Assembly (NCBI GenBank): GCA_018817905.1
Contig: JAHISS010000005.1
Span: 1-33,744 of the forward strand
DNA from: Nanobdellota archaeon
GTDB lineage: Archaea; Nanobdellota; Nanobdellia; Pacearchaeales; GW2011-AR1
Length of the DNA: 33,744 bases
Direction of reading: 5' to 3'
Every line of letters begins with the position of its first letter. Position 1 is the stretch's first letter. The notes below the pieces were generated by a model. It was not told the DNA's origin. It saw only the letters and a list, made by a program, of their open reading frames with translations, and ran no database searches. Both the position numbers and the translations under genes were made by a program. Shown here piece after piece: positions 1 through 33,744 of the stretch.

Positions 1-1
1 C

Positions 2-646
2 AAAAATTTCTTACAACAAGAATTGAAAAAAACAAAGCATATTCTTACCTTCGGAACAATCGGCTCTTGCAACATCGAAAGCGACATAGACGCAATTATA
101 ACAAAAAAGCCAACTTCAAAAACCTCTGACTTTTACAAAGAGATACATAATTTATTCGATGCTGTAGATAATTACTTGAAAAAATACAACGGAAAAGTAA
201 TTCGTTTTCCAATTGATGAAAATCTAACCCTCCTCGCTGCCAATTACGAAAAAAACGATTTGGCTTTCCACACCATGCTCTACACAAATTATCCGCAAAT
301 TGAAAGAGACTGGGGATGGTTCTTATTCGATGATGAAAACGTTAAAGACATAATCTCTAAATCTTCTTTCTTACTTGGTTCATTCGAAGACCTATCATCA
401 AAAGAATTTCAAAGATCAAGTTACTACGATCCTGCTTACATAATCCTTTACTGGTCTGATTTTATCAATTCAAACATCCCAGAAAAGAATTTAATAAAAA
501 TAATGAACGAAAACTTTAATTCAATTATCAAAAAGAAACTTAAATTTGATTCTGTTCCAAAAGCAAAGAACAAAAAAGAAATCCGAAAGGTTTTTTATGG
601 CGTGTGTGATACTTTAGATGAACTAAACGTTAACAAAGCAAAATAA
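2..646 (+). CDS. Nucleotidyltransferase-fold protein, 5' end outside the window
   Basis: The reading frame is open to the left edge of the window, so the gene is probably partial. The first possible start inside is a TTG at 23, but the codons before it (Asn-Phe-Leu-Gln-Gln-Glu) look coding. Near the N-terminus a Gly-rich turn is followed by Ser-Asp-Ile-Asp-Ala-Ile-Ile, the GS...DxD arrangement of polymerase-beta-type nucleotidyltransferases. The rest has no motif I can name. It ends one base before the AsnRS start codon, so the two are probably cotranscribed. The family call rests only on the DxD region. Substrate unknown. Confidence 0.55.
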   Translation, partial: KNFLQQELKKTKHILTFGTIGSCNIESDIDAIITKKPTSKTSDFYKEIHNLFDAVDNYLKKYNGKVIRFPIDENLTLLAANYEKNDLAFHTMLYTNYPQIERDWGWFLFDDENVKDIISKSSFLLGSFEDLSSKEFQRSSYYDPAYIILYWSDFINSNIPEKNLIKIMNENFNSIIKKKLKFDSVPKAKNKKEIRKVFYGVCDTLDELNVNKAK

Positions 647-647
647 A

Positions 648-1952
648 ATGAAAACAAAATTCCTATCAATCACAGAAGCCATGAACCAAGGCAAAGGCGA
701 AGTAGCAATAAGAGGTTGGGTCTACCGAGAGCGAGGCTCTAACAAACTGAAGTTCATCGTTCTAAGAGACAGCACAAACATAATCCAATGCGTCCTTGAA
801 AAAGAAAAATTCAAAAAACAATGGTCTGACATCGACAAGTTACAAATTGAAGCATCAATTGAAATCGAAGGAGAAATAAAAAAAGAAGACCGAGCACCTT
901 CCGGATTTGAAATCCACGCCAAAAAATTCAACCTCGTCGGAGAAAGCATAGAATTCCCAATAAACAAAGATCTAAACGAAGAACTCTTAGGCGACAGAAG
1001 ACATTTGTGGCTGAGGTCAAGAAAGATGACTGCGATTATGAAAATCCGCGACACAATTCTGGACGCCATGAGAGAACACTGGCACAAAAAAGGATTCTAT
1101 GAGTTTAACACGCCCTCAATAATCGGACTGCAATGCGAAGGCGGAGCAACTCTTTTCGACGTCGATTACTTCGGCAAAAAGCTGCATTTAGCGCAGACCT
1201 GGCAGCTCCACGCTGAGCCGGGAATCTTTGGTCTGGAAAAAATATTCACAATTCAGCCGTCATTTAGAGCCGAGAAATCTAAAACCTCCCGCCATTTGAC
1301 GGAATTCTGGCACGCCGAAATGGAAGTCGCTTGGGAAAAATTTCCTTATCTTCAGGACGACGCAGAAGAACTAATTAAACACATCGTAAAAAAAGTTTTA
1401 GAGAAAAACGAAGAAGAATTAAAGATATTAGAAAGAAACCCTTCTAAATTAAAACCAATCCTGAAAAAAAGATTTCCACGAATGACCTACACTGAAGCGC
1501 TGAAAATTCTCGAACAAAAGAAAATGAAAATTTCCTGGGGCAAAGATCTTAGAACAATCGAAGAAGATAAACTTTCAGAACTCTATGACACTCCGATAAT
1601 TGTCACGCATTATCCAAAGGACGTGAAGGCATTTTACATGAAAGAAGCAGAAGAACATCCAAAAGAAGGAAAAGTCGTCCTCGGATTCGATATGATTGCT
1701 CCAGACGGCTACGGTGAAATTGTCGGCGCTTCACAAAGAGAAGAATCAATAGAAAAACTTTCCCAAAACCTAAAGAACCAAGGTGAAAAACCAGAAGATT
1801 ATGAATTCTATTTCGACACAAGAAGATACGGCTCCGTCCCGCACGGCGGCTATGGCATGGGCGTCGAACGCGTAATCTCCTGGATTTGCGGCCTCGACAC
1901 AATCAAAGACGCAATGCCCTACCCGAGAACGATGACGAGGTTCTATCCGTAA
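648..1952 (+). CDS. asnS: Asparaginyl-tRNA synthetase (class IIb)
   Basis: Charges tRNA-Asn with asparagine using ATP in the cytoplasm. The 434-residue protein has an N-terminal OB-fold anticodon-binding domain (about residues 15-100) and a class II catalytic core: motif 2 reads FRAEKS followed by HLTEFWHAEME, and motif 3 is GGYGMGVERVISWICG. The RRYGSVPHGG stretch and the C-terminal PYPRTMTRFYP ending match AsnRS better than archaeal AspRS, which usually ends in FPRDxxRLxP. Length is normal. The start ATG follows the upstream stop by one base. Its cognate tRNA-Asn gene lies at 17874. The alternative, a non-discriminating AspRS, is less likely given the C-terminus. Confidence 0.9.
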   Translation: MKTKFLSITEAMNQGKGEVAIRGWVYRERGSNKLKFIVLRDSTNIIQCVLEKEKFKKQWSDIDKLQIEASIEIEGEIKKEDRAPSGFEIHAKKFNLVGESIEFPINKDLNEELLGDRRHLWLRSRKMTAIMKIRDTILDAMREHWHKKGFYEFNTPSIIGLQCEGGATLFDVDYFGKKLHLAQTWQLHAEPGIFGLEKIFTIQPSFRAEKSKTSRHLTEFWHAEMEVAWEKFPYLQDDAEELIKHIVKKVLEKNEEELKILERNPSKLKPILKKRFPRMTYTEALKILEQKKMKISWGKDLRTIEEDKLSELYDTPIIVTHYPKDVKAFYMKEAEEHPKEGKVVLGFDMIAPDGYGEIVGASQREESIEKLSQNLKNQGEKPEDYEFYFDTRRYGSVPHGGYGMGVERVISWICGLDTIKDAMPYPRTMTRFYP

Positions 1953-1987
1953 GGTTTATTAAACAAAATTTTTCTTATTCGAGTAAC

Positions 1988-2395
1988 ATGCCCAACAGAT
2001 TAATAGTCGATCAAGTATGCGAAGGAAGTAACTGTCAAAGAGACAGAGGTTACTGCACTCTAAGAGAAATCCTCACGCACTTCGGGCATTCAGAAATCCG
2101 GACGCCTGGAGATAACACTTGCCATAACGGTGGCGTATGCAGTCTAAAAGAGAAAATACTTCAAACAGACTTCACCGATAAAACCCTCACACAATTAAAG
2201 TGTTTAGAATTTTTTAAATACGTTGAAAGCAGATATCAAAGCCGAGACATCGGATGGAATAACGCTTTCGAGCTCTGGGTAGAAAGAGGCCACGCAATAG
2301 CATTCACAGAAATCTACGACATAGATTCCCCAAAAAAACCCAGAGATATTTATAGAGAAGTTATGTCCAGACCAATACAAGCACCGGTTACCTAA
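1988..2395 (+). CDS. Hypothetical cysteine-rich protein
   Basis: A 135-residue protein of unknown function. The frame is open back to 1886 inside asnS, but the ATG at 1988 is preferred because a TATA-like TTTATTAAA lies about 30 bases upstream, just after the asnS stop. Six of its seven cysteines fall in the first half: C-(5)-C-(6)-C, C-(6)-C and a later LKC. This suggests a metal site or disulfides. The C-terminal half is predicted helical with several aromatic residues. Its stop codon directly abuts the stop of the convergent acetyltransferase gene. I do not recognise the family. Confidence 0.6.
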   Translation: MPNRLIVDQVCEGSNCQRDRGYCTLREILTHFGHSEIRTPGDNTCHNGGVCSLKEKILQTDFTDKTLTQLKCLEFFKYVESRYQSRDIGWNNAFELWVERGHAIAFTEIYDIDSPKKPRDIYREVMSRPIQAPVT

Positions 2396-2944
2396 CTAAC
2401 CTATCTCAAACTCAATTCCCTTCCCAGATAGACCAACCGCATGGTAAGGCCCATGATCAATCTCCCTACCCCGACGTCCCAAAGAAGTTAAAACTTCTAA
2501 AGATCTTTTGTCTTCAACAGGAAAAACCGCCAGAGCTTTCTTCCCAATTTCACGGAGCTCAGCTTCCAAACCTTCATAAAGTCTACCTAAAACCTCACAA
2601 TAATCCCCAATCCGCGGATCGACACTTTCCCCTATTGCCCCAGAAGTTCTCTGCGCCCGATGTTCATACTCCGTCGCAGCAACATCATAAATCACAGTGA
2701 TCGTCCCAACAACTTTCCCATCCAATTCAGCAACCATGTTCACACTCCTTCCGTTCTTAATCGCTGGAACAAACAGATTTCTCACTTCATCAACAGAAAT
2801 CTCAGTCCTACGAGGAATAAACTTGAACATTCCTTCCTGACTCCGAACGCCATAATTCCAGTATTCTTGAAGATCAACGAAGTCTCTAGGAATTCCTTCT
2901 TCATTCAAATCATCCAAATTAGGTTTTCTGACAACTAAGGCCAT
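2396..2944 (-). CDS. GNAT-family N-acetyltransferase
   Basis: A 182-residue protein with the GNAT pattern: a central strand pair (VNMVAELDGKVVGTITVIYD), then a helix-rich stretch (GRLYEGLEAELREIGKKALAVF) and a final strand region (GREIDHGPYHAVGL). The canonical Q/RxxGxG/A acetyl-CoA loop is not clear; SGAIGESVDPRIG occupies about that position, so the enzyme may be divergent. The substrate cannot be inferred. It is transcribed divergently from the metallophosphoesterase gene, with 50 bases between the start codons, and converges exactly on the upstream Cys-rich gene. Confidence 0.65.
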   Translation of the reverse strand: MALVVRKPNLDDLNEEGIPRDFVDLQEYWNYGVRSQEGMFKFIPRRTEISVDEVRNLFVPAIKNGRSVNMVAELDGKVVGTITVIYDVAATEYEHRAQRTSGAIGESVDPRIGDYCEVLGRLYEGLEAELREIGKKALAVFPVEDKRSLEVLTSLGRRGREIDHGPYHAVGLSGKGIEFEIG

Positions 2945-2994
2945 AGCATAATCTAGGACGAACGTTTTTTAAATGTTACCCTCCTGATTTACCG

Positions 2995-3927
2995 ATGAAA
3001 CTCCTCGTCATCGGCGATCTTCACGGCCGCAAACCAGAAATCCATTTCAAGGACTTCGACGCAATAGTCCAAGTAGGCGACGTGTGCGACGACAAAAAAT
3101 TTAGACCCCATATAAAAAAATGGTTAAAATTCCTAAAAAAATCTGAAGAAAAAATTTCGCTAAGCTCATTCTTAGAGAAGGAAATCGGAAAGAAGGATGT
3201 AAAAAAGCTGGACAGGGATTCTTTAATCGGAGGAAGAAAGATTCTAAGATACCTAGATTCATTCAACAAACCAGTTTTTGTAGTTCCAGGTAACTGGGAT
3301 CAGAGTTATGGAGAAACAAGAATCAAAAACCCTGACAAGAGCAGTTACGATTACGAAAAATCGTTTTACGATTACTGGCTCGGCAAAAACATGAACCCTC
3401 GCCTCATCCGTGGCCTAAAAAACATCAAAGATTGCCAATTCAAACTTCATACATTCCAAGGAACCAACTTCATCGGTTACGGCTTAAGCAGCGGTCCAGA
3501 AGACCCAGAACTAAGAAAAAAATCTAAAAGAATAAAATACGAAAAAGGCCAATATGAAAAAATCCTAAGAACACACTCAACCTACATGGAAAGACTAAAA
3601 GGAGAACTCAAAAGGAAGATTAAAGGACCCATTGTATTCATCTCACACAACGTCCCCCATAACACCAAATTAGACAAAGTCAAAAACAAAAACTCCCCAG
3701 CCCATAATAAACATTTAGGCTCAACCGTCGCGCGCGAATTCTGCCAAAAAATCAAACCTCTCCTCTGCTTAAGCGGGCACATGCACGAATACTTCGGCAA
3801 AGACAAAATAAAAAATACAACCGTGATCAACGTCGGCTTCGGTAAAAACGCAAACGTCTTAGTCGAACTTGACCCAGAAAAGAACAAAATTAAGAAGATA
3901 ATGTTCAACAAGAGTTACAGGGGTTAG
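2995..3927 (+). CDS. Calcineurin-like metallophosphoesterase
   Basis: A 310-residue phosphoesterase with all metal-binding blocks in order: GDLHG (7-11), GDVCDD (28-33), GNWD (99-102), SHN (217-219) and GHMHE (261-265). These coordinate a dinuclear metal centre, so catalytic activity is expected. Between GDVCDD and GNWD lies a lysine-rich helical insertion of about 65 residues that minimal family members lack. Substrate unknown; cyclic nucleotide, nucleotide or protein phosphate are all possible. A TTTTTAAAT TATA-like box at 2966-2974 sits about 25 bases upstream of the ATG, implying a leaderless or short-leader mRNA. Confidence 0.85.
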   Translation: MKLLVIGDLHGRKPEIHFKDFDAIVQVGDVCDDKKFRPHIKKWLKFLKKSEEKISLSSFLEKEIGKKDVKKLDRDSLIGGRKILRYLDSFNKPVFVVPGNWDQSYGETRIKNPDKSSYDYEKSFYDYWLGKNMNPRLIRGLKNIKDCQFKLHTFQGTNFIGYGLSSGPEDPELRKKSKRIKYEKGQYEKILRTHSTYMERLKGELKRKIKGPIVFISHNVPHNTKLDKVKNKNSPAHNKHLGSTVAREFCQKIKPLLCLSGHMHEYFGKDKIKNTTVINVGFGKNANVLVELDPEKNKIKKIMFNKSYRG

Positions 3928-3928
3928 A

Positions 3929-4642
3929 TTAATTATAAGTCTTTTCATCAAGAATACGCATCAACCTTACAAACTCTTTTTCGATTTCCTTCACTTCATA
4001 AGGAATCTTATTTATCACATTAAGCCCATATTTGTCCTTCAGATAACAAAAAAGCGATTCCGCAGAGGCCCGGATATTATGCCTCGGAAATGTCTTAATC
4101 CGAGCAGACATTTCAAAATCAAGAATCACGAAATAAGGTTCTAATTTTTCTTGAGGCAAGACTCTAACTTTTTTGATTACATCAAAATTGCCATAAAGAG
4201 GAATCAAATGCTTTTTAACTTCCTTCTCAAAAGAAATTGGATTAAACCTCTTAAAACTTCTATGGTCTGGGAAAAACAGCGAATGAACTGGAATAAGACC
4301 AGGCGCCCCCTCCTCGATGCTGGCAAGATAATAGACCAACTCTTGCATAACCTTCTTAGTACACGTAGCAAGATAGTATCTCTCATGTTCTTTCTTTAAT
4401 TCTTTTTCAATTTCAGCGTAAAGCTCAGTTAACTCAATCAAGACTTCGCCAATTTTCACATCAGTCGCTGGAAAAATCAAAAGATCAATGTCGTGATGTT
4501 CCTTTTTGTCATAATTTGCCACAAGACCAAGAAATCCAAGTTTTTTTGGAACATGTTTTTTAAGAACTTCTTTAATTGCGCTTTCAAATAGGTTCACTAT
4601 TTTAACATCAACAATATGACGGTAGGTATGAATCGTTTCCAT
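3929..4642 (-). CDS. Nucleotidyltransferase-like protein
   Basis: A 237-residue soluble protein. The N-terminal part contains LGFLGLVANYDKKEHHDIDLLIFP, similar to the G-x(n)-DxD active site of polymerase-beta-fold nucleotidyltransferases, but the canonical GS pair is replaced by G-L. The C-terminal 60 residues are helical and charged. Overall layout resembles the partial gene at the left edge (DxD near the N-terminus, helical remainder), so the two may be distant paralogues. A TATA-like GTTAAATACC lies about 25 bases upstream of the ATG on the minus strand. Converges with the phosphoesterase gene, one base between the stops. Function unknown. Confidence 0.6.
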   Translation of the reverse strand: METIHTYRHIVDVKIVNLFESAIKEVLKKHVPKKLGFLGLVANYDKKEHHDIDLLIFPATDVKIGEVLIELTELYAEIEKELKKEHERYYLATCTKKVMQELVYYLASIEEGAPGLIPVHSLFFPDHRSFKRFNPISFEKEVKKHLIPLYGNFDVIKKVRVLPQEKLEPYFVILDFEMSARIKTFPRHNIRASAESLFCYLKDKYGLNVINKIPYEVKEIEKEFVRLMRILDEKTYN

Positions 4643-4716
4643 ACCATTTACAATAACTTTTAGGTATTTAACAGTTTCTCAAATAATTTTATAAACCCAA
4701 TATCTCTCTTAAGGTC

Positions 4717-5133
4717 ATGGCAAAAAAGAAGAAAGATGAAGACAAAGGAATGTCTCTCGACGACGCTTTTGCCGACGATGAAGACGTAGAATACGCCGAA
4801 GCAAAACCAAGAAAGCTATCTCCAAAAAAGACAGAAAAAATCGCAGCGCCAGACAATGATGAAAACATCAAGCTCAAAGGTTCAAAACCAATAACCGAAT
4901 TAAAGAAGGGCGACAAAATAAAAGTAAACTCATTGGATTTAGAAGTCGACGCCCACATCGTTTTAATCGACCACAACTCAACAAAAGAAATGGCAATCGA
5001 ACTCTTCGACCCAAAAACAGACAAAGACTACCAACTCAGATACTTTTCAGACCGCCCAGAAAACAGCGTTGAAGTTTACGAACTAATCGAAATTCTGTAC
5101 AGCAGACTTCCAGTAAAAAGGATTGAATGGTAA
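4717..5133 (+). CDS. Conserved-looking hypothetical protein with charged N-terminus
   Basis: A 138-residue protein in two parts. Residues 1-55 are low-complexity and highly charged (MAKKKKDEDKG, then an Asp/Glu-rich run, then Lys-rich), probably disordered. Residues 55-138 look folded: LKKGDKIKVNSLDLEVDAHIVLID followed by alternating strands and a final helix ending in PVKRIEW. The KKGDKIKV phrase resembles the first strand of small beta-barrels (KOW/SH3-like), but this is only a resemblance. A clear TATA box (TTTTATAAACCC, 4688-4698) precedes the start by about 25 bases. Function unknown. Confidence 0.65.
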   Translation: MAKKKKDEDKGMSLDDAFADDEDVEYAEAKPRKLSPKKTEKIAAPDNDENIKLKGSKPITELKKGDKIKVNSLDLEVDAHIVLIDHNSTKEMAIELFDPKTDKDYQLRYFSDRPENSVEVYELIEILYSRLPVKRIEW

Positions 5134-5163
5134 AATTTAAGAATACTTGCCCTATTCACAAAC

Positions 5164-5601
5164 ATGAGAAAACATCCGCAGACCAGCAGCACCGCATGGT
5201 TTAGTGCAAATCACGGACGAACAGTTCACCCGCTGACCGTTGTAGCCATTTTAAGCAGAGACCGCGGCAGACCAGATGGTCTCTATGAATTTCTGGAAAG
5301 AAGAAGGCATCTTATCCCTGCCAGCTATCATGATGGAGCAATAGACGGAGTAAAGCTATTTTTCCCAAAATTGAAAAGACCAAGTGAAATAGAAAGGATG
5401 TACAATCTTCCAACAGGTTCCTTAACAAAAATGCTCGCAAGAGTGTACGTCGAAGATGGCGTACTTCCAGGCGCATTAAGATTGCCGCAAAGTGCAATGG
5501 CAGATTTGTTAAATTCGGGATATTTAGCTAAAGCAGGCCCGATAAAAATAAGTCTTGGAAGAAAAAGCCACGCTTTCCTGAGAGCAAGGAACATCATATG
5601 A
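5164..5601 (+). CDS. Hypothetical protein
   Basis: A 145-residue basic protein I do not recognise. It contains an Arg-rich N-terminal third, a central IERMYNLPTGSLTKMLARVYVEDGV segment that could be a helix-turn-helix, and a C-terminus rich in Leu, Lys and Arg. There is no signal peptide or membrane segment. Start is the first ATG, 30 bases after the upstream stop. An AATTTAAGAATA stretch at 5133-5144 could be a TATA element. A DNA- or RNA-binding role is possible from the basic composition but is not shown. Confidence 0.55.
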   Translation: MRKHPQTSSTAWFSANHGRTVHPLTVVAILSRDRGRPDGLYEFLERRRHLIPASYHDGAIDGVKLFFPKLKRPSEIERMYNLPTGSLTKMLARVYVEDGVLPGALRLPQSAMADLLNSGYLAKAGPIKISLGRKSHAFLRARNII

Positions 5602-5666
5602 CCCGAATAAAATGCCGCTAAACAAACAACAATTAAATTTATAATCACTCTTCTCTCCAGAATATA

Positions 5667-6335
5667 ATGCAGATAAAGGGGATAAATATTGAATTCTTAG
5701 GCCACTCTGGTTTCCTAATCAGTTCTGAATCTAAAAGAATCGCAATAGACCCATACAACATTTCTGACAACATCCCAAAAGCAGATTTAATTCTTGTCAC
5801 GCACAGCCACTACGACCACTGTTCCATCAAGGATATTGAAAAAATAAAAAAAGACAGAACAGTAATTGTTATCCCTGCAGACGCGCAAAGCAAAATCACA
5901 AAAATCAAAGACGTGGAAATGCAAATCATCGAACCAGGAGACGAACTAAAAATAGGCAACACGAAAATTGAAGCAATCCCAGCTTACAACACAAATAAAG
6001 ACTTCCACCCAAAAAGAGAAGGATGGCTCGGCTACTTGATAAAACTCAAAGAAATCATAATTTACCACGCAGGCGACTCTGACAAAATTCCTGAAATGAA
6101 AAACCTCACCGGCTACGGCAAACACGGAAACGAATTCATTGCATTACTCCCAGTCTCAGGAAAATATGTAATGGACGCCGAAGAAGCCGCAGAAGTCGCC
6201 TCGTTCCTCTCGCCAACCATCGCAATACCAATGCATTACGGCGCCGGCGTCGCTGGCACAACTGAAGACGCAGAAAAATTCGTGAAACTTTGCAAAGAAA
6301 AAGGCCTTAAGGCAGAGGTTCTGGAGAAGATTTGA
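5667..6335 (+). CDS. Metallo-beta-lactamase-fold hydrolase (UPF0173-like)
   Basis: A 222-residue MBL-fold enzyme. The metal-binding THSHYDH motif is at residues 45-51 (H46, H48, D50, H51), followed by YHAGDSD for the bridging Asp and a late PMHYG supplying the final His. The opening GINIEFLGHSGFLI and the compact length match the UPF0173/ULAG-like hydrolases. Substrate unknown. A TATA box AAATTTATAATC lies at 5634-5645, about 25 bases upstream. The DHH phosphoesterase follows in the same direction but has its own TATA box, so they may be separate units. Confidence 0.85.
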   Translation: MQIKGINIEFLGHSGFLISSESKRIAIDPYNISDNIPKADLILVTHSHYDHCSIKDIEKIKKDRTVIVIPADAQSKITKIKDVEMQIIEPGDELKIGNTKIEAIPAYNTNKDFHPKREGWLGYLIKLKEIIIYHAGDSDKIPEMKNLTGYGKHGNEFIALLPVSGKYVMDAEEAAEVASFLSPTIAIPMHYGAGVAGTTEDAEKFVKLCKEKGLKAEVLEKI

Positions 6336-6381
6336 TGTTAGCTATACAAAAATTTATATATCTCATTTTTCAAGGAACAAG

Positions 6382-7392
6382 ATGGAAAACAACACCTTCC
6401 AAGAAATCTGGGAAGAACTAAAAAAATGCAAAAAAGTCGTAATGTCTTTGCACTACGGACCAGACGGAGATTCAATCGGGGCTTGCACTGCAATGAAATA
6501 TGTTTTAGAAAAACAACTCAACGCAGAAGTAACCTTAGTAAGTCCAGACACTTTAGCAGAAAACATGGCTAATCTTTCCCTAACAAAAGAAATAGAATTC
6601 AACAAAGATCTCTCTGACTTAGACCTAAAAAACTTTGATGCAATTATTTTCCTGGATTCTGGAATATACACTTGGGTAGCTGGGAGGGGAAAAGAAAATT
6701 TCTCATTACCAGAAAATCAAACAATAATCAACATAGACCATCATGGCACAAACACCCTTTATGGAACGTTAAATTATGTAGATGAAAAACAACCTTCAAC
6801 CTGCTCTCTTTTAATCGACTTCTTTGAAGAAAATAACATCGAGTTTGATAAAAAGCTGTCAAACAGATTACTGCTCGGTGTCTGCACAGATTCTGGATTT
6901 TTCACATTCGACACAAATCCTAACAAAGCAATCAAAGACGCTTCATTCCTAATAGAAAACGGAGCAGATTATCTCAACGAGATACTAAAACCAATCCTTT
7001 ACAACCAGCCATTAAAACTAAAAAAATATTATTCGCTCTTGACAAATCGTCTGAAAATAAACCGCGAAAAACGGTTCGCCTACAGTTACATAACACAAGA
7101 AGAAATTAAAGACTTAAATTTAAATATGGCAGAGGTAAGATTGGGTGTTAACGATTTACAATTTTTATCAGAAATTGATTTTGTCTTCACTTTATCTGAA
7201 ATGCAAGATTCTATCAAAGGTTCGTTTCGTTCAAAAAAACAAGTTGACGTTTCGCTTTTCGCAAAAGCTCTCGGCGGAGGCGGCCATAAATTCGCAGCAG
7301 CTTTTCAACTTCCAAAAACTTCTTTAGAACAAGCAGAAAAAAAAGTCATCGAAGCAATTGAAAAAGTCGGAATCCACAAAATCCAAGATTAA
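6382..7392 (+). CDS. DHH/DHHA1-family phosphoesterase (NrnA-like)
   Basis: A 336-residue DHH-superfamily phosphoesterase. Visible motifs: H24 with D28-G-D30, the LDSG Asp (about D92), DHH at 119-121, and the substrate-binding GGGGHKFAAAF of the DHHA1 domain at about 298-308. This layout and length match NrnA-type oligoribonuclease/pAp phosphatases, which degrade very short RNAs or 3'-phosphoadenosine phosphate; some archaeal relatives have other substrates. A TATA box AAAATTTATATATC at 6348-6362 lies about 25 bases upstream of the ATG. Two CXXC-like features are absent, so it is not the RecJ-like archaeal GAN type. Confidence 0.85.
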   Translation: MENNTFQEIWEELKKCKKVVMSLHYGPDGDSIGACTAMKYVLEKQLNAEVTLVSPDTLAENMANLSLTKEIEFNKDLSDLDLKNFDAIIFLDSGIYTWVAGRGKENFSLPENQTIINIDHHGTNTLYGTLNYVDEKQPSTCSLLIDFFEENNIEFDKKLSNRLLLGVCTDSGFFTFDTNPNKAIKDASFLIENGADYLNEILKPILYNQPLKLKKYYSLLTNRLKINREKRFAYSYITQEEIKDLNLNMAEVRLGVNDLQFLSEIDFVFTLSEMQDSIKGSFRSKKQVDVSLFAKALGGGGHKFAAAFQLPKTSLEQAEKKVIEAIEKVGIHKIQD

Positions 7393-7426
7393 CCTCCTTC
7401 CAAACCATAACTCCAAACAACAATCA

Positions 7427-7436
7427 AATATTTAAA
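7427..7436 (+). promoter_or_regulatory. TATA box of ftsZ
   Basis: AATATTTAAA lies 31 bases before the mini-ORF start at 7467 and 55 bases before the ftsZ ATG. Unlike most genes here, ftsZ thus has a real leader of roughly 30 bases, which carries the Shine-Dalgarno. Confidence 0.55.
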
Positions 7437-7466
7437 CGCCACTAACCCTTACCTCAGATTCACAAA

Positions 7467-7490
7467 ATGAAAGGAGGTACTAAAAAATAG
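7467..7490 (+). CDS. Seven-codon leader ORF overlapping the ftsZ ribosome binding site
   Basis: ATG AAA GGA GGT ACT AAA AAA TAG encodes MKGGTKK. Its stop codon is immediately followed by the ftsZ ATG (TAGATG). The Shine-Dalgarno sequence is formed by codons 1-4 of this mini-ORF. If the ORF is translated, ribosomes would cover the ftsZ binding site and finish adjacent to its start. It may also be chance, since the leader is only about 30 bases. Translation is not shown by the sequence. Confidence 0.3.
   Translation: MKGGTKK
7470..7478 (+). promoter_or_regulatory. Strong Shine-Dalgarno of ftsZ
   Basis: AAAGGAGGT ends 12 bases before the ftsZ ATG. It is the best anti-16S match in the window; most neighbouring genes have no Shine-Dalgarno and start about 25 bases after a TATA box. 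This suggests high or regulated FtsZ translation. Confidence 0.75.
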
Positions 7491-8570
7491 ATGGTACTTG
7501 ATTTTGCAAGAGAAGCAATAGAAAACGCTAGTAAACTTAGTATTAATTTCGACGAACTTCGCGCAGGAAAAGCCAATATTAAAGTCTTTGGCATTGGCGG
7601 TGCTGGTTGCAATACAGCAACGTGGCTCTTCAACAAAGGGATTTCTGGAGCAACAGTCTACGGGGTAAACACCGACGCTTTACACCTATCAATAACAAAG
7701 TCAGATGAAAAAATCCTGATAGGAAAAGAATTAACAAGAGGTTTAGGCGCAGGCGGAAGACCAAAAGTAGGAATGGAAGCTGCAAAAGAGTCGCTTTCTG
7801 AACTAAAAAAAGCAACCGGCGGAGCAGACATGGTTTTCATTTTAGTTGGCCTTGGCGGCGGAACAGGAACCGGCGCATCACCGATAATCGCGCAGTTAGC
7901 AAAAGAATCCGGAGCAGTTGTAATTGCAGTAGCAACAATGCCTTTTGACTGCGAAAAAGTCAGACAAGACAAAGCAGAATTCGGCCTTCAAGAACTAACA
8001 GAAGTCGTTGACACAGCAATCCTAATTGACAACAACCGTTTGGTAGACATTGCAGGAAACTTGCCGATGGAACAGGCCTTTGCAGTAGCAAACGAGCTAG
8101 TCAGTACAATGATTAAAGGTATAGTCGAGACTATTACTTTGCCCTCATTGATTAACTTAGACTACGCTGATGTTTCTGCAATTATGAAAAACGGCGACGT
8201 TGCTGTTATCGGAGTTGGGGAGAGCGACACAACCTCAAGAGTTGACGAAGCTGTAAGACAAGCCCTGACACAACCTTTGTTAGATGTTGACTATCGCGGC
8301 GCGACCGGCGCCCTTGTCCACATAACTTGCGGCCCTGATTTCAAACTCGAAGAGTTCGCAGGAGTCGGAGAACTTGTAACAGAAAACATAAGTTCAGACG
8401 CTCAGGTAATTATCGGAGCAAGAATTAACAAAGACTTTCAGAATAAAGTCAGAGTGATAACAATAATGACCGGCGTCAAATCGCCTTACGTCCTCGGAAA
8501 ACACGCGTTAGCAGAAGAACAGCAGCCACGACAAGAAATGTCAGAACTCGGCATAGAAGTCTTCAGATAA
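7491..8570 (+). CDS. ftsZ: Cell division GTPase FtsZ (FtsZ2-like)
   Basis: Tubulin-family GTPase that polymerises into the division ring. The 359-residue protein has a short N-terminal helix, the nucleotide-binding GIGGAGCNT (about 34-42), the tubulin signature GLGGGTGTG (120-128), DNNRL, and the T7-loop region SLINLDYADV. The stretch LLDVDYRGATGALVHIT and the ITLPSLINLDYADV segment resemble archaeal FtsZ2 more than FtsZ1. The C-terminal tail after the globular core is short (about 25 residues) and ends LGIEVFR, a possible partner-binding peptide. It has its own promoter, a strong Shine-Dalgarno and a T-rich terminator, so it is probably monocistronic. Subfamily is from memory of family sequences. 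Confidence 0.95.
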   Translation: MVLDFAREAIENASKLSINFDELRAGKANIKVFGIGGAGCNTATWLFNKGISGATVYGVNTDALHLSITKSDEKILIGKELTRGLGAGGRPKVGMEAAKESLSELKKATGGADMVFILVGLGGGTGTGASPIIAQLAKESGAVVIAVATMPFDCEKVRQDKAEFGLQELTEVVDTAILIDNNRLVDIAGNLPMEQAFAVANELVSTMIKGIVETITLPSLINLDYADVSAIMKNGDVAVIGVGESDTTSRVDEAVRQALTQPLLDVDYRGATGALVHITCGPDFKLEEFAGVGELVTENISSDAQVIIGARINKDFQNKVRVITIMTGVKSPYVLGKHALAEEQQPRQEMSELGIEVFR

Positions 8571-8572
8571 AC

Positions 8573-8634
8573 ACTTTTTTATTTTTTTACCTTTTTCTTT
8601 ATTTTTTTGTTTTGTTTTTTTGTTTTTCTTTTAG
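8573..8634 (+). terminator. T-rich terminator after ftsZ
   Basis: About sixty bases downstream of the ftsZ stop consist of repeated runs of five to eight T interrupted by single bases. Archaeal RNA polymerase terminates on such U-tracts without needing a hairpin. No stem-loop is visible. Confidence 0.75.
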
Positions 8635-8718
8635 ATAATTTATCCTGCAATCAGAAAAAAACAATTAGATGGTTGTTTATTCTATGGATTTGAGCGGTCG
8701 GGAATTTCTGTAGAGTGA

Positions 8719-9294
8719 TTAGTCTCCGTCTCTTGTAGCATATATTTCATCCCAATATCGATTATAATATCTCTCAGACAATCTTCCAGTTAATTTTCCT
8801 AAAGCGACAGCTAAAAGTCCAAAACCGAGGAACCTTCCAAAACCTTTCTTTATACCTTTCCACTCCAAACCATTATACTCTTGAATTACAGGACTTTTTT
8901 TCATTTCTTTAATATCTGATTTAATTACTGCGGCGAGTTCATCCAAAGATGCTTTAGCTTCCCTGGCTTCTGCAATTGCTTTAGACTTCACAGCAGGTTG
9001 TGTTGCAGGAACATAACCATCTTTCTCAAAACCATCCAAATCAGAACTCCTGATAGTAAAATCATTCTCATCAACCCCCCAACTTCTTCTTTCTGCAAAA
9101 ACGAGGGCATCAAGAGCAGAATTATATCTCCCTATTTCATCCTCGTGAATAGTTCCAATCCAAGGGTGATTTATCCTTTTACCAGTAAGACTTCTAGAAT
9201 CATAAAAGCAACCCTTTAAGGCCAAAGCCCCTGCTAACATTGTAAGTGGAACCCCTATTCTGTTAACTATCTTTCTTTTTGTCAGTGGTTTCAT
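8719..9294 (-). CDS. Hypothetical membrane protein, two membrane segments
   Basis: A 191-residue protein with an N-terminal hydrophobic segment after a basic start (IGVPLTMLAGALALKGC, about 13-30) and a second near the C-terminus (FLGFGLLAVALGKLTG, about 154-170). The 120 residues between are hydrophilic, with a long helix (KSKAIAEAREAKASLDELAAVIKSD), and would form one domain outside or inside the membrane. LKGC could be read as a lipobox, but Lys before Gly is atypical. GAGGAG lies 3 bases before the ATG (9298-9303). A TATA-like AAGTTTAAGT lies upstream. Function unknown; converges on ftsZ. Confidence 0.6.
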   Translation of the reverse strand: MKPLTKRKIVNRIGVPLTMLAGALALKGCFYDSRSLTGKRINHPWIGTIHEDEIGRYNSALDALVFAERRSWGVDENDFTIRSSDLDGFEKDGYVPATQPAVKSKAIAEAREAKASLDELAAVIKSDIKEMKKSPVIQEYNGLEWKGIKKGFGRFLGFGLLAVALGKLTGRLSERYYNRYWDEIYATRDGD

Positions 9295-9399
9295 AATCTC
9301 CTCAAAATCTCCCCCTACTTAAACTTTTCTCTTTGTTACTACTCCAAAGAAACATGATAAACGACAATCTTCAAAAAACCAAAACCCTTAAATAATCCA

Positions 9400-9510
9400 A
9401 TCATCTCAATAAAGTATCAACTGATATCAAAAACCCACCAAAATAAATCCACCTCCCTAACCCCACATCCCAATAACCAACCAGAATAAACCACCACCCT
9501 CCAAAACAAA
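9400..9510 (+). promoter_or_regulatory. C/A-rich, nearly G-free leader before the winged-helix gene
   Basis: Between 9421 and 9510 there are only two G in the + strand, while C is frequent and clustered as CC, CCC and CCCC. The corresponding minus strand has many closely spaced GG, GGG and GGGG runs. As RNA of the + strand this would be unstructured; as minus-strand DNA it could form a G-quadruplex. There is no gene in this stretch. Confidence 0.4.
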
Positions 9511-9822
9511 ATGGCAACACAAAAACTAAAAATCACAAAAACAGAATTAATCGAAAAGACAGATTACAAAATAAAGAGATATCCAAATCTCAACACAGTA
9601 TTGATGGTTGAAGATTTCTTAAAGCAAAACCAAGACATACCCATGAAAATCTCTGAAATAAAAAAACAACTCCCAAAACAAATAATGCACCAAACACTAT
9701 TGCTTATTTTAGAATACCTCTGGAAGAGCGGAAAAATAATCTACGGACCAAGAGGCGTTCAATGGATTTACACAGAGCCGCACCACTTAAAAAAAATGTT
9801 TGAAAACACAATAGAGGTCTAA
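9511..9822 (+). CDS. Small winged-helix-like protein
   Basis: A 103-residue basic protein. VLMVEDFLKQ, then MKISEIKKQLPKQIMHQTLLLILEYLWKSGKIIYGPRGVQWIY, has the helix-helix-recognition helix-wing order of a winged helix-turn-helix domain, so a DNA-binding role is plausible. No partner domain is present. The closest TATA-like sequence (CCCTTAAATAATCC, 9385-9398) lies about 115 bases upstream, which implies an unusually long leader that is almost free of G. Family membership is inferred from the pattern only. Confidence 0.55.
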   Translation: MATQKLKITKTELIEKTDYKIKRYPNLNTVLMVEDFLKQNQDIPMKISEIKKQLPKQIMHQTLLLILEYLWKSGKIIYGPRGVQWIYTEPHHLKKMFENTIEV

Positions 9823-9824
9823 GT

Positions 9825-10250
9825 TTAATCACCCTTCTTCACAAAACTCATAACCTCGCCAACAAAATCTTCAAAATCACCAAGCTTATCAAGATTTTCA
9901 AATGCTAATTCATCATCAACCTCTCCATATTTATGGACAAGAATATTTCTAAATCCCTTCATGTCTTTCAAAATCTTCTCCATTTTTCCAGATATTATCT
10001 TTTTATGCTTAAGCTTATCAAAAAGTTCATCTTCATCAGATGGAATGCCGAGTTTCAAATTAGAAACAAGAACATTTCCCACATCTATCACAGTTTCTAT
10101 TGAAATCTGTAAAAGCCTCTCGCACGCTCTCTTTTTTTCTATAGAATCTTTATACTCCTTAAAATCCGCAGGCTTTATTTTCTCAAGCTCATCTAAATAA
10201 TTATTCAACTCGTCTATTTTAGAATATATTTTTCCCCTATCAATTTTCAT
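9825..10250 (-). CDS. hepT: HepT-like HEPN toxin (RNase) of a HepT-MntA module
   Basis: A 141-residue all-helical HEPN/DUF86 protein. It carries the Rx4HxY active-site motif as RNILVHKY near the C-terminal third, the RNase/AMPylation site of HepT toxins. Start is the ATG at 10250, overlapping the end of the upstream nucleotidyltransferase gene by 11 bases; a longer frame exists but its first 16 residues are read inside the other gene and look spurious. Known biology (Shewanella HepT-MntA): HepT cleaves RNA and is neutralised when MntA adds AMP to the motif Tyr. That role is inferred here from motif and gene pairing. Confidence 0.8.
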   Translation of the reverse strand: MKIDRGKIYSKIDELNNYLDELEKIKPADFKEYKDSIEKKRACERLLQISIETVIDVGNVLVSNLKLGIPSDEDELFDKLKHKKIISGKMEKILKDMKGFRNILVHKYGEVDDELAFENLDKLGDFEDFVGEVMSFVKKGD

Positions 10251-10623
10251 TTTCCACCATACCAAGATATGTATAATAAATTTTCTTATAAAATTCAAAT
10301 TCCTTTATTGTAGAAAAAGCAATCTCATAAAGCAAATCCTCATTTTTACATAAAACAATCTTATTATCCTCGAGTATCCTTTTTCTTATGTAAATCGGAA
10401 GCTGTTGAAACACATGAACGTCAAACTTCGAAGCTAAAATAGAACTGTACCTAAGCTTTTTCTTAGACATTCTCAAATTAGAATATTTTTTGTCAAGAAC
10501 AAGACATACATCAATGTCCCTATACTCCTCACCCCGAGCATATGAACCAAACACAAGCACAGCTATTACTTCAACATCATTCTTAACTTCTCTAATAAAT
10601 TCAGGTTTCAATATTTTCTGCAT
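10240..10623 (-). CDS. mntA: MntA-like minimal nucleotidyltransferase antitoxin
   Basis: A 127-residue minimal nucleotidyltransferase. LVFGSYARGEEYRDIDVCLVLD gives the GS(x)nDxD catalytic signature, followed by the third-carboxylate region FDVHVF. In HepT-MntA modules this protein AMPylates the HEPN toxin and blocks it. It is the first gene of the pair and overlaps hepT by 11 bases, so translation is coupled. A TATA box TTATATATAT on the minus strand (10645-10656) lies about 28 bases before the ATG, so the mRNA is probably leaderless. A + strand reading has no coding signal. Confidence 0.82.
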   Translation of the reverse strand: MQKILKPEFIREVKNDVEVIAVLVFGSYARGEEYRDIDVCLVLDKKYSNLRMSKKKLRYSSILASKFDVHVFQQLPIYIRKRILEDNKIVLCKNEDLLYEIAFSTIKEFEFYKKIYYTYLGMVENEN

Positions 10624-10683
10624 GACTTATTAAAAAGAATACAATATATATAATTTCCTAATTAACAAAGAATCATTCCCCAC

Positions 10684-11259
10684 TCACTTCCCCGGCCGAT
10701 AATCCTCTTTTTCTTCCTCAAAACCCGTCGGCCTTTTACTGTTTCCCCATTCTTCCCAATACAAAGTTCTTTCCAAAGATTTTTTTGCAGATTTTTTTTC
10801 TCTGCCTTCTTCAAAACCAACAGGCACAACTGCTTCAACCTGAATGTGCTGCGGGATGTTTAATTTTTCTTTTAACAAATCGTCGCTGTAAGCTCCAACC
10901 CAGCAAGAATCTATTCCAAAATTAGCCAGTCCCAACAAAAACGTTTGAATCGCAGCTCCAGCCTGCTGCCTTGAATAAACTCTTCCCCGCTCGCCGTACA
11001 AGTTCTCAAGATGAGCGTCGTCAGAACAAACCAAAACCAAAACTCGCGCCTGCTTAATCCAACTTTGCTCGCAAACATCAGCGACATCTTCAATAACTTT
11101 TTTTTTCTCAACAATCAAAAACCGCAAATGATTATTGTTCCCTGCAAACGGCCCTTGGTTCGCGCAATCAATCGCATCCAAAATATCTTTCCAGCTCGGC
11201 TTTTTCTTCTTAAAATTCCTTACTGACTTCCTTAGCCGCACAACCTTCTCAAATTCCAT
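10684..11259 (-). CDS. Nitroreductase-family flavoprotein
   Basis: A 191-residue FMN-dependent oxidoreductase. It has the N-terminal RKSVRNF phosphate-binding turn, the SRQQAGAAIQTFLLGLANFGIDSCWVGAY core and the IQVEAVVPVGFEEG segment, in the normal order for the compact nitroreductase fold. A dimer with FMN at the interface is expected. Substrate unknown; family members reduce nitroaromatics, flavins or quinones. The C-terminus (about 25 residues, charged, ending DYRPGK) extends past the core. A frame overlapping on the same strand at 10911-11114 is a shadow. Confidence 0.85.
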   Translation of the reverse strand: MEFEKVVRLRKSVRNFKKKKPSWKDILDAIDCANQGPFAGNNNHLRFLIVEKKKVIEDVADVCEQSWIKQARVLVLVCSDDAHLENLYGERGRVYSRQQAGAAIQTFLLGLANFGIDSCWVGAYSDDLLKEKLNIPQHIQVEAVVPVGFEEGREKKSAKKSLERTLYWEEWGNSKRPTGFEEEKEDYRPGK

Positions 11260-11713
11260 AGATTATGAAAGCAGATAGCGTATAAAAGATTATCGCAAAA
11301 CAACTTTCTGTGTTTCATCAGGGCATTCTCAATTTAACACACTGTAGAGTGAAACTCCCACCGTTCGCTTCGCTCACTTCGCTAAGCTGCGGAGCTTCAA
11401 AAATCAAAAAACAATCATTATCAACAATACATATCCCAATCGACTCTGGTTTATATGATAATCTCTGGTGGGCGAGCTGAGTCAGTTTAGTAAAAGAATG
11501 ACAAATAAGAACTGGCTCGGGGAGTTAGGAGGCATTTACCCAATTACAGCAAGATGTGGGGATTTCTTTCCGATTAATTCTCAATCCAACCTTATAGGAT
11601 TTGTTACTTAATCATTTTTACTACGAAGAATCTTAACGAAGTCAGATTTGAAGTTAATATATTCCAAGCAGATTATTGCGAACTAATTTTCTATCGAAAT
11701 ATGACGACTGATC
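11260..11713. other. Gene-free stretch with one structured repeat
   Basis: No convincing ORF. It holds a small palindrome-rich segment at 11360-11400 (GCTTCGCTCACTTCGCTAAGC and AGCTGCGGAGCT), a TATA-like TTTATATGATAAT at 11450-11462, and the hairpin repeat at 11470-11526 described separately. The remaining 170 bases before the end of mnmA show nothing I can name. Confidence 0.4.
11470..11526 (+). ncRNA. Hairpin repeat, copy 1 (possible small RNA)
   Basis: A 57-base block nearly matches 27335-27390. Arms CTGAGTCAGTT (11477-11487) and AACTGGCTCGG (11510-11520) form an 11-bp stem with two G-U pairs around a 22-base A-rich loop. In the other copy the arms differ but still pair. A TATA-like box (11450-11462) is placed about 20 bases upstream, so transcription is possible. 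Whether it is an RNA gene or a mobile-element fragment is open. Confidence 0.35.
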
Positions 11714-12868
11714 CTACAACCTAATCTCCCCGCCCCCCACCACCCGCTCCCCAAAATATAAAACAATAAACTGCCCCTCAGCAACGCCCTCTACACCTTT
11801 ATCAAAAACAAAAGTCCACCTACCTGCGCTACTCTTTCTCAAAACCCCACCATGCAGCTCCCCCAAATGCCGAATCCTCGCCTTCATTCTTCCCTTCTCT
11901 TCTGAATTAACAAACTTCATATTCTTAACAAAAACTTTTTTCGTTTTCAAAATCTCATCACCTTCCGGCGCAACAACCAAAACATTTCCACGACGTTTCC
12001 CAGCAACAAACAACCTCGTGTTCCGAATTTCCCGACGATACTTATCCAAAATCTCAAAACCCTTCCTGTCACCAACTCTTTCTCCAATTGTAAAAAACCA
12101 AGTTCCAGGATGCGTTCCAATGACCTCGCCACGAGGAGAAACAACATTCCCTTTCTTCTCCTTAATCCTTTCCCGCAAAAACTTTTTCACATCAATCTTC
12201 CCCAAATAACAAATTCCCCGCGAACCTCTTTTGTCCCAATTCGGAAATTTATTCTGCCGCGCAATTTTCCTAACTTCCTCCTTCGTCAGCCCACCGACAG
12301 GAAACAAACATTTTTCCAAAACATCCTGCCCAAGTCCAACCAAAAAATACGACTGATCTTTCTTCTTGTCTTTCCCCCTCAGAAGCTCAACCTCAAAACC
12401 CCCACCACCCCTCAACACCGGACGAGATTTATGAATTATTTTAAGGCGGACGGGTGGGACTTTCTTCCTTCTAACTCTCGCATAATGCCCCGTAGCAATC
12501 CAGTCAGCGCCAATCTCGCGCGCCTTTTTCAAAAGTCCTGGAAATTTCCCGACGTTGTTGCACAAAATATCAGGATTCGGCGTCAGTCCTTTCTCGTAAT
12601 CCTTAAACATTTTAGAAATAACTTTTTTTTCATAACCTTCCTCGCAATCAACAACAAATAATTTCTCAACTCCAACAAGTTTACAAATTTTTTTAACAAT
12701 CTTTTCCTCTTCTTTCCATTTTATCGACGACGGCCAGCTCGTTTTCCCCGAAGGACAAGCATTCATAAAAAACCCATAAACTTCATATCCGCGTCTATTC
12801 AACAGCAAAGCAGCGACGCTGGAATCAACACCGCCCGACATTCCCAAAAGGACTTTCTCTTTTCCCAT
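11714..12868 (-). CDS. mnmA: tRNA 2-thiouridylase MnmA (bacterial type)
   Basis: Transfers sulfur to U34 of tRNAs for Lys, Glu and Gln. The 384-residue protein has the PP-loop SGGVDSS near the N-terminus, the NPDILCNN motif with the first catalytic Cys, a GHYARV block, SRGICYLG with the second catalytic Cys, HPGTWFFTIGER, and a C-terminal beta-barrel. All blocks needed for activity are present. The ATG at 12868 is preferred to a TTG two codons earlier because it lies about 26 bases from a near-symmetric TATA element shared with the divergent protease gene. MnmA is a bacterial family; archaea usually use other routes, so acquisition from bacteria is likely. Confidence 0.9.
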   Translation of the reverse strand: MGKEKVLLGMSGGVDSSVAALLLNRRGYEVYGFFMNACPSGKTSWPSSIKWKEEEKIVKKICKLVGVEKLFVVDCEEGYEKKVISKMFKDYEKGLTPNPDILCNNVGKFPGLLKKAREIGADWIATGHYARVRRKKVPPVRLKIIHKSRPVLRGGGGFEVELLRGKDKKKDQSYFLVGLGQDVLEKCLFPVGGLTKEEVRKIARQNKFPNWDKRGSRGICYLGKIDVKKFLRERIKEKKGNVVSPRGEVIGTHPGTWFFTIGERVGDRKGFEILDKYRREIRNTRLFVAGKRRGNVLVVAPEGDEILKTKKVFVKNMKFVNSEEKGRMKARIRHLGELHGGVLRKSSAGRWTFVFDKGVEGVAEGQFIVLYFGERVVGGGEIRL

Positions 12869-12888
12869 TATCAAGACAAAAACAATAA

Positions 12889-12901
12889 GATTTATAATCT
12901 T
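12889..12901. promoter_or_regulatory. Near-palindromic TATA element between mnmA and the protease gene
   Basis: AGATTTATAATCT differs from its reverse complement only at the central three bases. It is about 25 bases from the mnmA ATG (12868) on one strand and about 25 bases from the mini-ORF ATG (12920) on the other. One TATA element may thus serve both directions. The 16-base string from 12891 recurs exactly at 17593 in front of another gene. Confidence 0.6.
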
Positions 12902-12919
12902 TCCCAGATACTAATAAAC

Positions 12920-12961
12920 ATGGCTTACATTGTCGAGAGTTTCAAAAGGCACAAGAAATGA
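12920..12961 (+). CDS. Thirteen-codon leader ORF before the protease gene
   Basis: ATG at 12920 opens a frame encoding MAYIVESFKRHKK, with its TGA overlapping the protease ATG as ATGA (12958-12961). Because the ATG is about 25 bases from the TATA element, it would be the leaderless first start codon of the mRNA, and the protease would be reached by termination and re-initiation. The protease ATG has no strong Shine-Dalgarno of its own (AAAAGGCAC at 12944-12952 is a weak match). The peptide's function, if any, is unknown. Confidence 0.4.
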   Translation: MAYIVESFKRHKK

Positions 12962-15900
12962 TAAATCATAAAATTGCATTAATAATAATACTCGTTGTAG
13001 TATTGTTTTCTGTAGGTTACCAACAAGTTAGTATAAGGGAGGAAGTAATCTCTTTTTTTAGTCCTAAGATAGATTCATCATCTCAATATTTATCCCAATA
13101 TTTGGATACAGGAAAAGCATGCAGGAGCGACCTGGATTGTGAACAGTGTGAATTATGTTCTGGTCCGCCAATCGATGATGAAATAATTCCGCAGCCTGGA
13201 GAAATAGTCAGCCAACCAAGTACAAGCCAAAGAATGGGCAGCATTACCACAAATGCGATCAGAAGAGGTTTTTATGGCAGTCAAATAGGAAAAACATGCA
13301 AAAGAATCCAAAACTGCAATCCGCCTCAACCGCCCTTCGGCTCTTTTACAGTCGAGGACGGTGAACCTATCATTGATGAGGATGATATTATTTATTTTTC
13401 CGCTGTCCCTACCTGCCTTACCCAAGAGATATTAGTTGAAGAAATCTTTACAGAAAGCACTGAGCTTGACATTGATTATGGGGGCAGAATTTCTTCGATT
13501 TCTTTTAGCGGGTCATTAGAGCTGTTGTCTCCGAGTGCATATGCGAGGATTATACTTACAGATTATAATGACAAAGAATTCAGCATCTTTAGCAGCGACT
13601 CTTTTATCCCATGTAACGATGATGAGATAAGAGTTAATATTAACAACTTTTGCGAAGAGACATGCAATATTCTAACTACGGATATCAAAAACCTAAAAGT
13701 AGAAATTAAAGATGCCTCCCTGACAATAGATAAATTCCATATCCTTGATGAGGACGGTAACTTTCCCCTATCACCCATCATTTTCCCAGAGGATTACTAT
13801 AAAGAACGACATCTTAATATTAAGATAAATATTCTTAATGAAAGGAACCAGAGAGAAGGACTTGACTGGATTGCTGGAGACTCTGAACCTTGCGGATTAG
13901 AATATTACGAAAAAAAGCAATTACTGGGTGTTGGAAAGAATGAAGAGCTTCCTAATCTTTGTGGTCTTGAGTGTTACAAGGGTGGGGTGTTTCAACGCAC
14001 AACAGAATCTGGAGGGGAAGGAAGAACAAGAGCAGATTCACTGCCAGAAAATTGGGATTGGAGAGATAGACATGGCGAGGATTGGACAACTCCTGTGAGA
14101 AATCAGCTTTTTTGTGGAAGCTGTTGGGCATTTTCTGCTGTTGGAGCTACAGAAGTTTTAACTAATCTATACTTCAATCAACATTTGAATCTAGACCTTT
14201 CAGAGCAGGAGTTAGTTTCTTGTGCGGCCGACATGGATTGTGGTTGTGATGGGTGGTCGCCAGGATTAGCATTAGATTATATTACAAATCATGGGGTGAG
14301 TGATAAAGACTGTTTCCTTTATCAAGCAATTGATGCATGTGGATGCAATGCATGGCTATGTATATTTCCACCTGTTAATTGTGATAATCTATGTACTAAT
14401 CCAAATGAACGAATAAGAATCAGTGGGAGAAATGAATTTACAGACGAAACAGAAGAAACATTAAAAACAATGATTATAGAAGACGGTGGGGTTGTTGGTG
14501 GAATATTAAGCTGGAATCATTCCATGAATTTAGTTGGATATGAGCGAGATACTGTAACAAGTGACACACTATGGGTATTTAAGAACAGCTGGGGAGAACT
14601 CTGGGGTGAAAGTGGCTATGTAACAATGACCATGAATATGTCAGATTTCGTAGGGACACGTTCATTATCAAACCCAATAATTAGCGAAATCCAGGATTAT
14701 ACTATATTATGCAATGACAAAGATGGAGATGGTTATTGCAATTGGGGCGTATCTAATAATAAACCAACTACTTGTCCTGCTAGTTGCAACGGGAATAATG
14801 AAAAAGATTGCGATGACAGCGATCCAGACAAAGGGCCATTTGATGAATATTATAATTGTGTTGCGATTGAAGACGTCGTTTTCCAATGTTCAGATGATAT
14901 CGACAATGACGGAGATGGAGTAAAAGATTATCCTAATGATTTCAGCTGTGTAGGTATCCATGATGATGATGAGACAAACCCAAAAGCAGAATGCCAAGAC
15001 GGATTAGATAACGATTGGGATGGTGTCAAAGATTATCCCAATGATGACAGCTGTTCGAGTTACCAAGACAATTATGAGGATTCACCGGACGTAGATCCTC
15101 AATGTGCAGACGGAGTGGATAATGACGGGGATGGTTTAACAGACTTGAATGATCCTGGCTGCGAAAACAATCAAGATGATAATGAAGCAGACGGGACTAG
15201 CCAATGCCAGGATGGAGTGGATAATGACGGTGATGGTGCAACAGATTATCCAAATGATTTTAGCTGCACCTCTTCAATTGATAATGATGAGGCAAATCCA
15301 AAAGCACAATGCCAAAATGGTATTGATGATGATAGTGATCGGGCAACAGATTATCCAGAAGATTTTAGCTGCTCAAGTTTCCAGGATACAAGTGAAACCA
15401 TACCCAGATCAGAATGCCAGAATAATCAAGATGATGATAGCGATGGTAAATCAGATTATCCGCACGATTTTAGTTGTTCAAGTTACCAAGACAATAGTGA
15501 AGACTATCCCCTAGCTAAATGCCAGGACGGGATAGATAATGATAATGACGGTCAGATAGACTGGCCTGCTGATTCAGGTTGTGTGAATGGTTTTCAAGAT
15601 AATTATGAATATGATTGTGGTGATGACAAAGTCAATCATGCATCTGAGGATTGCGATGGGACTGATCTTGCTGGTGAGACATGCATTACATTCGGATATA
15701 ACAGCGGCACTTTATCATGCGAGGATGATTGTAAGTTTGATCTTACTGAATGCTCATATGAACCTATGCCCGTATGCGGCAATGGAAATATCGAATACGG
15801 AGAGGATTGTGAACCTCCAAATGAGTTTGGCGGGATTACTTGCACCTCGCTGGGGTTTGATGGCGGAAATATGTTATGCACTGATAATTGCAGATTAGAC

Positions 15901-16881
15901 ACTTCAGAATGCACTGTTGAGTGTACAGGTTTTGGTGGATGGGAATATTATCCAGGATTCGCTAAATGCGTATGGGTTACTTACAATGCCAATGCTGATT
16001 ATAACACAGCTTTCCAGGCCTGTACTGACATCGACGGATATATGCCATATAGTAATGAACTCGGAGGATTATGCTCTGCGCAAGGATTCAGAATTAGGCC
16101 AGGTACTGATCTAACGGGTTCAGTGAGGACAAGAGATCTATATTTATCTGGACATAAGATGTGGCATGATAAAGGATTTCATTTTACAAGTGATGAATGT
16201 GGACAGGTTTATTATCAAACTTGTGGAACAACCGGGACAAACGCTAATTGCCAACCCGTTACTTCATGGTCCCAGGATAATACTCTAAGAAGTGGAATCA
16301 TTTGCCTCAAGGATCTCATTACAGTTCCTCGATGCGGTAACAATGATGTTGAAACAGGCGAAGAGTGTGACGATGGTAATAGAGATAATTATGATGGTTG
16401 TTCGATGAACTGTGAGGTGGACGATGGTTGGGAGTGCACTGGTAATCCAAGCGTGTGCACAAATCTCTGTGGTGATGGTTGGAGATATTATCCAGAGTTT
16501 GGAAGATGCATATATAATAGCAATGATTTTCAATTAACAAAAAAATATCCCCAGGCATTATCTTTCTGCCAGAGTGAAGGAGGATGGCTGCCTGGAAACT
16601 GGGAACTTGTAAGTCTATGCAACGATGATGACTTCCAGTTAAGACAAGGCACATGCAATGGACATAGATGCCAGGGTTCTGTCTGGACAACTGATGCATA
16701 TTCGGATGGCCATAAATTATGGCATGATAAAGGATATCATACCTACATAGAAAATTGCGGTGGCGAAATTGTATACAGTGTATGTGGCACAACCGCCATG
16801 AACAATGATTGTGTTGAGGTCAATAGCTGGAGTGGAGACTCTACTAGAAGAAGCTTCATTTGCCTTAAGAATCTGAATTGA
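12958..16881 (+). CDS. Secreted multidomain papain-family (C1A) cysteine protease
   Basis: A 1307-residue exported protein. Order: N-terminal hydrophobic signal/anchor (6-22); a Cys-containing region with a predicted beta-sandwich-like part (about 50-360); a papain domain starting LPENWDWRD with oxyanion Gln383, catalytic Cys389 in CGSCWAFSA, His521 and Asn543 in KNSWGELWGESGY; seven repeats of about 35 residues (about 645-885), typically CQDGVDNDGDG..DYPNDFSC; a Myxococcus-type Cys-rich unit (CGNGNIEYGEDCE, about 938); then two homologous domains of about 120-130 residues (about 991-1119 and 1171-1306) separated by a second CGNNDVETGEECDDGN unit. The repeats' Asp/Asn pattern suggests calcium binding. 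The paired C-terminal domains have conserved Trp/Cys spacing that recalls C-type-lectin-like folds, uncertain. Codons favour GAT/AAT/TGT, unlike neighbours, which suggests transfer. Confidence 0.9.
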   Translation: MINHKIALIIILVVVLFSVGYQQVSIREEVISFFSPKIDSSSQYLSQYLDTGKACRSDLDCEQCELCSGPPIDDEIIPQPGEIVSQPSTSQRMGSITTNAIRRGFYGSQIGKTCKRIQNCNPPQPPFGSFTVEDGEPIIDEDDIIYFSAVPTCLTQEILVEEIFTESTELDIDYGGRISSISFSGSLELLSPSAYARIILTDYNDKEFSIFSSDSFIPCNDDEIRVNINNFCEETCNILTTDIKNLKVEIKDASLTIDKFHILDEDGNFPLSPIIFPEDYYKERHLNIKINILNERNQREGLDWIAGDSEPCGLEYYEKKQLLGVGKNEELPNLCGLECYKGGVFQRTTESGGEGRTRADSLPENWDWRDRHGEDWTTPVRNQLFCGSCWAFSAVGATEVLTNLYFNQHLNLDLSEQELVSCAADMDCGCDGWSPGLALDYITNHGVSDKDCFLYQAIDACGCNAWLCIFPPVNCDNLCTNPNERIRISGRNEFTDETEETLKTMIIEDGGVVGGILSWNHSMNLVGYERDTVTSDTLWVFKNSWGELWGESGYVTMTMNMSDFVGTRSLSNPIISEIQDYTILCNDKDGDGYCNWGVSNNKPTTCPASCNGNNEKDCDDSDPDKGPFDEYYNCVAIEDVVFQCSDDIDNDGDGVKDYPNDFSCVGIHDDDETNPKAECQDGLDNDWDGVKDYPNDDSCSSYQDNYEDSPDVDPQCADGVDNDGDGLTDLNDPGCENNQDDNEADGTSQCQDGVDNDGDGATDYPNDFSCTSSIDNDEANPKAQCQNGIDDDSDRATDYPEDFSCSSFQDTSETIPRSECQNNQDDDSDGKSDYPHDFSCSSYQDNSEDYPLAKCQDGIDNDNDGQIDWPADSGCVNGFQDNYEYDCGDDKVNHASEDCDGTDLAGETCITFGYNSGTLSCEDDCKFDLTECSYEPMPVCGNGNIEYGEDCEPPNEFGGITCTSLGFDGGNMLCTDNCRLDTSECTVECTGFGGWEYYPGFAKCVWVTYNANADYNTAFQACTDIDGYMPYSNELGGLCSAQGFRIRPGTDLTGSVRTRDLYLSGHKMWHDKGFHFTSDECGQVYYQTCGTTGTNANCQPVTSWSQDNTLRSGIICLKDLITVPRCGNNDVETGEECDDGNRDNYDGCSMNCEVDDGWECTGNPSVCTNLCGDGWRYYPEFGRCIYNSNDFQLTKKYPQALSFCQSEGGWLPGNWELVSLCNDDDFQLRQGTCNGHRCQGSVWTTDAYSDGHKLWHDKGYHTYIENCGGEIVYSVCGTTAMNNDCVEVNSWSGDSTRRSFICLKNLN
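14882..15612 (+). repeat. Seven in-frame Asp/Asn-rich coding repeats
   Basis: Seven tandem units of about 100-110 bases within the protease gene. Each encodes C-x-(D/N)-x-(I/V/L)-D-(N/D)-D-x-D-x-x-x-D followed by a YPxDxSC-type half and an acidic spacer. Units are similar but not identical at DNA level, so this is an old or selected array rather than a recent slippage product. Confidence 0.85.
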
Positions 16882-16937
16882 AAAAAATCCTGACAAATCG
16901 GAAAGTTTATAAATCGTAACTTAATAGTAATAAAATC

Positions 16938-17453
16938 ATGAAAAAAACATTAACATGGCTGCTCGCTGCGGGTTCTGCATTAGCTATTGCTGGCTGTCCA
17001 CGCGCTCCTGATGACTATAGTCCCCAACAACCCGATGTAATAGTCCAAGAAGAAAATATTGCACAAAGGCTCAATGGCTCCTGGTCAGACGGTGAAGATC
17101 TTCGATACCATTTTGACGGAGAAGGCTATCTTGATTGTATTCGGGTAGGCAATGAGTACCTATTTGAGAATGGACAACATATTGAGGGAGATACTAACGG
17201 AATCGGGTCTACAGGATATATGCTCGAGGACTTTTGTCAAACAGAACATTACCAAGATGGTTTTCTAACAACACTAAAAAGGGATTGGTACTGGCAGGAC
17301 CTTGACGGGTCCTTTTTTAACAATGCTTCAATGAACGCGACCATTGAGGGATTCTTTATACCAGATGGACGAATGCAATTGTCTTACACGTCAAGTACTC
17401 CTGATTTATTAAGAATCATCCCAGATATTTCTATTGTTGACAAAATAGAGTAA
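16938..17453 (+). CDS. Putative secreted lipoprotein
   Basis: A 171-residue protein with a bacterial-style lipoprotein signal: MKKT, a hydrophobic core and LAIAGC at about 15-20, so Cys20 would be lipidated. After a Pro/Gln-rich linker the mature part resembles a small beta-barrel (LNGSWSDGEDLRYHFDGEGYL, LTTLKRDWYWQDLDGSFFNNASMNATIEGFF), a pattern seen in lipocalin-like or inhibitor-like lipoproteins, but I cannot assign a family. A TATA box GTTTATAAATCG at 16904-16915 lies about 27 bases upstream. It is 56 bases after the protease gene and shares its base composition, so they may have arrived together. Confidence 0.7.
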   Translation: MKKTLTWLLAAGSALAIAGCPRAPDDYSPQQPDVIVQEENIAQRLNGSWSDGEDLRYHFDGEGYLDCIRVGNEYLFENGQHIEGDTNGIGSTGYMLEDFCQTEHYQDGFLTTLKRDWYWQDLDGSFFNNASMNATIEGFFIPDGRMQLSYTSSTPDLLRIIPDISIVDKIE

Positions 17454-17621
17454 ATCTCAAAAGCAATAATCTCCACTATTGTTGCGACGGCAACTATTGT
17501 CCAAATTTGTTTACTTTCCATTTATTCACCTGCTTTCATATTCCAAATTATCATTTTCTATGTAATTTAAGATATGTCGGTCCTTAGAAAAATTTATAAT
17601 CTTTCCCAACCTCTTAAATTA

Positions 17622-17840
17622 ATGGCAGAAACAGTTTCAACCGGCGGCAATGTCCAATTCCGTTACAAAAAAGATTCCACACCAAAATTAAAAAAAGAAC
17701 AAAAAGTAGAAATCGATGAAGCTTACGAGGAATATTACGAACGGCGTAAAAAAGAGAAAAGAAAAAAAAGAATCGTGACAATCGCAATCATAATCATGGT
17801 CTTGATTATCTTGATTGCCGCGATATTCCTCCGTTCATAA
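17622..17840 (+). CDS. Small tail-anchored membrane protein
   Basis: A 72-residue protein: a polar N-terminus, a charged helix (EIDEAYEEYYERRKKEKRKKR) and one C-terminal membrane segment (IVTIAIIIMVLIILIAAIFL) ending in RS. This is a C-tail anchor with the N-terminus in the cytoplasm. Size and layout recall Sec61-beta/SecG-type subunits, but no family motif is present. A longer frame from 17574 exists; the ATG at 17622 is chosen because a TATA box (TTTATAATC, 17593-17601) lies about 25 bases before it. Confidence 0.7.
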   Translation: MAETVSTGGNVQFRYKKDSTPKLKKEQKVEIDEAYEEYYERRKKEKRKKRIVTIAIIIMVLIILIAAIFLRS

Positions 17841-17841
17841 A

Positions 17842-17850
17842 CTTTAAATA
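17842..17850 (+). promoter_or_regulatory. TATA box of tRNA-Asn
   Basis: CTTTAAATA ends 23 bases before the first base of the tRNA, which fits archaeal promoter spacing. Confidence 0.7.
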
Positions 17851-17873
17851 CAGTTCTTGTTTTGCCTCAATGT

Positions 17874-17989
17874 GTCCCGGTAGCTCAGCTGGTTAGAGCG
17901 CGTGGCTGTTAGTGTGAGAAGCTTTGCTTCAAATACGTTAGCAAATAGCAGATACCATGAGGTCGTTGGTTCGAGTCCAGCCCGGGACG
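17874..17989 (+). tRNA. tRNA-Asn(GTT) with a 42-base intron
   Basis: The acceptor stem GTCCCGG (17874-17880) pairs perfectly with CCGGGAC (17982-17988), with G73 at 17989, the Asn discriminator. The D arm is GCTC/GAGC; the anticodon stem CGTGG pairs with CCATG; the loop reads C-T-G-T-T-A before the intron, giving anticodon GTT; the T arm is GTTGG-TTCGAGT-CCAGC with one G-T pair. CCA is not encoded. The intron occupies the canonical 37/38 position. The matching AsnRS gene is at 648. Confidence 0.93.
17912..17953 (+). other. tRNA intron with bulge-helix-bulge pairing
   Basis: A 42-base intron between positions 37 and 38. CTGTTA (17906-17911) can pair with TAGCAG (17946-17951) through one G-U pair, giving the central helix recognised by the archaeal tRNA splicing endonuclease. 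An internal GAAGC-TTT-GCTTC hairpin caps the intron. The exact cut sites are inferred from restoring a normal anticodon loop. Confidence 0.85.
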
Positions 17990-18019
17990 TTTCTATTTTG
18001 ACAAGTTACCCCTCCACCT

Positions 18020-18275
18020 CTACAAATCCAACTAATCCGATATTATCCAAAACTCAATTAATGTTGCATCCGATTGGTTTTATTATTAATCTAATGAGTT
18101 GGTTGGAAGTGAAACTATTTTTTCACAAGTTAATGCCCTTCGGGCAGCTCCATCTTCTTAGCAGATTTTTTCGATTATTGAATTTTAATTTCGAGGGCGG
18201 GAGCTGGAGGCGGTCGAAATTCAAATTCGATGGGTGTGCGGGACGAATGTCGAAAAAATCTGCGTTTATACTTTA
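18020..18275. repeat. Composite palindromic repeat, compact copy (D)
   Basis: Modules in order: a stem formed by CCAACTAA and TTGGTTGG; a GTGAAA/TTTCAC hairpin; TGCCC-TTC-GGGCA (18134-18146); and a closed unit with a perfect 14-bp stem GCAGATTTTTTCGA (18161-18174) / TCGAAAAAATCTGC (18250-18263) that encloses a second stem, 18180-18194 with 18214-18228 (14 of 15 pair). The same modules occur near 20150-20250, 26955-27535 and 28740-28975. This copy has the empty site of the 216-bp insertion described at 27222. Confidence 0.75.
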
Positions 18276-18408
18276 AGTACAGAAAATTAAAAAAGAATTT
18301 GTTTTTCTTCATCTTCCAAAAAAACTTAAATCCAATGAAAAAAATCTCCGTCGACAAATATCAAATTAAAAATTTCCCTTTTTGATAAAAAAAGTTTTCA
18401 CGATAAAT

Positions 18409-18420
18409 TTATAAACAAAA
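18409..18420 (+). promoter_or_regulatory. TATA box of the lysine-rich peptide gene
   Basis: ATTTATAAACAA lies about 45 bases before the ATG, leaving a leader of about 20 bases that contains the Shine-Dalgarno AGAGGTG (18445-18451), 9 bases before the start. Confidence 0.65.
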
Positions 18421-18460
18421 AATTCTTAGTTAGACTACACTAAAAGAGGTGTTACTCAAA

Positions 18461-18532
18461 ATGCCAAAGAAAAAAGCAAAAAAGAAAAAAGCCGTGAAGA
18501 AGAAGGCAACTAAGAAAAAGAAGAAGAAATAA
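18461..18532 (+). CDS. 23-residue lysine-rich basic peptide
   Basis: The peptide begins MPKKKAKKKKAV and continues KKKATKKKKKK; 16 of 23 residues are Lys, the rest Ala, Thr, Val, Pro and the initial Met. Both AAA and AAG codons are used, so it is not a simple A-tract. It has a TATA box, a Shine-Dalgarno at good spacing and a long T-rich terminator, which together argue that it is a real gene. Composition resembles the basic tails of linker histones and Lys-rich chromatin proteins, so nucleic-acid binding or charge neutralisation is a reasonable inference. The family is unknown to me. Confidence 0.7.
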   Translation: MPKKKAKKKKAVKKKATKKKKKK

Positions 18533-18537
18533 CCGCT

Positions 18538-18606
18538 TTGTCTTCTTCTTAATTAGTTTTTATTTTTAACTTGTCGAAACCTTATTCTTTTTATTTTTTA
18601 TTTTTA
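18538..18606 (+). terminator. T-rich terminator between the lysine-rich peptide gene and the KH gene
   Basis: Downstream of the peptide stop are several runs of three to six T, ending in a dense T block at 18588-18607. No hairpin is evident; a U-tract terminator fits archaeal practice. It overlaps the 3' end of the convergent KH gene. Confidence 0.6.
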
Positions 18607-19101
18607 TTTAACAATCGAAAAATCAGATTTATCAAGCGTATTCATTTTCTCAAGGTATCTGTAAACATTGGACTGTTTTGAACCTTTGATTATATTAATA
18701 ATCGCTGTTTCAGTATCTTCCACATCTTCAGCATCACCGATAATCCCGACTTCTCCTTCTTTTATCAAAACCTCGCAGCCAGAAATCAAAGAAATCGTTC
18801 TCCTGGTTTTCCCTTTCTTGCCTATCAAACGCGATTTAACAACTTTCAAATTTCTTTTCGTGTAATCTTTTATATGAACCACTCTAAAAACAAAATCTTC
18901 TTCCTTTAACAAAAGCGCTTTTTTAACTGAAAAACCAAAATTAACCGCGTCAAAAAAAATGCGCGCGTCATACTCGTCCAAAGAAGAACCATCGATAACA
19001 ACGTTCCTTCCTAAAATTTTTATTTTGACGTTCAACTTTTTTTCCAACTGCAATTTCAACTTTTCAACTTCTCTCATCCTTTTAACGTAAATTGTTTCCA
19101 T
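18604..19101 (-). CDS. KH-domain RNA-binding protein (Dim2/Krr1-like)
   Basis: A 165-residue protein with two KH-like halves. The second contains the diagnostic loop RLIGKKGKTRRTIS (IGxxGxxxxxI) followed by GCEVLIKEGEVGIIGDAEDVE. The first half (VKIKILGRNVVIDGSSLDEYDARIFFDAVNFGF) is a degenerate KH. Archaeal Dim2-type proteins bind 16S rRNA near its 3' end and take part in small-subunit maturation; here that role is inferred from the family. It is the third gene of a probable aIF2-beta/DUF424/KH operon, 34 bases after DUF424. Confidence 0.85.
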   Translation of the reverse strand: METIYVKRMREVEKLKLQLEKKLNVKIKILGRNVVIDGSSLDEYDARIFFDAVNFGFSVKKALLLKEEDFVFRVVHIKDYTKRNLKVVKSRLIGKKGKTRRTISLISGCEVLIKEGEVGIIGDAEDVEDTETAIINIIKGSKQSNVYRYLEKMNTLDKSDFSIVK

Positions 19102-19135
19102 GTAAATTAAAACAAATTAAAGTTTTTTAATTTAT

Positions 19136-19432
19136 CTATAACAAAACCAAAGCAAATGGCACTCCTTGAATTTTCCCCATGCTGTCTTCATTAATAATTC
19201 CTGCCTTCATCGCAGCCTCTACCGCGCACGCGCCAACAATGTTAAAAATCGCGTCGTCGAGCGCCAAGCTCTTCAGCATTTCAACAGATTCCACTTCGCC
19301 AACTTCCTCCCCCCCATAAAAATTTTCCCGAACATCCAACTGCATCTTCCCTTCCTCAAACTTCTTCCCGACTAAATCACTGTCGCATAAAGCAACTACT
19401 TTCCTATAGCTCTCGTGAATTTTTATTCTCAT
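19136..19432 (-). CDS. DUF424 family protein
   Basis: A 98-residue protein beginning MRIKIHESYRKVVALCDSDLVGK, then FEEGKMQLDVRENFYGGE and an Ala/Ile-rich helix ending in PFALVLL. This is the conserved pattern of archaeal DUF424, whose biochemical role is not established. The ATG at 19432 is chosen because upstream in-frame sequence belongs to the aIF2-beta gene. The start lies four bases after the aIF2-beta stop, so the two are translated from one mRNA. Confidence 0.75.
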   Translation of the reverse strand: MRIKIHESYRKVVALCDSDLVGKKFEEGKMQLDVRENFYGGEEVGEVESVEMLKSLALDDAIFNIVGACAVEAAMKAGIINEDSMGKIQGVPFALVLL

Positions 19433-19436
19433 AAGA

Positions 19437-19847
19437 TTATAAATGATATTTAACTGGCGACTTGGCTCCGCAAGCAAGACAATGTTTGTACTTCACACTC
19501 TTTTCTGAAACAATCTCTGTGTCTGGCTTACCGCAAACCGGACAGATAATAAACTCCTTTGCGTATTTTTCAATTTTCTCATTTACCCTCCCAGAACTCA
19601 ATTTTGTCTTCAGTATCAAACGACTACCTCTCAACTGTCCGGAAACAGCCAGCTCTTTCTGCAAAAATTTCGCAACATGCGCCGCATCTTTCCGAAGATA
19701 ACTCACAATAACTGCGAAGTTCGTTATAAAAGTATTCTTCCCGCTAACATGCCCCTCGACCTTTGGCACCTCAAATCTTTTCCCGCCCGTCCCAACTACC
19801 TTAACAGTTGTATAAGCTTTCTCTAATAACTTTTCATAATCATCCAT
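19437..19847 (-). CDS. eif2b: Translation initiation factor aIF2 subunit beta
   Basis: Part of the aIF2 heterotrimer that delivers initiator Met-tRNA to the small subunit. The 136-residue protein has the N-terminal helix MDDYEKLLEKAY that contacts the gamma subunit, the central alpha/beta domain (VEGHVSGKNTFITNF, YLRKDAAHVAKFLQKEL, GSRLILKTKL) and a C-terminal C4 zinc ribbon (CPVCG ... CLACG). Length is normal. A longer frame runs to 20195 through structured repeats and is not coding; the ATG at 19847 has a TATA box (TTTTATAAACTC on the minus strand) about 25 bases upstream. Confidence 0.93.
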   Translation of the reverse strand: MDDYEKLLEKAYTTVKVVGTGGKRFEVPKVEGHVSGKNTFITNFAVIVSYLRKDAAHVAKFLQKELAVSGQLRGSRLILKTKLSSGRVNEKIEKYAKEFIICPVCGKPDTEIVSEKSVKYKHCLACGAKSPVKYHL

Positions 19848-19890
19848 AAAAACAAGCGCAATCAAGAGTTTATAAAATTGTGGTTTCCCA

Positions 19891-19942
19891 CAGTATCTCC
19901 GCACAAGAAGAAAAATTTGAAAGTACAATGCGGAAATACTGT
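19891..19942. mobile_element. Short relative of the 216-bp palindromic element
   Basis: CAGTATCTCCGCAC (19891-19904), identical to the left end of the element at 27222, is followed 25 bases later by GCGGAAATACTG (19930-19941), its inverted partner with one mismatch. TCCC occurs close to both sides (19886-19889 and 19942-19945), a possible target duplication, though the flanks are not symmetric. Confidence 0.5.
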
Positions 19943-20073
19943 CCCGCGGCGTTGTCCGGAGTTCGTTGGTTCTACTAATTAATTGGAAACACAAATACGA
20001 ATCGGGTGAGTTTTTCTTCGTAGAAGAAATGTTAGCGGGATTTGAGAACCAACGAAAAGACAATTTCGGACAA
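19942..20073. repeat. Nested palindrome
   Basis: Inverted pairs: TCCCGC (19942-19947) with GCGGGA (20035-20040); TTGTCCG (19952-19958) with CGGACAA (20067-20073); TTCGTTGGTTCT (19962-19973) with AGAACCAACGAA (20045-20056), all perfect; and a TTTCTTC-GTA-GAAGAAA hairpin (20013-20029). The second and third pairs nest; the first competes with the third. Confidence 0.65.
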
Positions 20074-20149
20074 AACCGTTTCCCATCTTTCAGCTCAACA
20101 GCCATAACCAAGATATCGAAGTTCACTACGTTCACAAAATTGAAAAGTA

Positions 20150-20250
20150 CAAGTTGCCCAACCCGCCAAACTCTAACCAACCTAAAAATTATCACAAATC
20201 CAACCAGTATTATACTCCTGATTGTTTTATTATTGAGCGGGGAGGTGGTT
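20150..20250. repeat. Composite palindromic repeat, partial copy (A)
   Basis: Shares CTCTAACCAACC, the core ATTATACTCCTGATTG and TTTTATTATTGA, and a closing GGGGAGGTGGTTA with the copies near 26990-27080 and 28830-28920. TAACCAACC can pair with GGTGGTTA across the core. Confidence 0.6.
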
Positions 20251-20307
20251 ACAACTGAAGCTATTTCCCAACAAAAAAATTATAAACTCTCCAATCTAAG
20301 TTCTAAC

Positions 20308-20811
20308 ATGAAAATCAAAAACCTTGTCCTAGGAATAGGAATTGTAGTTGTCTTTGCTCTGACTCTCTGGCAGGGAATAGAAGCATTCCATTCTTCTCCA
20401 CAATGGGACGATTTCTGCGGAGAAAGAACCACAACACCGCGCCCCCTAGACAAACCAGCAGATCAAATAACCCTGCCTGAATGCGAACAGCAAGGCGGCG
20501 TCTGGCAAGACGAATACTGCGATTTTTACTACGAATGTCAGCAAGAATTCAATCATGCTGAAGATGCCCATTCAAAAATCGTCTTCACAATTTCTTTAAT
20601 CGCAGCCCTTGCATCAATCATCCTCGGCTACTTTATCCTCTCCGTCGAACCAGTCGGCTCAGCGTTAATCGCCTCTGGAATCTGGGCAATTTTCTACGGC
20701 TCTGCGATAAACTGGCGAAACTTCTCCAGCATAATCCGGTTTTCACTTTTGCTCGTTGCGTTGGTTTTGTTAATCTGGCTTGCAATGCGATTGAATAAGA
20801 AGAAGAAATAA
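20308..20811 (+). CDS. Hypothetical integral membrane protein
   Basis: A 167-residue protein with an N-terminal hydrophobic segment (LVLGIGIVVVFALTLW), a Cys-rich extracellular-type loop (five Cys between about 34 and 73, including QQGGVWQDEYCDFYYEC), and three further hydrophobic segments (IVFTISLIAALASIILGYFI; VGSALIASGIWAIFYG; IIRFSLLLVALVLLIWLAM) ending in KKKK. The ATG at 20308 is preferred to an upstream extension through repeats because a TATA box (AAATTATAAACTC, 20276-20288) lies about 25 bases before it. Paired cysteines suggest disulfides outside the cell. Function unknown. Confidence 0.7.
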   Translation: MKIKNLVLGIGIVVVFALTLWQGIEAFHSSPQWDDFCGERTTTPRPLDKPADQITLPECEQQGGVWQDEYCDFYYECQQEFNHAEDAHSKIVFTISLIAALASIILGYFILSVEPVGSALIASGIWAIFYGSAINWRNFSSIIRFSLLLVALVLLIWLAMRLNKKKK

Positions 20812-21585
20812 TTAAACATTCGCCAACGCCTTTTCAAAAGAAACAGAATTCTTCCACATTTCCATAAACTGCTTTCGAAGTATCGCAATTAACGGCTTTG
20901 ACTTCGTCCAAATAGTTATGTAATCCTCCGGGTTTTGAATCTCGGGTTTGCCAATTGTTATCCTCGCCTCCTTGTTGTCAAACACTGTAAACCTCAAGGG
21001 ATAAGACCCATACTTCTCATTGTATGCCCTTATCTTACATCCGGTTTTCTTCCATTCAAAAGCTCTTTCTTTCGTCTCATCATTCACCACCCCAATAATC
21101 CTAACGTCGACTCCTTTTTTAGTCGTCTTCTCCATTTCCCTCAACCCGTCCCCCCAAACCTTCCAATTCCTCTGAACCCCAAATATTTCCTTCTTCACCG
21201 TAGAGTTGTGCTCCGCCAACTTGTCCATTATAGTCCTCTGTCCTTTAATCAAAGAAAAAACAAACTCATTCCCGGTCTCCTTTAACTTATCAACATCTCT
21301 CGCACTCTTCCTTAACTCGCTCAATTCTTTCTCCTTTTCTTTAACTCTCTGGGAAATAAACGTTTTGATATTAGAAAGTTTGTAACTTTTCGTTCCATTA
21401 GGAATAAGTTCCGACAAACCAAAAGTTTCAAAGTCTTTTATTATCTTATAAATCTTGTTCGTGGGAACTCCAGAATCCAGATTTAATTCTTTAGCGTTTG
21501 CTTTTTTCAGCCTTGTGAACGAAGTCAAAACTTTTGCTTCGTAAAACGTCATGCCAAGATTTTGAAAAAATTCTTCCTTGTCCAT
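20812..21585 (-). CDS. TrmB-family transcriptional regulator
   Basis: A 257-residue regulator. Residues 5-75 form a winged helix (LGMTFYEAKVLTSFTRLKKANAKELNLDSGVPTNKIYKIIKDFETFGL), residues 75-105 a coiled coil (QRVKEKEKELSELRKSARDVDKL), and the rest a PLD-like effector-binding domain seen in TrmB proteins. Family members sense sugars or other small molecules and bind promoter DNA as dimers. Its target is unknown; the HIT gene starts 85 bases away divergently, and the membrane protein gene converges on it. A TATA box TTTATAAAATC on the minus strand lies about 26 bases upstream. Confidence 0.85.
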   Translation of the reverse strand: MDKEEFFQNLGMTFYEAKVLTSFTRLKKANAKELNLDSGVPTNKIYKIIKDFETFGLSELIPNGTKSYKLSNIKTFISQRVKEKEKELSELRKSARDVDKLKETGNEFVFSLIKGQRTIMDKLAEHNSTVKKEIFGVQRNWKVWGDGLREMEKTTKKGVDVRIIGVVNDETKERAFEWKKTGCKIRAYNEKYGSYPLRFTVFDNKEARITIGKPEIQNPEDYITIWTKSKPLIAILRKQFMEMWKNSVSFEKALANV

Positions 21586-21669
21586 CCTATCTGAGTTTTA
21601 TTCGATTTTATAAAGATTTGTACCCCAAAAGTACTTGAAATATTTTTATAGACAATCACCCAAAAGAAC

Positions 21670-22296
21670 ATGACGAATAACTGTGGGCTCTGTTCTGAAG
21701 TTAAAAACGAACCAGTTAAAGGAAGACTTAACAGAATAATACAAAACACTGAAAATTTTTGTGCTTTTGTCACAAAAGGACCTCTTGGTTTAGGGCATCT
21801 GCTAATTGCTACAAGAGAACATTATTTATCAATGGCAACGATTCCTCGAGATTACTTTCCAGAATTAAGGGGCTTGCGTGAAGACCTTGGAGTAAGGCTA
21901 ACGGAATCATTCCATCTTCCACAAACAATATTATTTGAGCACGGCCCTTCAAAACACGACCTAAGGGGAGGTTGCTGTGTTGACCACAGCCATATGCACA
22001 TCATGCCAGTTCGCTTATCTTCAACACGAGCTGTCAGAAAAATAAAAGAATCATTAGGCAATTGCCAAACAATCGAAACTTACGAGGAACTAAGACAATT
22101 AGCTGATGAGGAAACTGCCTATGCTTTTTTCGAGTTTGATGGGATAAAATATTTTTCCAAGATAGAAAAACCAATGCCCTCACAATTTGTAAGGCAAATT
22201 ATCGGAAAATACGTTGGGCGAGAATATACTTGGGATTGGCGCCAGAATCCTCGTACTGAAGATATAATCGAAACAGTAGAAAGATTGAAAACATAA
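21670..22296 (+). CDS. HIT-family nucleotide hydrolase/transferase
   Basis: A 208-residue HIT protein. The catalytic histidine triad is HSHMHI in VDHSHMHIMPV (about 112-122). The N-terminus holds CGLC, possibly half of a zinc site, and ENFCAFVTKGPLGLGHLLIATREHY, the usual HIT strand pair. The C-terminal 80 residues extend past the core, as in larger archaeal members. Typical substrates are dinucleoside polyphosphates or nucleoside phosphoramidates; the one here is unknown. A TATA box ATATTTTTATAGAC lies about 27 bases upstream. Confidence 0.85.
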   Translation: MTNNCGLCSEVKNEPVKGRLNRIIQNTENFCAFVTKGPLGLGHLLIATREHYLSMATIPRDYFPELRGLREDLGVRLTESFHLPQTILFEHGPSKHDLRGGCCVDHSHMHIMPVRLSSTRAVRKIKESLGNCQTIETYEELRQLADEETAYAFFEFDGIKYFSKIEKPMPSQFVRQIIGKYVGREYTWDWRQNPRTEDIIETVERLKT

Positions 22297-22932
22297 TCAC
22301 CACCCCAAATATCTCAACCTGCCAGGTCGCGGTTCGTAAGCAGCGCCGCCTTCCAACAACTTCTTAATTTCAGCGTTAATAATATTCGGCGGCTCTTTCA
22401 ATTCCAAAATAATCTTATCAATATCAATCCCTTCTTCTTTCTCTGCTTCCTTGACCATTGACAGAATCTTGTCCTTTAGTTCTGCAATCTGTTCTTTCTC
22501 AAGCGTCTTCGGCTGTTCTGCCTCCATTTCAAGCTTTCTAACCAAAAGAAAAGCCGAATCTTTTTTCTTCATTATCTCTGGAGTAACATAAATCTCATCG
22601 TTCCAAAACCTCAACAACCCAACAACCAGCACCGTGTCTCCCTGATTAAATTCCGAGAACTTATCAACCTCTTCCCCAAATGACTTCACTTTTATCTGCC
22701 CGGTTGAATCGTCAAGCGTCAAGCTCCCGAACTTCTTTTCTCCTTCTTGAACATATTTATCAACAACATTCGCAATCAAGTTAATTCTTGAAACATTTTT
22801 CCCGCCGTCTTCAATCCCTTTCAAACGCTCACCTTCAAAAACCTGCTTCCCTGCCAAAATATTTCCAATCCTCATTTTGTAAGCAACTCTCCTTTTCATC
22901 TGCTCGCTGGACAAAGGTAATTGGTCATTCAT
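22297..22932 (-). CDS. Replication protein A-like OB-fold protein (RPA32-type)
   Basis: A 211-residue single-stranded DNA-binding protein. The OB fold spans about 35-125 (VSRINLIANVVDKYVQEGEKKFGSLTLDDSTG, QGDTVLVVGLLRFWNDEIYVTPEIMK), and the C-terminal 60 residues form a winged helix (IDKIILELKEPPNIINAEIKKLLEGGAAYEPRPGRLRYLGW). That OB plus winged-helix order matches RPA32-like subunits in archaea and eukaryotes. The ATG at 22932 is preferred to an extension to 22992, as a TATA box (CCTTATAAAACT) lies about 27 bases upstream. The MCM gene lies upstream on the same strand. No separate RPA41-type gene is visible. Confidence 0.82.
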   Translation of the reverse strand: MNDQLPLSSEQMKRRVAYKMRIGNILAGKQVFEGERLKGIEDGGKNVSRINLIANVVDKYVQEGEKKFGSLTLDDSTGQIKVKSFGEEVDKFSEFNQGDTVLVVGLLRFWNDEIYVTPEIMKKKDSAFLLVRKLEMEAEQPKTLEKEQIAELKDKILSMVKEAEKEEGIDIDKIILELKEPPNIINAEIKKLLEGGAAYEPRPGRLRYLGW

Positions 22933-22954
22933 CTTAAACAAAAAGAAATGAGTT

Positions 22955-23389
22955 TTATAAGGTTTTATGTTGTTTCCTATCAACTTTCTCATATTTTCTA
23001 ATTTTAGGAGACCACTGTTCTCTCGCCCTCAAACGAGCAACAGCATAACCAAAACCTGCCGCAGCAATTCCGCCGATTGACCACAAAGCATCGCTCTCAA
23101 GATTAGCAGTAATTCGCTCCGCAGTTCGTCCAAGAGATTCATAATCTCCAAACCTCTCTGCAATCTGTCTCGCGTCAGCCAAATCCTGCCCAAAATCCTC
23201 CAAAACATTCGTGCATCCATTTACAAAATTCCTGCCCGAAAACGCAGCAACAATAAGCCCAGAAAGACAAACAACTAATCCAACACGCTGCCTTGTCAAG
23301 TAATCTCTCCATCCCCTCCCAACCTTAACAGGCATTTCCACCGCGCGATTCATCCTTCGAACAATATCCCCATACTTGTCTTCATCCAT
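22955..23389 (-). CDS. Hypothetical membrane protein between RPA and MCM
   Basis: A 144-residue protein with two hydrophobic segments (VGLVVCLSGLIVAAFSG and SIGGIAAAGFGYAVA), basic termini and an acidic helical loop between them (VLEDFGQDLADARQIAERFGDYESLGRTAERI). Both ends are predicted cytoplasmic. The ATG at 23389 is preferred to a TTG/ATG further up because a TATA box (ACTTTATAACCC on the minus strand) is about 25 bases away. Its stop lies inside the RPA promoter region. Function unknown. Confidence 0.6.
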   Translation of the reverse strand: MDEDKYGDIVRRMNRAVEMPVKVGRGWRDYLTRQRVGLVVCLSGLIVAAFSGRNFVNGCTNVLEDFGQDLADARQIAERFGDYESLGRTAERITANLESDALWSIGGIAAAGFGYAVARLRAREQWSPKIRKYEKVDRKQHKTL

Positions 23390-23538
23390 AAAAAGAATTT
23401 TCAAAAGAGGGTTATAAAGTTTTAGCTGCTGAATGCATTAAACAACTCAATGCCTAAAAGAATATCACATTAAACTCGGAATGTATCTTATTATTGTGCG
23501 AGCGCAGCGAGGATATTATTGAAGATAGTTTTACAATA

Positions 23539-26500
23539 CTACAATCTCTGCAAATAACCTTTCCGCGGCTTGAAAATATCTCCTGACTTTGAAAGCTGGT
23601 CAACTGCGTCGTCAAGTTCAGTTTTTGTCATTTTTCCTTCAACAGCTTTCTCTAGTTCTTCAACAGGAATCAACTTTCCAAGGCGACTTTCCAATTGAGA
23701 TAATATCTCTTTAACTAATAAAATCTTGCCCCTCTTCGAAGATGTAATCCCAGTTGTAATTCTATCCACATCAAAAGATTTAGTTTCTTCGTCATAACCA
23801 ACCTGCATCAGAGAAAATTTCAAAAGGTCGATAGCAACACGCGCATCTTCTGACTTCACTTCCTCGCTCAACCTCATCTTAGCATGCGCCTCGCTCAACC
23901 TGACCAGACCTTCCAACTGCCGCGCAGTAATTGGAATCGGCTTTATCTCGCTGTCCGACCGCCCGGGCTGACCTCTCAGCTTTAAGTAAAATCTCTTTAT
24001 TTCTTCAATCGCCTCGTCCGTTAATTTCGGCTTTATTCTCTGGCGCGCATAAGCAATATATTTTCTTAACAATTTAGAATCCACAACATCTCTCACAACC
24101 CCTTGCTTGTGCTCTTCCAAAACATGCGTTGCAACTGCCTCGTCCTGTTTCTTGTTCGGCAAATCCCGAATTACAAAAAGAACATCAAACCTTGTCAACA
24201 AAGCCGGTGAAATATCAATTTGTTGCGGAATTGGGGTGTAAGGATCAAACCTCCCAAGCTTAGGATTCCCGGCAGCCAAAACAGTTGTCTCTGCCCGCAA
24301 GGTCGCGTGAATGTTTGCTTTTGCAACTGTGACAGAATTATGCAAAACCATCCCATTTGAAATAAAACTATGCGTCGGCTCAACAGTAACATCATAAACA
24401 TATTTTATCCTCGGATTTTTTACCTTTTCAACAGATTTTATTTTCATCCACCGAGAAGAACCAAAAGCTAACTTCTTAATTCTCAATAAATCTTTCTTGA
24501 TTTTAGAATCACAAATGTTTTTTCCCGCCATTTTCTGCTCAGCAATCAACACTAATTTCCGCAAATGCTTTCTCTGCTTTTCTACATGTAAATCAATACT
24601 ATGTCCAAGCTCTTTATTCATTGAAATTCCTAACTTCTTATAAATCCCACTTATCAAATCAGTGCATCCGGGAATTATGTCTTTAATTGTGCGATAAGTT
24701 TTTTTCAACTCAAGATATTTCTTCAATCTTTCTTTTTTCTTTGTGGAAAGAAAACTAATTTCCATTAAGAATGATCTTAAATTCTCTTGTCCAGAAATAT
24801 CCAATCTCCAAACTTTAGAATGAGAATCTATAAAAATAGATGATTGAATCCCAAATCTCAATAACAAATCCGAAACCTGTTCAACCAACGCCCGATTTTG
24901 AGAAACAAATGAAATTCTACATCCATTTCGCTGTTGGAAAATAACACTGCCATCTCCATCGTAAAGGGCTCTTAACAAATATTTTATATTTTCATTCGGC
25001 AAGCCCATTATTTTTTCCGGAATTTTTTTCACATCACCTTTCTCCAACAAACTCTCATCCAACTCCATCATTTGTTCAAAAACTTTTTTCGAAATAACCC
25101 TTGAAGCAAACTGGTGTTTTCTCCTAACGATTTTCGGTTTAACATTGAAATATTTTTCAACTGCAATGTTATAATCTTTAATTAAAATCTCGTCATTGTT
25201 CCAAAACTGAATGCCTGTTTTTTTCCCTTTGTTCAGCTCATAACAACCATCACTAATGTGGTATCCGAGAACCTTACATAGATAATCATTCTTTTTTTCG
25301 TAATCTTCTGTTTTGAACTCAGTTTTTGAAGGTATCGGAAAGTACATTCCTTCTTTCAACTTAACAGCAGGAACTGTGAAAATCTTTCCTTCATTAGTAA
25401 CCCAACAAGGATGCTCCGGTGTAACAGTCAATTCTCTCCCATTAGTCAAAACAATCTTAACAAACTCTTTTGAGGCGATATGTCTGCTCACCTTAGAAGC
25501 CTTTAAGGAAAATATATTCGAAAAATCAGTTGATAAAAGTTCTAAATCTTCAACAGGTAAAATCTCACAGTCCCTTCCGTTCATTATTCGGTCTTTATTT
25601 TTTTCCATCAAATTATCCACTAATTTCCCTATCTTTTGTTTAGAACCATCAGATAAAGTGATTTCAAAATCTGGCAAATAGCATTGCTGTTCCATTGCCT
25701 CGTGCATTGTGCTCCTGTCGTGTTCTTCCATTTTTTCAATTTCATCAATGCAAACAACTCCTTTGTTAGACAAAACCATTGCTCCACCTTCCAAACTCCA
25801 GCCTCGCAAAAACTCGTCCTTGACAACAGCCGCAGTCAACCCAGCTGCCGTAGCTGACTTTCCAGAAACATACCTTCCCTTCGGAGCAATTGTAGATGCA
25901 TATTTTAACAACACCGATTTTGCTACGCCAGGGTCCCCGACAAGCAAAACATGAATATCTCCCCGCGTCATCCCGCCGTCTGACTTTTTCTTCTTCACTC
26001 CACTAAACAACTGCAAAAGCACAGCTTGCTTAATCTGCGAATAACCATAAATGCTCGGCGCAATGCTCTCGCTCAATCTCTTGAAAATATTCGGGTCTGC
26101 CGCCAACTCTTGAATCTGCGTCACGTCTTCATCAGACATTTCCAACTCATCAAAAGTTTCTTCCATTGAAATTGTATTGTTCGCTTCCAAAGCAATGTCA
26201 AACCGCGTTGAAATCGAACCTGTCTGCAGAGGCATTGCAACTTCCTTCAAAATCCCGTAAATCTTCACCCGGCTCCCGGGCGTTGTCTTTTTTTCCATCT
26301 TCACATCAACCAAATCCTCTTTCAAAAAAACATTAATTCTCCTCGGCTGTTCTCCACCTTCTAAAGTATCTGGCGATTCCTCAACAACAAGTTTCTGAAC
26401 GTCAACCATTTCCTTGCTCAACAATTTGAAATTCCCTTTCCACCCGCAAGAACATCTGCTCGGCTCTCTAAACTTTCTTTCAATTTGCAATACAGATAAA

Positions 26501-26922
26501 ATCGCGCCGCAGTTCGGGCATTCAAACCTTGCATTGACAACCTGCGGTCTGACCTCGCTCGCCTGTCTGACAATCCCCTCAACCGCAACAAGCCTATCCA
26601 AATGTCTTGCTCTAATCGCCCTAACCATAACATTACAACTCTTAGGAAGTTCAACCAGTCTAACTCGCGGATTAGCCACCAAACCAGATTCCTCCAACGC
26701 CAACTCCAAAATCGCAACTGTCTCTTCCGGCAGTTCCAAAACATTTTCAGCCAAAACCGGCGAAAACGCAACTAACTGCTCAAAATCAAGCCGCACAATA
26801 CCTTCCTCCCGCCGTATCGACTCCCCAATTTCCTTCCTGCAAGAATTAAAAAAGCCCTTCGCCTCCATCATCATGTCCTCTTTCTTCTTCTTCGGCCTCT
26901 GTTTCTCCCCTGTTTCATCCAT
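23539..26922 (-). CDS. mcm: Replicative helicase MCM containing an intein
   Basis: Hexameric ATPase that unwinds DNA at the fork. The 1127-residue precursor yields a 678-residue helicase after splicing, a normal length. Extein: N-terminal domain with zinc site (CPNC ... CSCGW), Walker A GDPGVAKS (about 328-336), Walker B CIDEIEKM (about 389-396), the HEAMEQQ / SVTVAKANIHATLRA sequence split by the intein, the sensor-1 Asn in AAGNPKLGRF, the SPALLTRFD arginine finger, and a C-terminal winged helix. Gene order on the minus strand is MCM, membrane protein, RPA, a replication-related cluster. Translation starts at MDETGEK; a TATA-like ATATAAAC lies just upstream. Confidence 0.95.
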   Translation of the reverse strand: MDETGEKQRPKKKKEDMMMEAKGFFNSCRKEIGESIRREEGIVRLDFEQLVAFSPVLAENVLELPEETVAILELALEESGLVANPRVRLVELPKSCNVMVRAIRARHLDRLVAVEGIVRQASEVRPQVVNARFECPNCGAILSVLQIERKFREPSRCSCGWKGNFKLLSKEMVDVQKLVVEESPDTLEGGEQPRRINVFLKEDLVDVKMEKKTTPGSRVKIYGILKEVAMPLQTGSISTRFDIALEANNTISMEETFDELEMSDEDVTQIQELAADPNIFKRLSESIAPSIYGYSQIKQAVLLQLFSGVKKKKSDGGMTRGDIHVLLVGDPGVAKSVLLKYASTIAPKGRYVSGKSATAAGLTAAVVKDEFLRGWSLEGGAMVLSNKGVVCIDEIEKMEEHDRSTMHEAMEQQCYLPDFEITLSDGSKQKIGKLVDNLMEKNKDRIMNGRDCEILPVEDLELLSTDFSNIFSLKASKVSRHIASKEFVKIVLTNGRELTVTPEHPCWVTNEGKIFTVPAVKLKEGMYFPIPSKTEFKTEDYEKKNDYLCKVLGYHISDGCYELNKGKKTGIQFWNNDEILIKDYNIAVEKYFNVKPKIVRRKHQFASRVISKKVFEQMMELDESLLEKGDVKKIPEKIMGLPNENIKYLLRALYDGDGSVIFQQRNGCRISFVSQNRALVEQVSDLLLRFGIQSSIFIDSHSKVWRLDISGQENLRSFLMEISFLSTKKKERLKKYLELKKTYRTIKDIIPGCTDLISGIYKKLGISMNKELGHSIDLHVEKQRKHLRKLVLIAEQKMAGKNICDSKIKKDLLRIKKLAFGSSRWMKIKSVEKVKNPRIKYVYDVTVEPTHSFISNGMVLHNSVTVAKANIHATLRAETTVLAAGNPKLGRFDPYTPIPQQIDISPALLTRFDVLFVIRDLPNKKQDEAVATHVLEEHKQGVVRDVVDSKLLRKYIAYARQRIKPKLTDEAIEEIKRFYLKLRGQPGRSDSEIKPIPITARQLEGLVRLSEAHAKMRLSEEVKSEDARVAIDLLKFSLMQVGYDEETKSFDVDRITTGITSSKRGKILLVKEILSQLESRLGKLIPVEELEKAVEGKMTKTELDDAVDQLSKSGDIFKPRKGYLQRL
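24337..25683 (-). other. Intein with LAGLIDADG homing endonuclease inside MCM
   Basis: Residues 414-862 of the precursor (449 aa). It starts with Cys in CYLPDFEI and ends in VLHN before Ser of the C-extein. Block B appears as TVTPEHPCWV (TxxH), and the C-terminal blocks as YVYDVTVEPTHSFISNGMVLHN. Two dodecapeptide motifs, LGYHISDGC and LRALYDGDGS, mark a DOD endonuclease, so the element may still home. It interrupts EQQ-SVTVAKA between Walker B and sensor 1. Confidence 0.93.
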
Positions 26923-27221
26923 GCGCTTTCAAATTACATCTTGTTTATATGGTTTGTTGTTGTGTGGCTTTATTGTGGCACACATAAGTTACCTGCCTAA
27001 TTCTAACCAACCAAAAGATTATCCAAAAGTCCACCAGCATTATAACCCTGATTGATTTTGTTATTAATTGGAGGGCTGGCTATAATTAAAACTATTTTTT
27101 TAAAGATTATATGCTATAAGTTAATACTCTTCAGGCAGCTTCATTTTCTAAGAAAACTTTGCAGAATAAACCAAATGCACTAAACAGCAAAGTTCTCTTA
27201 GCAGATTTTTTCGGTTATTGA

Positions 27222-27437
27222 CAGTATCTCCGCACAAGCTGAAATATAATCTGGACGTTTTGCAGCAAATTTCCCAAATCGTGCGCAGAAAAAAATTCAG
27301 CATCGGAAACAGTGCACGATTTGGACCAAAGGGCGGGCGAGCCGAGTCAGTTTAGTAAAAAAGAACAAATAAGAATTGACTCGGGGAGTTGGGTGGGAAG
27401 CAAAACGTCCCAAAAAATTTCCGTGCGGAGATACTGC
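27222..27437. mobile_element. 216-bp palindromic MITE-like element with 5-bp target duplication
   Basis: Perfect 14-bp inverted ends CAGTATCTCCGCAC (27222-27235) and GTGCGGAGATACTG (27423-27436). It is flanked by ATTGA at 27217-27221 and 27438-27442; the homologous repeat at 18161-18263 has one ATTGA and no insert. Inside are further perfect inverted pairs: GGACGTTTTGC (27253-27263) with GCAAAACGTCC (27400-27410), CCAAATCGTGC (27274-27284) with GCACGATTTGG (27314-27324), and the hairpin repeat at 27335-27390. It encodes no protein, so it would need a transposase supplied in trans. Confidence 0.75.
27335..27390 (+). repeat. Hairpin repeat, copy 2
   Basis: Matches 11470-11526 along its length. 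Arms CCGAGTCAGTT (27342-27352) and AATTGACTCGG (27374-27384) form an 11-bp stem with one G-U pair. Compared with copy 1, three stem positions differ and all stay paired. Confidence 0.65.
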
Positions 27438-27605
27438 ATTGAATTTTAATTTCGAGGGCGGGAGGTGGGGGCGGTCGAAACTCAAATTCGAAAGGGAGGG
27501 CGGGACGAATATCAAAAAAATCTGCGTTTATACTTATACAGAAATAACTCCAATTACTTTAATAAGTAACGAAAGTTATTTAAATAAGTAATCTTAATAA
27601 AATCA

Positions 27606-28223
27606 ATGTTATCAAACGAGAAAGTAATGTTGTTAGAAGTATGGAGAAAGAATCTATTTAGAGAACTAAGCATAGCAGAGATTATGAAAGAATCAGGGAA
27701 AAAAACAAAAACCTGGGTTTTCAACGCGTTAAAATTATTAGTTAGTAATAATGTTTTAAATTCGACACGAAAAGCTAATCTTGACATTTACAGATTTAAC
27801 TTGGAAAATCCCCTGTCTTTGCAGTTACTGCAATATTTAGAAGCCCAAAGCAACTTGAGCTTTTCACAACTAAATATTATATCTGAAATAATTGAAAAAA
27901 TACCAGTTAAAAACTGCTCGATTATTGTGTTTGGCAGTTATGCAGAAAATAAGCAGACAAAGAACTCTGATTTGGACCTTTGTATACTTATAGAAAATAA
28001 AGAAGTTGAAAAGAAAATTAAGCCGTATATTAATGAAATAAAATTAAATCATCCCATAAAAATTGATGAGCATTACGTAACTTCTGAAGATTTTGTAAAG
28101 ATGCTTTTGCACGAAGAAGAAAACCTTGCAAAACAAATTTTTATAAAGCACAGACTATTTTATAACTCTGACACGTATTACCAATTATTAAAAGAGGCAT
28201 ATAAGCATGGATTCAGATCGTAA
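27606..28223 (+). CDS. Winged-helix/nucleotidyltransferase fusion (MNT partner of HEPN)
   Basis: A 205-residue protein: N-terminal winged helix (VWRKNLFRELSIAEIMKESGKKTKTWVFNALKLLVSNNVL, about 12-60) and a nucleotidyltransferase domain with IVFGSYAENKQTKNSDLDLCILIE (GS...DLD, about 100-123) and the third carboxylate in IKIDEHYV. The fusion suggests an autoregulating antitoxin-like protein. It overlaps the following HEPN gene by 17 bases, the usual coupling of such pairs. A TATA box TTATTTAAATAAG lies about 25 bases upstream of the ATG. Confidence 0.8.
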   Translation: MLSNEKVMLLEVWRKNLFRELSIAEIMKESGKKTKTWVFNALKLLVSNNVLNSTRKANLDIYRFNLENPLSLQLLQYLEAQSNLSFSQLNIISEIIEKIPVKNCSIIVFGSYAENKQTKNSDLDLCILIENKEVEKKIKPYINEIKLNHPIKIDEHYVTSEDFVKMLLHEEENLAKQIFIKHRLFYNSDTYYQLLKEAYKHGFRS

Positions 28224-28698
28224 AGAAGTGCTATATTTGAATAGGGCAAAGAACGAATTGGATTTGGCCAACGCCGTGTTCAAAATTTCAACAGAGACGA
28301 AGATTAAACTTGATTTGGAGCTGAAAGAAGATTCAACATTTTTTAGCAATGTGATAAGCAATTCATATTATTGCATATTCTACTCCGCAAAAGCGTTTCT
28401 TTATACTAAAAGAATAATCACAATGCCGCCGGAAGAACACAAAAAAACGCTGGAGGAATTTGAGAAGTTGGCGGATTCTGGAGAAATTGATGAAGAGCTT
28501 GTCAATATATACAAAGATATTGTAATAAAGGCAGAAGAGCTTTTAGGAATTTTTGCAAAGGAAAAATCAAAGCGTGGAAAGTTTACGTATAGAATGTTAC
28601 CTCAAACAAATCTTGGCCCGGCAAAAGAAAGCTTAGAAAATGCGGAAAAGTTTTACAAAAATATCAATCTTATTGTAAGCAGAAATAAAACTAAATAA
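28207..28698 (+). CDS. HEPN-domain protein (partner of the nucleotidyltransferase)
   Basis: A 163-residue helical protein. The N-terminal half contains LNRAKNELDLANAVF and ISNSYYCIFYSAKAFL, the helix 1-helix 2 pattern of HEPN proteins. The Rx4-6H RNase motif is not found: the expected position reads KRGKFTYRM, with Arg and Tyr but no His. This HEPN may thus lack RNase activity or use another site, unlike the HepT at 9825. It starts inside the upstream gene. The pair is followed by repeat-rich sequence. Confidence 0.75.
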   Translation: MDSDRKEVLYLNRAKNELDLANAVFKISTETKIKLDLELKEDSTFFSNVISNSYYCIFYSAKAFLYTKRIITMPPEEHKKTLEEFEKLADSGEIDEELVNIYKDIVIKAEELLGIFAKEKSKRGKFTYRMLPQTNLGPAKESLENAEKFYKNINLIVSRNKTK

Positions 28699-29079
28699 AA
28701 AACTGAAAAGGATTGCTTTATTTTGGAATATTCCTAATAAAATTAGGTGCGGAGATATTGTGTGCGGGCTTTATTGTAGCATACGAAAATATCTGCGTTT
28801 ATACTTTATACACTACGAATTATCCAACCCACCACAACTCTGACCAACCAAAACGTTATTGCAAAATCCAACCAGCATTATAATCCTGATTGATTTTATT
28901 ATTGATCTTTAGGGGAGGTGGATATTATTTAAACTATTTTTTTAAAGATTATATGCTAAAAATTAGGTGCGGCTCAATGGAGGTTTTAACATTGAAATTT
29001 TACTAACTGCTGCGCTTTGTTTTACTGTCTTATAAAATTAACGAGATAATAAATATTTGTTGTTTTGGCTAAAGAAGAA
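28699..29079. other. Intergenic stretch with composite repeat copy
   Basis: No gene is supported. Most of the stretch is repeat (28740-28975); the final 100 bases before the next stop codon show nothing I can name. Confidence 0.55.
28740..28975. repeat. Composite palindromic repeat, partial copy (C)
   Basis: Begins with GTGCGGAGATATTG, resembling the right end of the 216-bp element, then a GTGTGC/GCATAC hairpin, ATCTGCGTTTATACTT (also the right border of copies D and E), CTGACCAACC, the TCCTGATTGATTTTATTATTGA core, GGGGAGGTGG, and the 27-base block (28932-28958) identical to 27090-27116. Confidence 0.65.
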
Positions 29080-30084
29080 TTAATTACCAATTCTCGCGCA
29101 GATTGCAATTGCATAAACGTTGCCACCAGGACCACTCCAACTGCAGTACCATGAATCCTCGCTATTAGGATAACTATTAACAAGTTGACCTATATCCCCA
29201 GTACCAGAACACCCGCCGCCAATAATTTTCTTCCCAGGAGTACAAAACATAATAGCAGCGCTGCCAGAAGTAGCCGTGCTAACTCTTCGCTCATAACCCA
29301 TATTAACAGTTCCAGCAACATTGACGTTAGTGCCTACAATCACATTCTGAGCGTTTACATCCCAAACATTATTAATTGTATTCCCACCCATGTTAAAATT
29401 GCCGAGCATTGAATCTCCTCCCCTATTTAAAAACCTTGTATCACAATCACTACAAGTTCCTGTTCCACCACCGATATCCGCCCAGTCAGAAATACAAGGA
29501 CCATCCCAGCTTAAACAAAGCTCTCCAACCACATTCAAGTCAACCAACTGAGATCTCTCATTGCCATCAAAATAGTATATGTGTCCAGAATGGTCTCTAT
29601 CTACAATCTTGCTTGCTACTATTTGATATACATCATCAATATTCTGCCCCCCCATATTTATGTGACTACCAGCAGTGTCCATTTCTAATTCTCCATCAAT
29701 CCTAACATTGCCCACAACATCTAACTTCCTTTCAGGATTTGATTCTCCAATCCCAACATTACCTCCAGCACCATTCGCATAAGCCAAAATAACATTGCCT
29801 GTACTAAAATAATTCAACCCTGTCGTCTTATCACTGCCTGCATCCAAGAAAAGATTCTGACCGTTAGGAGATTTTATTGAAGATTGACCGCCTACTCTAC
29901 CCAAAAGTAACGTAGGACCTCCACCAGGCGTCACGCAAAAGTCCGTCGTGCATTCAACCTCACTCCAAGTATGCCCCACAGGCGTCGGCTTAGTCGCAAT
30001 AACAAGCCCAACTATCCCTGCAACCAAAACAATCCCAACTAAAAAATACAAATACTTTTTCCGAACGTTAAACTTGATTTCCAT
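29080..30084 (-). CDS. Secreted, N-terminally anchored surface-like protein
   Basis: A 334-residue protein with an N-terminal membrane segment (YLYFLVGIVLVAGIVGLVIA) and a Gly/Asn-rich beta-type ectodomain. The phrase GNVGIGESNPERKLDVVGNVRIDG is the repeat seen in bacterial and phage tail-fibre-like surface proteins ahead of a C-terminal receptor or chaperone region. The C-terminal 60 residues contain five Cys (MFCTPGKKIIGGGC, WYCSW, ICARIGN). The ATG at 30084 has GAGGA close upstream; a TTG ten codons earlier is possible. Adhesion or cell-surface display is the likely role. TATA on the minus strand: GTTTTAAATAG near 30124-30134. Confidence 0.7.
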   Translation of the reverse strand: MEIKFNVRKKYLYFLVGIVLVAGIVGLVIATKPTPVGHTWSEVECTTDFCVTPGGGPTLLLGRVGGQSSIKSPNGQNLFLDAGSDKTTGLNYFSTGNVILAYANGAGGNVGIGESNPERKLDVVGNVRIDGELEMDTAGSHINMGGQNIDDVYQIVASKIVDRDHSGHIYYFDGNERSQLVDLNVVGELCLSWDGPCISDWADIGGGTGTCSDCDTRFLNRGGDSMLGNFNMGGNTINNVWDVNAQNVIVGTNVNVAGTVNMGYERRVSTATSGSAAIMFCTPGKKIIGGGCSGTGDIGQLVNSYPNSEDSWYCSWSGPGGNVYAIAICARIGN

Positions 30085-30117
30085 TTCCTCTTTTGTTATA
30101 CCGAAAAACAACAAAAA

Positions 30118-30136
30118 GAAACTATTTAAAACTTTT
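30118..30136. promoter_or_regulatory. Overlapping divergent TATA region
   Basis: GAAACTATTTAAAACTTTTT contains TATTTAAAA on the + strand and GTTTTAAATAG on the minus strand. It is about 25 bases before the + strand ATG at 30152 and about 45 bases before the minus-strand ATG at 30084. Confidence 0.5.
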
Positions 30137-30151
30137 TACATTAGAATAGAC

Positions 30152-30649
30152 ATGAAAAAACCCCTCCTCATTGCCATCATCCTCTTCCTGATCCCATTTA
30201 GTTTATTTTTACTCCGAGCTACAAGCCAAAAACAACTCGACGACCTCAGCCCAGAAATCCCTTGCTCTGAAAACCTAATTGAAAAATCAGATGTTCTCTG
30301 GGTAATCCCAAAGTTCAACAACATCTCAATCCAAGACAAAGAATGGTGCGACTACATTTTAAGTTTAAACAAAACCCTCGGCCTTCACGGAGTTTACCAC
30401 ACTTACGAAGAATTCCAAACACCTCGCTCTCAAGATTATCTCAACGAAGGAATAACTGCATTTGAAAACTGCTTTCATTTCAAACCAGAAATATTCAAAC
30501 CGCCCCAACTAAAAATCTCCAAAGAAAACAAACAGCTCATAAAAAACTCCGGCCTAAAATTAAAAACCCAAGCAAACCAACTGACTCACAAAGTTTACCA
30601 TTGCTCTGACACTGGAAAATTCTCAAATAGATTTATTGATTGGTTCTAG
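30152..30649 (+). CDS. Polysaccharide deacetylase-like (DUF2334-type) protein, membrane-anchored
   Basis: A 165-residue protein. It has an N-terminal membrane segment (PLLIAIILFLIPFSLFLL), then DVLWVIPKFNN, LGLHGVYHTYEEF (a His pair in the position of the NodB metal-binding motif) and FKPPQLKIS, similar to the substrate-loop RxPxG/FKPP of DUF2334/NodB proteins. It is shorter than typical deacetylases (about 200-250) and lacks an obvious catalytic TFDD; DVLWVIP or SPEIP may replace it, so activity is uncertain. A longer frame upstream crosses the divergent promoter and is not coding. Confidence 0.65.
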   Translation: MKKPLLIAIILFLIPFSLFLLRATSQKQLDDLSPEIPCSENLIEKSDVLWVIPKFNNISIQDKEWCDYILSLNKTLGLHGVYHTYEEFQTPRSQDYLNEGITAFENCFHFKPEIFKPPQLKISKENKQLIKNSGLKLKTQANQLTHKVYHCSDTGKFSNRFIDWF

Positions 30650-31053
30650 TTACTCAATTGGTAACCAATCACTTTAACATTCCTAATTCTCGAAAAATGT
30701 TTTTCATTATTGGTTATAATTTACTAAAGTAATTGAGATATTAACAAACCAAAAATTAATATTAAAACCAAATATATTTTACAAAGCTTAACAACTAAAA
30801 TTTAGCCTTTTCCGTCTATTGATATTTGTTAATTCCATGCGAATCGAACGTACTATATTTGGCTATTTAGGATGCTAAATGAGAATATTGAATTTAGTTA
30901 TTCTGGATTTGTACTAATCTCCTTTGCTGCTAACTCTTTTGTTGAACGTTTTCTTAAATTTTTGATTATACTTTTATCTCTTCTATATCTTTCTCTTTCA
31001 CATTCTTCCAAGCTCCAGCATGTTTCATTATTTTCTTTCTTCTCATTTAAATC
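30650..31053. other. A/T-rich gene-free stretch
   Basis: A hairpin GATTGGTT (30637-30644) / AACCAATC (30663-30670) spans the stop of the deacetylase-like gene, and ATTGGTAACCAAT (30657-30669) is itself palindromic. The rest is A/T-rich; a frame at 30872 continues into the aRF1 complement and has no family features. Confidence 0.4.
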
Positions 31054-32568
31054 CTACTCAATCGCAAACCTAAGTATCGCCCCAACACCTTTGGTCAAAT
31101 TCCAAAACTGCTCGCCGTCTGTATGGTCAAATCCAATAACAAAAACCGCAGACCCAATGTTTTCCGCTTTCTTCTCAAACTCTTTTTCCTTATCTCGGTC
31201 CCATTTTTTAGACAACAGCAAAACTTCAACAGCTCCGCGCTCCAGCGCAGTCAAAACCTCTTTCTCTCCATAAGCCGCCATCTTTCTATCCTTCCCCAGC
31301 GTCTCAAAAAACCTCTCAACAAGTTTCTTTTCTTTCACTAACTCTTGTTCTTGAATCTCGTTCTGCGACGCCTCAACCAACAGCTCCAAGCCATGCTCAT
31401 CAACATAACCCAAATCCTTAATCGAAATAATCTTCTCCTTCAACTTTGTAACCAACTGCCCCTCGTCAAGAAAATCCTCTTTCGTCGGAATCGGCCCGCC
31501 AACCAAAATCCCTTTCAGCTTCGGCATTTCAAAAAATATCTTCTTCATCTCTTCCGCAACTCTCCTAAAAAATTCTTTTGCCAAACCTTCAGTGATGCGA
31601 TGAAATCTCTGCGAAGAATTGTGGACTAACAAGCCATTAGCAAGAAAGTTTTTATTTTCAACTTCTATATCAATCAAATTGCCTTTGTTTACAGCCTTAT
31701 CAATAGATAATATTCTAATTAGCTTACCTCCCCTTGTAATTAAAAAATCTCCGACTTTCAAATCCGAAGCAGCCCTTTCAGTAATTTTATTCTCGGTATG
31801 AACATAAAAAATATGGTCCAAAGAACAATCAATTTGAGAAGATGGATATTCCCCATTAGTTATTATCAATAAACATTCCCTTTTATTTACTAACCATTTT
31901 TTTATACATTTGTTAAAAGTTTTTTTCAAACTATTGAATTCTATTCCCTCTATTAAATCTCCTTCCTTTATATCAGATAATTTTATCTCCCCGTTATCTT
32001 TCATAATCAATGTGTCGGGAGATAAACACTGCCCACCAGCCCGAACCTTCCCCGGAACACCAGACGTCAACTTTTGCAACCTTTTTATCTGGCTTCCTTC
32101 CAACAAACCAATCATAGCTTGCTGCCTATCAATCACAAGCAGACCATAAAGCTCCTGCACCGACGCCATTTCCTTCAACGGCTCAATAACAAATTCCTGG
32201 TCGCATCGATAAATCTTTACATTCAACGACTTCGGCGGCTCATAAACCCACAACTGAATATCCTGCCCGCCTTCTCGTTCAGAAACATTTCCGCAATAAA
32301 TCGCCAACCCGTTAGGGGGCGCCTGCTTCATCCCTTTCAATTCCCGAATAATCATCTCAAGCGCAGCAATAACATTTTTCCTCGTCGCTGCCGACTTTAT
32401 ATTCGACGCCGTGCTCTTCTCTCCCTCCAACTGCCGCGTCACCAAATTAACATTCGCCCCCGCAGGAATCAAAACAGTAACCAACTCAGTATGCCTGCCC
32501 TTGATACTTCCCAGCAGCTCAATCAAATCCTCAAGCTTCTGTTTTTCCCTAGCCTCAAGTTCTGCCAT
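31054..32568 (-). CDS. prf1: Peptide chain release factor aRF1 containing a mini-intein
   Basis: Recognises all three stop codons and triggers peptide release. The 504-residue precursor gives a 367-residue factor, slightly shorter than usual (about 410). It has NIKS in TASNIKSAATRKN (about 54-66), the stop-codon YxCxxxF motif as YRCDQEF, GGQ at 178-180 followed at once by the intein, then SSQRFHRI, and the C-terminal domain (LVEASQNEIQEQELV, VEVLLLSKKWDRD, AVFVIGFDHTDGEQFWNLTKGVGAILRF). A TATA-like CTTTTATTAACC on the minus strand lies about 25-30 bases upstream. Both NIKS and GGQ are intact after splicing. Confidence 0.94.
   Translation of the reverse strand: MAELEAREKQKLEDLIELLGSIKGRHTELVTVLIPAGANVNLVTRQLEGEKSTASNIKSAATRKNVIAALEMIIRELKGMKQAPPNGLAIYCGNVSEREGGQDIQLWVYEPPKSLNVKIYRCDQEFVIEPLKEMASVQELYGLLVIDRQQAMIGLLEGSQIKRLQKLTSGVPGKVRAGGQCLSPDTLIMKDNGEIKLSDIKEGDLIEGIEFNSLKKTFNKCIKKWLVNKRECLLIITNGEYPSSQIDCSLDHIFYVHTENKITERAASDLKVGDFLITRGGKLIRILSIDKAVNKGNLIDIEVENKNFLANGLLVHNSSQRFHRITEGLAKEFFRRVAEEMKKIFFEMPKLKGILVGGPIPTKEDFLDEGQLVTKLKEKIISIKDLGYVDEHGLELLVEASQNEIQEQELVKEKKLVERFFETLGKDRKMAAYGEKEVLTALERGAVEVLLLSKKWDRDKEKEFEKKAENIGSAVFVIGFDHTDGEQFWNLTKGVGAILRFAIE
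31618..32028 (-). other. 137-residue mini-intein directly after the GGQ motif of aRF1
   Basis: Residues 181-317 of the precursor. It begins CLSPDTLIMKDNGEIKL (block A), has SLDHIFYVHTE in the block B position, where the usual TxxH Thr is replaced by Cys-Ser-Leu-Asp-His, and ends NLIDIEVENKNFLANGLLVHN (blocks F and G, last residues His-Asn) before Ser. No LAGLIDADG motif or endonuclease domain is present. All residues needed for standard splicing (Cys1, block B His, His-Asn, +1 Ser) are visible. Confidence 0.92.
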
Positions 32569-32599
32569 GTTAAAGATTAAGAAAATAGGTTAATAAAAG

Positions 32600-33091
32600 T
32601 TGGGTCTCTGTTCTATTGATACAGAAACAAGATTCATGGTTGCTTCTGAATTTACGAAGCATAGGGGTACGAAAGAGTTTAAGCAAGTTTTAAGACAAGC
32701 AAAGAAGAAAACAGAAAATCAAATCTCTGTCATTACAAGTGATGGGTTGATGGCATACCCACAAGCTATTCAAAAAAGTTTTACGATAAAGAAGAAAAGC
32801 AATACAGGAAGATTCGGAGTTATTCACAACCAAGTCAACGCTTCAAAAGGCGAGGGCTTTAACATCAAGATTGAAAGGTTGCACAACAGCGTTAGGCACA
32901 GAATAAAAACATTTAGGGGCTTTCACGGTTCAACCGATAGTGCAAACACAATAATGAAAGGTTGGGAGATTCATTATAATTTCATCAGAAAGCATTTGGC
33001 TTTGGGGAAAACTCTGAGTGAGTTGGCTACGGATGTTAAGTTGAATGGGGATAATAGGTGGTTGGAGTTGATTAAGTTGAGTTGTATTTAA
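32600..33091 (+). pseudogene. 5'-truncated transposase remnant (IS6/IS240-like DDE)
   Basis: The frame encodes 163 residues of the C-terminal DDE domain: VITSDGLMAYPQAI with the second catalytic Asp (D48), IERLHNSVRHRIKTFRGF with catalytic Glu (E92), and GWEIHYNFIRKHLALGKTLSELA, the typical tail of IS6/IS240 and related transposases. The N-terminal helix-turn-helix and the first catalytic Asp (before the CSIDTETRFMVASEF stretch) are missing, with an in-frame stop at 32594. The protein cannot be active. It abuts the aRF1 promoter, so the break probably happened there. No inverted ends are recognisable. Confidence 0.8.
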
Positions 33092-33130
33092 CAAGACTTT
33101 ACTTTTGCTTTTCTTATTAATTCTACAAGA

Positions 33131-33334
33131 CTAGAAATGTCTTTCATTTCGGTAAGTACATTTTGCTGGGACATCTCTTTCAAATTCTGGTAAATGTGTG
33201 TTCTCAAAATGGTATACTCCAACTCCATTCCCTTCAATTAAAGGATTTGCATTAAGAGAAGCAGATTTAACTCTATGATACGCTTCCGCTAGTTGTACTA
33301 TTTCTTGCGGAGTATAGTATTCTTTACTTTCCAT
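33131..33334 (-). CDS. Small hypothetical protein
   Basis: A 67-residue protein starting MESKEYYTPQEIVQLAEAYHRVKSASLNANPLI; the YYTPQEIVQLA opening resembles the helix-turn-helix start of excisionase/MerR-like proteins, but the remainder does not continue the pattern. A TATA-like AGTTTAAAAAT on the minus strand lies about 28 bases before the ATG, which favours a real gene. Next to the transposase remnant, it might be a mobile-element leftover. Function unknown. Confidence 0.45.
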   Translation of the reverse strand: MESKEYYTPQEIVQLAEAYHRVKSASLNANPLIEGNGVGVYHFENTHLPEFERDVPAKCTYRNERHF

Positions 33335-33744
33335 AAAAAAGGAGATAATTGAGCATTTTTAAACTTTTCCTTTACCCAAATTTAAGACCAATTAAGTTAA
33401 CAATGTAGGTCTCTGTTAAGTAAACTCCAAAATGCAACATCATACATCGAAATAATATGGTCAAATAATAGTTATTGATACATTGCTATGCTGCCGAAAT
33501 TGTATAACAATAAATAGGCCAAAGCGGGCAAGGTTGTGCTGTCAATGACATTGATATAATTATTTGGTGGGATGGGTGGTGAGCAACAAATCGTGCTATT
33601 TTATCTTGACCTCGCCACATAGATCCGACTAATTCTGTCACTCAAACAGTTTTGACAGTTGGCTCCTTTATTAAGAATTTGGAGGTTTATCCTCCAAAAT
33701 TGTTCTGACTTCCTGAGAAAAATTCGAAAAGACTTTCTCTCTCA
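33335..33744. other. Gene-free right end of the window
   Basis: No ORF of note. Visible structure: a CTGTCA/TGACAG pair near 33636-33660 and the hairpin at 33678-33698. The stretch may be the flank of a gene outside the window. Confidence 0.4.
33678..33698. repeat. Inverted repeat hairpin
   Basis: TTTGGAGG - TTTAT - CCTCCAAA, a perfect 8-bp stem with a 5-base loop, extendable with flanking A/T. No T-run follows, so it is not a typical terminator. Confidence 0.6.

Follow-up and report, generated by a model that had tools for sequence, protein, structure and literature searches.

Low-complexity proteins with Lys/Ala repeats, resembling the tail of linker histone H1, are known from bacteria, where the 352-aa AlgP, for instance, combines a helical N-terminal part with KPAA repeats (PMC9239181). 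Among ribosomal proteins, eL41 has 25 aa in eukaryotes and 37 aa in archaea, and has remained unidentified in some archaeal genomes, possibly through its size (PMC7005279). A global catalogue of small ORFs records a high density of them in Nanoarchaeota (PMC11364881); since its predictions start at 30 nt, single members of the family described here may be in it. No earlier description of a lysine-rich micro-protein family in these archaea was found in the open-access literature searched.

The window, i.e., the whole stretch of 33,744 nucleotides that was analysed, belongs to a draft genome of 1.19 Mb in 140 contigs, which is 82% complete. The first-pass annotation had singled out in it a 23-codon ORF as a real micro-gene with full signals, overlooked by annotation, and this proposal is strongly supported by our comparison with relatives and by control searches. 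The ORF is very probably a real, overlooked gene of a micro-protein family of Pacearchaeota and the wider small-genome class, across which its versions have 11-77 residues, consist almost only of lysine, arginine and alanine, and possess expression signals of their own.

The micro-gene and its surroundings

The features of the locus are the following:

17874-17989: intron-bearing tRNA gene, probably tRNA-Asn (GTT), interrupted after the anticodon; detected by Rfam but not by ARAGORN
18001-18290, second copy at 27438-27544: dispersed repeat, matched about 47 more times elsewhere in the genome
18408-18415, + strand: TATA box TTTATAAA, in the context GATAAATTTATAAACAAAAA, forming the gene's own promoter 53 nt upstream of the ATG (read directly)
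18446-18451, + strand: Shine-Dalgarno sequence (SD) GAGGTG, with a 9-nt spacing to the ATG (read directly)
18461-18532, + strand: micro-gene, product MPKKKAKKKKAVKKKATKKKKKK (23 aa), with orthologues and class-wide members
18557-18567, + strand: T-tract terminator TTTTTATTTTT, a U-tract of the archaeal kind (read directly)
18604-19101, - strand: aDim2, a Krr1/Pno1-type KH protein (Pfam KH_KRR1_2nd above cut-off), convergent synteny anchor and not part of the micro-gene

The micro-gene thus sits between the tRNA gene and the convergent aDim2 gene. The TATA box, the SD 9 nt before the ATG, the stop and the T-rich terminator, all previously proposed to frame the ORF, were each found at their sites on re-reading. 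The ORF is made of 23 sense codons and one TAA stop, and the lysines of its product, as read from the sequence, bring 16 side-chain charges and are encoded by 9 AAG and 7 AAA codons. This mixture had been taken to make an artefact unlikely; the codon count agrees with it, and chance is excluded via the relatives (see below). The in-frame GTG at 18449, which overlaps the SD, is unlikely to be the start codon. No hairpin terminator was detected at the micro-gene by a hairpin-terminator scan, which is, like the sigma-70 scan, unsuited to archaea, and no Pfam or NCBIfam family matches the micro-protein above cut-off.

In many relatives, tRNA genes are also found at the corresponding place. The dispersed repeat is MITE-like and composed of two modules, at about 18001-18132 and 18125-18290, the second of which contains a perfect 14-nt inverted repeat (GCAGATTTTTTCGA/TCGAAAAAATCTGC, at 18161-18174 and 18250-18263); an origin of the ORF from this repeat was weighed and discarded, as the repeat stops about 120 bp upstream of the TATA box. 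Further away, the 1307-aa product of 12958-16881, which may be a large surface protease, contains a papain-family peptidase domain and weakly matches DUF4215, and the adjacent nucleotidyltransferase and HEPN-type genes at 27606-28698 resemble an MNT/HEPN toxin-antitoxin pair.

Conservation in relatives and control searches

Within the genus, aDim2 is present in all 10 genomes, and an in-frame Lys-rich micro-ORF of 14-48 aa is convergent to it in 8 of the 9 other congeners. Its length differences are whole codons, and the nearest relative has MPAKKKKATKKKTTKKKKKR downstream of TAAAAGAGGTGTTACTAAAA, with a leader nearly identical to that of the window. Frameshifts or loss of the start codon in close relatives had been set beforehand as the outcome that would speak against the gene; they were looked for, and 8 of 9 congeners retain the ORF. 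Conservation of the promoter and SD, also put forward for checking, is borne out, as the TATA box recurs in the congeners and the SD is mostly kept, while the upstream flanks are dissimilar. At the aDim2 locus of one congener (G005), a tRNA gene is there and the Lys-rich ORF is absent.

The search for Lys/Ala-rich mini-ORFs beside aDim2, suggested by the first-pass annotation, was performed at 57 distinct loci of the family, chosen by position and not by SD, each having 250 nt or more of 3' flank. A K/R-rich, acid-poor ORF of 12-77 aa, convergent to aDim2, is found at 21 of these loci, compared with 3 such ORFs on the other strand of these stretches; the other 36 loci have none at that place. 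Although these orthologues were picked by position, most of them possess an SD. Two members start with GTG (L031 and L073), and Arg-rich forms occur in sister genera (e.g., MAARRRRTRKTTARRTTARRATARRTTRKTTARRTTRKTTARRKR).

An HMM search with the micro-protein alignment was insensitive and failed to find even the copy in the window; the class-level search therefore relied on DNA patterns and synteny. The first pattern (GGTG, 2-14 nt, ATG, Ala/Pro, Lys/Arg codons at both ends, stop) matches in 23 of 181 family genomes and gives no match when reversed. A second form gives about 90 matches in 74 of 378 class genomes, and 3 when reversed. When the SD of this second pattern is swapped for CCAC, a single match, unrelated and acidic, is obtained in 111 genomes, compared with 17 matched genomes among the same 111 for the true GGTG pattern. 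Under a fifth-order Markov model, for which the fetched loci served as the training set, the expectation per 1-Mb genome is 0.05 for the first pattern and 0.019 for the second. Once translated, 64 of 71 checked matches end in frame where one third is expected, which is an upper figure since the checked list left out some matches plainly not K-rich. The in-frame peptides have 11-22 residues and are spread over 22 family-level groups; their 990 residues comprise K 506, A 208, R 102, T 37, S 34, P 13, G 13 and V 9 and, start Met aside, E 2, D 1 and Q 1, that is, 3 acidic residues in 990 despite purine-rich DNA. Because the patterns are narrow, these counts do not amount to prevalence: the second pattern misses the window's own genome, which has the micro-gene, and genomes without a match may still carry one. 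The phylum-level search reached no class beyond the micro-gene's own.

Signals and composition were assessed over 68 members, selected for the SD and not for the TATA box or the terminator. A perfect TATA match lies 30-75 nt upstream in 35 of them, compared with 6% of control positions, its distance being mostly 39-55 nt in aDim2-linked members; in 58 members, a 15-nt stretch with 12 or more T lies within 55 nt after the stop, compared with 4% of control positions. The N-terminus is M-Ala or M-Pro in 65/68 members and the C-terminus KK, KR or RR in 67/68. The overall composition is K 46, A 19, R 17, T 9, S 3 and P 2% (proline 1.6%); the absence of D and E from this set is partly due to the selection filter, the unfiltered list of 64 peptides being nearly alike. 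W, Y, L, I and H are absent too, which is partly imposed by the filter and true also of the unfiltered in-frame peptides.

The association with aDim2 is local, as other clades have other neighbour genes. aDim2 is the neighbour at 18 loci. In other families, a second neighbourhood places the micro-gene after a TatD-like gene (11 loci, 9 of which have a convergent metallophosphoesterase-like gene), both names being our reading of the sequences and not the result of a family search. In L118 and L119, the micro-gene adjoins the same 400-residue protein, and further loci have different genes. Neighbours that are constant inside clades and differ between them speak for vertical inheritance and make a role bound to an operon or specific to aDim2 less likely. 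Form, signals and composition lead us to infer homology between clades, which low-complexity sequence cannot prove, and the micro-gene may have arisen more than once. Two copies (L033, L132 and L134) or two matches (G073, G195 and G243) are present in some genomes. In L132 (minus-strand starts at 1511 and 2012), L033 and L134, two different Lys/Arg-rich micro-genes lie a few hundred bases apart, each with an SD.

Possible functions of the peptide

A free-standing action on DNA, like that of an H1 tail, is the function that we rank first on the basis of sequence, with a confidence that is balanced rather than high; the nucleoid is, in our judgement, the most likely target. Of the roles put forward in the first-pass annotation, chromatin compaction and a charge balance of RNA or ribosomes may each apply. 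A monocistronic mRNA, transcribed from the gene's own TATA promoter and carrying a strong SD, would yield the peptide in quantity. With 11-77 residues of K, R, A, T, S, P, G and V, it would adopt no stable fold and would bind phosphate backbones through its charge. DNA would thereby be neutralised and compacted, as by the H1 C-terminal tail without a globular domain, with the divergent histone-fold protein of some genomes as a putative partner on the same DNA. Selection would then act on charge and composition, and not on exact sequence or length.

The length range of 11-77 aa and the exchange of K and R fit such an unfolded polycation, and some members, such as MPKKTARKTAKKAGKKKAVKRKAAKKRK, resemble an H1 tail, as does the composition of the family; H1-like models are also the best matches, weak and far below cut-off, of two longer members. 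The 74-residue member L103:1511 (MPKKKKTTKKKVAKRKPVKKKK...), with repeated KPVKKK units, is the most H1-like of all. The divergent histone-fold gene is found in 5 of 10 congeners, including the window's genome, with a stop codon within 3 of the 5 matches. Candidate minimal histones of the genus are the small proteins encoded at L093:1459-1710 and L096:1456-1719, whose divergent histone folds score 24.9 and 22.6 bits against CBFD_NFYB_HMF and whose genes adjoin nucleotidyltransferase-like genes. Several points count against the H1-tail-like function: the composition by itself does not distinguish a DNA from an RNA target, the family is proline-poor (1.6%) whereas H1 tails and AlgP are proline-rich, 11 residues are short for a chromatin organiser, and the micro-gene is missing from the aDim2 locus in G005 and at 36/57 family loci.

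An RNA target would be involved if the micro-protein were associated with the ribosome or its assembly, in a role like that of eL41 or of another tiny basic ribosomal protein, which we rank second and regard as rather unlikely. Size and charge agree with eL41, and aDim2 is, by family, a ribosome-assembly factor; but the neighbours are others in other clades. Five members compared with Ribosomal_L41 (PF05162) give no match at E up to 10, the members lack W, Y, L, I and H, although this is partly filter-imposed, and the sevenfold length range does not resemble a fixed ribosomal helix. A genome search with PF05162 weighs neither way, since even the M. jannaschii positive control stays below the cut-off; its short-frame matches are not Lys/Ala-rich micro-ORFs.

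It is improbable, though in keeping with part of the data, that the peptide is an encoded polyamine substitute, or a general counter-ion for RNA, DNA or polyphosphate where spermidine synthesis is low. With their 7-8 charges, the 11-aa peptides resemble polyamines. Spermine_synth is above cut-off in 13 of 57 class genomes (strongly in 1) compared with 10 of 14 control genomes. Some Woesearchaeota carry polyamine genes, however, which counts against a polyamine substitute (PMC10407285). Spermine_synth is unmatched in G001 and in the window's own genome, where the lack of a match is weakened as evidence by a completeness of 82%.

Runs of Lys codons slow ribosomes, and this counts for a reading in which the peptide is irrelevant and the ORF acts as a lysine-codon leader or as a regulatory RNA. 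We consider it very improbable: the 3' neighbour is convergent at aDim2 loci and most TatD-like loci, a T-tract directly follows the ORF, the contexts vary from clade to clade, and the amino-acid composition is retained despite varying codons. A lysine leader peptide was rejected on these grounds.

There is still less reason to think of a secreted membrane-active or antimicrobial peptide, as the first-pass annotation had among its proposals. The peptide is indeed short and cationic, but that role is unsupported: it has no signal peptide, its only hydrophobic residues are Ala, Val and the start Met, it has no hydrophobic or amphipathic face, and its gene lies in fixed neighbourhoods within clades. 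Finally, a chance A-rich ORF or low-complexity artefact has a negligible probability, even though the genome is AT-rich and low complexity defeats the usual homology statistics, because position, promoter, SD and frame are kept in the genus and in many class members against the Markov expectation, and the opposite-strand, reversed-pattern, SD-swap and TATA/terminator controls agree.

More broadly, and tentatively, the reduced-genome archaeal class could depend on an encoded polycation replacing linker-histone tails or polyamines; with members of as few as 11 residues (e.g., MAAKKKAKKRR), its family would rank among the smallest known for conserved proteins and would have escaped annotation due to its size.

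Comparison with known systems

Confirmation would lower the size known for proteins that are widely conserved and expressed independently, and would imply that gene calling can overlook a family across at least 22 family-level groups. It would make the neutralising and packing of nucleic acids in small-genome archaea testable, and would provide a natural minimal H1-like tail without a globular domain.

For the H1-tail-like function that we favour, the nearest comparison is the C-terminal tail of linker histone H1, likewise Lys/Ala-rich, with Thr/Ser present and acidic residues scarce, length-variable and presumably unfolded. The Lys/Ala-rich composition of such a tail is found over the 68 members, for which disorder is probable. 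Unlike H1, the micro-protein is archaeal, proline-poor and 11-77 aa in total, without a globular winged-helix: no such domain is found in the 23-aa peptide (relatives 11-77 aa), with no Pfam match above cut-off. The archaeal HMf-type histones are folded proteins with a histone fold of 65-90 aa; the 23-aa peptide is too short for this fold (CBFD_NFYB_HMF) and has no Pfam match to it, and the histone is here a separate, divergent gene and a candidate DNA partner. Protamines are also short, nearly pure polycations, but are Arg-rich, sperm-specific and eukaryotic.

Like the micro-protein, eL41 is small (25-37 aa), strongly basic and easily missed in annotation (PMC7005279). It differs in being helical and of near-fixed length, its profile does not match the micro-protein, and its site is h27/h44/h45 of the small subunit. 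The bacterial H1-like proteins (AlgP, PhaF tails, chlamydial HC2 and the H1-like proteins of Burkholderiales) share low-complexity K/A repeats with the micro-protein but are far longer, the HC2 model having 194 positions. The longer members that were tested stay below the cut-offs of the curated profiles, the best weak matches of two of them being 13.4 bits for HC2 (cut-off 40) and 6.9 bits for Burkholderia H1-like (cut-off 80). The micro-protein family is best called an addition to a known kind, that of the H1-like, Lys-rich basic proteins.
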